DNA of 64,000 nt from Saprospiraceae bacterium (lineage in GTDB: Bacteria > Bacteroidota > Bacteroidia > Chitinophagales > Saprospiraceae). Location of the stretch: NCBI GenBank assembly GCA_029262995.1, contig JAJCYH010000015.1, positions 1-64,000 on the forward strand, written 5' to 3'. Both the position numbers and the translations under genes were made by a program. This document shows positions 1 to 64,000 of this stretch, piece after piece; position 1 is the stretch's first letter; the number at the start of each line of letters is the position of its first letter. Under the pieces are notes generated by a model. It did no database searches. It was not told the origin of the DNA and saw only the letters and a list, made by a program, of their open reading frames with translations.

Positions 1-3000
1 GCTTCCATCAGCTCTTGTAAATCCTACGGTCCATACTCTTGTTAATCGAGTACCGATGCACGCTCCAAGGCTTTGGTAGTTATCATAAAAGCTTACTTGC
101 TCTTCATTCCAATTGTCGCAGTTATCAGACATTGCATCTTCCGCAAAATCTTCATAATCCTCTTGTACTAGATCGTCTCTTAGACCATCATCGTAACGCA
201 ATTGTAATATTGGTTGCTCGTAGCAATTTAATAAACATTCCTCGTCATAATCTGCAGAAGATGTCCCATTAATCGGTGGACATATTTCGCAATCAATAAC
301 GGGATCGTTTTTGTCTGCAATGTTTATGGTTCCCCAACAGGAATTTCCATTACACTTGTCAACGATTGAATAGGTAACAGTACTTCCAAAATGAGATCCC
401 AAGTCATTTTCAGCGATTTCCTGACCACTGGGTGTAAAAAATTGAGCTTCGAAAACATTAGGAATATCATCAGATTCTAATAAGGTATTCCATGAGAAAT
501 CAAGTTCACAATTAGTATTGACAGTCATATTGACATTATCATTACATGCGAGACTACCTCCGCCACCTACGCCAACAAGGATGCTTGTTTGTGTTTGACA
601 TCCAGGGAATGCAGGTTCAGTTCCATTGCTTACGTTATCAATAAAATCACCGGTAAATAAGAATGTAAGGGTATAATATCCATTAGCATATAAAGTTGGA
701 TCAAATTGAGAAATCGGTGTTCCAGATGAAACTCCACCTAAATAAACTTGAACGGTTCCTGAAAAACCATTTATTTCAGTTACTTCATTCCCATTAAAAA
801 CCAGTGGTGCTTCATTATTACAGAAATCAATAACGTCAATAACTGGTTCAGTTATTATTGGATACTGACAACTATTGGATATTACAATTTGATTTCCAGA
901 ACCATCTAATAAAGGAAATGTATTTCCATTTGCAGTACCTTCAACAAATAACGAATACCCAACACGATCCAAATGATCAAATCTTAATACATAAAGTCCT
1001 GGAGCAAGTTCTGGAATAGGATCTCCAACATTATTATCAATAATTCCCACACTACCAGAACCAATTATTAAGTTTAATCCAGGAGGACCTAGAATAACTA
1101 TTTCTTCACCAAATGTACCGTCACCTGATCCATTGTAGGATTGATCATTGTTACATGTACAAGGGTCATATGCTGTTGGATCTAAATCAAAGTAGCACCC
1201 TTGACAAGAACCAGAAATAGTATTTACGCAACCATTGGCATCAATTACATCTATTGTATATGATCCACCATCTCTTCCGAGATAGAGAATGGCACTTTGA
1301 CCATTTAATAATGTTGTTTGTGTCAATGTTCCAAATGTAGAACTGATTGTATATGGTTCCATACCAGTGTCTACTGAAATGATAACCTGACTTCCATAGT
1401 TATTGATATTTGGATCATAGTCACAGATACAAGAAGATACATTTATTATTGGATTTGGATATACAATAGCCTCAGTTGAGCAAATACTTGTACAGCCATT
1501 ATTATCTGTAACGGTAACCGTATATGTTCCTGTAGCTGTTGGAGGTGCTGAAATTATTACTGGATTTTGTGCTGATGAGTTGAAACCATCAGGTCCTTCC
1601 CAGTTCCATGAAACACCATCTCCTGCAGATTCTCCTAAATTCAAATTGAAGCCTTCACACACAGGACCAGAATTGCTTGCAAAACACATAGGTAAGTCAT
1701 TGACGATAATTGTTGTCATTGCCATATCCGAACATCCAAACGAAGTTGTAAACATATAGGTTAATTCGATCGGTCCACTTAATCCAGAAGGATCAAACTC
1801 TGCAACTTCATCAGTATTGTCAATATCAATTACACCAGGTCCAGACCAAACGGCCATATCACCCATTGCGGGCACTGGAGAACCAGAAAGAATTACATTT
1901 TCAGAATCCTCACATACTGGACCATAATTTCCTGCATCTAATACTGGAACACCTCCAGTAACAGTTATTGTTGATGTACAACTGGAGTTGTTACTGCAAG
2001 CATCTGTAACAGTTAGTGTTACTGTTGTCATTGGTTTATCAGAACAAGTTACATTGCTTTTATCAATGGTATATGATAGAGCATTATCGCAATTATCTGA
2101 ACTACCTAAAGCAATATCATCAATGTCAGTGCTTGTAAATGTATAGCTACCCGTTGTAATTTCTAGAACTACAGTTATATCGTTACAAATTGCCATTGGT
2201 GCAGTAGTATCTTCAACCGTTACTGTTTGGTTGCAAGTCGCAGAATTAGAACAAGCATCCGTTGCCGTAAAGGTTCTTGTGATTGTATAGTTAAAGTCAG
2301 TGCATGAACCATCGGCAGTTTGAGTAGAAATATCAGCACTAGAAATAGACGGGCTTAAGTCACAATTATCGGTAGCTGTTGCATTACCAGTATTGGCTGT
2401 TGTATTGTCCTCATCGCATTGGACAGTTATATCAGTCGGACAAGTTGGTATTGGTGCAGTAGTATCTTCGACCGTTATTGTTTGGCTGCAAGTCGCAGAA
2501 TTAGAACAAACATCAGTAGTTGTAAAGGTTCTAGTAATTGTATAGTTAAAGTCAGTGCATGAAGCATCGGCAGTTTGAGTAGACACATCGGCACTAGAAA
2601 TAGACGGGCTTAAGTCACAATTATCGGTAGCCGTTGCATTACCGGTATTGGATGTTGTATTGTCCTCATCGCATTCGACGGTTATATCAGCAGGACAAGT
2701 TGGCGTTGGTGCTGTAGTGTCTTCGACGGTAATAGTTTGTATTTGAGCAGAGGAAGTTACCCCGTTACAATCTGTAACTACCCATGATCTAGATATTGTG
2801 TAGTTGAAATCTGAACATGATCCATCGGCAGTTTGAGTAGAAGTATCAGTATAGCTATCTATATTCATGCTAATACAACAAGAATGCATAATATTTGATA
2901 CCATTCCAGTATTGGAAGGATCAATACTTTCATCACATTGTATTGTTACATCTGCAGGTATATCAAATGTTGCAGCTGAGGCAGCCGTAACCGAAAGACT

Positions 3001-6000
3001 TGCAGTTGCTGGCTCACCACTAATAGATCCACCTGCCCCTGAAGATGATATGTTGCTTGTAGTATTAAGATATGAATTAGTAGTTGTACCACATGGAATG
3101 TCAAGTGTAACAGTAAAGCTACAATCTGTATCTGCGAGTAAGCTTCCGCTTGTCATTGAAATATTTGAAACACCTGAAAGGGATGATCCTGAACCACAGA
3201 TATCACTCATAGGTAGATTCGTTGCTATAGCACCAGGAATAAAAGCATTTAAATCATCAAAGAAATTAATGCTGGTTACATCGTTTGATGGGTCATTATT
3301 TTCAATAGTAAAAGTCAGATCAACTGATTCTCCAGCTATAACTGGTCCTGAAAATGACTTTGTAAACAGTAGCTGCTGTGTTTGCAAATCATCTGAAGCA
3401 GGCGTACCAGTAACAGGAAAGCCGTTAATCATCCCAGTTGCTGAAGAGGTAGAACAAGGAATTGAAGCACCATAAGGTGCAGAAGAAGGAATGTTTAAAA
3501 CCACAGAAAAGTTACATGAAGCTCCAGAGGTTAGACTACCCCCAGAAACATCAAATAGTCCTGTTCCAGTGCCTGAAAAAGTTGCTCCACACTCTCCCAT
3601 GGTAGGAATTGAAGCTATAGTTACACCAGGTATTGCAGCACCAAAATCATTTGTAAATGCGGCCATAGAAAGAGCATTGGCAAGATCAAGGTTTGTCATT
3701 GTATAGTCAACCGTAACAGTACTACCAGGTAATACTGGGTCATCGATAAATTCTTTATCTAGTTGTATGAGGTCAGAATTAACTTCTAAAACATCAGACG
3801 CTGGATCTGCACTGAGACCAGGGAAACCAGTCAGAGAAAATGTGGGTGCTGAAGTACTGTTTAAGTAACTTCCATTAGTAGACATTGCAGGAACCTGAAC
3901 TTGAATGTCAAATACACAATTGGTTCCTGCAGATAAATTACCTCCACTAAATGTTAAATTGCTAGTACCTGATATAGTACTACCTGCTCCACAAGGCGTC
4001 ATTGGAAGAGGAGCTACAGCTTCAGCTCCAGATAACATTGCGTTTAGGTTATCCGCAAATGAAATTCCTGTAGCATCTAAAGTAGTTGGATTATCTATTG
4101 TAAACCTTAAGGTCGTTATATCTCCAGGAATTGCTGGGTCGTCGATAAATTCTTTATTTACAGTTAGGCTAGTAATATATAAGTCATCAGTAGCCGGATT
4201 TCCTGATGTTGGTGTTCCACCAACATCAGCAGTAATTTCACTTGTCGTATTCGTATGAGGTCCAGGAGCAGCTCCTCCAGGAACATCTAAGGTCAAAACT
4301 ATATTACAACTTTCGCCTGGCATCAATGTACCTCCTGCATAACTGAAATTACTAGTAGGAAATCCTCCTGCCATTCCACCACAAGTATTCATAGTTGCAC
4401 CTGTAGCCATCATTCCAGAAATTACGGCATCTAAGTCGTCAGAAAAGCTGATATTCGTAGCATTTGCTGGAGCTACAACATCATGAGTGATTGTAAACAT
4501 TAACTCAACTGAACTACCAGGATCGACAGGATCATTGAGAAATTCCTTTACAATTAATGGTGGAGCAACAACTGCTAAAATATCGGTGGCTGCTAAACCA
4601 GTTCTGGTGCTACCATCAACAGTTGCAGTAATTTCAGATGTTGTATTGTTATAATTCCCTTGAGGAGTACCAACAGGAATGTCGATAGTCACATCAAAGG
4701 TGCAGTCTGAATCAATGCCAGGAGAAGCTGTAAGTATACCATCTGTTAGTTGTAAGCCACCTCTATCAAAACCAGTAGGTAATGAATTTGAAACTGTAAT
4801 TGTAGATCCAGTGCCGCAAGGGTCCATTGGTAATCCAAAGGATCCAGGGTTAAGAGGATAACCTAATAGGTTGGTAAGATCATCATAAAACTCTATATCT
4901 GTTGCACTAGAAGTCAAACTGGTATTTTCAATTGTAAACCTGAGTGTAACGGTGCTTCCAGAACCAACTGGATCATCGATGAATTCTTTTGTTAAAATAG
5001 GCACAGGTTCTACAAATAATTTATTAGTAGCCATATTTCCAACCACAGGACTTCCATCAACAGTACCTGAAACAGTGCTTGAAGTATTGGTATATTCTCC
5101 TGGAGCTGTAGCAACAGGAACGGAACATAAAATTCTAATGGTGCAACTCCCTTCTGCAGCTATTGATCCTCCACTAAATCCTACAGTAGTCGAAGCTAGA
5201 CCAGATACAGTTCCGCCACAGTCGTTGCTAATCAAAGAACTAAAAGTCAATCCTGGCAGTGCTGCATTCAAGTCATCAGTGAAGGCAACATCAGTAGCAT
5301 TAAAATTTCTGTCGAAATTTTGAATTAAAAATTCTAAAGTAACATCACTTCCTGGAGGCGTTGGATCGTCCGTAAATTCTTTTTGTATATGCAGATCAGT
5401 TCTAGTTGATTCAAGAGTTGCAGTAGCTTTTCCAGCAGAAGTAAAATCTGCAAGTAAGTCACTGGTAATATTGTCGAGATCTCCAATACCTGTTGCTTTT
5501 ACATCTACAGTCACAAAGCATGTAGCTCCATCAGCCACAACTTCGAAACCTGGAAAGGCTGCTGATCCATTAGCATCCAATGTGATAGTATTAGATCCTG
5601 GAACAGCTGTTAAACTTGTATTTGGAGAAGACATTGATATACAGGTAGTAGAAGCATTCGAAGGATTGGCAATAACCATCCCTGTAGGTAAAATATCTGT
5701 AAAATCAAGATTTCCAACTCTTGATGAATTCAACATATTGTCAATCGTAAATGTTAATGTAGATGTTCCACCCAGACTTACAGAACTAGGAGAAAAGGAC
5801 TTTGTAAATCCAGGCAGTGAAGAGCTAACAGTTAAGTTTGCGCTTGACCCACCACTATTTCCTGCCGATGAAGTTAGTTCTCCTGAAAGATTCATGTGGA
5901 CCCCTAGAGTCGAAGACCTTACATTTACTGTTATTGTACAAGAGCTCAAAGAAGCAACTGATCCATCAGTATAGTCGATTGTAGTTCCACCAGCCGGGGC

Positions 6001-6270
6001 TGTAAGTGTTCCGCCTATACAGGAAGTAGTAGCCATTGCTGGATCAGCAATAGTTACACCAGCAGGAAGCACATCTGTAAAGTCTAACATCGTCATCCCA
6101 GAAGCACTACCAGTATTGTCAATGGTGAATGTAAGTGTACTTACACTTCCAGGACCAATAGTTGAAGGTGAAAATGATTTTGAAAAGCCTGGTTGAGCAA
6201 ATAAATTGTTGCTTATCAACAAAAGGCAAATAAAACTGATTGAGTTAAATATAAATGAGAAGGTCTTCAT
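1..6270 (-). CDS. Giant secreted multi-repeat adhesin-like protein, N-terminal part (3' end outside window)
   Basis: The frame opens with ATG at 6270 and reads 2090 codons to the left edge; no stop was met in the lines I translated. It begins with a signal peptide (MKTFSFIFNSISFI..., ending at FAQ). Eight repeats of about 110-130 residues follow, each opening with a motif such as FSKSFSPSTIGPGS or KEFIDDPVLPGST and containing TLTFTIDN; this is the DUF7933/DUF11 surface-repeat type. Four HYR-like repeats follow (about 2990-1975), with motifs such as TVEDTTAP and CDEDNTTANTGNAT. The last 650 residues in the window are Ig/PKD/SprB-like (CTSICSTEAIV, CWGTINIADKNDP). Such proteins in Bacteroidota are exported surface proteins, often T9SS cargo, used in adhesion or gliding. 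The sorting domain, if present, lies outside the window. Adhesin function is inferred from architecture; no enzymatic domain is seen. Confidence 0.88.
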   Translation of the reverse strand, partial: MKTFSFIFNSISFICLLLISNNLFAQPGFSKSFSPSTIGPGSVSTLTFTIDNTGSASGMTMLDFTDVLPAGVTIADPAMATTSCIGGTLTAPAGGTTIDYTDGSVASLSSCTITVNVRSSTLGVHMNLSGELTSSAGNSGGSSANLTVSSSLPGFTKSFSPSSVSLGGTSTLTFTIDNMLNSSRVGNLDFTDILPTGMVIANPSNASTTCISMSSPNTSLTAVPGSNTITLDANGSAAFPGFEVVADGATCFVTVDVKATGIGDLDNITSDLLADFTSAGKATATLESTRTDLHIQKEFTDDPTPPGSDVTLEFLIQNFDRNFNATDVAFTDDLNAALPGLTFSSLISNDCGGTVSGLASTTVGFSGGSIAAEGSCTIRILCSVPVATAPGEYTNTSSTVSGTVDGSPVVGNMATNKLFVEPVPILTKEFIDDPVGSGSTVTLRFTIENTSLTSSATDIEFYDDLTNLLGYPLNPGSFGLPMDPCGTGSTITVSNSLPTGFDRGGLQLTDGILTASPGIDSDCTFDVTIDIPVGTPQGNYNNTTSEITATVDGSTRTGLAATDILAVVAPPLIVKEFLNDPVDPGSSVELMFTITHDVVAPANATNISFSDDLDAVISGMMATGATMNTCGGMAGGFPTSNFSYAGGTLMPGESCNIVLTLDVPGGAAPGPHTNTTSEITADVGGTPTSGNPATDDLYITSLTVNKEFIDDPAIPGDITTLRFTIDNPTTLDATGISFADNLNAMLSGAEAVAPLPMTPCGAGSTISGTSNLTFSGGNLSAGTNCVFDIQVQVPAMSTNGSYLNSTSAPTFSLTGFPGLSADPASDVLEVNSDLIQLDKEFIDDPVLPGSTVTVDYTMTNLDLANALSMAAFTNDFGAAIPGVTIASIPTMGECGATFSGTGTGLFDVSGGSLTSGASCNFSVVLNIPSSAPYGASIPCSTSSATGMINGFPVTGTPASDDLQTQQLLFTKSFSGPVIAGESVDLTFTIENNDPSNDVTSINFFDDLNAFIPGAIATNLPMSDICGSGSSLSGVSNISMTSGSLLADTDCSFTVTLDIPCGTTTNSYLNTTSNISSSGAGGSISGEPATASLSVTAASAATFDIPADVTIQCDESIDPSNTGMVSNIMHSCCISMNIDSYTDTSTQTADGSCSDFNYTISRSWVVTDCNGVTSSAQIQTITVEDTTAPTPTCPADITVECDEDNTTSNTGNATATDNCDLSPSISSADVSTQTADASCTDFNYTITRTFTTTDVCSNSATCSQTITVEDTTAPIPTCPTDITVQCDEDNTTANTGNATATDNCDLSPSISSADISTQTADGSCTDFNYTITRTFTATDACSNSATCNQTVTVEDTTAPMAICNDITVVLEITTGSYTFTSTDIDDIALGSSDNCDNALSYTIDKSNVTCSDKPMTTVTLTVTDACSNNSSCTSTITVTGGVPVLDAGNYGPVCEDSENVILSGSPVPAMGDMAVWSGPGVIDIDNTDEVAEFDPSGLSGPIELTYMFTTSFGCSDMAMTTIIVNDLPMCFASNSGPVCEGFNLNLGESAGDGVSWNWEGPDGFNSSAQNPVIISAPPTATGTYTVTVTDNNGCTSICSTEAIVYPNPIINVSSCICDYDPNINNYGSQVIISVDTGMEPYTISSTFGTLTQTTLLNGQSAILYLGRDGGSYTIDVIDANGCVNTISGSCQGCYFDLDPTAYDPCTCNNDQSYNGSGDGTFGEEIVILGPPGLNLIIGSGSVGIIDNNVGDPIPELAPGLYVLRFDHLDRVGYSLFVEGTANGNTFPLLDGSGNQIVISNSCQYPIITEPVIDVIDFCNNEAPLVFNGNEVTEINGFSGTVQVYLGGVSSGTPISQFDPTLYANGYYTLTFLFTGDFIDNVSNGTEPAFPGCQTQTSILVGVGGGGSLACNDNVNMTVNTNCELDFSWNTLLESDDIPNVFEAQFFTPSGQEIAENDLGSHFGSTVTYSIVDKCNGNSCWGTINIADKNDPVIDCEICPPINGTSSADYDEECLLNCYEQPILQLRYDDGLRDDLVQEDYEDFAEDAMSDNCDNWNEEQVSFYDNYQSLGACIGTRLTRVWTVGFTRADGS
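1979..2990 (-). repeat. Four tandem HYR-type repeats, about 255-bp period
   Basis: The adhesin carries tandem units of about 85 codons. The word CAAGTCGCAGAATTAGAACA occurs at 2234 and again at 2489, a spacing of exactly 255 bp. The two central units are nearly identical over their whole length. The flanking units at about 1979-2233 and 2744-2990 are more diverged. The similarity at DNA level suggests recent duplication or gene conversion. Confidence 0.85.
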
Positions 6271-6464
6271 TAAATACTCTATTGAATGGTATAAAAAATA
6301 ATTTCGTCTTAATTCCAAATAACACAATAATAAAGCCTAATTACAATTCAACTGTGAATTATAAAAAAAACTCTATTTAAAGTAATCCGAAATTGAACTT
6401 GAAGATAGTGATTCTAGTAGTTACATCGGTGCTTAATCAGTTAAAATTCAATGTATTTATAATA

Positions 6465-6523
6465 TATTTATTATTTCTATATAATAAATAAATATTGATT
6501 AGAAGATTTAGTTCTATCTAATC
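6465..6523 (-). terminator. Two AT-rich stem-loops after the iorB-like gene (weak terminator candidate)
   Basis: In the 247-bp gap between the iorB-like gene and the adhesin there is a 7-bp stem (GATTAGA 6497-6503 with TCTAATC 6517-6523) that overlaps the iorB stop. A perfect 10-bp AT-only stem (6465-6474 with 6481-6490) lies further downstream on the minus strand. There is no GC core and no clean U-run, so termination is only possible. The adhesin promoter must also lie in this gap; I could not pick a convincing one. Confidence 0.3.
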
Positions 6524-8668
6524 TTGAAGACCCAAAGACTTTATAAAGGGTTGAGTATACATTCTTTTGCCCGTAATTGCAGCAAGAGCATTAGCAATGG
6601 CGCCACCAGCAGGTGGAAGTCCTGGTTCTCCTAATCCAGTTGGATCTATTTGATTTTCAATGAAGTACACCTCAATGTCTGGAGTATCTTTCATTCTAAT
6701 CATTCGGTATTGATGAAAATTGGATGATTTAGACTTGCCATTTTCAAAACTAAAATCACCAAACATGGCATGTCCAATGCCGTCAATTATACCGCCTTCA
6801 ATTTGATTGAGTGCACCAGTAGGGTTAATTACAATTCCACAATCTACAGCGCAATAGACTTTTTGAATTTTGGGGTTGCCATCTACAAGAACCACTTCTG
6901 CAACCTCAGCGACGTAGGTGTTGTGAGAATAATAGGACGAAAACCCTAAGTTAACATCTGACTTTGGCTTGTACCAATTAGATTTTTCTGCAGCCAGTTT
7001 GATGACATCAATCATTCTTTGAGGTTCATAGCTAAGGCTTTTATTTTCAGCATCAATCATTGCCTTTTCCAATAATTCTAGCCTGAAGTCAACGGGGTCT
7101 TTGGAGAGATGATGGGATAATTCATCAAAGAATGATTGTTCTGCATAGGCAAGAAAATTGGCATATGGTGCTCTCCAAGCACCAGTTGTGATATTGCTTT
7201 CAATAGGGTGACAATCAACTCGATAATTATCTATTGCACCACATGGAAAATTACTTGGCATTTGACCAAACATTTCTCCATTAAAACAAGCTTCTGCCAA
7301 AGAATATGCATGTAGAGTGTTGTTTTTAATGCCTACTTTAAATTTATATTTGGAAGCAGGTCGGTAAGTTCCAGCTAACATATCGTCTTCTCTTGAAAAT
7401 ACCAATTGAACTGCCTTGCCTGATAATTTTGATATTTCTGCAGCTTCTAAGACAAAATCGCCGTAGAGCCTTCTTCCAAATCCACCACCCATTCGGGTCA
7501 TTTGGATGTGAATTTTTTCTTTTTCTAAACCTAAAAGGGCAGCAACTCTCCCTTCTGTCCATTCCGGAGTTTGTATTGGACCCAATAACTCAGCTTTATC
7601 TTCGGTAACATGTGCATAAAAATTCATTGGCTCCATGCAATTGTGTGGAAGAAAAGGGGATTCATAACTTCTCTCAAAAATTTCTTCAGATTCCTCAAAT
7701 GCCTCAATTACGTCTCCATCTGACCTTCTGGGTTTATCGGATAGCTTGTTTGTGTATTTTGTAAGCGTCAAACTATGATATTCTGAATCTTCATATTTCT
7801 CTTTTGACTCCCAAGTGGCTTTCAATAGGTTTTTGGCTTTCATTGCTTGCCAAGTACTGGTAGCCAACACAGCAATTTTATCCCCAAACTGAAAAATTTC
7901 AATAACCCCATTTATAGATTTTGATTCAGTATCATCGTAGGATTTAAGGCTATCTCCAAAAGCAGGGGGTCTCATAACACAGGCATAGACCATTCCTTTT
8001 TTATAAGTATCCAAACCAAAAAGTGGTCTACCTGTCAATATCCCTTTTAGATCTACGTTTGACTGGCTTTTGCCAATAATGTTAAATTCTTTTGGATTCT
8101 TAAGTTTGACTTCACTAGGTATTTCTAAGAGAGCCGCTTCACTGGCCAATTCTCCGTAACTTAAACTTTCACCTTTGGCATTTGTAATAATTCCTTTGGA
8201 AACTTGACACTCAGATACATCTATCCCCCATCGATTAGCCGCTGCGTTAACAAGCATTTCTTTTGCAGTAGCTCCAGCCTTTCTTAAGCTTTCCCATCCT
8301 TGTCTTATGGATTGACTTCCACCAGCAACTTGCCTTGTGTACCAAACTGTATTTAAAGGAGCTTGTTCAACTAAGACATCAAACCAATCCACATCCAATT
8401 CTTCGGCAACTATCATTGGCATGGAGGTTTTAATGTTTTGTCCAATTTCTGGATTAGGTGACATGATGGTAACGAGACCCGTGTCGCCGATTTTTAAAAA
8501 GGCATTAAAATCAATCCATTCAGATGGCAAATCCTTCATTACTTTCATTGTCGCTGGATCATCCAAATTACAACTACTTAACCATTGAAATCCAAGAATT
8601 AAACCTCCAGAACCAATAACAGAACTCTTGATAAATGTTCTTCTATCTTGTTTGCTTATATTACCCAT
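6518..8668 (-). CDS. Xanthine dehydrogenase-family molybdopterin-binding subunit (IorB-like)
   Basis: This 716-residue protein matches the large subunit of isoquinoline 1-oxidoreductase-type molybdenum hydroxylases, which bind molybdopterin cytosine dinucleotide and hydroxylate N-heterocycles or aldehydes. The N-terminus has a twin-arginine signal (RRTFIK, residues 9-14) followed by WLSSC (Cys33), so it may be a Tat-exported lipoprotein. Family motifs include GGGFGRRLYGDF near the middle and GEPGLPPAGGAIANAL near the end, where Glu681 is the expected catalytic base. It starts 2 bp after the iorA-like stop, so the two subunits are one operon. A MocA-like gene is divergent upstream, which fits the need for the dinucleotide cofactor. 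The substrate cannot be told from the sequence. Oxidoreductase class is firm. Confidence 0.93.
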   Translation of the reverse strand: MGNISKQDRRTFIKSSVIGSGGLILGFQWLSSCNLDDPATMKVMKDLPSEWIDFNAFLKIGDTGLVTIMSPNPEIGQNIKTSMPMIVAEELDVDWFDVLVEQAPLNTVWYTRQVAGGSQSIRQGWESLRKAGATAKEMLVNAAANRWGIDVSECQVSKGIITNAKGESLSYGELASEAALLEIPSEVKLKNPKEFNIIGKSQSNVDLKGILTGRPLFGLDTYKKGMVYACVMRPPAFGDSLKSYDDTESKSINGVIEIFQFGDKIAVLATSTWQAMKAKNLLKATWESKEKYEDSEYHSLTLTKYTNKLSDKPRRSDGDVIEAFEESEEIFERSYESPFLPHNCMEPMNFYAHVTEDKAELLGPIQTPEWTEGRVAALLGLEKEKIHIQMTRMGGGFGRRLYGDFVLEAAEISKLSGKAVQLVFSREDDMLAGTYRPASKYKFKVGIKNNTLHAYSLAEACFNGEMFGQMPSNFPCGAIDNYRVDCHPIESNITTGAWRAPYANFLAYAEQSFFDELSHHLSKDPVDFRLELLEKAMIDAENKSLSYEPQRMIDVIKLAAEKSNWYKPKSDVNLGFSSYYSHNTYVAEVAEVVLVDGNPKIQKVYCAVDCGIVINPTGALNQIEGGIIDGIGHAMFGDFSFENGKSKSSNFHQYRMIRMKDTPDIEVYFIENQIDPTGLGEPGLPPAGGAIANALAAITGKRMYTQPFIKSLGLQD

Positions 8669-8670
8669 AG

Positions 8671-9132
8671 TTACATGTTTTTGGCTGCGGTTTTAATTGC
8701 TTTTTTAATTCTTAAATAAGTGCCACAACGACATAAATTACCGTTCATAGCGGCATCTATTTCAGAGTCTTTGGGGTTGGGGTAATCCTTAAGGAATGAC
8801 GCTGCGTTCATTATTTGACCAGCTTGACAATAACCACATTGTGGAACGTCATGTTCTTGCCACGCTTGTTGTAATGCATGTGTGGCATTTTCTGAAAGGC
8901 CTTCGATTGTAGTGATTTTTTGTCCTTTTTCAAGTTCTGAAATTGGATAGGAACAAGATCTAATTGATGCACCATCCAGATGAATAGTACAAGCACCGCA
9001 TTGTGCGATACCACAACCATATTTAGTCCCAACCAAATGCAGGCTATCTCTTAAAACCCATAATAAAGGAGTATCAGAGTCAACATCAATTGAATGATTT
9101 TTACCATTGACGATTAAATTGTATAATGCCAT
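8671..9132 (-). CDS. (2Fe-2S)-binding subunit of molybdenum hydroxylase (IorA-like)
   Basis: This 153-residue protein has the two iron-sulfur domains of molybdenum hydroxylase small subunits. The plant-type ferredoxin cluster uses Cys40, Cys45, Cys48 and Cys60 ([17 protein letters not shown], then RSC). The second, helical domain has [10 protein letters not shown] and [10 protein letters not shown]. Length is normal for IorA/CoxS-type subunits. It carries electrons from the molybdenum site in the following IorB-like subunit to an external acceptor. It has no signal peptide; a Tat system could export it folded and bound to the Tat-tagged large subunit, which is the usual arrangement in this family. 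It is first in the operon and divergent from the MocA-like gene. Confidence 0.94.
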
Positions 9133-9203
9133 ATTTAAAATTTATAAATTACAAGATAGTTAAAATTCATTTCATTTATCGCATGGATAATTTGTATTAA
9201 ACT

Positions 9204-9803
9204 TTGAGTAATAATGTATTTAATTTGAACAGCACATACGCTATAGTGATCCTTGCTGCGGGAGAATCTAAACGACTAGGAACAGAGAAGCAACTGTTGC
9301 CTTTTAAGGATACCTTTTTGTTAAACTATATTATTAGAGAATGTCGTAAATCAAGGGTTAGTGATATTTATACAATTTTGGGACACCAAGCAGAAAAAAT
9401 TCATAAACATTTGGGAGAAACTAGGAATATATTTATCAATGAAAATTATAAGAAAGGTTTGGGGAATAGTATGTCTTATGCCGTTTCTCAACTAATCACG
9501 TCCAAATATAGTGCTATTGTTTTTGTCTTATGCGATCAAATATATTTTAACCATAAGCTAATAGAGGATTTAATATCTAAACATGAAACAGACGATAATT
9601 TGATTGTAGCTTCAAAATATTCTAAAACATTTGGTCCTCCAGTATTGTTTTCTTCAAGTTATTATAGTCATTTAAAGTTATTAGATGGATACAAGGGTGC
9701 AAGAAACCTTATTGCACAAAACCTTGATGATGTAGGTTTTGTATATTTTGAAAACGGGGAAGTGGATATTGATACTATTGAAGACTTAAGTAAAATAGGT
9801 TAA
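9204..9803 (+). CDS. MocA-like molybdenum cofactor nucleotidyltransferase
   Basis: This 199-residue NTP-transferase (MobA/MocA superfamily) has the signature LAAGESKRLGTEKQLLPF near the N-terminus, followed by YKKGLGNSMSYA and a CDQ metal/nucleotide motif. KQLLPF is typical of MocA, which adds CMP to molybdopterin to form the cytosine dinucleotide cofactor used by xanthine-dehydrogenase-family enzymes. Its position divergent from the iorAB-like genes, with 71 bp between them, supports this. The best start is TTG at 9204; the ATG at 9183 meets a stop after five codons and the ATG at 9214 is out of frame. Its 3' end overlaps the convergent LytTR gene by 18 bp. CTP rather than GTP specificity is inferred. 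Confidence 0.85.
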   Translation: MSNNVFNLNSTYAIVILAAGESKRLGTEKQLLPFKDTFLLNYIIRECRKSRVSDIYTILGHQAEKIHKHLGETRNIFINENYKKGLGNSMSYAVSQLITSKYSAIVFVLCDQIYFNHKLIEDLISKHETDDNLIVASKYSKTFGPPVLFSSSYYSHLKLLDGYKGARNLIAQNLDDVGFVYFENGEVDIDTIEDLSKIG

Positions 9804-10466
9804 AAAGTCATCTTTATAACTGGCTGAAATAGGAATTTTTAAATCTTTTAATTGGATTTGATTACCTTCTATATACTTAATTTCATCAAGGTTTACAATG
9901 TATGATCTATGACACTTGATAAACTTTTTACTTAATAGTGACTGAATTCCGGAGAGCGTATCTTTGGTTAAATAACTCTTACTGTTGGTAATAATCTTTA
10001 CGTAGTCACCGAAAGCCTGTAGATATAGGATATTTGACAACTTTAAATTATATATTCTTTTATTCTCCTTTATAATTAACCATTCTCTTTCAGTAAAGGA
10101 GTTTTGAGAATTTAAAATATGTCTTATTTTTTCAATAGATTTTAAAAATCGGTTAAATGAAATGGGCTTAACTAAATAGTCAGCTGCATTATATTCAAAG
10201 GCATCAACAGCAAATTCAGGATAGGCTGTAGTGAAAATGATTTGTGACTTAACGTCAAAGTTCTTAATAAAATCCAAGCCTGATAGTTTGGGCATATTGA
10301 TGTCGAGAAATATTAAATCAACAACATTGTCTTCAACTGTTTTTAATATTTCTAATGCTGACTTCAATTCACCAATAAGCACCAAATCCTCAGTGTCTGC
10401 AATGTATTCTTTTAATAGGCTTCTCGCCAAAGGTTCGTCGTCTACAATTAAACAATTTATGGTCAT
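9786..10466 (-). CDS. LytTR-family response regulator
   Basis: This 226-residue protein has an N-terminal receiver domain with an acidic pocket (DDE at 9-11) and the phosphoacceptor Asp55 in IFLDINMPKLSG. The C-terminal LytTR DNA-binding domain spans about residues 125-226 (FIKCHRSYIVNLDEIKYIEG, then IPISASYKDDF). It is encoded 3 bp after the LytS-type kinase and is the third gene of a lipoprotein-kinase-regulator operon. It presumably takes phosphate from that kinase and binds direct-repeat DNA sites; one candidate lies upstream of the operon at 12335-12364. Targets beyond that are unknown. Confidence 0.95.
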   Translation of the reverse strand: MTINCLIVDDEPLARSLLKEYIADTEDLVLIGELKSALEILKTVEDNVVDLIFLDINMPKLSGLDFIKNFDVKSQIIFTTAYPEFAVDAFEYNAADYLVKPISFNRFLKSIEKIRHILNSQNSFTEREWLIIKENKRIYNLKLSNILYLQAFGDYVKIITNSKSYLTKDTLSGIQSLLSKKFIKCHRSYIVNLDEIKYIEGNQIQLKDLKIPISASYKDDFLTYFT

Positions 10467-10469
10467 GTA

Positions 10470-11492
10470 TTACAGGTTAACTTGTAGTATAGATTTATAT
10501 TGATTATCTTCTTCTTTTATCGTCCAGGAATAGTCATTCTGATAAATTAGCTCGAGTCTTTTTCTTACATTAGACAATCCGATTCCTCCTTTAGTGCCAG
10601 AATGAATGGATTGGTTTTCTACAGTATTTTGGCAGTTTAGGATCAAGGTTTTATTTTTTACTGCTATTGTAATATTAATCTTAACGGGATCTTTGCTACA
10701 ATGCTTAAAAGTGTTTTCAATAATTGGAAGTAAAATCAGAGGAGCAATGTAATTGTTATCTGGGAGATTTGAAATATTTAATGTAAGCTCGGCATCACTT
10801 TCAAGTCTTAATTTTTCTAACTCAATATAATTTTGAATATATTCTAGTTCTTCAGAAAGTAACACTTTGTCATCCTGAGTACGATAGAGCATATATCTTA
10901 ATGCGTCAGAAAGTTTAATAATATACTCTTTTGCCCTACTATCAGAAAGATTTGAAATGGAATAGATGTTATTAAGACTATTAAATAGAAAGTGAGGATT
11001 CAATTGTGCTTTTAAGCTCTTGAGTTGCACCTGTTGATTTTCCTTTTCAAGCTGTATTTGGCTTTCTTGAAGATCAAACCAGTTTTTACTAAGTTGTATA
11101 AGTAAACTTATAATGATGTATGCAATCAGATATTGAGCTATCTCAATCATTGAAAACATCGAGATAAAATAATAACCAGGAAATAACAAAGTTGAAAGAT
11201 AGTTAAATACGACAAAGTGAATGACGATCCCGAGTAATACTAAAAGCATACTTCCTAAAAAATAGGAATAGTATTTTTGACATCTGATCCATTTATTGAT
11301 CAGTTTAAAGTTTATAAACACTACAATGAATAAAGGGATATGAAATAACAGAGTGTAGATAAAATCTACTACTCCATTATTATAGTCTTTTGTAAATATT
11401 CTGAATAGCACAAAGAAGGAAATACTCCAGAAAATCACTTGAATAATGATTGATCTTTGCCATATGTATTTCCTTGCTTTCAATAGTTGCAA
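10470..11492 (-). CDS. LytS-type sensor histidine kinase (His_kinase family)
   Basis: This 340-residue membrane kinase has four hydrophobic segments at about residues 17-33, 44-66, 76-98 and 108-134, then a short coiled coil. The H-box is LNPHFLFNSLNNI, with His167 as the phosphorylation site. An N-box (PIIENTFKHCS) and a glycine-rich box (GGIGLSNVRKRLELIY) follow. This is the usual layout of Bacteroidota kinases that pair with LytTR regulators. There is no separate periplasmic sensor domain, so the signal is probably read in the membrane or through a partner. Its start is directly adjacent to the stop of a lipoprotein gene, and the LytTR regulator follows after 3 bp. Confidence 0.94.
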   Translation of the reverse strand: MQLLKARKYIWQRSIIIQVIFWSISFFVLFRIFTKDYNNGVVDFIYTLLFHIPLFIVVFINFKLINKWIRCQKYYSYFLGSMLLVLLGIVIHFVVFNYLSTLLFPGYYFISMFSMIEIAQYLIAYIIISLLIQLSKNWFDLQESQIQLEKENQQVQLKSLKAQLNPHFLFNSLNNIYSISNLSDSRAKEYIIKLSDALRYMLYRTQDDKVLLSEELEYIQNYIELEKLRLESDAELTLNISNLPDNNYIAPLILLPIIENTFKHCSKDPVKINITIAVKNKTLILNCQNTVENQSIHSGTKGGIGLSNVRKRLELIYQNDYSWTIKEEDNQYKSILQVNL

Positions 11493-12284
11493 TTACAAAT
11501 TTGAATACAGAATTTCATCATCAATAAAAAGTCTATCATCATTGCCATATTTTTTTATGAAAGCCCTAAGTTCTTCAGTTGATGCAGTCAATACAATACT
11601 GTCATCAATACGTTCATGCTTCAATCTCACACGTTTATTTTTTATAAGATTTTCAATAAACTCAGAGTCAAAGGATTTTACAATCAATTTATTGTCTTGA
11701 ATAACGAGTTTTGCGAAGGTGTGAGCAGGAATCAAATTTACAGAAAAACGTGAAGTTTGATGGAATTCAGGCATAGGAGAAAAGTCCATATAAGTTTCAT
11801 TTTCTATTGTAGTCAAGTTAACCATCATGTATTCTTGCTGAGCATCGGCACTACTTAAATCCAGATATTCAAGAATATAAAATGGAAGTTCTACTACTTT
11901 GTCTAATGAATACCCCTTTTTGAGCAAACTAATGTCTGGTTTTCCAGACATCTGATTTTCAAGTGTGATGTTAACATTGGAGCCATCTTTCTCTTGCTTA
12001 TTGTAGCTTAAAATGGCAGCTCTTTGAAAATGCCAGGATCCAGAATTTGAGAAGTTGAAATTGCTTTCAAAATCATTGTCCTTATTGATTGAGTCTAAAT
12101 CAACGGCAGTATCTCCTTCTGTATTGATATCATTTAGTTTCAGTCCTGAACCATCGCTGGACCAAAGACCAATTATTCTATCCTCAAGAATCTTATTTGT
12201 GTCATTAAAGATGGGATGTAAAGAGGGAATACAGGAAACAATTATTGTGCAACAAAGGATTAATAATAAACTTATTCTTTTCAT
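11493..12284 (-). CDS. Putative lipoprotein heading a LytS/LytTR operon
   Basis: I do not recognise a family for this 263-residue protein. It begins with a lipoprotein signal peptide (MKRISLLLILCCTIIVSC), giving a lipidated Cys18. The mature part is acidic, rich in Asn, Asp and Ser, and predicted mainly beta from its alternating pattern. The opening of the mature part (IPSLHPIFNDTNKILEDRIIGLWSS-like, residues 19-43) resembles lipocalin-like or outer-membrane stress lipoproteins only loosely. It ends one base before the kinase start, so translation is probably coupled. The tight linkage suggests it is a sensory or target partner of the two-component pair, which is inference from context. Confidence 0.8.
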   Translation of the reverse strand: MKRISLLLILCCTIIVSCIPSLHPIFNDTNKILEDRIIGLWSSDGSGLKLNDINTEGDTAVDLDSINKDNDFESNFNFSNSGSWHFQRAAILSYNKQEKDGSNVNITLENQMSGKPDISLLKKGYSLDKVVELPFYILEYLDLSSADAQQEYMMVNLTTIENETYMDFSPMPEFHQTSRFSVNLIPAHTFAKLVIQDNKLIVKSFDSEFIENLIKNKRVRLKHERIDDSIVLTASTEELRAFIKKYGNDDRLFIDDEILYSNL

Positions 12285-12334
12285 GTCTTATTTTTTGAAC
12301 AAACTTCAAGCAAATAGCTGATTGTTAAAAATAA

Positions 12335-12364
12335 TGTCGTTGAGTAAAGCTTTTCTGTCGTTGA
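12335..12364. promoter_or_regulatory. Direct repeat TGTCGTTGA x2, 21-bp spacing: candidate LytTR site
   Basis: TGTCGTTGA occurs at 12335-12343 and at 12356-12364, two helical turns apart. The pair lies 51-80 bp upstream of the start of the lipoprotein-kinase-LytTR operon, in a 112-bp gap. LytTR regulators usually bind two 9-bp direct repeats spaced about 21-22 bp, with a GTT core, and CGTTGA fits that loosely. Autoregulation is inferred. Confidence 0.45.
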
Positions 12365-12396
12365 ATTAAGGATTGACGCAGGTGAATGAAAATTAT

Positions 12397-15300
12397 TTAA
12401 TTACCATAATCTATGATAAGCCCTTTGTTATAATCAATTACAATGTTTTGATCTGCACTGATATTGTCAAAGTTATGAACAGTACCATTTGCCCATTGGA
12501 CAGTTATGTTGAGTTTGTTAGATGTTCCAAGTCCAAAATATTGCTGTTTAGGGTGTACAGATAGGTAGCCAGTTGTACTTTTAACCTCTCGCCAAATTTT
12601 GTACTTGCTTGCAGTTTCAATAATGATATTACTACCGATGCCATCCCTGTTTATCTTTTGATTGAAATCACCAATTAATCTAACGGATAACCAGTGGTTT
12701 TCATTATTAATTGTGTTTTCTAATAAAACAGCTTTTTCATGATAATTATTAATGATTATATCAAGATCCCCGTCTCGATCAAAATCAAGATATGCTGCGC
12801 TTCTGGAATTTGAAATCAAATTCCCTCCGATTATATCAGACTCATCGGTTAGAATTCCACCATCATTGACAAAAAAGTTGTTTTTTTCTCGGTTGCTATT
12901 TGCATACAATACATCTTCACTCTTTCCGTCAGGAGAATTATAAAATGGGTTTTCGGATCCATAGACTCGAAAGTCATTCATGCCATTAAGGCAATAGAGA
13001 TCTTCATCTCCATCATTATCATAGTCAAAGAAATCTGCATCCCATGACCACCCAGTTGAAGCATAGCCTCTTCCCATTTGATCTGACTTTATATATCTTA
13101 CGCTGCCGTCTTCTCCAAGCACAGAGACAAATAGATCATTGGCTTCAACTGTTCTTATGTTTTCCATTTTCTGCAATTCAAAATTCATTTTTGTTTCGCC
13201 AGAAGGGTTGACATATTTTTCATCTTTTTCCATTACGACGATATTGGAAATATAAAGATCTGGGTGAAAGTCACCATTCAGATCAGTTGAACCTACATTC
13301 ATAGTGTATGAAGGTTTGTTGGTTTGTAGTTCTTTGCTTTTGTTTTTGAAATAACCATTTCCTTGATTAATGTAATAGGCATTGATGCCAAAGTCATTTC
13401 CAACGATGACATCTTGGAATCCATCTTGATTGATGTCACAATGCCCAATGGCTTGAGTCCATCCAAGATCAATGTCATCTTCATACATGTGAGTCATTTC
13501 ATTGAACTTAAAGTCACCGGTGTTTTTAAATAATTTGTTAGGACTACCATTTTGATTGTTCCTACTTAGGGTAGGTAATTGACCATTTATATAATTGCCA
13601 AAGTATCCTATATATACATCAAGTAAGCCATCATTATCATAATCAAAAACTGTTGCAGGTCCCCCTACTTGGCTTTTTCCTCCTAGATTAGAATATTCGG
13701 TTTTATCTTCGAAATTTAAGCCGTTAATATTTTTATAAACCTTATGTTGATCATCTACAAGAGTAATAATTATATCTTGCCAGCCATCGTTATCCATATC
13801 GTTTACAATTATTTGTCTTGGTTCAGAAAAGGAATTCTTTTCTTCATTCCATAAACTAAGACCTGAAAATTCTGTAATATCTTCAAAGGTTTTATCGCCA
13901 TTATTTAGATATATTTTTATACCCATTCCGCCAAGTAATATTATGTCATGCCAGCCATCGTTGTTTATATCTTCAGCTGCAACACCAGAACCGCCAAACG
14001 CAGGAGGGATAGCCATACGGACAAGGTTTTCATCTTTTTTAACCAGATAAGATCGAATGAGTCGACTTAACCAGTCAGATGATTTATGTGTAAAGTCAAT
14101 TCCTGACTTTATGCTAATGTCTTTAAATACGAGACTCTTTGGCTTCTCGGAATTATTGGATGTTTGTATTGGGCTATGAGAAGTATCTTCATTGTCTCTA
14201 TAATCATCATATTGTAAAATGGAATTTTGAATTTTAGCAAAAGCAGATTCCATATCTTTAATAAGAATATGATGATTGCCATTTTCAACCGATACTTCTC
14301 CGGTAGTTCTAAGTACAAGCAATGCCATTTGCGCAACAGTTTCTACGACCAACTCAGCTGCAAAGGGATCGGGTTCAAGAATGTTAGTACTCATTAGATC
14401 ATTTAAAGCGTATTCTAAAATGAGCCAATGGATTCCACTATCTCTGAATGCATCTAAGTCATAAGATTCAATAATGACTTTATCAGGACTTTTGGGGAAA
14501 TAGATTATATCTTCAAAGTCGTTGGCTTCAAAAGGAAGAAAAAGAGGAATTAAAGTGTTAATGTGTTCTGCTCTGATAAATCCTTCCTGTTCTTGTTTGG
14601 CTAAATTTTGAGCATTAATAAGTAAGTCTTTGCAGAAAAGAACAAGTGATTCAACTAGATATGATTTTAATGCATCCGATTTTTCAGCTTTCGAAGGCCA
14701 TTTATGCCGAGCAAAATAAACTTGAATATTTCTTAAGAAAATAGGAAGCGAGATTTGATTATATGCTTTGTAAGATTCTAATTTTTGTTGAATAATGGAT
14801 TTAATGGTTTGATAGGTCGGACGACTTGATGCCTCAATGTTAGCTTTTGGATATTTTGCGGTTAAGAAAATTTGCTCCTTGCTTAGAGATAAGATTGTAT
14901 TCCAGGATTCTTCAAACACCCCTGAAGATATTTTGAAGATATTTTGTTTTCGAGAAATTCCATCAGCATGTTTTAAGCTTGCCAATGTAACTATGTCCAG
15001 AAACAAATTTATGCCCTCAACACTAGAATCATCTAAAGGCATTAAATTCCAACTTGGATTAAAAAGAAAGTCCTGCTCAACTGACAACATAGCTCTTAAT
15101 GCATAGGCTACAGAAGAATACTGTCGGAGATCATTGACTTCAATGGTAACAATTCCATCAGAACTTACGATATACCATTGACCCTCATTATTACGACCAA
15201 ATTGAGTTAGGTTATTGGTTATTGTTTTGAGGACTTCAACATCTATAGTGTCTTTTTTTAAGTCTTTGCAAATCTCCGTTGCTTTATTCCAAATATATAG

Positions 15301-15558
15301 AACCAATTTTTTCTGAAGTTCTATCTTTTTTAATCTAGCAGATTCTGTCATTGGTGTACCATACATGAAATCTTCGAGCCTACTAGCTGTAGCATGACAT
15401 TTAGGGTCTTTGGAACTTTCTAGATTTTTTATATTATCTATCAGGCAAGAGTTAGGGCTTGAAGGTTCTTGTGAACAAACATCAAGCTGTATAATGGTTA
15501 ATAAAAGCAGAGGCAAGAAGAAGTTTTTAATCATTGATGGAATAAGGTTTCTTAACAT
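12397..15558 (-). CDS. Secreted FG-GAP/VCBS and ASPIC/UnbV repeat protein with unknown helical N-terminal half
   Basis: This 1053-residue protein has a signal peptide ending near VCSQ (residue 30). Residues 30 to about 490 are mostly predicted alpha-helical and I do not recognise them. From about 500 there are seven FG-GAP/VCBS-type units with calcium-binding DxDxDG motifs (DINNDGWHDI, DMDNDGWQDI, DYDNDGLLDV, DINQDGFQDV, DYDNDGDEDL, DFDRDGDLDI and a weaker one), which form a beta-propeller. The C-terminus is an ASPIC/UnbV domain (GIGSNIIIE ... GYLSVHPKQQYFGLG ... VQWANGTVHNF). No T9SS sorting domain follows. FG-GAP/ASPIC proteins are extracellular binding or scaffold proteins of unclear role. 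It is upstream of the LytTR operon on the same strand but separated by 112 bp. Confidence 0.88.
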   Translation of the reverse strand: MLRNLIPSMIKNFFLPLLLLTIIQLDVCSQEPSSPNSCLIDNIKNLESSKDPKCHATASRLEDFMYGTPMTESARLKKIELQKKLVLYIWNKATEICKDLKKDTIDVEVLKTITNNLTQFGRNNEGQWYIVSSDGIVTIEVNDLRQYSSVAYALRAMLSVEQDFLFNPSWNLMPLDDSSVEGINLFLDIVTLASLKHADGISRKQNIFKISSGVFEESWNTILSLSKEQIFLTAKYPKANIEASSRPTYQTIKSIIQQKLESYKAYNQISLPIFLRNIQVYFARHKWPSKAEKSDALKSYLVESLVLFCKDLLINAQNLAKQEQEGFIRAEHINTLIPLFLPFEANDFEDIIYFPKSPDKVIIESYDLDAFRDSGIHWLILEYALNDLMSTNILEPDPFAAELVVETVAQMALLVLRTTGEVSVENGNHHILIKDMESAFAKIQNSILQYDDYRDNEDTSHSPIQTSNNSEKPKSLVFKDISIKSGIDFTHKSSDWLSRLIRSYLVKKDENLVRMAIPPAFGGSGVAAEDINNDGWHDIILLGGMGIKIYLNNGDKTFEDITEFSGLSLWNEEKNSFSEPRQIIVNDMDNDGWQDIIITLVDDQHKVYKNINGLNFEDKTEYSNLGGKSQVGGPATVFDYDNDGLLDVYIGYFGNYINGQLPTLSRNNQNGSPNKLFKNTGDFKFNEMTHMYEDDIDLGWTQAIGHCDINQDGFQDVIVGNDFGINAYYINQGNGYFKNKSKELQTNKPSYTMNVGSTDLNGDFHPDLYISNIVVMEKDEKYVNPSGETKMNFELQKMENIRTVEANDLFVSVLGEDGSVRYIKSDQMGRGYASTGWSWDADFFDYDNDGDEDLYCLNGMNDFRVYGSENPFYNSPDGKSEDVLYANSNREKNNFFVNDGGILTDESDIIGGNLISNSRSAAYLDFDRDGDLDIIINNYHEKAVLLENTINNENHWLSVRLIGDFNQKINRDGIGSNIIIETASKYKIWREVKSTTGYLSVHPKQQYFGLGTSNKLNITVQWANGTVHNFDNISADQNIVIDYNKGLIIDYGN

Positions 15559-15773
15559 ATGTAGGAATCATTTTTTATTAAAAAACAGTTGTTTTATATA
15601 AATGGAATAACAAATTAAATTATTATTTCTCCACCATGCATAAAATGAAGGAAGTATTAAGGTTAATCTTCAATTTCTCTTTTATACTATAGAAATACAT
15701 GATACATAATTGGAAATTATAAAGATTGATGATATATTATTTTGTATTTTAACGAAACATAAAACTAAATACA

Positions 15774-16058
15774 ATGTTAGCAACGATTATTAGTCTTGCA
15801 AGTGGAGCTCTAGGTGGAAATTTGGCAGGTTCACTATTGAAAAATTACTCCATGGGGACACTTTGGAATTCTATAGTAGGAATTATAGGAGGTGGATTAG
15901 GATCTTATGTGCTAGGGTCTATCTCGCCTGAACTCGGAAGTGCCGCTGTTAGTGGAAGCATGGATGTAGCTAGTTTGCTTGCTTCTGTAGCCAGTGGAGG
16001 AGTTGGTGGGGGAGTACTAATGGTGATTATCGGTCTAATTAAAAAGGCTATGAAATAA
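15774..16058 (+). CDS. Small glycine-rich hydrophobic membrane protein
   Basis: This 94-residue protein is almost wholly hydrophobic, with three or four glycine-zipper-like segments (SGALGGNLAGSLL, GIIGGGLGSYVLG, ASGGVGGGVLMVIIGLI) and a basic tail (KKAMK). The pattern resembles short conserved membrane proteins found widely in marine bacteria that have no assigned function. The ATG at 15774 follows a 215-bp AT-rich divergent region. The stop codon directly abuts the stop of the convergent ferredoxin gene. It may oligomerise in the membrane through the glycine motifs, but that is a guess from composition. Confidence 0.75.
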   Translation: MLATIISLASGALGGNLAGSLLKNYSMGTLWNSIVGIIGGGLGSYVLGSISPELGSAAVSGSMDVASLLASVASGGVGGGVLMVIIGLIKKAMK

Positions 16059-16388
16059 CTACTCTCCGACTGGAGCTAGTTCGACTTCTAGTCCATCAAG
16101 GTCTTTGGTTATTTTAATTTGGCAACTCAATCTACTGTTGTCTTCAACAAAGAAGGCTTGGTCCAACATATTTTCTTCATCTTCTGAAGGATCAGAAAGT
16201 TTATGATCGGAGTGCACATAACAATGACATGAAGCACAAAGAGCCATACCACCACAGATGCCTTCAACTGGTAATTCATGTGCTTTAAATATTTCCATTA
16301 AATTGAAACTCATATCGGTAGGTGCTTCCAACTCGTGGAATTCTCCATCTCTGTCCTTACAATTGATTTTGATCATATTCTGCTCCAA
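16059..16388 (-). CDS. Adrenodoxin-type 2Fe-2S ferredoxin
   Basis: This 109-residue protein has the vertebrate-type (adrenodoxin-like) ferredoxin cluster motif CGGMALCASCHCYV, plus a distal Cys in LSCQIKI, giving the four ligands. The acidic segment between them (DPSEDEENMLDQAF) is the usual partner-binding region. Length is normal. It sits 17 bp after a ferredoxin-NADP reductase gene on the same strand, so the pair forms an electron-transfer chain from NADPH to ferredoxin and on to an unknown acceptor. Possible acceptors are iron-sulfur assembly, desaturases or P450-like enzymes; none is encoded next to it. Confidence 0.93.
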   Translation of the reverse strand: MEQNMIKINCKDRDGEFHELEAPTDMSFNLMEIFKAHELPVEGICGGMALCASCHCYVHSDHKLSDPSEDEENMLDQAFFVEDNSRLSCQIKITKDLDGLEVELAPVGE

Positions 16389-16405
16389 TGATTAGTAGAT
16401 TATAG

Positions 16406-17419
16406 TCAAGAATTTTCAAAGCCTTCTATACCGGTCACAGTTGTGTATTTAAAACTGAGTTTTTGATCAGGATATATGTATTTGAATGCAGACTGTACCA
16501 TTAAAGTTGCCTCATGGAAACCGCACAAAATCAATTTTAGTTTTCCTGGGTAAGTGTTAATATCTCCTATAGCGTAAATTCCAAGTGTATCGGTACTATA
16601 ATCAAGTGTATTTACTTCAATAGAACTTCTATGAATGCTTAAGCCCCACTCTGAAATAGGTCCTAATTTTGGTGTTAAACCAAACAAAGGAATGAAATGA
16701 TCAACTTGTTGTGAAAATTCACCCTTTGCTTTTGATTTGATGATCACCTCACTTAATGTGCCATTCCCCTTAACAGCTACGGCTTGAGCTTCGGTAATTA
16801 TATTCACTTTTTTCTCTTTTGCCAAAAGCATTACTTTATGAACACTGTCAATGGCGCCCCTAAAACTTGTTCTTCTGTGGATCAGCGTTACTTCTTTTGC
16901 AATTTCAGCCAATTCTATTGTCCAATCCAATGCCGAATCTCCTCCTCCAGCAATCAGTAATTTCTTATTCCTGAACTTCTCAGGGTCTTTAATCATGTAA
17001 TCAACACCCTTATCTTCAAACTGCTCTAATCCTTGGATAGGAGGCTTCCTGGGTTCAAAGCAGCCCAATCCTCCGGCAATTGCGATTACTGGAGCTTGAA
17101 TTTGAGTGCCTTTATTTGTTGTGATGGTATAGAGCTTTTCATCGCTTTTTTCAACAGACTCAACTTTTTCACCTAATGTATAGCTTGGCGCAAATGGTTC
17201 TATTTGAGTCATTAATTTCTCAACAAGATCCCCGGCAAGAATAGAAGGATAGCCTGGAATATCGTAGATAGGCTTTTTAGGATAAACCTCTGTCAATTGA
17301 CCTCCTGGCTGAGGCAGAACATCAACCAAATGACATTTTAATTTAAGCAAGCCAGCTTCAAATACAGTGAAAAGCCCACACGGACCAGCACCTATAATTA
17401 TTATATCGGTTTTAATCAT
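16406..17419 (-). CDS. Ferredoxin--NADP reductase, thioredoxin-reductase-like (type 2) FNR
   Basis: This 337-residue flavoprotein has an N-terminal FAD dinucleotide-binding motif (IIGAGPCGLFTVFEAG), LPQPGGQLTEVYPKKPIYDIPG, and a central NADP-binding motif (LIAGGGDSALDWTIELA) followed by HRRTSFRG. There is no CxxC redox pair, which separates it from thioredoxin reductase and places it in the YumC/type-2 FNR family. The C-terminus has the second FAD contact (YAIGDINTYPGKLKLI) and an aromatic-containing tail. It starts the operon that ends with the adrenodoxin-like ferredoxin, its probable substrate. Confidence 0.95.
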   Translation of the reverse strand: MIKTDIIIIGAGPCGLFTVFEAGLLKLKCHLVDVLPQPGGQLTEVYPKKPIYDIPGYPSILAGDLVEKLMTQIEPFAPSYTLGEKVESVEKSDEKLYTITTNKGTQIQAPVIAIAGGLGCFEPRKPPIQGLEQFEDKGVDYMIKDPEKFRNKKLLIAGGGDSALDWTIELAEIAKEVTLIHRRTSFRGAIDSVHKVMLLAKEKKVNIITEAQAVAVKGNGTLSEVIIKSKAKGEFSQQVDHFIPLFGLTPKLGPISEWGLSIHRSSIEVNTLDYSTDTLGIYAIGDINTYPGKLKLILCGFHEATLMVQSAFKYIYPDQKLSFKYTTVTGIEGFENS

Positions 17420-17508
17420 TTTATGATAGTTTTCAATAAAGTATAATCCCTAAGTGCTCTTGAAGTTTAGAAATATGTACTTTTTTAATTTTTGCAAAAG
17501 TATTTCTA

Positions 17509-17551
17509 ATTAGTCAATAGTGCTTGGATTAAGAGTTCATTGTTGACTAAT
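17509..17551. promoter_or_regulatory. 9-bp inverted repeat between the FNR and yifB genes
   Basis: ATTAGTCAA at 17509-17517 is matched by its exact complement TTGACTAAT at 17543-17551, with 25 bp between. It lies in the 286-bp divergent gap between the FNR and yifB genes. It could be an operator bound by a looping or dimeric regulator, or chance in AT-rich DNA. Nothing else is evident in this gap. Confidence 0.3.
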
Positions 17552-17705
17552 GTGCCTTAGAACGGCATTTTTCAAGAAATTGCAGGCAAATTCTTGTTCT
17601 ACACGGGCTTATTAAGCCAAAGGAATGCTTGGTTATTTTGTTTACTTTTTTTAAAAAATCACATCATAAGCAAAGTTATTAAGTTAAATCATATCCATTA
17701 GTTCA

Positions 17706-19262
17706 ATGCTGGTTCAAACCATCGCAGCTGCCGTCCAAGGCGTAGAAGCTCAAAAGATTATTGTCGAGGTAAATGCCGGAGGTACGGTGGCTGCTGGTAA
17801 GCAAATGTATTTTATGGTTGGACTTCCTGACAAAGCAGTTATGGAAGGTTTTCAAAGGATAGAATCCGCAATCAAGAATATAGGATACATGATGTTGCGA
17901 TTGAAATTGGTTGTCAATCTGGCTCCAGCAAATTTCAGAAAGGAAGGTTCGGCTTATGACCTTCCGATTGCCCTTTGTATTCTTGCAGCTACAAAGCAAT
18001 TGATACTTGAAGACCTAGATCACTATATGATTATTGGAGAACTTGCGTTGGATGGAAAGCTGCGACCAATAAAAGGGGCTTTACCAATGGCCATTAGAGC
18101 TCGAGATGAGAATTTAAAAGCTTTGATATTACCTATGCAAAATGTCAAAGAGGCAGCAATTGTAAACGATCTCAATGTCTATGGTGTCGAAAATCTGGAC
18201 CAAGCTATTTCGATTATACTAAATGAAGGCAAGATCGAACCCTACCATCTGGATACCGATTTGGATTTTGAGTATCACAAAGAGGAATATGATCTCGATT
18301 TTTCTGATGTGAAGGGTCAACATAATATTAAGCGATCCTTGGAGATTTCTGCTGCAGGAAGTCATAACGTTATTTTGATTGGTCCGCCAGGTGCGGGAAA
18401 AACAATGCTGGCAAGACGTTTGCCTACGATATTGCCGACTTTAAATCTTGAAGAAGCTCTTGAAACAACAAAAATTCATTCGGTATCGGGTTTGCTTAAC
18501 GCCAAACTTTCTTTGATTAAATCAAGACCATTTAGGTCGCCACACCATACAATTAGTGATGTGGCTTTGGTCGGAGGAGGCTCCAATCCTTGTCCAGGTG
18601 AAATTTCTTTGGCACATAATGGGGTATTGTTTCTAGATGAACTTCCTGAGTTTAAACGATCTGTTCTGGAAGTATTGAGACAACCTATGGAAGAGAGGAA
18701 AGTTACGATTTCACGCGCAAGGTTTAGTGTTGATTATCCAGCGAGTTTTATGTTGGTTGCTTCAATGAATCCTTGTCCTTGCGGTTTTCATAACCATCCT
18801 GAAAAGGAATGTGTCTGTGGTCCTGGGATTGTCAAAAAGTATTTGAATAAAATTTCTGGTCCGCTCTTAGATCGTATCGACCTTCATGTTGAAGTCACTC
18901 CGGTGAGTTATGATGAGCTATCCATTCTTCAAAGCACATCAGATTCAAGCGGGGATATTCGTGCTCGGGTGATAAGTGCAAGAGCTATACAGTCGATAAG
19001 ATTTAAGGACTTCCAATTCATTCATGCTAATGCTCAGATGCCAAGTCAGATGGTGCGTGAAATTTGTCACATGGATGGGGAAGGAAGGAGTCTGTTAAAA
19101 ATGGCAATGAAGAGACTTCAGTTGTCTGCGCGTGCTTATGATCGTATTTTAAAAGTTGCCCGCACGATTGCAGATCTTTCTTCGTGCAAAGATATCCAGA
19201 CCAAGCATTTGGCAGAGGCGATCCAATACCGAAGTCTTGATAGAGAATCCTGGTCTTCCTGA
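17706..19262 (+). CDS. YifB/ComM-family Mg-chelatase-like AAA+ ATPase
   Basis: This 518-residue protein has the three parts of YifB/ComM. An N-terminal Lon-protease-like fold (about 20-170, no catalytic Ser-Lys) includes RKEGSAYDLPIALCIL. An AAA+ Mg-chelatase core follows, with Walker A GPPGAGKTMLARRLP and Walker B GVLFLDELPEF. A C-terminal Mg-chelatase extension completes it, with a Cys cluster in MNPCPCGFHNHPEKECVCGPG and RAYDRILKVARTIADL. ComM is a hexameric helicase that promotes branch migration during natural transformation. Length and motifs are complete. It precedes dnaE on the same strand by 174 bp, but a dyad and probable promoter separate them. Confidence 0.96.
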   Translation: MLVQTIAAAVQGVEAQKIIVEVNAGGTVAAGKQMYFMVGLPDKAVMEGFQRIESAIKNIGYMMLRLKLVVNLAPANFRKEGSAYDLPIALCILAATKQLILEDLDHYMIIGELALDGKLRPIKGALPMAIRARDENLKALILPMQNVKEAAIVNDLNVYGVENLDQAISIILNEGKIEPYHLDTDLDFEYHKEEYDLDFSDVKGQHNIKRSLEISAAGSHNVILIGPPGAGKTMLARRLPTILPTLNLEEALETTKIHSVSGLLNAKLSLIKSRPFRSPHHTISDVALVGGGSNPCPGEISLAHNGVLFLDELPEFKRSVLEVLRQPMEERKVTISRARFSVDYPASFMLVASMNPCPCGFHNHPEKECVCGPGIVKKYLNKISGPLLDRIDLHVEVTPVSYDELSILQSTSDSSGDIRARVISARAIQSIRFKDFQFIHANAQMPSQMVREICHMDGEGRSLLKMAMKRLQLSARAYDRILKVARTIADLSSCKDIQTKHLAEAIQYRSLDRESWSS

Positions 19263-19373
19263 TGCAGGCAAGCTTTTAGGAAGCGGTGTGATTTTGTTAG
19301 ACTTCAAATTTTTAAGGAAAATGGATAATAAATTTCTAAAACCTTGCCTTTTCAAATAAGATACATCATATTT

Positions 19374-19402
19374 GACGTAAATTCGTCTTAATTATGACGA
19401 AT
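19374..19402. promoter_or_regulatory. Dyad operator-like site upstream of dnaE
   Basis: ATTCGTC at 19381-19387 and GACGAAT at 19396-19402 form an inverted repeat around TTAATTAT. Over the 22-bp site all but one of the 11 symmetric pairs match. A further GACG at 19374 pairs with the CGTC at 19384. The dyad overlaps TAAATTCG (19378-19385), a 7/8 match to the Bacteroidota -7 element TAnnTTTG, and ends 34 bp before the dnaE ATG. A repressor site, for example of a LexA-type SOS regulator, is a reasonable inference. Confidence 0.55.
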
Positions 19403-19436
19403 AAACCGACATATCTATTCTGTTATTATTCATTTG

Positions 19437-22424
19437 ATGTATTTAAATTGTCACACATACTACTCCTTGAAATATGGGACATTGTCTCCCCAGCAACTGG
19501 TGGATGCTGCGATAGGCCATGGTATAGAGACTCTAGTACTGACAGATATTAACAATACTTCCTGTGCTTATCAGTTTGTTCGAGCATGTAATAAGGCAGG
19601 AATCAAACCGGTTTTGGGCATTGAATTTCGCAGGGCGAGTAGGCTTACCGATGATCGTGACGAGGTCAATGTGTTCAGCATCAAGGATTCGCACTTTGTT
19701 TATTTGGGGATAGCGCAAAACAAGGAGGGATGGAGAGAGCTGAACGCACATTTGAGCCATTATTCCATGTGTAATGAGCCCATACCTGAAGTCGCTCCAG
19801 ATTTTGAGAATGCTTATGTGATCTACCGAAAATTGCCTAAACCGATTGACCAGTTAAGGGCAAATGAATTTATTGGTGTGATGCCGGGAGAGGTAAATCA
19901 CTTGTTTAGTTCTTATCTCCGCAATTTTCAAGATAGCCTTGTTGTATTTTCTCCGGTAAGTTTTTTGGATAAGGAGGGATTTCGTGTGCACAAACTTTTG
20001 CGGTGTATAGATTTGAATATTGTGATTGGTAAGCTTACTCCAGTGCATTGTGCGAAGGCTTCAGAGCGTATGTATGGTCCTGAAGAGTTGAAGCAAATAT
20101 ATAGTTCTTACCCTACCATTCTGGAAAATACGGAGCGGCTTTTGCAATCATGTTGTATAGAAATGCACAGTACGAGCTTGAATAATCGTCAGAGCTTTAC
20201 CGGAAGCAAAGCAGGAGACATGAAGCTTTTGTACAAGCTAGCACTTAATGGTTGCATACGACGTTATGGAGGCAGGAACAAGAAGGCTCGTGAGCGTACT
20301 GAAAAGGAATTGAAGATCATTGACAAGCTTGGTTTTGCTGCCTATTTTTTAATTACATGGGACATTGTTCGTTATGCACAGACGGTGGGTTATTATCATG
20401 TTGGGAGGGGAAGTGGTGCCAATTCGATTGTTGCGTTTAACCTGTATATTACGGATGTTGACCCAATGGATCTTGATTTGTATTTTGAGAGGTTCATTAA
20501 TCCCCACCGCAGTTCTCCACCGGATTTTGATATAGACTTTTCCTGGGATGAACGTGATGATGTTACAGATTATATCTTTAAGCGATATGGAAAGGAGCAC
20601 ACAGCATTGTTGGCGACTTATAATACCTTTAAGGGCAAATCTATAATTCGTGAGTTGGGAAAAGTATTTGGATTGCCAAAGGCCGATATTGACCTTATCG
20701 TGAATGAGCCATTGGCGACGGAGAAGCATCATTCATTTGCCAAGTATATTTTTCGTTTTGGTAAGTTGATTGAAGGTTTTCCCAACTATCTGTCCATCCA
20801 TGCTGGTGGTATATTAATCAGTGAAGAGTCCTTGTTTTATCACACATCCATTCAAATGATGCCAAAGGGTTTCCCTGTAACACATTTTGATATGTATGGT
20901 GCTGAAGACTTGGAATTTCACAAGTATGATATTTTAAGTCAACGGGGACTTGGACACATTAAGGATGCTGTTAAATTGGTTGCCAGTAATCAAGGGAAGG
21001 CTGTAGATGTCCGTAATGTAGAACTTATTAAGCAAGACCTTCAGGTACGTAAACAACTTAAGTCGGGGCAATGTATTGGCTGCTTTTATATTGAATCTCC
21101 AGCGATGCGGGGATTACTAACTAAACTGGCATGTGACAATTATGTGCAATTGGTTGCTGCCAGTTCGATTATTCGTCCCGGTGTAGCTAAGTCGGGGATG
21201 ATGAGAGAATATATATCTCGTTTTCATGACCCTGACTCTTTCACATATATTCACCCCATATTCGAAGAACACCTCGGTGAAACCTATGGCGTAATGGTAT
21301 ATCAGGAGGATGTAATGAAGATTGTACACCATTTTGCGGGCTTGGAGCTTGATGAATCGGATGTATTAAGGAGGATTATGACGGGGAAGAAGAAAAGTTC
21401 CGATACTTTTACTCGGCTGCGGGAAAAATACTTTAGCAATTGCAAACAGAGGGCCTATCCTGATGACCTGACTCAGGAGGTATGGCGCCAGATAGAGAGC
21501 TTTAGTGGGTATTCTTTTTGTAAAGCGCACTCTGCAAGTTTTGCCGTTGAATCTTTTCAGAGTCTTTATTTAAAGACTTATTACCCCAAGGAGTTTATGG
21601 TAGCTGTCATCAATAATTTTGGTGGTTTTTACAACACTGAGATTTATGTGCATGAGGCAAGGATGTGTGGTGCAAAGATTGAGGCACCTTGTATTAATCA
21701 CAGCAGGTATTTGACGCATATTTATGGAGATGAAATTTATATAGGCTTTGTTCATGTGGCGCAGTTGGAACGGCGCTTGGTTCAAAAGATACTAAATGAA
21801 CGTGATGATAACGGTTCTTTTCAAGGGCTTAATGACTTTGTAAGCAGGCTTGATGTTAGCAAAGAGCAATTGGAGATATTAATCCGTGTAGGCGCGTTTA
21901 GATTTACTGGCTTAAACAAGTATGCGCTCATGTGGGAGAAGAATGCTGTTCATAATCCAGCTATTCGCCGAAACAGGAGTGCACATCTTTTTGGTGTCGA
22001 AGAGGAAGACTTTGACTTACCAATTATGGAGGAAGATGTTTACGAGCAAGCTTTCGATGAAATTGAATTATTGGGTTTTCCGTTGTGTTCTCCGTTTGAT
22101 TTGGTTGAGACAGAATTCAGAGGTGACATTAGTTCAGAAGATATGGTTCTTAATTTGGGTAAGCGGATCAGAATGGTGGGGTATTTTGTTACCCGCAAAA
22201 ATGTGACGACATCCAATCGTAAGTTGATGAACTTTGGCACATGGCTTGACTGTAAGGGTAAGTTTTTTGACAGCACTCACTTTCCCCCTTCACTGGCTCG
22301 CTATCCTTTTAAGGGGAAGGGCTGTTATGTGTTGACAGGAAAGATAGTGGAAGACTTTGGGTTTCCCAGTATAGAAGTTGATAAGATGGAGAAGCTTACC
22401 TATATCAAAGATGTTAGGTATTGA
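19437..22424 (+). CDS. dnaE: DNA polymerase III alpha subunit, DnaE2/ImuC-like (short DnaE)
   Basis: This C-family polymerase is about 995 residues long, shorter than replicative DnaE (about 1160-1200). The N-terminal PHP domain starts LNCHTYYSLKYG; the first metal His of the usual HxH is Asn, so exonuclease activity is doubtful. The polymerase core shows the catalytic PDFDIDFSWDERDD, GRGSGANSIVAF, VYQEDVMKI, RRIMTGKKKSSD and FSGYSFCKAHSASFA. A helix-hairpin-helix region (ILIRVGAFRFTG) and an OB-fold tail follow. Size and divergence fit error-prone DnaE2/ImuC polymerases of Bacteroidota, which usually sit with imuB/dinB and a LexA-like gene; neither is adjacent here. TTG at 19434 is in frame but ATG at 19437 is the better start. 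A dyad upstream suggests damage-controlled expression. Confidence 0.9.
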   Translation: MYLNCHTYYSLKYGTLSPQQLVDAAIGHGIETLVLTDINNTSCAYQFVRACNKAGIKPVLGIEFRRASRLTDDRDEVNVFSIKDSHFVYLGIAQNKEGWRELNAHLSHYSMCNEPIPEVAPDFENAYVIYRKLPKPIDQLRANEFIGVMPGEVNHLFSSYLRNFQDSLVVFSPVSFLDKEGFRVHKLLRCIDLNIVIGKLTPVHCAKASERMYGPEELKQIYSSYPTILENTERLLQSCCIEMHSTSLNNRQSFTGSKAGDMKLLYKLALNGCIRRYGGRNKKARERTEKELKIIDKLGFAAYFLITWDIVRYAQTVGYYHVGRGSGANSIVAFNLYITDVDPMDLDLYFERFINPHRSSPPDFDIDFSWDERDDVTDYIFKRYGKEHTALLATYNTFKGKSIIRELGKVFGLPKADIDLIVNEPLATEKHHSFAKYIFRFGKLIEGFPNYLSIHAGGILISEESLFYHTSIQMMPKGFPVTHFDMYGAEDLEFHKYDILSQRGLGHIKDAVKLVASNQGKAVDVRNVELIKQDLQVRKQLKSGQCIGCFYIESPAMRGLLTKLACDNYVQLVAASSIIRPGVAKSGMMREYISRFHDPDSFTYIHPIFEEHLGETYGVMVYQEDVMKIVHHFAGLELDESDVLRRIMTGKKKSSDTFTRLREKYFSNCKQRAYPDDLTQEVWRQIESFSGYSFCKAHSASFAVESFQSLYLKTYYPKEFMVAVINNFGGFYNTEIYVHEARMCGAKIEAPCINHSRYLTHIYGDEIYIGFVHVAQLERRLVQKILNERDDNGSFQGLNDFVSRLDVSKEQLEILIRVGAFRFTGLNKYALMWEKNAVHNPAIRRNRSAHLFGVEEEDFDLPIMEEDVYEQAFDEIELLGFPLCSPFDLVETEFRGDISSEDMVLNLGKRIRMVGYFVTRKNVTTSNRKLMNFGTWLDCKGKFFDSTHFPPSLARYPFKGKGCYVLTGKIVEDFGFPSIEVDKMEKLTYIKDVRY

Positions 22425-22430
22425 GGTTTA

Positions 22431-24101
22431 TTACTGTTTGATAAATCTGCTTATTGAACTGTTCTTATTGTTATCTGATAAAACCTTCAGGTAATACAAA
22501 CCAGGTACAAGGGATGAAACATTTATTAAAGAAGCTGAAGAGCTGCCTGCTTGAATCATAAAGCCAGCGGAATCATAAATCAGATATTTTCTAAGCGGTA
22601 GATCTGATTTAATATTAAGAAAGTCAGACGTAGGGTTTGGATAAATGGTAATAGTATAATCGCGAATGTTAGGATCATAGATCGAAGAAGTATAATCAGC
22701 AATTATAGAAGAGAAGGAACTTGCGTTGAAACGATTATTGGCACCAGGGGCTATGACCTTCAAATCGTCAAGTGAATTATTATATGTAAATGGTACTGAA
22801 AAGCTTCCTGTTTTATTTATACGCTCTCCAGGAACAATATCTTCAAGAAAGTCTAATTGAAAGTAAGCGCTAAAAGGTCCAATAAAATTGTAATAGGATC
22901 TGCTAAATACATTAGTAGATGAAATCACCGAATCGGAATTGTTCCTAAAACTGACATCAAAATCATAAAAAAAGGAATAAGTAAAAATTGAATCTCCGTC
23001 AACGATGACGTGATTGAATGCAGAGTCTTTTCCTGTGTTATGAAGTTTGAATTCATTAATTTCAAAATCGAGTCTGGTATAATCTTTAGATGAACCTGCT
23101 GAGACATTTCTTAAAAAGATATTTTTGTAGATATTACTTTCATGCAATGCAGCTTTTAACAGAAAACTGCTGTCATTATGCATATGAAAGCCCTTGATAA
23201 ATTCATATTCATTAAAGCCAGACAAGATTAAAGAATCATTTCCTTGACTATTAATTATATGCAGATCAAAAGCTTCATCTTCAGTAGAAAGAACATATAG
23301 ATTATCTTCAATCAGCTGAAGATATTGGAGACTAGGAACTGGAGAAGGTAAATCCCAAGTCCTGATTAAATTTGTAAAATCCGAATTGTAAACCAAAAGT
23401 GAGTTCTCAATTAAGACCACATTGTTATCTTGATATGTAGCGATGTCATTTATTTTAGTGGCAAATTCTATTAGCTCAATCAAACTATCTTGTGATGCCA
23501 AAAAGAGGTTTTCATTTTTATAAATAAAAATATCTCCCTCAGTATTTTTATGGAATTTCTGATTATAAGATTGCCCTAAATCCAAATAAGGTTCAACAAC
23601 TCCATTTGATAGCTTTGCGAGATCATTTTCTCTAATCAACCAGTAAGTGGAATCAGTATCTCTAATAACATCATAGGCGAAAAAATCATAATCGATATTG
23701 TCATAAGTTTCATCAACATATTTTTCAATATTATATCTACCATTTTCAATATGAATTATGTAAAAACCTGGAAGTTCAACATCATAATCTATAAGGTTAT
23801 ATATAAAGATGTCAGTGGTGCCATCCTGATTTAATACAACCTTGCTTTCTCCTGAGAAGGGACTTTCAAATATTGTTTTAATTTCATTGTTTATATAAGC
23901 AATTTTCACTGTAGTCATCGGCCATTGTCCATTGTGACTTACATAAATTAGTGAATCTCCTATCATTAAATTGGCGCCTAAGTTTGACCATCTCTGATTG
24001 TGATCCAGTAATTCAAAATTTTCTGGGATTTGTGAGTTTAGGTTGATCGTTGCTATAAATAGAAGGAGAGTTGTTATGATCTTCATAAACCGCATTTGCA
24101 T
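22431..24101 (-). CDS. T9SS type A sorting domain-containing secreted protein
   Basis: This 556-residue protein has a signal peptide (KIITTLLLFIATINLNSQ) and a classic type A T9SS C-terminal sorting domain: YPNPTSDFLNIKS, then YDSAGFMIQ and LVPGLYYLKVLSDN. The middle has no domain I can name. It is beta-rich with repeated WD/kelch-like spacing (for example YLDLGQSYNQKFHKNTEGDI), so a beta-propeller is possible. It should cross the outer membrane through T9SS and be released or anchored at the cell surface. It ends 6 bp from the convergent dnaE stop and has its own upstream gap, so it is probably monocistronic. Confidence 0.9.
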   Translation of the reverse strand: MQMRFMKIITTLLLFIATINLNSQIPENFELLDHNQRWSNLGANLMIGDSLIYVSHNGQWPMTTVKIAYINNEIKTIFESPFSGESKVVLNQDGTTDIFIYNLIDYDVELPGFYIIHIENGRYNIEKYVDETYDNIDYDFFAYDVIRDTDSTYWLIRENDLAKLSNGVVEPYLDLGQSYNQKFHKNTEGDIFIYKNENLFLASQDSLIELIEFATKINDIATYQDNNVVLIENSLLVYNSDFTNLIRTWDLPSPVPSLQYLQLIEDNLYVLSTEDEAFDLHIINSQGNDSLILSGFNEYEFIKGFHMHNDSSFLLKAALHESNIYKNIFLRNVSAGSSKDYTRLDFEINEFKLHNTGKDSAFNHVIVDGDSIFTYSFFYDFDVSFRNNSDSVISSTNVFSRSYYNFIGPFSAYFQLDFLEDIVPGERINKTGSFSVPFTYNNSLDDLKVIAPGANNRFNASSFSSIIADYTSSIYDPNIRDYTITIYPNPTSDFLNIKSDLPLRKYLIYDSAGFMIQAGSSSASLINVSSLVPGLYYLKVLSDNNKNSSISRFIKQ

Positions 24102-24258
24102 AAAGCTAAAAGAAAATAATCAGAATAAATGCTGATTAAGCTATACCAACCATGACATTTATAACGCTAATTACAGTGATTCCCTATGATAAATTGAAAA
24201 CTTGTATAATGCTTTGCTTTTGAGAAATAATTTAATCGCAGCATTGAATATTATGTCT

Positions 24259-24266
24259 TAAATTTG
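24259..24266 (+). promoter_or_regulatory. Candidate -7 element TAAATTTG for tatA
   Basis: TAAATTTG matches the Bacteroidota primary-sigma -7 consensus TAnnTTTG exactly and lies 16 bp before the tatA ATG. No TTTG was found at the normal -33 distance, so the call is tentative. The rest of the 181-bp gap shows nothing else. Confidence 0.35.
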
Positions 24267-24282
24267 TACAAAAGAAATAAAT

Positions 24283-24498
24283 ATGCTTTTTATATACTTG
24301 TTTGGATTACCAGGAGGACCAGAGTTGTTGTTAATCGCTTTTGTCGTGCTATTGATGTTTGGTGGCAAGAAATTACCAGAATTGATGAAGGGCTTAGGAA
24401 AGGGCATCAGAGAGTTTAACAATGCCAAGGCAAATATAGAAACTGAGGTTAGAGATAGTATGAAGGAGATTGACAAAAAAGCAAAGTCTGAAGATTAG
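24283..24498 (+). CDS. tatA: Sec-independent translocase subunit TatA/E
   Basis: This 71-residue protein has one N-terminal transmembrane helix (GGPELLLIAFVVLLMFG). The conserved hinge and amphipathic helix follow (GGKKLPELMKGLGKGIREFNNA), then a charged tail, as in TatA. It forms the pore-like component of the twin-arginine pathway. No tatC is near, which is common in Bacteroidota. The IorB-like protein with an RR signal in this window is a candidate substrate. The last 4 bp overlap the convergent DUF3109 gene. Confidence 0.93.
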   Translation: MLFIYLFGLPGGPELLLIAFVVLLMFGGKKLPELMKGLGKGIREFNNAKANIETEVRDSMKEIDKKAKSED

Positions 24499-25076
24499 TC
24501 TTTGGTTAAATAACTAGCTGCAGCTTCCAGTTCTTCATAAAAATCAGAGCCATATTTTCTTATAATGGCATCTTTGACAAATTCAAATACACTTACATTC
24601 TTTTTGTTCCCATGGTCACAGGCACTTGAACAAATATCCCATTGATCGTAATTAAGAGCCTCGAATCCTGTCTTATCATTTTTATATACTCTTACAGGGT
24701 ATAGATGGCAGCTGATAGGTTTTTTGAAATCTATTTGATCATCGTTATAGGCTTTTTCAATACCACAGAAGGTGATTCCCAATTCGTTTCTGCCCATGAA
24801 AACACAAGCACCATCGGGCATTAATTCTAATTCAAAGTCTTTGTCTTTACCGCTAAAAGTAAAGAAGCCCTTTTCCTCTATTTTTTGAACGGAAGCTTTT
24901 GACAAATAGGGTTTTATTTTATCCAGATGTTTCTTGATAATCTCTGTCTCTTCCTTGGGTAAAGGTGCACCATAATCACCTTCAACGCAACAAGCCCCTT
25001 TGCAAGCATTGAGATTGCAAACAAATTTTTTACTGACAACATCTTCTGAAACCAGAATATCACCTACTAAAATCAT
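24495..25076 (-). CDS. DUF3109 family cysteine-rich protein
   Basis: This 193-residue protein matches DUF3109. An N-terminal cysteine cluster (CNLNACKGACCVEGDYGAPL) is followed by PDGACVFMGRN, FCGIEKAY, ISCHLYPVR and CSSACDHGNKK. The cysteine pattern is like that of YkgJ-type proteins and suggests zinc or iron-sulfur binding. No signal peptide is seen, so it is cytoplasmic. Family function is unknown. It is convergent with tatA and has a 139-bp divergent region to the next gene. Confidence 0.88.
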   Translation of the reverse strand: MILVGDILVSEDVVSKKFVCNLNACKGACCVEGDYGAPLPKEETEIIKKHLDKIKPYLSKASVQKIEEKGFFTFSGKDKDFELELMPDGACVFMGRNELGITFCGIEKAYNDDQIDFKKPISCHLYPVRVYKNDKTGFEALNYDQWDICSSACDHGNKKNVSVFEFVKDAIIRKYGSDFYEELEAAASYLTKD

Positions 25077-25215
25077 ATGAATTATTATATTGAATAAGAC
25101 AAAAGATTTAACAATTTATGACATTTTATCAATGTCAATGAACTTGAATTGCAATAAAAAGATTTTTACTCATAATTGTTGTAAATTCGAAGCCATTTAA
25201 TAAAGCAGATAAAAC

Positions 25216-25572
25216 ATGAAAATTATGAAGGCTATTTTGTGTACAATTTTCCTATTCACTTCAATGATAATGACAGCTCAACAAAGTGCTGCAGTTCAAA
25301 ACAATGCTATTGAGAAAATGGTTAAAATGTATGAAATGACACCGGACCAAGCAAGTAACTACAAATCATTAATTTTAGAAAAATCTGAAGAAATTGGTAA
25401 GTTAAAATCTGTCTCTTTAAAAAAGTCAGATTTTGCTTTGAACCTAGAACAAATCAATTCAAAGTATGACACAAAGATTTTATCGATATTAGATGAAAGG
25501 CAGAAGAAAATTTATCAGACGCAAATAGCGATGAGAACATCTGCTACCAGACAAGTTAGAACAGACAATTGA
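25216..25572 (+). CDS. Small secreted helical protein of unknown function
   Basis: This 118-residue protein has a signal peptide (MKAILCTIFLFTSMIMTAQQ) and an alpha-helical, charged mature part with no cysteines. The arrangement of helices (KMYEMTPDQASNYKSLILEK, then KYDTKILSILDERQKKIYQ) resembles the Spy/CpxP-like or LTXXQ periplasmic proteins that are common in Bacteroidota, where TPDQ and LxxRQ motifs recur. I treat that as a resemblance, not an assignment. The gene ends 37 bp before citrate synthase on the same strand and could be cotranscribed. Confidence 0.75.
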   Translation: MKIMKAILCTIFLFTSMIMTAQQSAAVQNNAIEKMVKMYEMTPDQASNYKSLILEKSEEIGKLKSVSLKKSDFALNLEQINSKYDTKILSILDERQKKIYQTQIAMRTSATRQVRTDN

Positions 25573-25609
25573 ATCAATTATAGAAAATCATAATCCCTAC
25601 CAGATCAGA

Positions 25610-26920
25610 ATGGACAGATTAAAGCAGAAATTTTTTGAAAAATCTTCTTCACTAAAGGCAGAAATTAAAAGTTTAGCGAAAGCACATGGTTCCACAGTTA
25701 TTGACAAAGTAGATGTATCACAAATTTTAGGTGGTATGCGTGGCATTAAAAGTATGCTTTGGGAAACATCAGAACTTGATGCCCAGGAAGGCATAAGATT
25801 TAGAGGCAATTCAATCCCACAAATACAAGAAAAACTTCCTAAATGGAAAAATGGTGGAACACAATCCCTTCCTGAAGGATTGTTTTGGTTAATGTTGGTT
25901 GATGAGATTCCAACTGCAGAAGATGTAGCTTGGCTTAGTGACGAGTGGGAAAAAAGAGCAACAGTACCTCGAGCCACTTTCGATGTATTGAATGCACTTC
26001 CAATGGATACACATCCTATGACGCAGTTTATTATTGGCATTAGCAGTATGCAATCTGATAGCATATTTGCAAAGCGTTATGCTGAGGGGATGAACAAATC
26101 TGACTATTGGGATGCAACTTATGAAGATGCTATGAATCTAATCGCTCGCCTACCGGCTTTGGCATCATTTATCTACAGGAGAATATATCATGATTCAAAT
26201 CATATAAAGCCAGATACTAATTTAGATTGGTCTGGTAATTTTGCTCACATGCTGGGTATAGAAGGGGAAGACTTTAAGAGTTTAATGAGATTATATATGT
26301 TGATACATGCAGACCATGAAGGAGGGAATGCCTCTGCTCATACTGCTCACCTTGTCAACTCTACATTGGCGGATGCTTATTTATCTTATGCAGCTGCCAT
26401 GGGTTCTTTGGCTGGACCACTTCATGGTCTGGCTAATCAGGAAGTCATCAAATGGATTTTTGAAATGTGTGATTCTATTGGGACCACTAAGCCAACAAAA
26501 GAACAGATTGTTGCTTATGTAAATGAGACTTTAGCATCTGGTAAAGTTATTCCTGGATATGGACATGCTGTATTAAGAGAACCGGATCCACGATTTATTG
26601 CACAAAAGAAATTTGCTGAAGAGTTTATTAAGGATAGTGATTATGTAAATATTGTATGGAAACTTTTTGAGGTTGTTCCTGAAATTCTAGGAGGATTGGG
26701 AAAAGTCAAAAATCCATGGCCAAATGTAGATGCACACTCTGGTGCAATCTTGGTTCATTATGGTTTAACGGAGTATAGTTTTTATACCGTATTATTTGGC
26801 GTTTCCAGAGCTTTAGGTGTAATGGCTGCCAGCTGTTGGTCCAGAGCATTAGGTCTGCCTTTGGAAAGACCAAAATCTGTTAATTTTACGTGGTTAAAAA
26901 ATCAAATAAAAAACGATTGA
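25610..26920 (+). CDS. gltA: Citrate synthase, eukaryotic-type
   Basis: This 436-residue protein condenses oxaloacetate and acetyl-CoA to citrate in the TCA cycle. The catalytic histidines lie in [14 protein letters not shown] and [15 protein letters not shown], and the catalytic Asp in [28 protein letters not shown] closes the active site near the C-terminus. The long N-terminal helical part and these motifs place it with mitochondrial-type citrate synthases, which many Bacteroidota use in place of the hexameric type II enzyme. Length is normal. It is followed 5 bp later by gcvH. Confidence 0.95.
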
Positions 26921-26925
26921 TTCAA

Positions 26926-27315
26926 ATGGATGTTAGAGAAGGATTAAAATATACTAAGGAACACGAATGGATTCGTGTTGAAGGCAATACTGCCTATATC
27001 GGTATCACTGATTTTGCTCAGGGCGAATTAGGTGAAATCGTTTATGTTGAAGTGGATACAGTTGGCGATTCAATTGCAAGAGATGAGGTTTTTGGAACTA
27101 TTGAAGCTGTAAAAACAACTTCTGATCTATTTATTCCTGTAAGCGCGAAGATTCTAGAATTCAATACTAAACTTGATGAGAACGATGGTGATCAGCCTGA
27201 TCTTGTCAATAGTGATCCCTATGGTGAAGGATGGATTGTAAAAATAGAAATTGAAGATGCTTCTCAATTGAAAGATTTAATGGATCATGAGGCTTACGCC
27301 TCATTGATTTCATAA
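26926..27315 (+). CDS. gcvH: Glycine cleavage system H protein
   Basis: This 129-residue lipoyl carrier shuttles the aminomethyl group between the P, T and L proteins of the glycine cleavage complex. The lipoylated lysine lies in [13 protein letters not shown]. Family-typical segments are [12 protein letters not shown] near the N-terminus and [14 protein letters not shown] near the end. ATG at 26926 gives the family N-terminus ([15 protein letters not shown]); an upstream in-frame ATG at 26890 would add a 12-residue extension inside gltA and is unlikely. No other gcv gene is in the window. It follows citrate synthase closely. Confidence 0.96.
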
Positions 27316-27389
27316 AATCATCATTGACATACACCATAATTGTATGCCTTCTCATCTATTCTTTAAATGAGGACAAAAAGCTTTAAGTT

Positions 27390-27734
27390 TTGAAAGCAAA
27401 TCTGGCTTTGATCATTTGGTCTCTAATAATTGCGGTTAGCTCATTGATTCCAATTCAAAGTAGCGGACCTGAATGCATTCCTCAACTTGATAAGCTAATA
27501 CATGTAATTAGTTATGCTATATTAGCTTTTTTAGCATTGTTAGCGCTAAAATCAAAATCTGACAAAAACAGATTCTGGTTTGTCATAACATGGGTTGTGC
27601 TTTATGGAATATTAATAGAGTGTGCTCAAGCATTGGCAAATACAGGTAGATATTTTGATTATTTTGATATTATTGCTAATATTATTGGCTCCTTAATAGG
27701 GAGTCTAATATTTTTTCTCATATGTAAAAAATGA
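27390..27734 (+). CDS. VanZ-family small membrane protein
   Basis: This 114-residue protein has four predicted membrane helices. Conserved VanZ-like features include IPQLDKLIHVISYAILAFLAL, where Asp-Lys-x-x-His is characteristic, and a late ECAQALANTGRYFDYFDIIAN segment with Asp residues near the last helix. VanZ-like proteins are widespread, and their role outside teicoplanin resistance is not settled. The best start is TTG at 27390. It sits 4 bp before the tonB-like gene, so the two are probably cotranscribed. Confidence 0.85.
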   Translation: MKANLALIIWSLIIAVSSLIPIQSSGPECIPQLDKLIHVISYAILAFLALLALKSKSDKNRFWFVITWVVLYGILIECAQALANTGRYFDYFDIIANIIGSLIGSLIFFLICKK

Positions 27735-27738
27735 TTCT

Positions 27739-28650
27739 ATGGGCGATTTAGAATTAACCTCAGCAGCAACGGCAGTTTCCATACTGGCTTTAGTTGTTCT
27801 GTGCATCGGTGTCATATTTCTCTTTAGAAATATGTTTAAAAAACACGATAATAACAGTTTAACTGAAAAATACAAAGACCATAAATGGAGTTCACCTTTG
27901 GATGCAAGAGCAAAGTATCCTGAAGTTGATGCGTTTGCTTGGACGAGACCACTTTTTTTAATGGGTTTAGCAATAGCTGTAGCAGCTGCATTGGTTGCTT
28001 TTAGCTGGACAACCTATGATAAGGCTGTAAATATTCCCGATGGCGCACTTGATTGGGATGAAGAAATTGAAATTGAACCACCTAGAACGGCAGAACCACC
28101 GCCACCGCCACCACCACCACCACCTCCAATAATTGAAGAGGTGCCAGAGGAAGAGATAGAGGAAGAAGATGAACCAATATTTGAAGATATGACTGTGGAT
28201 GAGGACGATGTTTTTGAACCAGAGCCAGTGGTTGAAGCACCGCCACCACCGCCACCACCGCCACCGCCACCAGCTGAAGAGGAAATCTTTAAAGTGGTTG
28301 AGCAAATGCCTAGATTCCCAGGCTGTGAAGATATTGGTGGTACAGATAAAGAAAAAGAGGAATGTGCAAAGGAAAAAATGTTACAGTACATCTATAAAAA
28401 TCTAAAATACCCTGCAATAGCAAGAGAGAATGGTGTAGAAGGAATGGCAGTACTCCAGTTTGTTGTTTCTGAAAAAGGAGTAGTAACGGATGTAAAAGTT
28501 GTAAGAGATATTGGAGCAGGATGTGGAGATGCAGCCCAAAAGGTTGTTGAAGCCATGAATAATCTGCCGCAAAAGTGGACTCCCGGACGTCAGCGAGGAA
28601 GGCCGGTTAAGGTTCTTTATACACTTCCAGTTAAATTCAGATTGGAGTAA
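27739..28650 (+). CDS. TonB-family energy transducer
   Basis: This 303-residue protein has two hydrophobic segments (SILALVVLCIGVIFLF and LFLMGLAIAVAAALVAFSW). A proline-rich periplasmic spacer follows, with two poly-proline blocks (about residues 118-130 and 169-179) separated by an acidic stretch. The C-terminal TonB domain (about 195-303) has YPAIARENGVEGMAVLQFVV and PVKVLYTLPVKFRLE. It transmits proton motive force to outer-membrane TonB-dependent receptors, and the SusC in this window is a candidate partner. The extra N-terminal helix is a common Bacteroidota variant. A strong terminator follows the stop. Confidence 0.93.
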   Translation: MGDLELTSAATAVSILALVVLCIGVIFLFRNMFKKHDNNSLTEKYKDHKWSSPLDARAKYPEVDAFAWTRPLFLMGLAIAVAAALVAFSWTTYDKAVNIPDGALDWDEEIEIEPPRTAEPPPPPPPPPPPIIEEVPEEEIEEEDEPIFEDMTVDEDDVFEPEPVVEAPPPPPPPPPPPAEEEIFKVVEQMPRFPGCEDIGGTDKEKEECAKEKMLQYIYKNLKYPAIARENGVEGMAVLQFVVSEKGVVTDVKVVRDIGAGCGDAAQKVVEAMNNLPQKWTPGRQRGRPVKVLYTLPVKFRLE

Positions 28651-28671
28651 GATCCATTCAATAATAATAAG

Positions 28672-28704
28672 AAAGTCTGCAATTTATTGCGGACTTTTTT
28701 TTTT
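28672..28704 (+). terminator. Intrinsic terminator after tonB-like gene
   Basis: An 11-bp stem (AAAGTCTGCAA with TTGCGGACTTT, one U-G pair) with loop TTTA is followed by a run of eight or more T. It lies 22 bp after the tonB stop and ends the gltA-to-tonB run. Confidence 0.9.
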
Positions 28705-28789
28705 GCGTAAGCTAAAACAAGAGATATTTGGCCATTTTAGAATCAAACCAAGCTTTTGTGCGTTATATATTTTTTATACATTGGTTCTT

Positions 28790-30595
28790 ATGAAGAAATT
28801 ATTGTTTTCAAGTTTTGTATTTCTAATTTCCTTTAATCTGACTGCTCAAGATTTGAGGCTTGCAGATCAGTATTATAATTCGGGAGAATATGAAAAGGCT
28901 GCCAGTATTTATAAACATTTGTATGAGGCTCAACCTAATAGCTATTACTATTATGGCAAGTATATTGAGTCATTATTGTCTCTTGACAAATATGCAGAGG
29001 CTGAAGCAAGTATTAGAGAACAGATATCTAAGCGACCTAGCAATATGGAACTATATGTAAGTTTGGGCAACTTATATGAAAGACAATATATGCCTGAAAA
29101 AGCAGACGAATCTTACAGGCAGGCCATTGATAATATACCTCCCAATATTTCCGTCATTAGCAACTTGGGTCATGCATTCTTAAGATTAGCCAAATATGAT
29201 ATGGCGATAGAAGCTTTTCAAAAAGGCAGTACCTTGATAGGCAATGAACAAATATTTTCATATTCATTAGCCGACCTATACAAAAGGAAAGGAGATAAAG
29301 TTAATATGATTAAATACTATATCATATATGCGGCTCAGAACCCTAATCAAATAGAAAGGCATAAGACACAATTTCAAAGAAGCTTGACTACAGAAGAAGA
29401 CCTTGAAGAGATGCGGAAGCAACTTTATGAAAGGATACAAGCAGAGGAGAACGATGAAGTGTACCTTGAATTATTAGAGTGGGTATTTATTGAAAAAGGA
29501 GATTATTATAGTGCATTTAGGCAGGCAAGGTCACTCGATAGAAAATATAATGAAGGTGGACTTAGAGTTAAGGATATTGGAGATATAGCCTATCAGTCTG
29601 GTGATTATGAGACTGCGATAAAGGCATTTGAATATATTTCCCAAGGCAAATCGTTGAACAATTCACTATATGTAGATTCAAAAAGATCTTTGCTAAAGGC
29701 AAAAAGAAGTAAAGTCACTCGAAATTATAATTACACACAAGCAGATCTAGATACCTTACAGTTGGAATATGAGTCCTTTATAGATGAGTTTGGTGTTAAT
29801 GGCTTAACGCAAAATTTGGTAAAGGAATATGCGGATTTTTTGGCTCTTTACAAAAATGATTTGAATTCTGCGATTAAAATTTTAAATCAACTGATATCCT
29901 TAGAGAGCATTAATAATTATGTAAAGGCAGATTCTAAAATTTCTTTGGCTGATTATTATTTGATGATTGGTGAGATATGGGAGGCGACACTTTTATACTC
30001 ACAAGTAGAAAAAGATTTTACCGAGGAGTATATGGGAGAGGTTGCAAGATTTAAAAATGCTCAACTATTTTACTTTGCAGGAAACTTTGAATGGGCACAG
30101 GAACAATTCAATATTTTAAAGTCTGCAACATCAAGACTGATCTCTAATGATGCTATTGATTTATCTGTATTTATTATGGACAATATGGGTCTGGATACTA
30201 CAGATATCCCATTGAAAATGTTTGCAGAAGCTGAACTTTTGACGGTTCAGAACAAGTATGATGAATCATTTTTAAAACTGGATTCAATAAATTTACTTTA
30301 TCCTGACCATTCGCTTGTGGATGATATATTATATCAGAAAGCCAATCTTTATGTAAGGTTGAAAGAATATAGTAAGGCAGAAGAACTTTATACCAAAGTA
30401 TTTACAGATTACCCCGAAGACATAAGAGCAGACAATTCAATGTTTTTGCTCGCTGAAATTTATGAGAATCAATTGGAAAGGCGAGAAGATGCAAAATTAT
30501 TATATGAAAAATTATTTATAGATTTTTCAAGCAGCACTTTTGCGGTAGAAGCTCGTAAGCGTTACAGAATCCTAAGAGGAGATAACCTTCAATAA
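28790..30595 (+). CDS. Secreted tetratricopeptide-repeat protein
   Basis: This 601-residue protein has a signal peptide (MKKLLFSSFVFLISFNLTAQ) and at least eight TPR-like helical hairpins, for example YYNSGEYEKAASIYKHLYEA near residue 29 and KANLYVRLKEYSKAEELYTK near the end. ATG at 28790 is preferred: an upstream in-frame TTG at 28703 lies inside the tonB terminator and would bury the signal peptide. TPR proteins of this kind act as periplasmic scaffolds, but no partner is evident. It is followed 14 bp later by a DUF4286 gene. Confidence 0.85.
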   Translation: MKKLLFSSFVFLISFNLTAQDLRLADQYYNSGEYEKAASIYKHLYEAQPNSYYYYGKYIESLLSLDKYAEAEASIREQISKRPSNMELYVSLGNLYERQYMPEKADESYRQAIDNIPPNISVISNLGHAFLRLAKYDMAIEAFQKGSTLIGNEQIFSYSLADLYKRKGDKVNMIKYYIIYAAQNPNQIERHKTQFQRSLTTEEDLEEMRKQLYERIQAEENDEVYLELLEWVFIEKGDYYSAFRQARSLDRKYNEGGLRVKDIGDIAYQSGDYETAIKAFEYISQGKSLNNSLYVDSKRSLLKAKRSKVTRNYNYTQADLDTLQLEYESFIDEFGVNGLTQNLVKEYADFLALYKNDLNSAIKILNQLISLESINNYVKADSKISLADYYLMIGEIWEATLLYSQVEKDFTEEYMGEVARFKNAQLFYFAGNFEWAQEQFNILKSATSRLISNDAIDLSVFIMDNMGLDTTDIPLKMFAEAELLTVQNKYDESFLKLDSINLLYPDHSLVDDILYQKANLYVRLKEYSKAEELYTKVFTDYPEDIRADNSMFLLAEIYENQLERREDAKLLYEKLFIDFSSSTFAVEARKRYRILRGDNLQ

Positions 30596-30609
30596 AAAAG
30601 TTAGGCATT

Positions 30610-30933
30610 ATGAAAAATCCAATTGTCTATAACCTTACCATAAAGATATCCAAAGAAATTTCAAGTGAACTAATTGAGCTTTTAAGTCAGCAGATTCTTC
30701 CTTTTTGTACGGATGGCAAATCGATCACTTCCAGTCAAATCAATAGGATATTAGTTGGTGATGATGAGGATGAAGAAACTATAGCAGTGCAATTCATTTA
30801 TCCTAATGGAAATATTTTCCAAGAGCAAAGGTTGAGGACTATGGCCAAATTTTTAGGAATGGTTGACGATGAATACAGGGGCAAATATGTCTACTTTGCC
30901 ACTCATATGGAATTACTGCACTTACAACACTAA
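30610..30933 (+). CDS. DUF4286 family protein
   Basis: This 107-residue protein fits DUF4286: an N-terminal YNLTIKISKEI strand, a central AVQFIYPNGNIFQEQ, and a C-terminal KYVYFATHMELLHLQ that matches the family ending. The fold is probably ferredoxin-like (an ABM/Dabb-like alpha-beta sandwich). It is cytoplasmic with no catalytic motif visible. The function is unknown. It lies between the TPR gene (14 bp) and an MFS gene (17 bp) on the same strand. Confidence 0.8.
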   Translation: MKNPIVYNLTIKISKEISSELIELLSQQILPFCTDGKSITSSQINRILVGDDEDEETIAVQFIYPNGNIFQEQRLRTMAKFLGMVDDEYRGKYVYFATHMELLHLQH

Positions 30934-30950
30934 TTTTCCATAAATAATTA

Positions 30951-32228
30951 TTGATTCTGAATCGAATAGCACTTATACTGGTTTTTATTGCTAATGCCAT
31001 TTCTGGTATAGCACAAGGAATGAGTATGATTGCAATACCTTGGTACTTCGCCCAGAAGGATCAACTTGCCATGTTTGGTATTGTCTATATTATCACAAAT
31101 GTCGTTTCCTTGTTTTGGATGCCTCTTAGTGGTACCATAATTGACAAATACAACAGAAAGCATGTCTTTCTCTTTATCGCACTCTTTGGTGGTCTAATAT
31201 TAAGTGGAATTACGCTGTTAGGGTTTGAAATGGGCACTTTACCTCTTATGGTGGTTGGATGTGTGTTTATGTTAACTTTTCTAAATTATAATATTCACTA
31301 TCCATGTTTGTATGCCTTTGTTCAGGAAATTACAGAACCCAAGTATTACTATAAAATTAGTTCCTTATTGGAAATTGTTGGTCAGATAACTACCATTTCA
31401 GCTGGAGCTGGCGCAACATTATTGTTGGAAGGAACAACAAATGGTTTTTTGGAAATATTTGGTTTATCCTTTTACCTAGGTTTTGATATCAGTCCTTGGC
31501 AAATTCATGAAATATTTGCCATTGATGCTTTAACTTATTTTATAGGGTTTTTTATCATTCTAATGATTCGATATGTTCCGGTTGTTGTAAGAAGGACGGA
31601 AACGGGAAATATGTTTGAAAGATTAAAAATGGGGTATTCTTATCTTATGGATAACAAGCACGTATTAATTTTTGGAGTTTTATCCTTTATGGTATTTCTA
31701 GCGATGTTATTGGAGGCCTTTTATCTAGGAGTGTCCTATGTAAGTAATCATTTACATGAAAGTGGAGATGTCTATGCCAATTCGAAGATGGCCTATTCTC
31801 TTGGTGCAATTTTTATAGGATTGACGATTAGACATTTGTTTAGGCTTATCAATATACCACTTGTCATTATTGTTATGACATTTGTAGCCGGTGGTATTTT
31901 TTTAAGTTTGTCTTTATCCAATTCATTAATTGTATTTTTCAGTATGATGGTTCTATTAGGGATAACCAATGCTGGCGTAAGGGTAGCTCGTATGAGTTAT
32001 TTATTTAAAAATGTTGAAAACCAGTTTTTTGGGAGGGCGGGCAGCATTTTTTTTATTGTTAATGTGATTATGAGGATACTTCTGTTAAGTATCTTTTCGC
32101 TTGCATTTTTTCAAAAAGGCAACCACGTTATATATGCTTACTGGATTCTAGCAGTTATATTATTTGGGTCATCAATTTTAATGATCCGATATTACAAGAG
32201 GTTTGATCTTGGACTTAGTAATGATTAA
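30951..32228 (+). CDS. MFS transporter (EntS-like)
   Basis: This 425-residue protein has about 11-12 transmembrane helices. The loop 2-3 motif of the major facilitator superfamily is visible as GTIIDKYNRKHVFLFIAL, and a related segment occurs in the second half (NAGVRVARMSYLF). The layout fits the enterobactin-exporter-like MFS_3 group. The first helix begins straight after a TTG start at 30951; no ATG gives a complete helix 1. The substrate is unknown. It is followed 29-41 bp later by a site-2 protease. Confidence 0.85.
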   Translation: MILNRIALILVFIANAISGIAQGMSMIAIPWYFAQKDQLAMFGIVYIITNVVSLFWMPLSGTIIDKYNRKHVFLFIALFGGLILSGITLLGFEMGTLPLMVVGCVFMLTFLNYNIHYPCLYAFVQEITEPKYYYKISSLLEIVGQITTISAGAGATLLLEGTTNGFLEIFGLSFYLGFDISPWQIHEIFAIDALTYFIGFFIILMIRYVPVVVRRTETGNMFERLKMGYSYLMDNKHVLIFGVLSFMVFLAMLLEAFYLGVSYVSNHLHESGDVYANSKMAYSLGAIFIGLTIRHLFRLINIPLVIIVMTFVAGGIFLSLSLSNSLIVFFSMMVLLGITNAGVRVARMSYLFKNVENQFFGRAGSIFFIVNVIMRILLLSIFSLAFFQKGNHVIYAYWILAVILFGSSILMIRYYKRFDLGLSND

Positions 32229-32269
32229 TTAATTCATATAATGAAAAGTATAGTAAGTTGTTAAATCGT

Positions 32270-32998
32270 ATGTTAAAGATTGGCAGTTTGTTGGGTGTAC
32301 CGATCAAGTTACACTGGAGTTTTTTCCTTATTATTTTATTGATTGTTTATGTAAGTCTGGAAAGAGATTTGAATGGTTTGCAAATTTTCAGTTTTATTCT
32401 ATTGGTTCTGATTTTATTTCTTTGCGTTTTATTACATGAGCTAGGTCATGCTCTTGGTGCTAAGAAAGTTGGCATTAAAGCAAATGATATTATTATCAGT
32501 CCGATAGGTGGATTAGCAAGAATAGAGTCTATGGCTCAATACCCTAAAAAGGAGCTCTTTATTGCCTTGTGTGGTCCCATGGTCAATTTTGTTTTGGCCA
32601 TTGTACTTTTCATATATTTATATTTTATTCAAGGACAGCAAATGTCTTTTGATCCTTTTGCCACGATGGACTTTATAAGTATTCCTGCGCTTCTTTATTA
32701 TTTGTTGTTTATCAACACATTATTGTTTGCTTTTAATTTGATTCCTGCCTTTCCTATGGATGGCGGGCGGATTTTAAGGGCATTACTTTCTATGAAATAC
32801 AGTTCAGTTAAGGCTACATTTATTGCATCTGTTATAGGAAAGCTACTAGCAGTTGGTTTCTTTATTTTGGCCTTTTTTACCCGTTATTATGTATTGATTG
32901 TTATGAGCATTTTCATCTTCACCATGGCCAGTACAGAATATGCAGTTTTAAGAAGACAAGAGCTTGCGGAACGGGAAAAGAATGATCTGGGGAAATAA
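32270..32998 (+). CDS. Site-2 protease family (M50) zinc metalloprotease
   Basis: This membrane protease of about 242 residues has the zinc-binding HELGH motif in CVLLHELGHALGAKKVG and the second ligand motif in FPMDGGRILRALL. Five or six helices are predicted. There is no PDZ or CBS domain, so it is the minimal SpoIVFB/Rv-like M50B type that cleaves substrates inside the membrane. ATG at 32270 is chosen; a TTG at 32258 would add four residues. The target is unknown. A minus-strand terminator overlaps its stop. Confidence 0.92.
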   Translation: MLKIGSLLGVPIKLHWSFFLIILLIVYVSLERDLNGLQIFSFILLVLILFLCVLLHELGHALGAKKVGIKANDIIISPIGGLARIESMAQYPKKELFIALCGPMVNFVLAIVLFIYLYFIQGQQMSFDPFATMDFISIPALLYYLLFINTLLFAFNLIPAFPMDGGRILRALLSMKYSSVKATFIASVIGKLLAVGFFILAFFTRYYVLIVMSIFIFTMASTEYAVLRRQELAEREKNDLGK

Positions 32999-33035
32999 AA
33001 AAAGCCGGTCCTAGTTTTCCCCCTACGAACCGGCC
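32997..33035 (-). terminator. Intrinsic terminator for the minus-strand permease operon
   Basis: Read on the minus strand, GCCGGT plus two more pairs forms an 8-9-bp stem with ACCGGC around a 15-base loop, followed by seven T. It lies about 140 bp after the permease stop, and its T-run touches the stop codon of the convergent protease gene. Confidence 0.75.
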
Positions 33036-33177
33036 TGAAGAAGATCTTAACACATAAGAATACCTCTCCAATAATCTGAACAATTCTATACAAGCAGATA
33101 TCTTGCCAAAGTTGAAATAAAGGGCAAAAACGTGTAAAAATTCTTACTTTTTTAAGGGAGGTCCTTGAAATCGAGGA

Positions 33178-34401
33178 TTATACCTGTGATTTAAGCACTA
33201 AATTTTCTTTGGATGCCTTGTTGGCGGGTAAAAATGAGGCAAGAATACCTATTGAAATAACGGTAATTGCAACAATTCCGAAATCCTTTAACTTGAGCCG
33301 AACAGGATAGGAATCTATCAGAAATCCTTCTGGGATACCTATTATACCAAAGTTTTTTTGTAAGTAATAGGCTACAATGGCAAGGATAAACCCTAGAACT
33401 ATCCCAATCAGGGTAATCAGGAAACCAAGGTTTAAAAAGAGGGATTTAATTTCACTGCTATCATAACCTAATGCTTTAAGCACAGAGATGTCCTTTCTTT
33501 TGTCCAGTACGATCATCCATAAAGCCCCTACTAGATTAAAAGCGATTAAGAGCATAGTCATTCCAGCAATGAGAAAACTGAACCATTTTTCAATTTCCAT
33601 TACCTTGAGATAGGCTTCATCTTGCTGGTATCTATTTTTTACTTTGTAATCCTTTCCAAGTATGGATTTAATTTTTGCTTGGATGTTATCACTGTTCCCC
33701 TTTTGTGATAATTTGATCTCCAATGCACTGTAACTATTTTCCTGATCAACAAGGTTTTGTACAAAGTTGATGTTGGTGATTAAGTATTGATAATCGGTTT
33801 CTCCTCTTACCGAAAACACTCCAGCAGGATATAGGTCTTTGGCAATAAACTCTTTGGCACCAATGATCTTTTGTTTTTTCTGGGGCATATACACCGTAAG
33901 TGGTGTAATTCTGTCTTGAACGTTTAAAGTTAATTTTTTTCTAAGTCCTGCACCAATTATAGCATACTCGATATTATCTTTATTTAATATGTAGCTACCA
34001 CTTATTACCAATGAGTCAAGTCGGGTGACATTTATGTAATTTGTGTCAACGCCCTTGATGGTGCCAATTTCTTTACTTCCTTTATATTCAAAGAGAGAAA
34101 CTTCTTCGATTGTTTTTGATACGCTTGCGATACCTTCTATTTCATTTATTTGCAGAAGGGTTTCTTCTGGAAGATTGAAAAATTTACCTTCATAAGGTAT
34201 AACCTTTAAGTCTGGATTAAAGGCATTAAAAAGGCCTGACAAGAGTCCTTCAAAACCATTGAATACACTCAATATTAATATTAGGGCTGCGGTACCAATT
34301 GAAATGCCAAATATGGAGATACCTGTTATAATATTTATTGAGTTGGTAGACTTTTTACCAAACAGATACCTTCTTGCTATATCTACAGATAATATTGACA
34401 T
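33178..34401 (-). CDS. FtsX/LolC-LolE-like ABC transporter permease
   Basis: This 407-residue protein has an N-terminal transmembrane helix (SIFGISIGTAALILILSVFNGF), a large periplasmic MacB-PCD-like domain (about 50-260) and three C-terminal helices of the FtsX type (SFLIAGMTMLLIAFNLVGALWMIVLDKRKDI, where DKRKDISVLKALG is characteristic). This matches LolC/E, which extracts lipoproteins from the inner membrane together with the LolD ATPase. No ATPase is adjacent. It follows the GH3/serine hydrolase gene by 2 bp, so the two are probably cotranscribed. Confidence 0.9.
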   Translation of the reverse strand: MSILSVDIARRYLFGKKSTNSINIITGISIFGISIGTAALILILSVFNGFEGLLSGLFNAFNPDLKVIPYEGKFFNLPEETLLQINEIEGIASVSKTIEEVSLFEYKGSKEIGTIKGVDTNYINVTRLDSLVISGSYILNKDNIEYAIIGAGLRKKLTLNVQDRITPLTVYMPQKKQKIIGAKEFIAKDLYPAGVFSVRGETDYQYLITNINFVQNLVDQENSYSALEIKLSQKGNSDNIQAKIKSILGKDYKVKNRYQQDEAYLKVMEIEKWFSFLIAGMTMLLIAFNLVGALWMIVLDKRKDISVLKALGYDSSEIKSLFLNLGFLITLIGIVLGFILAIVAYYLQKNFGIIGIPEGFLIDSYPVRLKLKDFGIVAITVISIGILASFLPANKASKENLVLKSQV

Positions 34402-34403
34402 TC

Positions 34404-37328
34404 TTAATTATGCTTTTTGATGATGGCATTATAAAAAACAGACTGAACCTTTGGTCTGTAATTTTCTTTTGCAAAAATGTAGTTATCCATACTGGGGTAG
34501 GTTCGATTTGCCAACATTATAAAAATAAGATCTTCATCGGGATCTGCATATACAGATATGCCTGTAAATCCTAAATGACCAAAAGCATTCGAGGAGGCTT
34601 CTTCAGCTATATTGAGGGTTTTTTCGGGATCTAGTTCTTTCATGTCAAAGCCAAGTCCTCTTCTTGATGACTTATAATATCTACGTGTAAATTTCTGAAC
34701 GGTCTGCGGCTTAATGAAGTCATCGCCGCCATAACTACCGCCATTCAATAGCATTTGCATTAAAACAGCTATATCTTTAGCGTTAGAAAACAAACCGGCA
34801 TGCCCTCCCACGCCTCCTAGCATTGCTGCGCCCATATCATGAACATAACCATGCAATACACAACCCCTATAGTAATCGTCTTTTTCGGAAGGGACAATTT
34901 GATTGATATCAAATTTCTCACAAGGATTAAAGCTGGTATGGCTTAAATTAAGTGGAGAATAAAAATTTTCATTTGTATATTGATCTAGAGGTTTTTCTGT
35001 TGTCTTCTCTATCAATTCCTGAAGTAGATAAAATCCCAGATCGCTATAGCGATAATCTCTTGTATCTCTTAATTTGCAGTTATATATCAATTGATGTATA
35101 CTATCTCTCCAATCGGATCGCAGAAACAAGTTATTGCACACTTTAATATCAAAGCTATCGGATCCTATTTCTCTGTAATATTGCGCTAGGCGTTTATAAG
35201 ATTTTGGTTTTCTTTCAATCGTTCTTTCATAAAAGGGAATCCATCCGGGTAGTCCAGCGTGATGCGCTAAAACATCTTCTAAAATCAAACTAGCCTTATT
35301 AGTCGTTTCGATATGATCAAGATATTTTTCTAATTTTTCATAAAGCTTAACTTTCCCTTCGTCGTAAAGCTTCATAAATGATATAGTTGTTGCAAGTATT
35401 TTTGTTACTGAAGCTACATCATAGATATCGGTGTTTTTTACTTTAATTCTTCCATCTGGAGTATGATTGCCATAAGATTTATGAAAGAATATTTTACCAT
35501 TCCTTGCTGCTAGAATCTGACATCCAGGAGAAGCTTTCTTGTCAAGCATATCCTGGACAATTGTATCTATCTTCAATAGGCTATCTGAGGAAATACCAAC
35601 TTGTTCAGGTAGGGCATAGCCCAATCTAAACAAACCCGTTCGTTCAATTCCGCTTTTGATGGTATATTTTTCATTTACTGTCACAGGTAATTTTCCCTGT
35701 ATTTTATTGACGCCCAGTATGCTTTGCGCAGTGATATCCTGTACGACTTCATTGTCTTCATAACTGACAATAACAGATTTTAGATCATTAAAATATTCTA
35801 AGGCATAGGGTGTTCCAAAAATGACCAGGATAACATTTTTCTGACTGTTTAATTTATAGATCAAATCAAAAGCATCTTCTGAAATATTAAAATTTCTACT
35901 TTTATAAATGGAGAGATCATGTAAGCTAATGATGACATTATTGTAGGTGCGCAGTGCGTTAATGACTTCTGTTTTTTTATCAGCCGATATGGTTTTGCTA
36001 ATTCTTATATTCTTTTGAATTCCAAAATCTTCAAGCCGAGTTTGAAATGCATTTCCTTTTTCAGCTCCAATGATAAGACTGGCCGTGTTTGGAATATTTT
36101 TATTTGTTAGAGGGACTAAATTTAAATCATCGTTGGCAAGGGTAATAGCCTTTTCATAAAGCTTGTTGATTAGGACAGAATATTTTTTGTCATTTATGTC
36201 CTTATCTATTTGCTCTAAATTATTTACATATCGATTCTGATGTAAATGAATAAAGTACTTAGCTTCCAGTATCTTTTTTACCTTTTTATCTATAATGCTT
36301 TCATGTAATACGCCAGAAATAATAGCATTTTTGAGGGTGGTAAAAGCTTTTTCTATTTCAATAGGTAATAAAAGAATATCGTTGCCAGCCTTTATGGCTT
36401 CCAGTTCCATTTCTCCTGGTTTATAATATTTGGCAATTCCCTTCATCTCCAATCCGTCTGTAAACAAAAGCCCTTCAAAGTTCATTTGCTCCCTTAATAA
36501 TCCAGTGATAATTTTATGTGAGAGAGAACTAGGTCTGTTGGCTTGATCGTCAAGCGCAGGAATTGAAAGATGTGCTGACATCATAGACTTTACGCCTAAT
36601 TGACTTAATACTCTGAATGGCATAAGTTCCAGGCTGTCAAGTCTTTGTTTGTTATGAGAAATAACGGGAAGGTCATAGTGTGAATCTACATTGGTATCGC
36701 CGTGACCAGGAAAATGCTTTGCACATGCAATCACAGAATTATCTTGCAGCCCCTTCATGTAGGCATAGGACTTGGTCGCAACATTATAAATGTCCTCTCC
36801 AAATGACCTATTATGTATTACTGGGTTTTCAGGATTATTATTAACGTCAACAACAGGGGCAAAATTGATATGTGATCCTATTCTGCGCAACTGATTTGCA
36901 ATGTCTTCACCCATTTTGTAAATAAGTGTATTGTCTTTGATTGCACCAAGGGTTAACTGTTTAGGGTAACTTAATGCAGGTCCTTTAAGTCGCATGCCAA
37001 GTCCCCATTCTGCATCCATGGCGATCATTAATGGTGTTTTGGATAACTTTTGATAAATATTGCTTAGTTCTGCTTGTTTGGTTGCTGTTCCCTGAAAAAA
37101 GCATAATCCTCCGACATGAAATTGAGTTATTTGATTTTTAACTGATTCGATATGTTCCTTCCCGAGATTAGAATGAGCTCTGATCATGAATAACTGACCA
37201 ATTTTTTCATCCAGAGTCATGGTATTGAAACAGGAGTCTACCCATGATGATTGATCTCGAACCTGGGCAAGGTTAGATGATGTTAAAGAGAAAAATAAGA
37301 CAATACATAGAAGTATTCGCTGGAACAT
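34404..37328 (-). CDS. Glycoside hydrolase family 3 fused to a beta-lactamase-fold serine hydrolase
   Basis: This 974-residue secreted protein (signal peptide ending near NLA) has two enzyme modules. Residues 30-390 are a GH3 N-terminal TIM barrel with the NagZ-type motif KHFPGHGDTNVDSH and FEGLLFTDGLEMKG (probable nucleophile Asp). Residues 390-580 are a linker-like GH3 C-terminal alpha/beta part. Residues 590-970 are a beta-lactamase/esterase domain with the catalytic SVTK tetrad, YSDLGF and HLGFTGIS. This fusion recurs in Bacteroidota and is thought to act on peptidoglycan or other amino-sugar polymers, but its substrate is not proven. It is the middle gene of a minus-strand operon. Confidence 0.92.
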   Translation of the reverse strand: MFQRILLCIVLFFSLTSSNLAQVRDQSSWVDSCFNTMTLDEKIGQLFMIRAHSNLGKEHIESVKNQITQFHVGGLCFFQGTATKQAELSNIYQKLSKTPLMIAMDAEWGLGMRLKGPALSYPKQLTLGAIKDNTLIYKMGEDIANQLRRIGSHINFAPVVDVNNNPENPVIHNRSFGEDIYNVATKSYAYMKGLQDNSVIACAKHFPGHGDTNVDSHYDLPVISHNKQRLDSLELMPFRVLSQLGVKSMMSAHLSIPALDDQANRPSSLSHKIITGLLREQMNFEGLLFTDGLEMKGIAKYYKPGEMELEAIKAGNDILLLPIEIEKAFTTLKNAIISGVLHESIIDKKVKKILEAKYFIHLHQNRYVNNLEQIDKDINDKKYSVLINKLYEKAITLANDDLNLVPLTNKNIPNTASLIIGAEKGNAFQTRLEDFGIQKNIRISKTISADKKTEVINALRTYNNVIISLHDLSIYKSRNFNISEDAFDLIYKLNSQKNVILVIFGTPYALEYFNDLKSVIVSYEDNEVVQDITAQSILGVNKIQGKLPVTVNEKYTIKSGIERTGLFRLGYALPEQVGISSDSLLKIDTIVQDMLDKKASPGCQILAARNGKIFFHKSYGNHTPDGRIKVKNTDIYDVASVTKILATTISFMKLYDEGKVKLYEKLEKYLDHIETTNKASLILEDVLAHHAGLPGWIPFYERTIERKPKSYKRLAQYYREIGSDSFDIKVCNNLFLRSDWRDSIHQLIYNCKLRDTRDYRYSDLGFYLLQELIEKTTEKPLDQYTNENFYSPLNLSHTSFNPCEKFDINQIVPSEKDDYYRGCVLHGYVHDMGAAMLGGVGGHAGLFSNAKDIAVLMQMLLNGGSYGGDDFIKPQTVQKFTRRYYKSSRRGLGFDMKELDPEKTLNIAEEASSNAFGHLGFTGISVYADPDEDLIFIMLANRTYPSMDNYIFAKENYRPKVQSVFYNAIIKKHN

Positions 37329-37354
37329 AGTTTAAGTTATTTCTTATTAATCTT

Positions 37355-39325
37355 TTAGTTGGTTAAATGTTGCAATGCATTGGGATCTAATTCTACGGCC
37401 TTATTAAAAGCTTCCCTTGCTTTTTCCTTATTCCCAACATTCATATAAGCAGTTCCTAGGCTAGAGTAATTGGCAGCAATGTCTGGTCTTAACTCTGTGG
37501 CTTTTAAGAAATACTGAATGGCTTTGGTGTCTGACCCTTGTATCCCATACGTTATTCCAAGCAATCTTGATGTTTCATAATCTTTTGGGTTCATTTGATA
37601 AGAACGTTGTAACCACTCTTCAGCTTTCACAAAGTTGTTCTTTTTTTGTCCCATAAATCTACCCCCATCTCTTAATACAATTGGCAGGTTTGTTAAAGCA
37701 TCCTGAAAGTTAGGATCTATAGACAAGGCTTTATCAAAATAGCCAACTGATTTTTCAAATTCCTGTAAATAATAATGTGCATTTCCCAATAGTAGATAGG
37801 CATTTCTATAGGCAGGATGAATCGTAACAGCTTTTTCAAGATATACAATTGCTTGACGCAAAATGGCGGTTTTTTGAGGGCTTTCAGTCATCTTACCCGC
37901 TCTTGTTGTCATCGCTCCACCAGCAGCATTTAATAGTTTGGCACTTTTGGGATTGCTTTTAACATCGGTTGTAAAAAGAGTATAGTCATCTTTCCATACC
38001 GGGTTTCTATCAATCGTTTTTGCGCTAAGCAGAAAAAACATAATAAAAAAAGAGGCCAAGATGAGTTTAGAGTTTTTTAACCTAAAAATCAACCAGCTTA
38101 AAACTAGAATTAATCCCAGGGAAGGCATAAATAGGAATCTCTCGCTCATAAGTGTTCCAATAGGGAATACAATATTAGAAACTATAGATAGAGTAATCAA
38201 GTAGAACGTAATCCCGAAAGCAATAATTTTATGCTTTTTCCAGAAATAGAAAATAAAGCCCAACAGACAGGTGTAAAGTAAAAGACTGATAAGCGTTTGC
38301 CAGTCTCCCCATGTCATAATATCTATTGATCTAGGATAATAATCATGAGATAAAGGGTGAGGAAAAATAAGCAATTGAATATACTTACCAAGAGAAACCA
38401 GGATTGTTGCAAGCTTTTCAGAGCTTGAAAAATCTACATATGTATTATTGACAATTTTTAGAAATGGGTTATTCATCAATTCGTTGGGAGAATCTCCAAA
38501 GTCGAATCCCAGAATCGAGAATCTAATCATCATAAACAATATGGCTGAGACAAATAAGGACCAAGATTTTTTTAAACTTTCGAGCACTGATTTCTTTTTG
38601 AAGACAATAAGACTCAGTGGAACGATGGCTAGAAATGTGATGGCATTTTCTTTACTCATCAATGCAATAAAAAAACCAATAGCGGCAATTAGAGTGTATT
38701 TTAATTTGTACTGGAGTTCATTTTTTAAGATTGCCCATAAGGCGATTATGCTTCCCAGCATACTGATAATTTCATCTCTTCCTTTAATGTTGGCGACAAC
38801 TTCTGTGTGTATTGGGTGTGCTACATAGATTATAGAAGTTGCTAGAGCCAGCAAGGCTAGAGTTTTGTTTTCCATATGACCTGCAAGAAGTAGCCGTAGC
38901 GTAAGGTAGATCATGATGCCCAAAAGTCCATAAAAGATAATATTCAATAAATGACCGATCATAGGATTCCTTCCGAAGAATTGCCATTCAATAGCAAATA
39001 AAATAAGAGTGAACGGGCGATACCTGCCACCTGAAACCAGATTCGCCTTTCCTTCTTCTTTGAAAAACCCAAAGAAAGTATCATTTTTTAGGATGCCGGG
39101 AATCCCGCTGATTCCTTGTTGAGTAAACATGTTATCATATATAACTATAGCATCATCCTGAGTATAATCATGACCCAATGTATTGGCATAGAGTACAAAA
39201 CCTGTAAGTAAGATTCCTAGAATGTGCCATTTAGGAATTTCATACCATTTGCTTTGCTTAGTTGAAGGCTTCACAGCATCTTGGCGACCCTCTACAGCTT
39301 TGGATTTTATTTTTTTTCTTCCCAT
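37355..39325 (-). CDS. TMTC-like TPR membrane protein (putative GT-C glycosyltransferase)
   Basis: This 656-residue protein has a lysine-rich N-terminus, then about 10-12 transmembrane helices (40-440), then four or five TPR units (450-650, for example AYLLLGNAHYYLQEFEKSVGYFDKAL). Shortly after the first helix there is YTQDDAIVIYDN, an acidic pair of the kind GT-C enzymes use for catalysis, followed by GGRYRPFTLILFAIEWQFFG. This layout matches the TMTC/DUF1736 family of O-mannosyltransferase-like proteins, which use lipid-linked sugars to glycosylate exported proteins. Activity is inferred. The divergent 171-bp gap to the amidohydrolase cluster shows nothing clear. Confidence 0.8.
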   Translation of the reverse strand: MGRKKIKSKAVEGRQDAVKPSTKQSKWYEIPKWHILGILLTGFVLYANTLGHDYTQDDAIVIYDNMFTQQGISGIPGILKNDTFFGFFKEEGKANLVSGGRYRPFTLILFAIEWQFFGRNPMIGHLLNIIFYGLLGIMIYLTLRLLLAGHMENKTLALLALATSIIYVAHPIHTEVVANIKGRDEIISMLGSIIALWAILKNELQYKLKYTLIAAIGFFIALMSKENAITFLAIVPLSLIVFKKKSVLESLKKSWSLFVSAILFMMIRFSILGFDFGDSPNELMNNPFLKIVNNTYVDFSSSEKLATILVSLGKYIQLLIFPHPLSHDYYPRSIDIMTWGDWQTLISLLLYTCLLGFIFYFWKKHKIIAFGITFYLITLSIVSNIVFPIGTLMSERFLFMPSLGLILVLSWLIFRLKNSKLILASFFIMFFLLSAKTIDRNPVWKDDYTLFTTDVKSNPKSAKLLNAAGGAMTTRAGKMTESPQKTAILRQAIVYLEKAVTIHPAYRNAYLLLGNAHYYLQEFEKSVGYFDKALSIDPNFQDALTNLPIVLRDGGRFMGQKKNNFVKAEEWLQRSYQMNPKDYETSRLLGITYGIQGSDTKAIQYFLKATELRPDIAANYSSLGTAYMNVGNKEKAREAFNKAVELDPNALQHLTN

Positions 39326-39496
39326 TATTTGTAAAGATACAAATTAAAAAAAATCATAATATAAAAGCGATATGGAATGTCCATTAGAAATTATAAAATA
39401 TAAAGGAGTCATTAAAAACTAAAAAGTCAATAAAATTTAATTGGCTACACCATTTATCTTGATGCTATCATTATCTTAGGCAGCTAAATTGTAGAG

Positions 39497-41194
39497 ATGT
39501 ATAGGTTATTTCTAATGCTTTTGGTGCAATTGGCTTTAACAGTTAGTTATTTAACTGCACAGACTGATTACAATAAAGTTCCCGATGTTACTAACATTAT
39601 TCTTATTAACGATGTCTATATATATCCAAATGCGGTTGATAGTTTTGGTTTAGGGGATATTCTTATTGAAGGGGGATTGATCAAACAAATTGCCAAGCAA
39701 ATAGACTTGCCGTATAATGCTAAACTTATTAAAGGAGACTCAACTTATGCTTACCCTGCTTTTATCGATGGATTGTCTCATAACGCCATCCCAACACCCA
39801 AGAGACGTCAGGAAAGACCGAAAGTAGATTTTAGAGGATTTCCGCCAAATGATGTAGCAGGAATACAAGCAGAAAGAGAGGCGATTGACTTTGTTAAGGT
39901 TGATGAAAAGTCGATTGAGAATCTTAGAAAAAATGGATTTGCCATTGTTCATGTAGTGCCAAGAGGAAGAATGCTTCCTGGCCAGGGGTGTATAATTTCC
40001 TTAAAAGGTGATAATGTAGAGGAAATGCTGCTTAGAAATAATAACTCATTGTTTTTTCAATTAAGCGGAGCACCTGGTGTTTATCCAAGCACCATCATCG
40101 CTGTTATGGCAAAGTGGAGAGAGCTCTATAAGAATGCAGAGTCATATCAGAAGAATCAATTTAATTATAATCTTTCTCCCGTTGGACAAGCAAGACCTAA
40201 GAATGATGTCTGTCTACAAGCCATTGTTCCTGCTACAAATGGAAAGATGACAGTATACGCAAAAGCAAATAGTGCTAAAGACGTTTACAGGATGATGGCG
40301 CTTCAAAAAGAGCTTGGGTATAAAATGATTCTAGCTGATGTCAAGCAGGCTGATCCAGCTATTCCGATGCTAAAAGAAAACAAAATTGGAATTATTCTAT
40401 CTATGGAACTTCCAAAGGAAGACAAGAAAAAAGAAGACAAGAAAAAGAATGATGAAGATGCCAAGGAAGAAAAGGTTCAGGATGAACAAACAAAAGCGCT
40501 AATTGAACGACGTGATAAGAGTCTTAAAGAATATGTTTCTCAGGCCAGCAGACTAGAAAAGGAGGGAATACCATTTGCTTTCAGTTTGTTGTCAGGAGAT
40601 GCTTCGGATGTAAAGTCAAACCTAAACAGGATGATAGAAGAAGGGTTAAGTAAAGAAGAGGCTATGCGATCTTTGACAATAAATGCTGCCAAAATCTTGG
40701 GTATTGATAATATTACTGGTTCGATTGAAGAAGGGAAGTTGGCCAATCTATTTTTATCAACAAAACCTTATCTAGACAAAGAATCTTCAATCAAATTTAT
40801 GGTGGTTGAAGGAGAGCTCAAAGAATATGAGATCAAAAAGAAGAAAAAATCAAAATCTGGGGAAACAAACAAGCTTCTTTTGGGCGATTGGACCTATTCT
40901 GTTGTTGTAATGGGTGAGGAAAATACAGGAGTATTTAAAGTCAGGGAAAGTGAAGGAAGTTTGGATATTGAACTAATAGATGATAGTGATATGAACCGTA
41001 CTCAGAAATGTGAAGAAATAAGTTTTGAGGATGGTGTTCTCAGCATGGCTCTTACAATAAACGCTGATTCTAATTTGATACCAATAAGTCTTGTTCTAGA
41101 CATGGAAGAGGATAATTATTCAGGAACAGCAGTTGTTGGTGATTTTGGTTCATTTCCAATAGAAGGAAAAAAAATCTCCACGCCAGAAAAATAG
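39497..41194 (+). CDS. Amidohydrolase-fold secreted protein, degenerate metal site
   Basis: This 565-residue protein has a signal peptide (MYRLFLMLLVQLALTVSYLTAQ) and an amidohydrolase-superfamily barrel. The usual HxH metal motif after strand 1 is replaced by AFIDGLSHNAI, with one His only. The distal part is typical of the family (LTINAAKILGIDNITGSIEEGKLANLFL). A lysine/glutamate-rich low-complexity insert lies at about residues 307-335, and a beta-rich tail of about 110 residues follows 455. It is the first of three tandem amidohydrolase genes and precedes the second by 3 bp. It may be a non-catalytic partner of the middle enzyme. Confidence 0.85.
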   Translation: MYRLFLMLLVQLALTVSYLTAQTDYNKVPDVTNIILINDVYIYPNAVDSFGLGDILIEGGLIKQIAKQIDLPYNAKLIKGDSTYAYPAFIDGLSHNAIPTPKRRQERPKVDFRGFPPNDVAGIQAEREAIDFVKVDEKSIENLRKNGFAIVHVVPRGRMLPGQGCIISLKGDNVEEMLLRNNNSLFFQLSGAPGVYPSTIIAVMAKWRELYKNAESYQKNQFNYNLSPVGQARPKNDVCLQAIVPATNGKMTVYAKANSAKDVYRMMALQKELGYKMILADVKQADPAIPMLKENKIGIILSMELPKEDKKKEDKKKNDEDAKEEKVQDEQTKALIERRDKSLKEYVSQASRLEKEGIPFAFSLLSGDASDVKSNLNRMIEEGLSKEEAMRSLTINAAKILGIDNITGSIEEGKLANLFLSTKPYLDKESSIKFMVVEGELKEYEIKKKKKSKSGETNKLLLGDWTYSVVVMGEENTGVFKVRESEGSLDIELIDDSDMNRTQKCEEISFEDGVLSMALTINADSNLIPISLVLDMEEDNYSGTAVVGDFGSFPIEGKKISTPEK

Positions 41195-41197
41195 TAA

Positions 41198-42544
41198 ATG
41201 ATGAAAACAAAAATTAAAGTAGCAATTTTTCTGCTGTTGGGTTATGTGTTTGAAGCCCAAGCTCAGCATGGCAATGTGTTGATAAAAAATGCAACAGTAA
41301 TTACCATTACAGATGGTATCAAACAAAATACAGATATCTTGATCAAGGGAGGAAAGATTGAAAAGATAGCTAAGAATATTAAGGCCAAGGGAATAGATGT
41401 CATTGAAGCAGATGGAATGTTTGCAATGCCAGGTATTATAGATGCTCATTCGCATATAGCTATTGATGCGGTGAATGAGGGGACTAATCCAGTGACTGCT
41501 GAAGTATTTGTAGGAGATGCTTTAGACCCATATGATATTAATATTTACAGAGCATTGGCTGGAGGCGTAACAATATCTCATGCCATGCATGGTTCAGCAA
41601 ATGCAATTGGTGGGCAATGTGAAACAATCAAACATCGATGGGGCGTTAGCAATCCAGAAGAGCTTCGCATGCAAGGGGCATTAAGAACGATAAAATTTGC
41701 ATTAGGTGAAAACCCAATACGATCACATGGAGAACGTGGAGGTATTATGCCTTCAACCAGAATGGGAGTGGAACAAGTATTCAGAGATGCATTCTCTCAG
41801 GCTAAAGCGTATGTGAAGCGCTGGGATGATTATAAATCTGGGAAGGATAAGCTGATTCCTGAATATAATCTACGAATGGAAACCATTGCAGATATTCTTA
41901 GTGGTGAAATAATGATTCATTGCCACTCTTATCGTGCTGATGAAATCTTAATGCTAATGAATGTATTAAAAGATTTTGGTATAAATAAAATATGTTTTCA
42001 GCATGTAAATGAAGGTTTTAAGGTGGCTCCTGAATTGGCTGAATTTGGTGCATATGCTTCCGTTTTTTCGGACTGGTGGGCATATAAATTTGAAGTCTAT
42101 TATTCAACAGCTTACAATGCTGCGATTCTTACAAAGAATGGTGTGATTACATCTATTAATTCTGATTCAAGAGAACTTATTCGCCATTTGTATCATGAGG
42201 CGGCAAAGACACAAAAATATGGTGGATTAACAGATAATGAAGCTTTGAGGTTGATTACATTAAACCCAGCCATCCAACTGGGGATTGACAAGCGTGTAGG
42301 ATCATTAGAGAAAGGGAAGGATGCAGACATTGTAATCTTTGACAAGCACCCGCTTTCCATATATAGTATACCACAATACACTATAGTGGATGGGGTAACT
42401 CGATTTGACATTAGCAAAGATCCTGCTGATATGCGTATTGAAATCGATCCAAATGAAAAATTTCCGGCTTTTTATGAAGCAGTAGATCATGAGCATGATG
42501 ATAGCTGTCTTCAGGGTTTAAATGAATTATTATTTGAAAAGTAA
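41198..42544 (+). CDS. Amidohydrolase (imidazolonepropionase-like), secreted
   Basis: This 448-residue protein has a signal peptide ending at QAQ. It carries a complete metal-dependent amidohydrolase site: HxH in GIIDAHSHIAIDA, further histidines in IMIHCHSYRADE and CFQHVNEG, and the catalytic Asp in SINSDSREL. The C-terminal composite domain reads LGIDKRVGSLEKGKDADIVIFDKHPL. The family cleaves cyclic or acyl amides, including dipeptides and lactones, and the substrate is not evident. It is the only one of the three tandem genes with an intact site. Spacing to neighbours is 3 and 9 bp, so all three are one operon. Confidence 0.92.
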   Translation: MMKTKIKVAIFLLLGYVFEAQAQHGNVLIKNATVITITDGIKQNTDILIKGGKIEKIAKNIKAKGIDVIEADGMFAMPGIIDAHSHIAIDAVNEGTNPVTAEVFVGDALDPYDINIYRALAGGVTISHAMHGSANAIGGQCETIKHRWGVSNPEELRMQGALRTIKFALGENPIRSHGERGGIMPSTRMGVEQVFRDAFSQAKAYVKRWDDYKSGKDKLIPEYNLRMETIADILSGEIMIHCHSYRADEILMLMNVLKDFGINKICFQHVNEGFKVAPELAEFGAYASVFSDWWAYKFEVYYSTAYNAAILTKNGVITSINSDSRELIRHLYHEAAKTQKYGGLTDNEALRLITLNPAIQLGIDKRVGSLEKGKDADIVIFDKHPLSIYSIPQYTIVDGVTRFDISKDPADMRIEIDPNEKFPAFYEAVDHEHDDSCLQGLNELLFEK

Positions 42545-42553
42545 TCGATAAAA

Positions 42554-43846
42554 ATGAAAAAGAAATATACTTATCTAATATGCTTGCTTTTATTTCCATT
42601 GATGAACTTTTCACAGCAGATTACAAAATCTGAAGGAGGAATTTTCTTGTTAAAAGGTGGGGAGATAGAGCTATTGGATGATGGAAGAATACAAGCAGAT
42701 TTACTCATTCAAGACGGTGAGATTAAAGAGATCGCCGAAAGCATTTCCCACCCTGGTGCAACATTGATTAACTGTAAGGGTCTGATTGTATTTCCTGGCA
42801 TGATAGATTGTGGTACTAAATTAGGACTTGCAGAAGTAGGTTCAATTTCCTTAACACAAGATCATAATGAATTGGGTCAGTTTACGCCGCAAATGAAGGC
42901 ACTGACAGCCATTAATCCAAATTCTGTGAATATTCCTGTGACTAGGGTAAATGGGATTACAACTGTGTTATCCACACCTAGTGGCGGTAGCTTTCCTGGT
43001 ACAGCAGCTTTAATAAACTTACATGGATATACACCAAAGCAGATGTATGCAGGATTTGAGGCCATTATTTTTAATTATCCTTCTACAGGCAGAAGAGGAC
43101 GATGGGACAGAAGGTCAGATGAAGATATTGCAAAGGACGATAAAAAGAGTTGGGAAAAGATTGATGAATTCTGGGGCAATGCCAAATTACAGGCGGAGAT
43201 TAAGGAAAAAGCTCAATTGAATAATTCTGAGATTAACTATAAGCCGCAATTAGATGCGATGAATGGGGTTGTCACGGGAAGGGAATATATGATCATTGAA
43301 GTCAATAAGGAAAGTGATATTTTATCTGCCATAAAATGGGTTAATAAAAATAAAGTGAAGGCAATTTTTAGTGGTGTAAGGGAAGGATATTTGGTTACTG
43401 ATAGCTTGGTTAAATATGATGTTCCAGTAATAACTGGGCCTATCCTAACAAACCCTTCAAAGAATTCTGATCATTATAATACGGCATATACCAATGCTTC
43501 AAAAATGCAAAAAGCTGGTGTTCGGGTTGCTATCAGAACCAATGAAACAGAGAATGTACGGAACTTGCCTTATAATGCTGGATTTGCAGCCGCCTATGGC
43601 ATGGGCTTTAAAGAAGCCTTTAAAGCTGTTACTATTGTACCTGCTCAAATTTTGGGTATAGATTCAAAATATGGATCACTGGAAAGGGGGAAGATTGCCA
43701 ATATCTTTGTTGCAGATGGAGATCCATTTGAGACATCAACTGAAATAAAATATTTATTTATCAATGGGTTTAAAGTGCCACTGGAAAGCAGGCATAGTTA
43801 TTTGTATGATGAATTTTTGGAAAGAGAACCTGGTTTGAGTAAGTAA
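42554..43846 (+). CDS. Amidohydrolase-fold secreted protein, metal ligands lost
   Basis: This 430-residue protein has a signal peptide (KYTYLICLLLFPLMNFSQ) and the amidohydrolase fold. The HxH position reads GMIDCGTKLGL, so both histidines are absent. The later His and Asp sites are also replaced (YMIIEVNKES, VAIRTNETEN). The C-terminal part is well kept (QILGIDSKYGSLERGKIANIFVADGDP). The protein is third in the operon. A pseudoenzyme role, for example binding or heteromer formation with the intact middle paralogue, is inferred. The 143-bp gap after it shows nothing beyond a short GCTG/CAGC stem. Confidence 0.88.
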   Translation: MKKKYTYLICLLLFPLMNFSQQITKSEGGIFLLKGGEIELLDDGRIQADLLIQDGEIKEIAESISHPGATLINCKGLIVFPGMIDCGTKLGLAEVGSISLTQDHNELGQFTPQMKALTAINPNSVNIPVTRVNGITTVLSTPSGGSFPGTAALINLHGYTPKQMYAGFEAIIFNYPSTGRRGRWDRRSDEDIAKDDKKSWEKIDEFWGNAKLQAEIKEKAQLNNSEINYKPQLDAMNGVVTGREYMIIEVNKESDILSAIKWVNKNKVKAIFSGVREGYLVTDSLVKYDVPVITGPILTNPSKNSDHYNTAYTNASKMQKAGVRVAIRTNETENVRNLPYNAGFAAAYGMGFKEAFKAVTIVPAQILGIDSKYGSLERGKIANIFVADGDPFETSTEIKYLFINGFKVPLESRHSYLYDEFLEREPGLSK

Positions 43847-43989
43847 TGCTGTTAGCAGCTAATTACTATTATAGTTGAATTGTTAAATGCCTCGATGATT
43901 AGAACACAAAAAACTTAAGGGTTATTAAAAGTATTCAACTAAACAAATGCAAGATTTTTAGGTTACAGTTTTCTACTTAGTTTAAGATT

Positions 43990-45087
43990 ATGATTAACGA
44001 GGAATTTAAGAAGTCGAAAAAAGTTAATTGGTTAACCAAGGAAAAACGTCCTATCGTTATTGCAGGTCCATGCAGTGCAGAAACGGAAGATCAAGTCATA
44101 CAAACTGCTGTTAGACTTAAGGAAATTGGTAAATCTGATATTTTCAGAGCTGGCATATGGAAGCCAAGAACAAGTCCTGGTTCTTTTGAAGGTGTAGGGG
44201 TAAAAGGGCTTCCTTGGCTTAAGACCGTTAAGGAACTTACAGGATTCCCTGTTACTGTAGAAGTCGCTAAGGCTTCACATGTAGAATTGTGTCTTGAAAA
44301 TCAAGTTGATATTCTTTGGATAGGAGCTAGAACCACTGTAAATCCTTTTGCAGTTCAAGAAATTGCAGAGGCATTAAAATCTGTTGATATACCTGTGTTA
44401 ATTAAAAATCCAATAAACCCTGATGTTGCATTATGGATTGGCGCAGTTGAAAGGCTGAGAAAAAGTGGGGTAAAAGAGTTAGGAGCAATACATAGGGGTT
44501 TTTCTAATTTGGGTGAAACCTATTATCGGAATCGACCTCAGTGGCAAATTGCTATTGAGTTTATGAGAAATAATCCTGATTTACCAATGTTATGTGATCC
44601 TAGCCACATTTGTGGGAGGAGAGATATCTTGCAAGAGATTGGACAAAAGGCAATGGATTTAGACTACGATGGCCTTATGATAGAAACGCATATAGATCCA
44701 GATAATGCCTGGAGTGATGCTATGCAGCAGGTTACCCCTGAGACCTTTGCTTCTATTATTTCTGGAATCAAGCTAAAATATGATTTTGAAGATAATTTCA
44801 GATTACAAAGCAAATTGGATCAGTTAAGGGAGTTGATTGATAATATAGATGATGAGATTATCAACCTTTTGTCTAATAGAATGTCCGTTTCAAGAGATAT
44901 TGGATTGTATAAGAAGGAACATGATATGACAATTTATCAACATAAGCGATGGAATGAAATTATTGGACGAACTTGCAAGCAAGGGGAAAAGTCAGGATTA
45001 AGTGAAGAGTTCATTCTCAAGTATATAAGTGCAGTCCATGATGAAAGTATTGACCAACAAGGTCAGGTAATGAAAGATGGTGAATAA
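43990..45087 (+). CDS. Bifunctional 3-deoxy-7-phosphoheptulonate synthase / chorismate mutase
   Basis: This 365-residue fusion serves aromatic amino acid synthesis. Residues 1-265 are a KDO8PS-like (AroA-gamma/type I-beta) DAHP synthase with IVIAGPCSAE, FRAGIWKPRTSPGSFEG, DILWIGARTT, LCDPSHICGRRD and DGLMIETHIDPDNAWSD. Residues 275-355 are an AroQ-type chorismate mutase (LDQLRELIDNIDDEIINLLSNR, then IGLYKKEH). In Bacteroidota the mutase is on the C-terminal side, as here; it may also act as an allosteric sensor of prephenate. No other aro gene adjoins it. Confidence 0.95.
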   Translation: MINEEFKKSKKVNWLTKEKRPIVIAGPCSAETEDQVIQTAVRLKEIGKSDIFRAGIWKPRTSPGSFEGVGVKGLPWLKTVKELTGFPVTVEVAKASHVELCLENQVDILWIGARTTVNPFAVQEIAEALKSVDIPVLIKNPINPDVALWIGAVERLRKSGVKELGAIHRGFSNLGETYYRNRPQWQIAIEFMRNNPDLPMLCDPSHICGRRDILQEIGQKAMDLDYDGLMIETHIDPDNAWSDAMQQVTPETFASIISGIKLKYDFEDNFRLQSKLDQLRELIDNIDDEIINLLSNRMSVSRDIGLYKKEHDMTIYQHKRWNEIIGRTCKQGEKSGLSEEFILKYISAVHDESIDQQGQVMKDGE

Positions 45088-45115
45088 TAAGCTTATGTAT
45101 TTTGATTGAATATGA

Positions 45116-45123
45116 TATTTTTG
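45116..45123 (+). promoter_or_regulatory. Candidate -7 element TATTTTTG for the DUF5606 gene
   Basis: TATTTTTG matches the Bacteroidota -7 consensus TAnnTTTG and lies 15 bp before the ATG. A TTTG lies 11 bp upstream, which is closer than the usual -33 spacing, so this is tentative. Confidence 0.3.
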
Positions 45124-45138
45124 TGCTCAAATTAATAT

Positions 45139-45540
45139 ATGAATTTAGAATCATTTGTATCCGTAAGTTCAGAAGCTGGACTATTCAAGTTAATCGCAAA
45201 CAGAAGCAATGGTCTTGTGTTAGAAGGTCTTGAATCTGGGAAGAGCAAGTTTTACTCTGGAAGAAAACACAAATTCACTCCACTAGGTACTGTAGCCATT
45301 TATACTTTGACAGATAGCAGTCCATTATCGGAAGTCTTCAAAACTATGTTGGACAAATATGCGGAAATGGCACCGGTTAGTGTAAAATCTGAAAACCATA
45401 TTATAGAGCAATATTTTGAAAATATCCTTCCAGACTATGATGAAGACAAGGTATCATTAAAGGATATGAAAAAAGTAATCAAGTGGTTTACTTTATTAAA
45501 AGAAAAAGGACTTTTAGCTGCTGAATCTGAAGAGGAATAA
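45139..45540 (+). CDS. DUF5606 domain-containing protein
   Basis: This 133-residue protein matches DUF5606, a family confined to Bacteroidota. It has the start FVSVSSEAGLFKLIANRSNGLVLE, the middle FTPLGTVAIYTLTDSSPLSEVF and a helical end (DMKKVIKWFTLLKEKGLL) with an acidic tail. It is cytoplasmic. Its function is unknown; the N-terminal part looks like a small beta-barrel. It stands alone between aroG and a pseudogene. An AT-rich 9-bp stem-loop (45566-45590) follows but has no U-run. Confidence 0.85.
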   Translation: MNLESFVSVSSEAGLFKLIANRSNGLVLEGLESGKSKFYSGRKHKFTPLGTVAIYTLTDSSPLSEVFKTMLDKYAEMAPVSVKSENHIIEQYFENILPDYDEDKVSLKDMKKVIKWFTLLKEKGLLAAESEEE

Positions 45541-45629
45541 GACAGTTTGTTTCCTTCGTATTAACTATCTAACATTTTAATTGTTAGATAACAAAAGAAT
45601 TATGACAATTTTTTAGATCATTGTTTTTA

Positions 45630-46090
45630 ATGATAGCGGTTACATTGTTTTAGTCTTGTAGTAATGATGAAACGAAAAGTGGACCAATAGATCCTAATGA
45701 CCCAACAATTACTGTTTTTGGGGAGCTGAAATCTTATTTTTAAAAATTGATAATAGCGATCCTAGCCTCGAGGAAAATCAAGATCGAATAAGTGATAAAG
45801 TCTGGATTACTAGATCAAATGATTAAGGTCAAATCTATAATGCCATTTCGGAGACTGAATCTAATACTAATACTTCTCCTTCAGGTACCGAGTGGGCAAT
45901 AGGAAGAACAAGTGATTTGGAAAACCTTAATTTTGACAAGTTCATAGCGGCAGTAGGTGATGCAAAAAATGTTGTTGGAAAAGATTTGGTAATGCATTTG
46001 GTTGAGGAAAATATATTTCTAAATATTAGATTTTCTGAATGGTCACAAGGTAAATTGGGAGGCTTTGCGTATATTAGAGATACAGAATAA
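45630..46090 (+). pseudogene. Decayed lipoprotein gene (two in-frame stops and a frameshift)
   Basis: The 723-bp stretch after DUF5606 is not empty. ATG at 45630 opens a signal-peptide-like start that meets TAG at 45651 and then reads SCSNDETKSGPIDPNDPTI, a lipobox Cys followed by a typical acidic linker. Near 45725 the coding sense moves to another frame (AEILFLKIDNSDPSLEENQD, RISDKVWITRSND), is broken by TAA at 45824, then continues GQIYNAISETESNTN, GTEWAIGRTSDLENL and GKDLVMHLVEENIFLNI to a stop at 46088. The string reads as one secreted beta-rich domain seen in marine Bacteroidota. Two stops and one shift argue against sequencing error. A terminator-like stem follows. Confidence 0.85.
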
Positions 46091-46111
46091 AAAGCTAAAT
46101 AATATTTTACA

Positions 46112-46146
46112 AAAGGGGTTTATCACAGATAATGATGAGTCCCTTT
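46112..46146 (+). terminator. Stem-loop after the pseudogene
   Basis: AAAGGGGTTTATC (46112-46124) pairs with GATGAGTCCCTTT (46134-46146) over 13 positions, three of them G-U, around a 9-base loop. Only a weak T-rich stretch follows. It lies 21 bp after the pseudogene stop and is probably its remnant terminator. Confidence 0.45.
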
Positions 46147-46263
46147 CGTGATTTTGGCTTATAATGTTTTACAGATTAAGAGATTATTATAATATATAAT
46201 TGTCTGATTTTTTTTTATTTTGTGCGAAACGAAAATTAAATAACCACTTAAACAATTTAAAAA

Positions 46264-47268
46264 ATGTCAACGATTAAACCAATTCATACCAATTTGGTAT
46301 ATGTGCTAGCTTTAGTTTTTGCTATACTCGGAATATTCGGATTATTGGATATTAGGAATCAATCAACCTATGGGTATTCAACAGATGGAGACTTTACAAT
46401 AACAAAAATAGATAAGGGAGGGGCAGCAGAAGCTGCAGGATTAATGGTAAATGATCAAATAGATTCAATAAATGGATTGTCTGTCAGAGATTCAAAAGCC
46501 TGGGTAGATGTATTAAGACCAGCAGTAGGCGAAACAAGAGAATATATAGTAGATCGTAAAGGGGAAAGCGTTAGTGCTTCTCTTACTTATGCTGCTCAGG
46601 AGGGAAGTGATAGAATACTAAATTATTTAGGATGGATTCTGGGACTGATTTTCCTGGGGATGGCATTATGGGCATTTAGGAATAACAAAACGATGGCAGC
46701 TTTCTATTTTGCCTTGTTTGCTATTGCTTTTGGTGCATCATTTATGGGAGGACCATATATCGAAAATGGAACATTAAGAGATTTGAATAATGTATTGCGA
46801 TTTAGTTTTATACTGATAGGGTTTGCTTGCTTGGTTTCTTTTTTACTGCGATATCCTAATAGAAGCAGCTTTCTGGATAAGAAAAATGCAGATATGCTTG
46901 TTTTTGCACCTTCAATTTTGTTGGCTCTATTTTTTATTGCCTTGAATTTTTTATTGCCAGATTCAACGAGTGGCCTTAATACTTTTATTAATTACATGGT
47001 AATGCTTTTTGTAGTCTATTATTTTGGTTGGGCATTGCTAACGCTTGTAAGAGGGTATTTCAAAGCTAGTGTTGATGAAAGATCCAATACTGGATTAGGG
47101 ATGATGTTTTGGGGAGCAATCATAGGATTGGTGCCTATATTAATTAGTATTGTTGTAGCTACTTTTATGCCTACTGTCAGTTTGCCAGGAAGTGACTATT
47201 ATTTCTTGCTCTTTGCGCTAATACCTATTTTATTTGCTTTAGCTCTGAATAAGTCAGTTCATGAATAA
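46264..47268 (+). CDS. PDZ-domain multi-pass membrane protein
   Basis: This 334-residue protein has one N-terminal helix (LVYVLALVFAILGIFGLLDI), then a PDZ domain (about 38-120; ITKIDKGGAAEAAGLMVNDQIDSING is the canonical carboxylate loop and following strand), then about seven helices (125-330). I know of no protease motif in the membrane part, so it is not an M50 site-2 protease. PDZ/7TM proteins of this kind may sense misfolded or processed envelope proteins; that is a guess. It has its own terminator and a long AT-rich leader. Confidence 0.8.
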   Translation: MSTIKPIHTNLVYVLALVFAILGIFGLLDIRNQSTYGYSTDGDFTITKIDKGGAAEAAGLMVNDQIDSINGLSVRDSKAWVDVLRPAVGETREYIVDRKGESVSASLTYAAQEGSDRILNYLGWILGLIFLGMALWAFRNNKTMAAFYFALFAIAFGASFMGGPYIENGTLRDLNNVLRFSFILIGFACLVSFLLRYPNRSSFLDKKNADMLVFAPSILLALFFIALNFLLPDSTSGLNTFINYMVMLFVVYYFGWALLTLVRGYFKASVDERSNTGLGMMFWGAIIGLVPILISIVVATFMPTVSLPGSDYYFLLFALIPILFALALNKSVHE

Positions 47269-47295
47269 ACCATAATTGTGATATAAATAATGATA

Positions 47296-47325
47296 GGGAT
47301 CGAATGTTTCATTCGGTCCTTTTTC
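47296..47325 (+). terminator. Intrinsic terminator after the PDZ gene
   Basis: GGGATCGAATG pairs with CATTCGGTCCT around loop TTT, with two G-U pairs, and is followed by TTTTTC. It is 27 bp after the stop. Confidence 0.8.
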
Positions 47326-47339
47326 TATAAATTAGGCAA

Positions 47340-47951
47340 ATGAAGTCGTATAGATATTTTAAAATTATAGTCTTTTTAGCCATTACAATAGCTGCATTAG
47401 CAATTTTGGCTTTAAGCCAAAACTTTACTGAGGACACGCTTCGTATATTTATTAGATGGACCGCCAAGACAACAGCAATCTTGTTTAGTATTGCTTTTGG
47501 TGTTTCTTCCTTTCATTATTTTTCTAATGACAGTATATCGAAAAAAGTATTAAACCTAAGGCCTGATATTGGAATTGCTTTTACAGTAGTACATACTGCG
47601 CATCTATGTTTTCTGATAATACTGCAGCAATACTTTCATCCTGTTTTTACTCTAGCGAATAAACTTTCCTTGATGGGGGGAGGCATGGCATATGTCTTTA
47701 TGTATTTGATGGCATTTACCACATTTCCGAATATAAAAAAGACATTAACGCTAGGTCAATGGACTATTTTACACACCATTGGCGGTTACTGGATCTGGGT
47801 GATATTTTTCAGGAGTTATCTGAAGAATGTTGTTAATAAAGATCAGGAGTATTTATTGTTTATAATTGTCACCACAGTAATACTGCTTAGAATTTCACGC
47901 ATGATCCATTTGAAGTTTTACCATAAGCAGAAAGGTAAATTGTTTTCGTAA
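47340..47951 (+). CDS. Ferric-reductase-like (MsrQ-like) transmembrane protein
   Basis: This 203-residue protein has six predicted helices. The pattern LRPDIGIAFTVVHTAHLCF, followed by a later helix with TILHTIGGYWIWVIFF, places paired histidines as in the ferric_reduct/MsrQ heme-binding domain, where an Arg-Pro/Arg-x-x-Gly segment precedes the heme His. It lacks FAD and NADPH domains, so it would be a membrane heme carrier. It follows the PDZ gene after a terminator and precedes the caspase gene. The assignment rests on histidine spacing and helix count only. Confidence 0.6.
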   Translation: MKSYRYFKIIVFLAITIAALAILALSQNFTEDTLRIFIRWTAKTTAILFSIAFGVSSFHYFSNDSISKKVLNLRPDIGIAFTVVHTAHLCFLIILQQYFHPVFTLANKLSLMGGGMAYVFMYLMAFTTFPNIKKTLTLGQWTILHTIGGYWIWVIFFRSYLKNVVNKDQEYLLFIIVTTVILLRISRMIHLKFYHKQKGKLFS

Positions 47952-47976
47952 TGGGTATTTAATATCTAAAAAATAA

Positions 47977-48034
47977 TTCGGTCAAAATTTAAATAATAAT
48001 TAAGAATTAATAATAACTTTCGATCAAATTTAAA
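47977..48034. repeat. Near-direct repeat TTCGGTCAAAATTTAAA / TTCGATCAAATTTAAA
   Basis: The two copies (47977-47993 and 48019-48034) lie 42 bp apart immediately upstream of the caspase-like gene. They could be regulator sites or a chance repeat in AT-rich DNA. Confidence 0.35.
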
Positions 48035-48040
48035 CAACAA

Positions 48041-49327
48041 ATGAAAAACCTACTCATTTTATTCCTTGCTTTAATGTCAACTAACTGTGTCGCTCAGAAC
48101 TTATATGACATGAGATGGAGCAGTGATGGTATTGATTATTATGGTTTTATGATCTACTTCAATGAAGATGATGTATATATGAGGATAGGTTATGAGTTTG
48201 ATGGAGGCTACAATTTAGCACACACGGAATACGTGTACACTTCTGCTTTAGAAAAGGAAGGAATGATTTATATGGAAACTGATGAAACCTATTATATTTC
48301 GTTGGTTACAGATGAAGATTATGAGGGCTTTCAATTTTTTTGGACCCTGGATGATCAAAACAATATTATTGGGCCATTTGCCATTGACAATTATTATGTC
48401 GAGGAAGAGAATTATGAGGAAGTTGTGGAAGTAGTTTTGACAGAATTAGATGTGAAAAATTTGACTGCTGAGTATCTTCAATCTTTTTACCTTACAGACG
48501 AAGAGGACTATCTTATATTGCTTGAGGCTGCTACACCTGTGAGTAATAATTCAGTAAATGTTGAGAATAATTCAGGAACGACTTTACATTTTATCATGAC
48601 AGCTAATACTCTTATTGCTGATATTGGTACCACCGTCAAAATAGATGTTCACAATACATTAAGTGAGTTCGGTGGTATATCCTCTGCTTTGGGCATGCAA
48701 TTTAATCCAATAGTATTGTCAGATCAGCATTTTGACAAGGCAAATTTAACTACTACATTAGAAAGCTTGCGGCCGAGTCCTAATGATGTTGTAATCTTCT
48801 GGTATTCTGGACATGGCTTTAGATTTGATGATCAAGCAGAAATATTTCCTCAAATGGATTTAAGATATAATGAATACCAACCAAGTGGATATGATAAGGT
48901 GATGAATATTAATGATGTTTACAATCAAATTATTCAAAAAGGTGCGAGATTAAATATAGTTGTTGGAGACTGTTGTAATTCTTATATTGGAGTAAAACAA
49001 AAGGCTGGTACTAGTATTTTGGCATCGCGATCTTCTGTTAATGCAGATATCAATAAACTTGAAAAGTTATTTTTAGAGTCTTCTGGAGGCATCATTGCTG
49101 CTGGGTGTGATTCGGGAGAATCGTCTTATGGAAACAATCAGGATGGAGGTTTTTATACAAGTAGTTTTATTTCTGCTTTAAGGGCAGAAACAAGTAGGCT
49201 TCATAATGATGATGTACCACGATGGGAGGATGTTTTGGATCATGCTCAAAAGACGGCGGTAAAGAAATCTACTAGCTGTAATAATTGTCCAGCTCAAAAT
49301 CCAATTTATCAAGAGACAGTAAACTAA
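48041..49327 (+). CDS. Secreted caspase-family (C14) protein
   Basis: This 428-residue protein has a signal peptide (MKNLLILFLALMSTNCVAQ). Residues 20-130 are beta-rich and unassigned. A caspase-like fold occupies about 180-420. The catalytic His is H258 in VIFWYSGHGFRF, and the nucleophile is C312 in NIVVGDCCNSYIG, matching the DxC motif. Residues EQ/GG near 340-370 (GGIIAAGCDSGES, GGFYTSSF) fit the expected later strands. Unlike cytosolic defence caspases, the signal peptide puts it in the envelope or outside. The next genes, convergent, encode an ECF sigma system. The substrate and activating signal are unknown. Confidence 0.88.
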   Translation: MKNLLILFLALMSTNCVAQNLYDMRWSSDGIDYYGFMIYFNEDDVYMRIGYEFDGGYNLAHTEYVYTSALEKEGMIYMETDETYYISLVTDEDYEGFQFFWTLDDQNNIIGPFAIDNYYVEEENYEEVVEVVLTELDVKNLTAEYLQSFYLTDEEDYLILLEAATPVSNNSVNVENNSGTTLHFIMTANTLIADIGTTVKIDVHNTLSEFGGISSALGMQFNPIVLSDQHFDKANLTTTLESLRPSPNDVVIFWYSGHGFRFDDQAEIFPQMDLRYNEYQPSGYDKVMNINDVYNQIIQKGARLNIVVGDCCNSYIGVKQKAGTSILASRSSVNADINKLEKLFLESSGGIIAAGCDSGESSYGNNQDGGFYTSSFISALRAETSRLHNDDVPRWEDVLDHAQKTAVKKSTSCNNCPAQNPIYQETVN

Positions 49328-49340
49328 AAATGAATTATTG

Positions 49341-49736
49341 TTACAAGCTTCGTTCGTAATAATTTTTGATCAAAACCAATTGAATAAAAACGGCTAGAAT
49401 GATTGTCACTACAATCATTGGATTAATACTGTCAAGGAATAACTTAGGAATTTGCAATTCGTAATGTGGTATCTGTAGGGAATCCAATTGAGATATAATT
49501 CCTAAATCAATAGTAGGACAATAGAAAAAATTATATGCAATAAACGCTATAAGCAATACAGCAACAATAACCCAAGCCCATCTAGGAATAATTACAACAG
49601 ATGGTTTAGAAGAAATAGATTTCTCTTCTTCAAGTTGATTAAGAACTGAAGAAAGCATACCATCAGGAGCGGATTCATATCCTATGGACTTAACCAATTC
49701 TTTAAAAGCATTTTCTTGTTGATCTGTTATCATCAC
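49341..49736 (-). CDS. Putative membrane anti-sigma factor
   Basis: This 131-residue protein is encoded 10 bp after an ECF sigma gene. The N-terminal 45 residues are cytoplasmic-looking and acidic. Two hydrophobic segments follow (WAWVIVAVLLIAFIAYNFF and MIVVTIILAVFIQLVLI) around a short extracytoplasmic loop. There is no zinc-binding HxxxCxxC, so it is not a classic ZAS anti-sigma. The position after the sigma gene and membrane topology are the only grounds for the call. It ends 13 bp from the convergent caspase gene. Confidence 0.6.
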   Translation of the reverse strand: MMITDQQENAFKELVKSIGYESAPDGMLSSVLNQLEEEKSISSKPSVVIIPRWAWVIVAVLLIAFIAYNFFYCPTIDLGIISQLDSLQIPHYELQIPKLFLDSINPMIVVTIILAVFIQLVLIKNYYERSL

Positions 49737-49746
49737 TTAAATTTTA

Positions 49747-50316
49747 TTAAATCAAATTTTCTTTGATTGAGCTTGCGCTCAAAATGCCGTGTAACTGTTT
49801 TCTACTTCTATGCAATTTAATCTTGATATTGCTTTCAGTCAAGTCAATAATTGCACTTATTTCCTTAATGGGCAGTTCTTCAAAATAATAGGCCATAATT
49901 AAAAAGCGATCTGATTCTTGTAATTGATGTATTGCATCAATGAGGACTTTTTTCTTTTCGATTTTTTCAAGCGTTTTTAGAGCGTTTGAAGTTTCTACCC
50001 AGTGTTCACGTTCGTTAACCAAAGCTTCCATGTGTTCAGAACTTCGTTTTAGTTTGCGCAATTTATTAATGCTTTCATTATAGCCTATCCTGTAGACCCA
50101 AGCACCGAAAGGAGAGTGATTTTGATATTGAGAAATGTTTTTAAACATTTTTATCAGAATATCTTGACAAAGATCCTGAGCGTCAGCATTGTTTTTAAGC
50201 ATCCTTCTACAAAGGGTATAAATGGTATCCTGGTATTTGGAAGCCAATAGTCCAAATGCCTTGACATCTCCCTTTTGGGATGCTAATATCCATTTTGTTT
50301 CTTGATCAGATTGCAT
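49747..50316 (-). CDS. ECF-type RNA polymerase sigma-70 factor
   Basis: This 189-residue sigma factor has region 2 (DAQDLCQDILIKMFKNISQY, then FGAWVYRIGYNESINKLRKLKR) and region 4 (DRFLIMAYYFEELPIKEISAIIDLTESNIKIKLHRSRKQL). Regions 1 and 3 are absent, as expected for ECF. Its own promoter carries GTAACC-N17-GTC (50330-50355), the same element found before the divergent DUF6249 gene, so it probably drives itself and that gene. The ATG is only about 14 bp from the GTC element, so the transcript would be nearly leaderless. Confidence 0.94.
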   Translation of the reverse strand: MQSDQETKWILASQKGDVKAFGLLASKYQDTIYTLCRRMLKNNADAQDLCQDILIKMFKNISQYQNHSPFGAWVYRIGYNESINKLRKLKRSSEHMEALVNEREHWVETSNALKTLEKIEKKKVLIDAIHQLQESDRFLIMAYYFEELPIKEISAIIDLTESNIKIKLHRSRKQLHGILSASSIKENLI

Positions 50317-50329
50317 AAGCTATACTCAT

Positions 50330-50355
50330 GACAATTTAGGAATTCAAATGGTTAC
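50330..50355 (-). promoter_or_regulatory. ECF-type promoter GTAACC-N17-GTC, sigma gene side
   Basis: On the minus strand GTAACC (50355-50350) is followed after 17 bp by GTC (50332-50330), 14 bp before the sigma gene start. This AAC/GTC layout is typical of ECF promoters. The spacer length equals that of the divergent copy. Confidence 0.6.
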
Positions 50356-50390
50356 ATTTTTATAATATTTTTAAAATTATCAATGAATTT

Positions 50391-50416
50391 GTAACCGGGG
50401 TTCTCTCAATATTGTC
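50391..50416 (+). promoter_or_regulatory. ECF-type promoter GTAACC-N17-GTC, DUF6249 side
   Basis: GTAACC (50391-50396), 17 bp, then GTC (50414-50416), 49 bp before the DUF6249 ATG. It is the twin of the element on the other strand 35 bp away. Confidence 0.6.
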
Positions 50417-50464
50417 AATCCAATGTATTAAAAAACTTATTTATTAAAATTTAAATCAAATACA

Positions 50465-50833
50465 ATGGAAGAAGCAATGGTGTTTTTACTCTTTTTGGTG
50501 ACTTTTTTTGGAATTGTGTATCTTTTTTTCAGTACACGCCATAAGGAACGTATGGCCCTTATTGAAAAAGGTGTAAGTGCAGATTTATTTGTTTCATCAA
50601 AAAGGAAAAGTGCAATTCCTCTATATGCGGTACTGCTTATCAATTTGGGTGTTCTTGGAATAGGCGTAGGTTTGGGTATATTGATAGGGCAGCTGTTACA
50701 CTTAACAGGTATAGATGATGATATCACAATGCCAAGCTCAATATTCATATGCTTGGGTATTGCTCTTTTGACGGGATTTGTTCTTACGAGAAGAGTAGAC
50801 CAGAGGTACAGAGAAGAGCAACAAGAAATATAA
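50465..50833 (+). CDS. DUF6249 family membrane protein
   Basis: This 122-residue protein matches DUF6249. It has one N-terminal helix (MVFLLFLVTFFGIVYLFF), a short basic segment containing HKERMALIEKG, which is characteristic of the family, then two more helices and a charged tail. The function is unknown. It is divergent from the ECF sigma gene and its promoter carries the same GTAACC-N17-GTC element, so it is a likely regulon member. A strong bidirectional terminator follows. Confidence 0.85.
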   Translation: MEEAMVFLLFLVTFFGIVYLFFSTRHKERMALIEKGVSADLFVSSKRKSAIPLYAVLLINLGVLGIGVGLGILIGQLLHLTGIDDDITMPSSIFICLGIALLTGFVLTRRVDQRYREEQQEI

Positions 50834-50859
50834 TTATTACATCAAAAAATAAAATCTGA

Positions 50860-50887
50860 AAAAAGCTGGGAGTCATCCCGGCTTTTT
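50860..50887. terminator. Bidirectional intrinsic terminator
   Basis: AAAAAGCTGGGA (50860-50871) pairs with TCCCGGCTTTTT (50876-50887) around GTCA, with one G-U pair. A- and T-runs on the two sides let it stop DUF6249 transcription and the convergent PUL transcript. Confidence 0.88.
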
Positions 50888-51041
50888 AATTTCTTTCTTT
50901 TATGGTTGATTTCTTTCCAAAAATTGTAGTAGTAATTCTGTCTATCAAATTTTTATCTCCTTTCTGATTTTCATTGGCTTGTTTTCTTTCTTCCATGACT
51001 CGACTCAATTCCTTTAGCAATCCAGGTCTTTTCTGAATCAA
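50886..51041 (-). CDS. Short ORF at the end of the PUL (possible small gene)
   Basis: Eleven bases after the GH16 stop a frame opens on the minus strand with TTG at 51041 (51 codons) or ATG at 50996 (36 codons). It reads KRPGLLKELSRVMEERKQAN and then DRITTTIFGKKSTIKERN, a basic, helical and protein-like sequence. It stops exactly where the terminator stem begins, which supports it as a real last gene. It could also be the remnant tail of a longer lost gene. I do not recognise a family. Confidence 0.4.
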   Translation of the reverse strand: MIQKRPGLLKELSRVMEERKQANENQKGDKNLIDRITTTIFGKKSTIKERN

Positions 51042-51051
51042 GGGTTTTAGG

Positions 51052-52230
51052 TTATTGAAATACCCTAATGTAATCTATAATTAAGTTTTTTGGAAAAGAG
51101 GTAGTTGGATCTGGACTTCCGGGCCAATTTCCTCCAACTGCAACATTTGCAATAAAAAAGAACGGTTCGTCAAAAGGGTAAGGATTAGCCTGACTTAAAT
51201 TGCTTTTAAGAATTGTATGATATAAATTATCATCTACGAAGAATTGTAGTTTCTCCTCATCCCATTCCAATGAATAAACATGGAAGGCATCTGAGAACTC
51301 TTGGTTTCCAAGCAATTTATAAGAGCCACTATTTTGAATTCTATTGCCATTCGGACCTGAGTAATGGATTGTACCATGGTTTGTATTAGCTAAGCTTCCA
51401 ACTTGTTCAAGTATATCTATTTCTCCACATTTTGGCCAGGAAATCTGTCTGATATTTTCACCTAGTAGCCATACGGCAGGCCAAATTCCCTGATCGCCTG
51501 GAACTACTGCTCTGACATCTATTCGGCCATAAGTAAATTCAAATTTATTTTCTGTTATAAGCCTGGAAGAGGTATATTGAAATCCACCAAAAGGTTCTTT
51601 TCGTGCCTGTATAACCAAATTGCCTTCAAGCAATTGGGTGTTATCCTTACGGTAATATTGTAGTTCATTATTTCCCCAGCCTGATTGACCATTACCTATT
51701 TCATAGATCCAAACGGATTCGTCTAGAAATTCTTCTTCAAATTCCTGACTCCAAACAAGTTGTTTGCCAGGATAACTTGAAGAACTCATATATCCTGTAG
51801 TAGGAATTTCGATATCTGTATTTATATCATCGTTTTCAATGGTAATGGCAACTTTGGGTTCAGAGATTTGTGCATTGGTAACATCTTTGATTACAACAAA
51901 AAATGATTCTTCTTCTTCAAAAATGGTATCACCAATTATTTTTAATGGAATGCTGGTTTGTATATCTCCGGGTTCAAAAATTATTGCGGTGTCAATAGTA
52001 CTTTTATAATCTTCACCAGAGATGGCAGTATTATCTTCAGTTGATACAATTACCTGAACTGTCTTGCTGCTTAGTTTACTCAAACGGAGACTAACGAAAA
52101 CATTTTTTTCATCATTACCCTCTAAAACGGTTAATTGATCAACAGAAAGAAGTGGGAATTCTGCATTTGTTACAGTTTCTTTTCCACAAGCAAAAAGTGC
52201 AATGATATAAGAGAAGATAATGTACCTCAT
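51052..52230 (-). CDS. GH16 family endo-beta-1,3-glucanase-like lipoprotein with Calx-beta domain
   Basis: This 392-residue protein has a lipoprotein signal (IALFAC, Cys15). A Calx-beta domain lies at about 27-135 (NAEFPLLSVDQLTVLEG ... FEPGDIQTSIPLKIIGD). A GH16 catalytic domain fills about 155-392. The active-site motif GEIDILE gives Glu270, Asp272 and Glu275, the nucleophile, helper and acid/base of laminarinases. GHT (NHGTIHYSG) and the end IDYIRVFQ are also typical. It probably sits on the cell surface and cuts beta-1,3- or mixed-linked glucans for the SusCD pair. A hairpin terminator lies upstream between it and the PKD lipoprotein. Confidence 0.94.
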   Translation of the reverse strand: MRYIIFSYIIALFACGKETVTNAEFPLLSVDQLTVLEGNDEKNVFVSLRLSKLSSKTVQVIVSTEDNTAISGEDYKSTIDTAIIFEPGDIQTSIPLKIIGDTIFEEEESFFVVIKDVTNAQISEPKVAITIENDDINTDIEIPTTGYMSSSSYPGKQLVWSQEFEEEFLDESVWIYEIGNGQSGWGNNELQYYRKDNTQLLEGNLVIQARKEPFGGFQYTSSRLITENKFEFTYGRIDVRAVVPGDQGIWPAVWLLGENIRQISWPKCGEIDILEQVGSLANTNHGTIHYSGPNGNRIQNSGSYKLLGNQEFSDAFHVYSLEWDEEKLQFFVDDNLYHTILKSNLSQANPYPFDEPFFFIANVAVGGNWPGSPDPTTSFPKNLIIDYIRVFQ

Positions 52231-52255
52231 GAAGTTAATATATTTGTTCTATAAA

Positions 52256-52291
52256 CAAAAATAGGTGTACTAACTAGTACACCTATTTTTG
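52256..52291 (-). terminator. Perfect hairpin between the PKD lipoprotein and GH16 genes
   Basis: Seventeen bases at 52256-52272 (starting CAAAAATAGG) are exactly complementary to 52275-52291, with AC at the centre. On the minus strand the right arm ends ACCTATTTTTG, followed by TTTAT, as in an intrinsic terminator. It begins 10 bp after the PKD lipoprotein stop and ends 26 bp before the GH16 start. It should reduce read-through into GH16 or protect the upstream mRNA end. Confidence 0.85.
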
Positions 52292-52300
52292 TAATAAAGT

Positions 52301-54034
52301 TTATTTAAGATTTTCAATTGTAATTGTCCAGTAACAACATCCGTCACCTACGTAGTCAATTGCAAGCGTTACCACTTCTCTTTCATTTGTAGAAACATAG
52401 CCAATAACATCGTAAGTAATTTCACTTACTGGCATTCCGCTACCATCATTAGGTAATTCACCACCATTATATGGTTTGTTGAATCCAATATAAGCTCCTG
52501 TTCCCATTACTCGTACTTTGGATACTCCATTCTCTTCAAAAACGTCAAAGGCATGAGTTCCAGATCCAAAAGCATTAAAAGGAGCAGAAAGTGCTGAATC
52601 GTCTGTGCACATAAATGCACCTCCCATATAATCTTCTGCCCATACTTGACCTTTTGAATCAAAGACCATGGAGCCATCGTTACTGAAAATAAACTCATCA
52701 TCCATTTGACAAGCTCTCTCAATTACTCCAGCAGCATCTAATCCTCCCCACCAGTCACCAGCTCCTGGACCAGGGCCTACTTTGTAGGATCCTTCACCTG
52801 CTAATCTCCATACTTTACCGGCATCATTCGACATAACATCAGCAGTAAAAGAAGCATCACTTACAGACACTTTTTTTGTAATAAAGTCGGATTGTCCCAT
52901 GTTATCCATTGCTGTCAATGTAACATCATAATCACCTGATGCTCCATAAGTGTAAGTAGGATTTGCTTCTGAAGACATACCTCCATCACCAAAGTCCCAA
53001 GAATAACTTGTTGCATTTGCCGATTGGTTGGTAAAGCTAGCTTCTAATCCACTTGAAGATACAGTAAATGCAGCCCTAGGTTGAGCAATTAATTCTGGAA
53101 GATCATTTGGATCTTCATAACTAACTAAATAGAAATTCCAAACGAAGCCATCACCAACAATTGCTAAAGACAATGTATCAGCAATGTCTCCTTCCGCTAA
53201 GTTAAAAACAGAATAAGTCTTTGAACCTATAGGTATATTGTTGTCTCCATCGGCAGTCTTATTAGCAAGACCTATGTACGCACCCATACCATTCAAGGTT
53301 AAGGAATTGGTCACATTATCAAAATCATATGTATAATCTCCTCCAGAGCCAAAAGCACTTCTGTCTGAATTGTCTCCCCAGATATCAGACTCTGATTCAT
53401 CATGACATGATTCAGCATCTACACCATCAATAATCCATCCTCCATTGGCAACAAGGTCAACAAAGAGTGTTCCTCCTGAATTAAATTCGAATGTACCATC
53501 TCTATGAAAAGTGTATTGATCATCCAAGATACATGGTCTATCAGAATGAGGTGTAACTCCACCAAAAGACCACCACGCATTGTCATTGATATTTGGTCCA
53601 ATACCTAAAGAAATGTTTTCTCTATTGAGGTACCATATTTTACTGTCACTACCAGCAAGTAATGTTAGTAACGCATTTGGATCAGTGATATTAATTGTTT
53701 CCGTTCGAGTAGCACTTTCTCCAGTAGAATTAGAAGCAGTTAATGTAACCATAAAAGTGCCAGCGCCTGAATAAGTGTGCGTTGGGTCTTTTTCTACTGA
53801 AGAATTGCCATCTCCAAAATTCCAAGAATAGCTGGTAGCATTCTGTGAGAAATTTGTGAAGCTTACTTCAAAAAAGTTACTTTGGTTTACTTCAAATTGA
53901 AAACTAGCGACAGGATCAGTACCTCCGGTCATAGGGTCTTCGTCCTTACTGCACCCTATGATGATAACCATTAGAGTCAAGGCTATAAGTTGCCAACTAA
54001 TTTTTTTAAACGATATGAATTTATTCTTTTTCAT
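52301..54034 (-). CDS. PKD-domain lipoprotein with duplicated unknown module, SusE/F position
   Basis: This 577-residue lipoprotein (IIIGCSKDED, Cys28) has the order PKD-X-PKD-X. The PKD domains, each about 80 residues, show TSYSWNFGDGNSSVEKDPTH and TSYSWDFGDGGMSSEANPTY. Each is followed by a module of about 160-170 residues whose two copies align: SKIWYLNRENISLGIGP with GKVWRLAGEGSYKVGPGP, CILDDQYTFHRDGTFEF with CQMDDEFIFSNDGSMVF, and GMGAYIGLANK with GTGAYIGFNK. It lies between susD and GH16, where SusE/F-like surface glycan-binding proteins are usual. A role in binding glucan is inferred; no catalytic residues are seen. Confidence 0.85.
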   Translation of the reverse strand: MKKNKFISFKKISWQLIALTLMVIIIGCSKDEDPMTGGTDPVASFQFEVNQSNFFEVSFTNFSQNATSYSWNFGDGNSSVEKDPTHTYSGAGTFMVTLTASNSTGESATRTETINITDPNALLTLLAGSDSKIWYLNRENISLGIGPNINDNAWWSFGGVTPHSDRPCILDDQYTFHRDGTFEFNSGGTLFVDLVANGGWIIDGVDAESCHDESESDIWGDNSDRSAFGSGGDYTYDFDNVTNSLTLNGMGAYIGLANKTADGDNNIPIGSKTYSVFNLAEGDIADTLSLAIVGDGFVWNFYLVSYEDPNDLPELIAQPRAAFTVSSSGLEASFTNQSANATSYSWDFGDGGMSSEANPTYTYGASGDYDVTLTAMDNMGQSDFITKKVSVSDASFTADVMSNDAGKVWRLAGEGSYKVGPGPGAGDWWGGLDAAGVIERACQMDDEFIFSNDGSMVFDSKGQVWAEDYMGGAFMCTDDSALSAPFNAFGSGTHAFDVFEENGVSKVRVMGTGAYIGFNKPYNGGELPNDGSGMPVSEITYDVIGYVSTNEREVVTLAIDYVGDGCCYWTITIENLK

Positions 54035-54073
54035 AATTAACTTGTGTTTTATATATTTATTAATAAAATTCCT

Positions 54074-55696
54074 TTAATTAAATAGACTGTCATCTGGATA
54101 TGTGGTAAGCTCATTGGCTACAGACGTTTCCTCTAGTGAAATAGGAAGCCATAAGTGATCTTTTGAAAAATTCCCAGATCTCAAAGGATCATTTTTAAAT
54201 AGATCACTAGTAGCCCTACCAGATCTAACCAAATCAAACCATCGATCACCTTCCATAGCAAATTCGGCTCTTCTTTCATACCAGATTACTTCCAATAGTG
54301 TCCAAGCTTCATCAGCCATAAGTTCCGAAGCTGTTCTGTAATTGCCTTCATTATCACCAGGTCCAGCGGCTCTTTCACGCACTTTATTTATTAAATCTAT
54401 AGCTTCTGAATCTGAACCAGAACCTCTATGTAATGTTTCTGCCAACATTAATAAAACATTTGCATAACGTATAGAGTATATGTTGGCATCTTTTGTTAAA
54501 TTAGGATCGCCACCATTTATATTATTTCCTTCATAGAGTTTATAATTCGAAAATTTCTCTTGCCAAAACCCTGTAAAGTCTAATGGATTACTTTGTGTTA
54601 CATCTATAACAATATTGCATCCTGATGCCCCAGCTTCCATGACCTCTTGCTCTAATTCAGCTACAGATTGAATGGCAATATCTCTTCTAAATTGATCATC
54701 CTCTAAGAAAAAATCATTTAGCTCTTTAGTAGGCAACATAAAACCCCATCCTGCTTGATAATCTGGATGTTCATCACATAATCCTCTAATTCCACATAGC
54801 TGAACAATACCGTTTCCTTCGATACCTTCAAACCAACCCCAGTCACTTGGAAAGAGATTTGTTTTTTGAATTTCAAAAACCGACTCACGTGGATTTTTAT
54901 TGCCAAAGTCGTAAAGAGACTCAAGGTCATCTTCAAGTTGATAAACACCAGAGTTAACCACTTCTCTTAATTGGCTTGCTGCTTTATCAAATAAGGCTGT
55001 ATCGTCATTTTTTAGATCTGCCCAATACATATATGCCTTACCTAGTAATGCTTGAGCTGCCCCTTTATTTGCTCTGCCTGTTTCACTTGAAGAAAGTGAA
55101 ATGGGTAAAACATCAATGGCATCTAAAAGATCACTTTCTATTGACTCGAACACTTCACTCATTGTATTCCTTCTTAGCTTAACATCTTCGGGACTGAGAA
55201 TGTCAGTTACTACAGGAATTGGTCCAAAATGCTTGAATAATTCAAAGTGATAATATGCTCTTAGAAATTTAGCTTCCGCTTGATACCTTATGACTAAAGC
55301 CGTAGTGATCTCTGGTTTGTGTATTACCAGATTAGCTCTAAATATTCCTATATAGAACCTTCTGTACATGGGCTGTAATACTGAATTAGTATTGGTATTC
55401 CTAAAATCATCAAATTCCTGCCAACCGGGTTGATCGTTGTCTGAAGGATCTCCTCCAGCATTGGCATTATCTGATCTTATTTCATTAAACATGACTTCAG
55501 ATATCCAATTTCCAAATGCCATTGTCCATCCAATTGGGTCGTAAGCTGCTACCAAAGCTGAATAAACTTGGTCCTCTGTCTGATAAAAATTTTCTGATAA
55601 AAATTCGTTAACAGGTTCAACATTTAAGTTATCCTCGGAGCAGGAGAGCGGCATAATTAGAACCGATGCGAGTATTATATATTTTATATTTTTCAT
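54074..55696 (-). CDS. susD: SusD/RagB family nutrient-binding outer-membrane lipoprotein
   Basis: This 540-residue protein has a lipoprotein signal (VLIMPLSC, Cys19). It has the SusD-like TPR fold with NFYQTEDQVYSALVAAYDPI near the N-terminus, and RAYYHFELFKHFGPIPVVTD, the best-conserved SusD motif, near residue 150. RYANVLLMLAETLHRG and YERRAEFAMEGDRWFDLVR close the C-terminal part. It forms the lid over SusC and binds the glycan at the surface. It follows susC by 10 bp. The usual length is about 500-580. Confidence 0.96.
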   Translation of the reverse strand: MKNIKYIILASVLIMPLSCSEDNLNVEPVNEFLSENFYQTEDQVYSALVAAYDPIGWTMAFGNWISEVMFNEIRSDNANAGGDPSDNDQPGWQEFDDFRNTNTNSVLQPMYRRFYIGIFRANLVIHKPEITTALVIRYQAEAKFLRAYYHFELFKHFGPIPVVTDILSPEDVKLRRNTMSEVFESIESDLLDAIDVLPISLSSSETGRANKGAAQALLGKAYMYWADLKNDDTALFDKAASQLREVVNSGVYQLEDDLESLYDFGNKNPRESVFEIQKTNLFPSDWGWFEGIEGNGIVQLCGIRGLCDEHPDYQAGWGFMLPTKELNDFFLEDDQFRRDIAIQSVAELEQEVMEAGASGCNIVIDVTQSNPLDFTGFWQEKFSNYKLYEGNNINGGDPNLTKDANIYSIRYANVLLMLAETLHRGSGSDSEAIDLINKVRERAAGPGDNEGNYRTASELMADEAWTLLEVIWYERRAEFAMEGDRWFDLVRSGRATSDLFKNDPLRSGNFSKDHLWLPISLEETSVANELTTYPDDSLFN

Positions 55697-55706
55697 AATT
55701 CTTTAA

Positions 55707-58700
55707 TTACATAGTTACTTTTAAACCAAAACCAATTGTCTTATTGCTAGGATAAAATCCTTTATCTATTCCTGTATCAAGAATCCAATTCCCAGACCCT
55801 ATCTCAGGATCAAAGCCATTATAATTGGTTACAGTAAATAGATTATTACCAGATAAATAAACCCTTAGACCCGTTAGGTTTATTTTATCTAATAGACGAT
55901 CAGGAAGGTTATATCCGATTTGTAGGTTTCTCAATCTTAAAAAAGTTCCGTCCTCAACATAAAAATCAGAAGGCCTCTGGTTGTTGTTAGGATCATTAGA
56001 TACCAATCGAGGAATTTCATTTCCAGGATTTTCTGGTGTCCATCTGTCAAGCCAAAATCTTTGATAGTTGGAATAGGTTATATCCGATCTTTCATAAGCT
56101 CTAAATATATCGTGACCAATCTGGGTAGAAAAAACAGCACTAAAGTCAAATCCCTTGTAATCAAATCCTAAGCTTAAGCCTATGATATGATCAGGCCAAG
56201 GATTTCCTATGTTAGTGATATCATCAGAATTAATTTGACCATCACCATTCGCATCTACAAATCTTAAATCTCCTGCATCTGCTTTTGGTTGATATACATC
56301 TCCTTCATTATTGATATATGAAAAGACTTCCTCTTTAGACTGGAAAATTCCATCGGTTTGATAACCTACAAAATGAGCTACAGGAAATCCTTCGGTCATT
56401 CTCGTAATAGAAGTATTTCTTACAGGCCAACTCCATCCATTTATAAACCCCGAATCACCAGCTACACTTACAACAGTATTTTTGAATGTCGTGTAATTTA
56501 TTGAGCTTCTAAATCGAAAATCTCCAATTGAATGTTTAAAAGTTAATCCAAGTTCAATTCCTTTGTTTTCTATTTCACCCAAGTTGCTAATTGGGTTATT
56601 TGTTGCCCCTATATAGCCAGGTATCACCTGAGCCATCAATAGATCTTTTGTATTTTTCTTATAAACATCTAACTCACCTGTCAATTTATCATTCCACAAC
56701 CTGAATTCAACACCCAAGTCAATCTGCACACTTTCTTCCCAACGTATATTTGGATTAGGCGGAGTCGCCAAGGAAGCTCCTGTATTCAAAGTCTGTTCTT
56801 GACCAAAAGGATATGTGAAAACATTTTCAATAGTAGAAGCAAATGCTAAAGGTTGAATACGGTCATTTCCATTTACGCCCCAGCTAGCTCTTAATTTTAA
56901 AAAACTTACTGAACCGAGGTTAAAGAAATCTTCATCAGACATGACCCATCCTACGGAGAAAGAAGGGAAGATTCCAAATCTATTGGCTTGTCCAAAATTG
57001 GAAGATCCGTCTCTTCTTAGTGTGGCAGTGAAAAGATACTTACTGTCATAATTATAAAGCAAACGGCCATAGTAGCTTATTAATTTATAATCTACACCGA
57101 TACTTCCAAAAGCAAGATCTGTGGAATCCTGACCTGCATCAATATTTTGCCAGTTATCATTAAACTTAACTTCATCTGGAATAAAAGAACTGCTTCCTCC
57201 GGCTTGCTCAAATTGATTTTCTCTGTATGATGTTCCAAGAACAACATCAAAATTGTGTTCATCGATCCGTTTAGAATAATTCAAGTAATTCTCAAACTGA
57301 TAGGTTTGTCCAAATCCAAAGCCTTGTGATACATCATTAGATACGTTCACAAATGCACTATGGAATCTGTAATCTGGAGTAAAATTTCTCCATTTCCACC
57401 ATGAATAATCCATTCCAAAGTCACTATGAAATTTTATTTCGTCAGTGATCTTTATATCTGCATAAACATTTCCAACTATTTGATCTGAGTGGCCATCATT
57501 ATCTGATAGGAACAATCTGCTCAATGGATTTATATATTCTTTTTGCACCCAAGCAGACTGTTCAAAACCATATTGTTTATTTTCATTAAATACCTCCGTA
57601 ATAGGATCATAAGCAAAAGCATCTGCTATGACCGTTCCAAAAGCATCATTAATCCCAATGCCTTGATTGTCTACTCTGTTTATGTATAAATTCTGGCCTA
57701 AGGTGATTAAGCTATTAATCTCTTTATTGCTGTTAATTCGTAAGGCATATCTTTCATAACTAGATTTTTCACCACCAATAACACCTTCTTCATCCCAATA
57801 CTCGAATGACATATAACTGTTATTTGCAGATGCTGTAAGACGGTGGGACTTGATAGAACCAGAACCGAAAATCTGATCCATCCAATTCGTATTTGGAGTG
57901 ACATCTCCTTGATTTGGGAAGCCAAGTGAATTAAGAGCGGATAATTGATTACCATTAGCAAACTTCTCTCTTGTTATTCCAATATATTCATCAGCTGAAA
58001 GCATATTGGGAAGCTGCCATGGCTTTGATGTAGACATATATCCCTCATAGCTTATCTTACCAATACCATCACCTCCTTTTTTGGTTGTTATTATTATCAC
58101 ACCATTTGCTGCGCGTGCACCATATATGGCCGCAGATGCTGCATCTTTTAGAACATCGATAGATTCAACATCTTCAGGATTGATATTGTCAATACCACTT
58201 ACCTGCAATCCATCTACTACATAAAGTGGAGTATTATCGCCATTAGTACTTATTCCTCTTATTAATATGCTTTTGCTGCTTCCTGGTTGACCGGACCCTT
58301 CGTTTACAATCAATCCTGAAACTTGCCCCTCCAACGCAGACTGAACATTTTGAACTTGATAGCCTTTAATATTCTCTGCAGTCAATTTTGATATGGATCC
58401 TGTAGATACTCTTTTCTTTTGAATGCCATACCCAACGACTACTATTTCATCCAATTGCGTTGATTCCTCATAGAGTACAATTGAGAGGTCAGTCTGACCA
58501 TTTAAGGCAATGGTGACTGATGTATAGCCTATTGATGAAATGATTAAGGTATCAGTATAAGATGGCATGACCAGTTCAAAACTTCCATCAATCGAACTAA
58601 TTGTTCCGACGAATACTTCGCCAGGAATTTGTTTTGCATATACATTAGCACCGATCACAGCTTCGTTATTATCTGTAAGTACGAAACCTTTAATCGCAGT

Positions 58701-58763
58701 TTGCCCATTGGACACCCAACTAAGACAAAGTGCAAAGAGCATTAACAGAATTGATTTTTTCAT
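55707..58763 (-). CDS. susC: SusC/RagA family TonB-linked outer-membrane protein
   Basis: This 1018-residue protein has a signal peptide (MKKSILLMLFALCLSW) and an N-terminal carboxypeptidase-D regulatory-like domain (about 22-105, with IKGFVLTDNNEAVIGANVYA). The plug domain follows, with DEIVVVGYGIQKKRVSTGS and the Sus-type signature LYVVDGLQVSGIDNINPEDV. A 22-stranded barrel completes it, ending in FGLKVTM. It imports oligosaccharides using TonB energy; a TonB gene is in this window. It is the third gene of the PUL after the regulator and GH3, 18 bp downstream of the latter. Confidence 0.97.
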   Translation of the reverse strand: MKKSILLMLFALCLSWVSNGQTAIKGFVLTDNNEAVIGANVYAKQIPGEVFVGTISSIDGSFELVMPSYTDTLIISSIGYTSVTIALNGQTDLSIVLYEESTQLDEIVVVGYGIQKKRVSTGSISKLTAENIKGYQVQNVQSALEGQVSGLIVNEGSGQPGSSKSILIRGISTNGDNTPLYVVDGLQVSGIDNINPEDVESIDVLKDAASAAIYGARAANGVIIITTKKGGDGIGKISYEGYMSTSKPWQLPNMLSADEYIGITREKFANGNQLSALNSLGFPNQGDVTPNTNWMDQIFGSGSIKSHRLTASANNSYMSFEYWDEEGVIGGEKSSYERYALRINSNKEINSLITLGQNLYINRVDNQGIGINDAFGTVIADAFAYDPITEVFNENKQYGFEQSAWVQKEYINPLSRLFLSDNDGHSDQIVGNVYADIKITDEIKFHSDFGMDYSWWKWRNFTPDYRFHSAFVNVSNDVSQGFGFGQTYQFENYLNYSKRIDEHNFDVVLGTSYRENQFEQAGGSSSFIPDEVKFNDNWQNIDAGQDSTDLAFGSIGVDYKLISYYGRLLYNYDSKYLFTATLRRDGSSNFGQANRFGIFPSFSVGWVMSDEDFFNLGSVSFLKLRASWGVNGNDRIQPLAFASTIENVFTYPFGQEQTLNTGASLATPPNPNIRWEESVQIDLGVEFRLWNDKLTGELDVYKKNTKDLLMAQVIPGYIGATNNPISNLGEIENKGIELGLTFKHSIGDFRFRSSINYTTFKNTVVSVAGDSGFINGWSWPVRNTSITRMTEGFPVAHFVGYQTDGIFQSKEEVFSYINNEGDVYQPKADAGDLRFVDANGDGQINSDDITNIGNPWPDHIIGLSLGFDYKGFDFSAVFSTQIGHDIFRAYERSDITYSNYQRFWLDRWTPENPGNEIPRLVSNDPNNNQRPSDFYVEDGTFLRLRNLQIGYNLPDRLLDKINLTGLRVYLSGNNLFTVTNYNGFDPEIGSGNWILDTGIDKGFYPSNKTIGFGLKVTM

Positions 58764-58781
58764 AATTATTCTTGAGGTTTA

Positions 58782-61076
58782 CTAATTTTTAAATTGAAAT
58801 TCTATTTTTTTGCAATCTTCTGAATTTGTTCCGATGAACAATTCAAAATTTCCAGATTCTGTTTCCCATTTGTTGTTGATGGTATAAAAGGAAAGCATCT
58901 CTTCAGTTATTTCAAATTCAATATCTTTTGATTCCTGTGGTTTGAAAAATACTTTTTTAAACGATTTCAATTCTTTTAATGGTCTAGAAATACTTCCAAC
59001 AACATCATGAATGTATAGTTGAATTACTTCATCACCAGGAATATCACTTGTATTTTTGACAGTAATTTTTGCAATTATGGATTCTCCTTCGTTCATAGTT
59101 GGGTTACTCAATGAAATTTCAGAATACTCAAATTCACTATAACTTAGGCCATAACCGAATGGGAATAAGGGTTTATTGCTAATATCCGTATAATGCGACC
59201 AAAATACCTCTGGTTTAGCGCCTCCTCTCCCAGTTGGTTTTTGAGAATAGTATAATGGCAATTGACCTTCATTTTGCGGAAAGCAAACAGGCAGTTTGCC
59301 AGATGGGTTATATTTACCAAAGATAATGTCAGCAATAGCATTGCCAGATTCTGACCCTAAGTGCCATGTTTCCAAAATTGTTGATGCATTGTTTTCAAAT
59401 TCCGTTAGGACCAAGGGTCTTCCATTCATTAGAACAACAATAACATTATCATTTACCTTTTTAACCGCATCAAAAAGTTGTAATTGAGCTTGTGACAATG
59501 TTAATTCGGTTTGGCTACGTCCTTCTCCGGTTTGATAACAATCCTCTCCTAGTGTTAATATCACGACATCAGAGTTTTTTGCTACTCTTACAGCATTGTC
59601 AATATCATCAACGCTTGTTTTATTTATAGTCATTTCTGCATGAAAAGCCCTTTGACCAATTGAATGATCTGTGCCTTTTGCATAGGATAGTTTAGTATTT
59701 GCTGATATTTGATTTTCAATTCCTTCATATAGCGAAACTGCTGAGTTTGCTATAGCTTGAGCGCGCCAGTTTCCCAATGGAACATCCTTATCTTTTGCAA
59801 ATGGACCGATTAGTGCAATTGATCTGATGTCTGTTGCCAAGGGCAGTAATTTTTTCTCATTTTTGAGTAGAACTATAGATTTTCTAGCTACATCACGAGC
59901 AACACCTAAGTTTTCATTGGATAAGGTTAATAGCTTTTCTCTATCCTCATTGCAATATTTATAAGGATCATCCATTATTCCTAATGCATATTTTACACGA
60001 AGTATTCTTCTTACGGATTCATCTATCTGTTCCAATTTTATTAAATTATTTGATAAAAGAGAATCCAAAGAATTTTCATAACAGTAACCTTCCATGTCCA
60101 TATCACTTCCTGCTGAAAATGCCAATAGTGATGCTTGATATTTATTTTCTGCAACGCCATGATTTATCAGTTCTGCAATTGAGCCCCAATCGGAAATTAC
60201 AAAACCTTCGAATCCCCAATCTTCTTTTAAGATCTCTTTTTGAAGATGTTTATCGGCTGTTGCAGGTACCCCTCCAATTTCATTAAATGAATTCATAACT
60301 GTGGCAACTCCTGCATCTACACAAGCTTTAAATGGGGGTAAAACAACGTTTTGCAAGGTATGATAACTGATGTCGGCTGAATTATAATCTCGTCCAGCTT
60401 CAGCAAATCCATAGGCCGCAAAATGTTTAGCACAGGCAGCAATTGTGTTATTTGCGGATAGGTCCTTACCTTGAAAGCCGTTCACTCTAGCTTGTGAAAT
60501 AACACTGCATAAATAAGTATCTTCTCCGCAGCCTTCCATAATTCTTCCCCATCGTGCATCTCGGGATATATCTACCATGGGGGCAAAAGTCCAATGTAGC
60601 CCTGCTGCAGCTGATTCAATGGCAGAAATTCGTGAAGAGGCCTCCACCGCTTCCAGATCCCAGCTAGCGGTTTCTGCAAGAGGTACTGGAAACATGGTTT
60701 TATAACCATGAATTACATCATAGCCAAATAATAAAGGAATTCCTAATCGGCTATTTTCAACAACAAGCGTTTGTGCTTCTCTTGTATCCTCGACAGAAAC
60801 AACATTTAACATTGATCCTACGAGGCCTTTTTTCAATCTGTTATGTTTGATCTGCGTGAAAGAATCCTTTTGACCTGGGCCTGTTAACTGTTCATAGCCT
60901 GAATACTGAACCAATTGGCCAATTTTTTCTTCAAGCGTCATGTCATCAATTAGGAAGGTAATTTTTTCTTCAATTGAAGATGTATCTACAGGGTCATGAT
61001 GATAACATGATGCATAGATCCCAAGCATCAAACCAAAGAAAATATTAAATCTTAACTGTTTTGCAAAATCTTTCAT
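58782..61076 (-). CDS. bglX: Glycoside hydrolase family 3 beta-glucosidase (BglX-like)
   Basis: This 764-residue protein has a lipobox-like signal (GIYASC, Cys24). Residues 35-370 form the GH3 TIM barrel with CAKHFAAYGFAEAGRDY and the nucleophile Asp296 in GFVISDWGS. Residues 395-620 form the alpha/beta sandwich (SIVLLKNEKKLLPL, LTLGEDCYQTGEG), and 650-760 the fibronectin III-like end. Length matches periplasmic BglX. It would release glucose from the oligosaccharides brought in by SusCD. It is the first structural gene of the PUL, after a 139-bp gap with a dyad and a direct repeat. Confidence 0.95.
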   Translation of the reverse strand: MKDFAKQLRFNIFFGLMLGIYASCYHHDPVDTSSIEEKITFLIDDMTLEEKIGQLVQYSGYEQLTGPGQKDSFTQIKHNRLKKGLVGSMLNVVSVEDTREAQTLVVENSRLGIPLLFGYDVIHGYKTMFPVPLAETASWDLEAVEASSRISAIESAAAGLHWTFAPMVDISRDARWGRIMEGCGEDTYLCSVISQARVNGFQGKDLSANNTIAACAKHFAAYGFAEAGRDYNSADISYHTLQNVVLPPFKACVDAGVATVMNSFNEIGGVPATADKHLQKEILKEDWGFEGFVISDWGSIAELINHGVAENKYQASLLAFSAGSDMDMEGYCYENSLDSLLSNNLIKLEQIDESVRRILRVKYALGIMDDPYKYCNEDREKLLTLSNENLGVARDVARKSIVLLKNEKKLLPLATDIRSIALIGPFAKDKDVPLGNWRAQAIANSAVSLYEGIENQISANTKLSYAKGTDHSIGQRAFHAEMTINKTSVDDIDNAVRVAKNSDVVILTLGEDCYQTGEGRSQTELTLSQAQLQLFDAVKKVNDNVIVVLMNGRPLVLTEFENNASTILETWHLGSESGNAIADIIFGKYNPSGKLPVCFPQNEGQLPLYYSQKPTGRGGAKPEVFWSHYTDISNKPLFPFGYGLSYSEFEYSEISLSNPTMNEGESIIAKITVKNTSDIPGDEVIQLYIHDVVGSISRPLKELKSFKKVFFKPQESKDIEFEITEEMLSFYTINNKWETESGNFELFIGTNSEDCKKIEFQFKN

Positions 61077-61094
61077 AAGGAATGTTAATACATG

Positions 61095-61116
61095 TACTTG
61101 AAAAGTTCTTCAAGTA
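61095..61116. promoter_or_regulatory. Dyad TACTTGAA-N6-TTCAAGTA upstream of the PUL
   Basis: The arms 61095-61102 and 61109-61116 are perfectly complementary. The dyad lies 19 bp upstream of the GH3 start. It may be an operator, a leader hairpin, or the end of the regulator transcript. Confidence 0.4.
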
Positions 61117-61170
61117 GCAGCAATGGCGTCAAAATAAATTTAATCGTCGTAAAAAATTCAATTTTACCAC

Positions 61171-61187
61171 TGGACAAACATTGGACA
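61171..61187. promoter_or_regulatory. Direct repeat TGGACA-N5-TGGACA upstream of the PUL
   Basis: TGGACA occurs at 61171-61176 and 61182-61187, a spacing of 11 bp, one helical turn. It lies 95-111 bp upstream of the GH3 start, at a normal distance for an activator site. Confidence 0.35.
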
Positions 61188-61215
61188 TGCTTGTATTTGG
61201 TTGATCTTCAATCAA

Positions 61216-64000
61216 TTAGCTTAGGCTAATTATGTAATGATTGAGATCAACGTTCTTGGAAAAGCCTAGTTTCTTCTTAATTCTGTACTTGCTTTTTTCT
61301 ATTGCACTAAGTGAAATATTCTGGATAGATGCTATTTCACTGTTGCTCATTCCCAGTTTGATCAATGTACACACACGCAATTCTGTAGTACTAAGAACAG
61401 GGTGAAGTTCAATCAGTTTTTGAGTAAATTTCTGATGCACATTGTCAAAATTAATTTGAAATAGCTCCCAATAATCCTCTGATTCAAGCTCTGTGTTAAT
61501 TCTTCTGATCAATGATTTAATTTCACCGCTTTCTTTTACCCCAACGTTTTTGTTTTTAAGACTTAGATCGTTTAATTTTTTCTTTATGGAAGTCAAGGAC
61601 TTATTTTTATGTGCAGATTGTAGAAGTGCTGCAGATAATTCAGAACTCTTCTTTTCCACCATTTCACCTAAATTCTTATTTGTCAGAATAAGAATTTCTT
61701 GCTCCATAGCCATCAATTCTTCTTTATGAAGTTGCTTCTTTTTGTTGATTTGATACAGATAAAACGTAATAATGAATAGCAAAATGACTAATGCAACAAT
61801 GGCTTTGAACCAGTCGCTTTGCCAAAAAGGTGTTAATATTTCAATCGAAATATGCTTACTTGTATTTGATTCTTCAGTAACTAGATTACTATTAGAGATT
61901 AGTTCAAATGTATAGTTACCCGGTTTCAAATCTGAGTATGTTACACTTTTAGTATTGGCATCGATACTTTTCCATTTGTCATCTATTTCTACAATTCTAT
62001 ATTTGAATTTTTGACTGTTGGGATAAGTGAAATCTAAAGCTGTAAAATAGATACTGAAATTATCATCGTGTCTTAATTTAATTGTTGGAGAATTATTAAG
62101 GTTGATTCCTTTGTAGTTTAGTTTTAATTCTTCATCATATATAATTGAACGTCCCTGCACTCTAAAGTCCAAAAAGACCAATGGTGCGTTACTGGTGTAG
62201 GGTGTTATTTCGCTGGGATCAAAAGCAGTTACGCCATTAATACTTCCAAAATACATTCTCCCCTTGCTGTCCTTAAAAGATGATCCAGCATTAAATTGAC
62301 TTGAAAGTAGACCATCGTCTTTATAATAATTGGTTATACTTTCATTTATAGGGTTTAGAACTGATATGCCCTTATTAGTGCTTATCCACAAATATCCATT
62401 GTCATCTTGTTCTATTGAGTTTATTACACGTGAAGGAAATCCTTTTTTTATACCAAAATGTACAAATTCACCTTTTACCTCATCTAACTTGTGAAGCCCC
62501 CCACCTTCAGTTCCTATCCAGATGTTATTATTGGAATCTTCAAACAAGCATCTAATGGAATTGGACCTCAACCCTTTATTGCGTTTTGAATCAAAGGAAA
62601 AATTTATAAAAGATTCAGTTGTCATATCAAATAGATCAAGGCCTCCAAACTCAGTTCCTACCCACAGTCTTTCTTTGCTGTCAATCAATAAGCATTGTAC
62701 ATTCAGGTCTGAAATTGAATTGGTACTATCAATACTTGGCAAATAATGTTTGAATGTTTCTAATTTAGGATTAAAATGATTAAGACCTCCACCTAGAGTT
62801 CCTATCCATATCCCACCTTCTTTATCTTTTTGAAGTGACCATACATTATTTATATATAAACTATTACTATCTAGTTCATCTTTAGTATAACATTTATATG
62901 CATTTCTTTGTCTGTCAAAATATATTAAACCATCAGAGAAAGAACCTAGCCACAAATTTCCTTGGTCATCGCTTAGTTGACATGTAATAATATTCGAACA
63001 TAAATTAGAATTATTTTTTTTAAAAGTAAAAACAGGGCTCAATTTGTAATCAAAAAAAGAAAGGCCACCACCATCCATTCCGATCCATAAACCGACACTA
63101 TCCCCTCCAATGCTAAGAACAGAGTTGTGTCCAACAGATTGATTGAAGCTTAAATCATTTTGGAAAGTTAAAAATTTAGCTTTTGCTGGCTTGTGGACAT
63201 TGATGCCACCGTTAAATGTTCCAATCCAAATATTCTTGCGACTGTCAGTATAAATATCATATAAGGCATTAGTATTAATTCCAGTATTCTTGGTTCGAGT
63301 AACCGTTATACTATGAAAGCTTTTTCCTCTGTCATTGCTTATTAATAATCCATCCCCGTCAGTACTAATGATCATATTTTCATTATGATCCATTTCAATA
63401 TCCCGAATCAAAATCTTTTCCTTAATCAAATAACCATGATCTTTAGTGCTGTGGACATAGTAAATTAAACCATTCCCTTCTATTCCAATTAAAAGGGTAT
63501 CATTAAGGAAATAAAGAGTCTTTCTAAATGAATTAATGTTTACATTCTTTAATTCGGTATCATCTATAGCTATAAGTTCTTGCTTTTCTATGTCATATTT
63601 ATGAATTATACTCCCAGAAGTCCCCATCCAGATATTGCCATAGGAATCTTCAGCAAATGAAGTACAATCTGGGCTGTGTAAAATCTCAAGACTATTCTCA
63701 GAATAGATATGATAATGTTTTATGTTATTAGTGGAATCTATTCTAATAACACCATCGCCCATTGTTCCGATCCAAATATTCATTTTTGTATCCACAAATA
63801 ATGAAGAGATTTTAAGTTGGTCCCATTGAAAAGAACTTACTGGAGAGAAGGGATTTATTTCAATACTATGGCTTTCCGTTGAATAAACAGCAACACCACC
63901 AATACTCATACCAATAAAAATCTTGTTTTCTAAACAAGCCAATGCAGATATATTATTGGTTGATATATTTACGCCTTCGATATCGATAAGCTTAAACTCG
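61216..64000 (-). CDS. Propeller/Y_Y_Y/LuxR-type one-protein transmembrane regulator (5' end outside window)
   Basis: The frame is open to the right edge; the first window residues read EFKLIDIEGVNISTNN, so a putative TTG at 63942 is internal. The N-terminal 600 residues have repeated two-component-regulator propeller blades (NIWIGTMGDGVI, NIWIGTFNGGIN, WIGTLGGGLNHF, RLWVGTEFGGLD, NIWIGTEGGGLHKL). A Y_Y_Y domain follows (KFKYRIVEIDDKWKSI, GNYTFEL), then one transmembrane helix (AIVALVILLFIITFYLY), a coiled coil, and a C-terminal HTH of the LuxR type (LSTTELRVCTLIKLGMSNSEIASIQNIS, joined in sequence). No kinase or receiver domain is present. It probably senses periplasmic glycan fragments and activates the adjoining PUL. 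Confidence 0.92.
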   Translation of the reverse strand, partial: EFKLIDIEGVNISTNNISALACLENKIFIGMSIGGVAVYSTESHSIEINPFSPVSSFQWDQLKISSLFVDTKMNIWIGTMGDGVIRIDSTNNIKHYHIYSENSLEILHSPDCTSFAEDSYGNIWMGTSGSIIHKYDIEKQELIAIDDTELKNVNINSFRKTLYFLNDTLLIGIEGNGLIYYVHSTKDHGYLIKEKILIRDIEMDHNENMIISTDGDGLLISNDRGKSFHSITVTRTKNTGINTNALYDIYTDSRKNIWIGTFNGGINVHKPAKAKFLTFQNDLSFNQSVGHNSVLSIGGDSVGLWIGMDGGGLSFFDYKLSPVFTFKKNNSNLCSNIITCQLSDDQGNLWLGSFSDGLIYFDRQRNAYKCYTKDELDSNSLYINNVWSLQKDKEGGIWIGTLGGGLNHFNPKLETFKHYLPSIDSTNSISDLNVQCLLIDSKERLWVGTEFGGLDLFDMTTESFINFSFDSKRNKGLRSNSIRCLFEDSNNNIWIGTEGGGLHKLDEVKGEFVHFGIKKGFPSRVINSIEQDDNGYLWISTNKGISVLNPINESITNYYKDDGLLSSQFNAGSSFKDSKGRMYFGSINGVTAFDPSEITPYTSNAPLVFLDFRVQGRSIIYDEELKLNYKGINLNNSPTIKLRHDDNFSIYFTALDFTYPNSQKFKYRIVEIDDKWKSIDANTKSVTYSDLKPGNYTFELISNSNLVTEESNTSKHISIEILTPFWQSDWFKAIVALVILLFIITFYLYQINKKKQLHKEELMAMEQEILILTNKNLGEMVEKKSSELSAALLQSAHKNKSLTSIKKKLNDLSLKNKNVGVKESGEIKSLIRRINTELESEDYWELFQINFDNVHQKFTQKLIELHPVLSTTELRVCTLIKLGMSNSEIASIQNISLSAIEKSKYRIKKKLGFSKNVDLNHYIISLS

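Follow-up and report, generated by a model that had tools for sequence, protein, structure and literature searches.

The gap between the divergently transcribed genes for an extracytoplasmic function (ECF) sigma factor and a DUF6249 protein very probably holds a pair of mirror-image promoters read by the adjacent sigma factor, which would make the locus an autoregulated, SigW/RsiW-like module with DUF6249 as its dedicated target. The twin promoters probably let a stress-type sigma factor switch on its own gene together with DUF6249, in an arrangement that recurs in many Bacteroidota. As a kind, the module is an ECF regulon. Comparison of loci brought out the twin elements, their conservation, the agreement between partners, covariation with the DNA-contacting residues of the sigma factor, and a second copy of the unit spelled in other letters. 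In the proposed mechanism, free sigma factor would carry RNA polymerase to both predicted promoters, where transcription would start. Leftward transcription would cover the sigma gene and the gene of a small membrane protein, probably its anti-sigma factor, and rightward transcription would cover DUF6249, the dedicated target. The third protein would hold the sigma factor at the membrane until a signal arrives, as RsiW does for SigW; the releasing signal would concern the cell envelope, and DUF6249, a small three-helix membrane protein, may be an effector or a feedback part of the response. Because this unit, present in many Bacteroidota genomes, appears to tie DUF6249 to a single sigma factor, the function of the protein becomes approachable and its likely regulator can be named.

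Table 1. Features of the ECF/DUF6249 locus in the window (the whole analyzed stretch of 64,000 nucleotides).
Feature	Position	Strand	Support
Small two-TM protein, 131 aa, at the anti-sigma gene position	49341..49736	-	2 TM segments predicted
ECF sigma factor gene, 189 aa	49747..50316	-	Sigma70_r2 61.2 bits and Sigma70_r4_2 41.4 bits, both above the Pfam cut-off
Predicted sigma-gene promoter (autoregulatory), GTAACC-N17-GTC with TTGTC as -10 context	50330..50355	-	
Spacer of 35 bp between the facing -35 elements	50356..50390	.	
Predicted DUF6249 promoter, GTAACC-N17-GTC, -10 context TTGTC	50391..50416	+	
DUF6249 gene, 122 aa	50465..50833	+	PF19762 58.8 bits versus gathering cut-off of 33

The first-pass annotation had described GTAACC-N17-GTC on both strands of this gap and nowhere else upstream of a gene in the window. 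Both statements were borne out, as the gap pair is the only exact match to GTAACS-N16..18-GTC in the 64 kb, and both predicted promoters point outward with their -35 halves facing each other (Table 1). The count in the window is weak when taken alone, since at least two GTAACS-N16..18-GTC matches were also reached in 9 of 100 shuffles of the window, and the case therefore rests on placement and conservation. Allowing one mismatch gave 7 matches to GTAACC-N17-GTC, against 5.0 expected. The numbering used for sigmaH (G-11, T-10, T-9; PMC6411747) would place the +1 of the sigma promoter near 50321, with a 5-nt leader, and that of the DUF6249 promoter near 50425, with a 40-nt leader. Convergent with the third gene of the unit lies a Peptidase_C14 (caspase-domain) gene at 48041-49327.

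Among genomes of the window's family, 69 of 199 had DUF6249, as did 124 of 395 from its phylum (E ≤ 0.001), and a part of these family and phylum matches made up the loci studied. Iterated profiles found an ECF gene in 166 of 184 DUF6249 loci (L050, the sole one of the 184 without a DUF6249 profile match, was dropped). At 123 of the 184 DUF6249 matches the nearest ECF gene is divergent and upstream; at 39 it is co-directional and downstream, at 4 co-directional and upstream, and 18 matches have no ECF gene in the fetched flank. Removal of 5 near-duplicates left 118 divergent units; L107 and L003 have near-identical gaps. Comparison of the same gap across these units, a check proposed in the first-pass annotation, found GTAAC-N16..18-GTC on both strands, always outward, in 84 of the 118, and a twin with the second -35 base free to vary (G[ACT]AAC-N16..18-GTC) in 101. 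No GTAAC twin arose in any of 100 shuffles of the 118-gap set, and among 360 permuted motifs the true one gave 84 twins, the overlapping GTAAC/CGT form gave 41, and the other 358 gave at most 4. The spacer was 17 bp at 73 of 100 sites on the DUF6249 side and at 76 of 87 on the sigma side.

The G[ACT]AAC..GTC twin was missing from 17 of the 118 divergent gaps. In 9 of these 17, TGTAACC elements face each other and at least one of the two -10 elements is altered (CGTT, CGTA, GCATC, CATAT, and others); the altered -10 is alike on both sides in 7 of the 9. By eye, L182 has a TGCAACC pair; L147 is mixed, and the 6 weak gaps are those of three Ktedonobacterales loci and of L071, L140, and L165. This reading of the twinless gaps gave a bonus to like -35 elements and is descriptive rather than a test; no bonus entered the count of 101. 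Divergent ECF/DUF6249 pairs with no clear GTAAC twin were also seen outside Bacteroidota, in Ktedonobacterales/Ktedonobacteraceae (L017, L019, and L020). The first-pass annotation had offered absence of the motif from the gap of close relatives as grounds for discarding the proposal. The closest relatives found (L003 and L004), whose DUF6249 proteins are 67-68% identical to that of the window, have the twin with the same TTGTC ending. Psychroserpens luteolus (L014) carries the twin as well. In the same-genus genome G032 (L092) both motifs are present with a gene now between them; they are of the CGTC type, so this unit may answer to the paralogue of the window's sigma factor described below. 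G135, one of two same-genus genomes searched, had no DUF6249 match.

The window's sigma factor consists of sigma2 and sigma4 domains only, the composition of ECF (group 4) sigma factors. Its closest sequence relative in the PDB is Bacillus subtilis SigW (5wuq; E 4e-20), and orthology to SigW was rejected because the scores fall below the equivalog cut-offs (NF007223, 116.2 bits versus 209; TIGR02948, 103.5 versus 243.1). Of the 118 units, 111 have a further gene behind the sigma gene, and two TM segments are predicted for 100 of these. A profile (A2) of 64 of the 111 third genes, all encoding 150-200 aa, matched RsiW (9e-11), DdvA (1.9e-6), RseA (3.5e-4), and RsrA (0.005); individual members matched zf-HC2 in 29 of 64 (E ≤ 0.05) and an NCBIfam anti-sigma model in 27 of 64 (E ≤ 0.01), and HxxxCxxC occurs within the first 90 aa in 20 of the 111. 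The third protein of a paralogous unit is modeled with four N-terminal helices before its TM segment. The family thus shows the RsiW/RseA-type order of an N-terminal anti-sigma domain followed by a TM segment, and on these sequence likenesses we take the third gene to belong to the class I anti-sigma factors, a membership that the first-pass annotation had not mentioned for the gene following the sigma gene. For the third protein of the window, neither Pfam (at E 0.01) nor NCBIfam (above cut-off) gave a match, and its hhalign match to A2 (probability 91.7) covers just 44 columns around the last helix before TM1. It is one of 23 short forms among the 111 (≤140 aa). It seems to lack most of the usual anti-sigma domain and to keep only the last segment before TM1 and the two TM helices, and its grip on the sigma factor may therefore differ.

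The -10 element is CGTA in SigW promoters and of a GTC/GTT type in those of Escherichia coli RpoE. B. subtilis SigW/RsiW resembles the present units in that SigW is the best PDB relative of the sigma factor and RsiW is matched by the third-gene profile. In addition, the SigW -35 element, GAAACCT (PMC6713349), shares its form with the GxAACC of the ECF/DUF6249 units. The units differ from SigW in having T rather than A at the varying -35 base in most cases, GTC at -10, and DUF6249 as a divergent target. E. coli RpoE and Mycobacterium tuberculosis SigH likewise use bipartite promoters with a -35 element and GTC or GTT, whereas in the units described here the promoters form a mirror-image pair, and in place of a broad regulon there is a single conserved target. 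ECF sigma factors usually autoregulate (PMC3817407), and inferring their promoters from autoregulation and DNA-contact residues is an established approach (Todor 2020, as summarized in PMC8103513).

The AlphaFold2 model of DUF6249 (mean pLDDT 91.5, pTM 0.62) comprises three long helices, predicted at residues 2-34, 53-80, and 85-121, and a short one. An alignment (A1) of 81 sequences, drawn from a list of 163 of 95-150 aa, shows a charged segment, RHKERMALIEKG, to be conserved where the first helix ends. Foldseek matched the model to no solved fold below E 2.5, and a profile search of PDB sequences returned nothing below E 0.09, the best matches being unrelated membrane proteins. DUF6249 looks like an orphan family: in the literature searched, DUF6249 was mentioned by one plant-genomics paper and PF19762 by none, and GTAAC appeared only in a Bradyrhizobium paper. 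The first-pass annotation knew of no described link between an ECF sigma factor and this family, and none was found in the literature searched, which lay outside the ECF classifications of Casas-Pastor 2021 and Todor 2020.

A role for DUF6249 as a membrane-stress effector is suggested by the likeness to SigW/RsiW. The protein might instead be a second regulator of the sigma factor, a co-anti-sigma or signal-relay membrane protein, such that the promoter pair would form a feedback loop. We regard this as possible, if rather unlikely. Its close genomic association with the sigma factor, the charged segment conserved in a small membrane protein, and the lack of any other target at GTAACC stringency in the window's genome are all in keeping with such a role, but the sigma gene is already followed by an anti-sigma-like gene in nearly all units, with longer members that match RsiW, and searches of DUF6249 against Pfam, against PDB sequences by profile, and with Foldseek uncovered no similarity to anti-sigma factors.

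The preferred reading, in which the adjacent sigma factor drives DUF6249 as an output, gains from a second unit in the same genome. DUF6249 has 2 copies in the genome of the window, and the second, on contig C26, is divergent from an ECF gene that is followed by a 168-aa gene, with an outward GTAACC-N17-GTC twin in the gap. The genome-wide motif search proposed in the first-pass annotation identified 81 GTAAC-N17..19-GTC sites. Seventeen of these are GTAACC-N16..18-GTC sites, comprising 2 in the window gap, 2 in the C26 gap, and 13 inside long ORFs, so that all 4 sites outside ORFs fall in the two ECF/DUF6249 gaps. The remaining 64 (GTAAC[AGT]) divide into 53 inside ORFs (6 of 7 at an ORF limit of 80 aa and 47 of 57 at a limit of 90 aa) and 11 outside; for 6 of the 11 an ORF lies downstream at no more than 400 bp, and these ORFs include one for DUF2807 and one for a further ECF sigma factor. 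With the stringency set at GTAACC, the regulon consists of the two local units. The term "mini-regulon" used in the first-pass annotation therefore holds at this stringency, but for two units with different -10 variants rather than one, and the looser motif widens the set by the 11 sites outside ORFs. The sigma factor may have minor extra targets and intragenic promoters. The paralogous sigma factor, 33% identical to that of the window, has D at residue 84 and CGTC in its promoters, while the window pairs N84 with TTGTC; the two sigma factors accordingly look insulated from each other.

Twin promoters form a natural data set, offering two readings of one sigma factor's specificity in each genome, and in this case they pointed to a single residue. 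The varying -35 base was the same in both partners in 99 of 101 twins (reshuffled partners: mean 72, maximum 83) and the base before GTC in 71 of 101 (mean 31.8, maximum 48), counts that are inflated by relatedness among the units. Among the 71 agreeing twins, with the 30 disagreeing ones left out, sigma residue 84 went with the base before GTC as D with C (37 of 42), N with T (7 of 9), and T with A (13 of 15). This residue ranked first of 164-166 columns in 20 of 20 thinned draws at identity ceilings of 0.7, 0.6, 0.5, and 0.45 and in 17 of 20 at 0.4. The identity-thinned ranking was adopted after a nearest-pair contrast (35 pairs) in which residue 84 was not significant (P = 0.13) and a different column ranked first (P = 0.007, uncorrected, 168 columns). 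Residue 84 of the window's sigma factor aligns with N92 of M. tuberculosis sigmaH, whose side chain contacts the -11 base pair adjoining the base before GTC (PMC6411747). Several sigma columns also covary with the -35 base; the fifth is window residue 166, aligned with SigW T171, which contacts A-34 (PMC6713349). This -35 covariation is supportive only, because the A and C classes hold just 10 and 5 members.

The first-pass reading of an autoregulated ECF promoter is thus upheld at the level of sequence by twins in most divergent gaps, matched bases, and covariation with the DNA-reading residues of the adjacent sigma factor. The promoters could alternatively be genuine ECF promoters read mainly by some other ECF sigma factor, with the adjacent one incidental. 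The motif indeed lies upstream of DUF6249 at 14 of the 18 loci with no ECF gene in the fetched flank (shuffles: mean 0.42, maximum 2), several of these flanks being cut by contig ends. Against this, residue 84 of the adjacent sigma factor corresponds to the base before GTC, with two different pairings inside one genome, and we hold such incidental adjacency to be very unlikely.

Other gene arrangements suggest that each gene keeps its own promoter. In six wide-gap units (L062, L069, L076, L082, L086, and L092; ~790-1320 bp) each motif stands just before its own gene, and 5 of the 6 contain an inserted ORF of ~105 aa or more. Tandem loci L115, L119, L121, and L124 have GCAAC..GTC upstream of both the sigma gene and the DUF6249 gene, the DUF6249 matches in 2 of these 4 lying below the Pfam cut-off. 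The retention of a motif by each separated gene speaks against one operator common to both genes and in favor of DUF6249 being itself a target, and together with twin conservation it favors the co-regulation of DUF6249 predicted in the first-pass annotation. At 35 loci DUF6249 lies within 200 bp ahead of the sigma gene on a shared strand, and the canonical motif occurs in only 8 of them; of the other 27, 16 have TGTAA..ATC at 15-20 bp, and four show, by eye, a GTTAC- or GTCAC-like form before GTAGTC. Loci with this gene order, among them L013, L015, L023, L024, L070, and L080, mostly carry TGTAACC..ATCT or GTTAC-type variants upstream of DUF6249.

These arrangements also bear on whether the facing GGTTAC...GTAACC halves are a dyad operator of a separate transcription factor that controls both genes. 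The -35 halves do form an inverted repeat, and the distance between them clusters near 22, 33, 45, and 55 bp. However, conservation extends over a bipartite unit in which GTC usually follows after a 17-bp spacer, the halves lie anywhere from 7 to 1141 bp apart, separated or tandem genes each keep a copy, and the -10 and -35 bases vary with residues of the sigma factor encoded alongside. We consider a dyad operator highly improbable and rejected it on promoter anatomy and gene separations.

As the loci above had been picked by DUF6249, the twin pattern was therefore also searched blind to genes, as GACG-N16-GGTTAC-N5..35-GTAACC-N16-CGTC, in two overlapping sets, 396 genomes from the order and 395 from the class. 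It matched 8 genomes of the order and 6 of the class, and the reversed control pattern had no match in the same order and class sets. All 14 loci lie between an ECF gene and a DUF6249 gene, and 6 of the 14 are in genomes new to the analysis, with facing -35 distances of 28, 22, 24, 34, 22, and 34. Restricted to the CGTC type and a spacer of 17, this narrow pattern is no measure of frequency, and it matches neither twin of the window's own genome. A chance origin of the twin, for which only the readiness of shuffled windows to yield two matches speaks, has a negligible probability and was rejected on the conservation across gaps and the blind search.

Under the favored interpretation of paired ECF promoters, the leaders of the two genes differ in length. 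The first in-frame ATG follows GTC at a median distance of 12 nt for the sigma gene (98 measured) and 42 nt for DUF6249 (102 measured); a +1 placed 9 nt downstream of the C would leave the sigma mRNA almost without a leader. The facing -35 distances are non-uniform, with clusters at ~12, 22, 33, 45, and 55 bp in steps of ~11 bp. Over the 81 units with distances of ≤100 bp, the phasing gave R ~0.5 near 11 bp, with P = 0.0013 against jittered distances for 30 clusters (50% identity) and P = 0.19 for 17 clusters (45%); it fades at 17 clusters and is accordingly kept as a lead. A tentative and, in our judgment, doubtful extension is that the two promoters act as a coupled unit, with holoenzymes on set faces of the DNA and the sigma/DUF6249 ratio governed by DNA geometry and translation mode, and with DUF6249 as the dedicated output of a widespread Bacteroidota membrane-stress module.

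Related motifs were observed at further genes. In the window's genome, GTAACG-N17-GTC in a CGTC context precedes the ORF of a DUF2807 gene by 19 bp (L244; G000:C12, site 501-526). Among relatives, 15 of 28 DUF2807 genes are preceded by GCAAC-N16..18-GTC at up to 250 bp (shuffles: mean 0.4, maximum 2), from a set of 30 loci (L244 and L281-L309) in which L307, unplaced by tblastn, was dropped. Judged from these sequences, the DUF2807 motif is apparently another ECF promoter class. At L275 (G000:C27:97258-97282), another ECF ORF starts 92 bp after GTAACA-N16-GTC, also in a CGTC context, and 63 GTAACC sites were listed for Flexithrix (L008).
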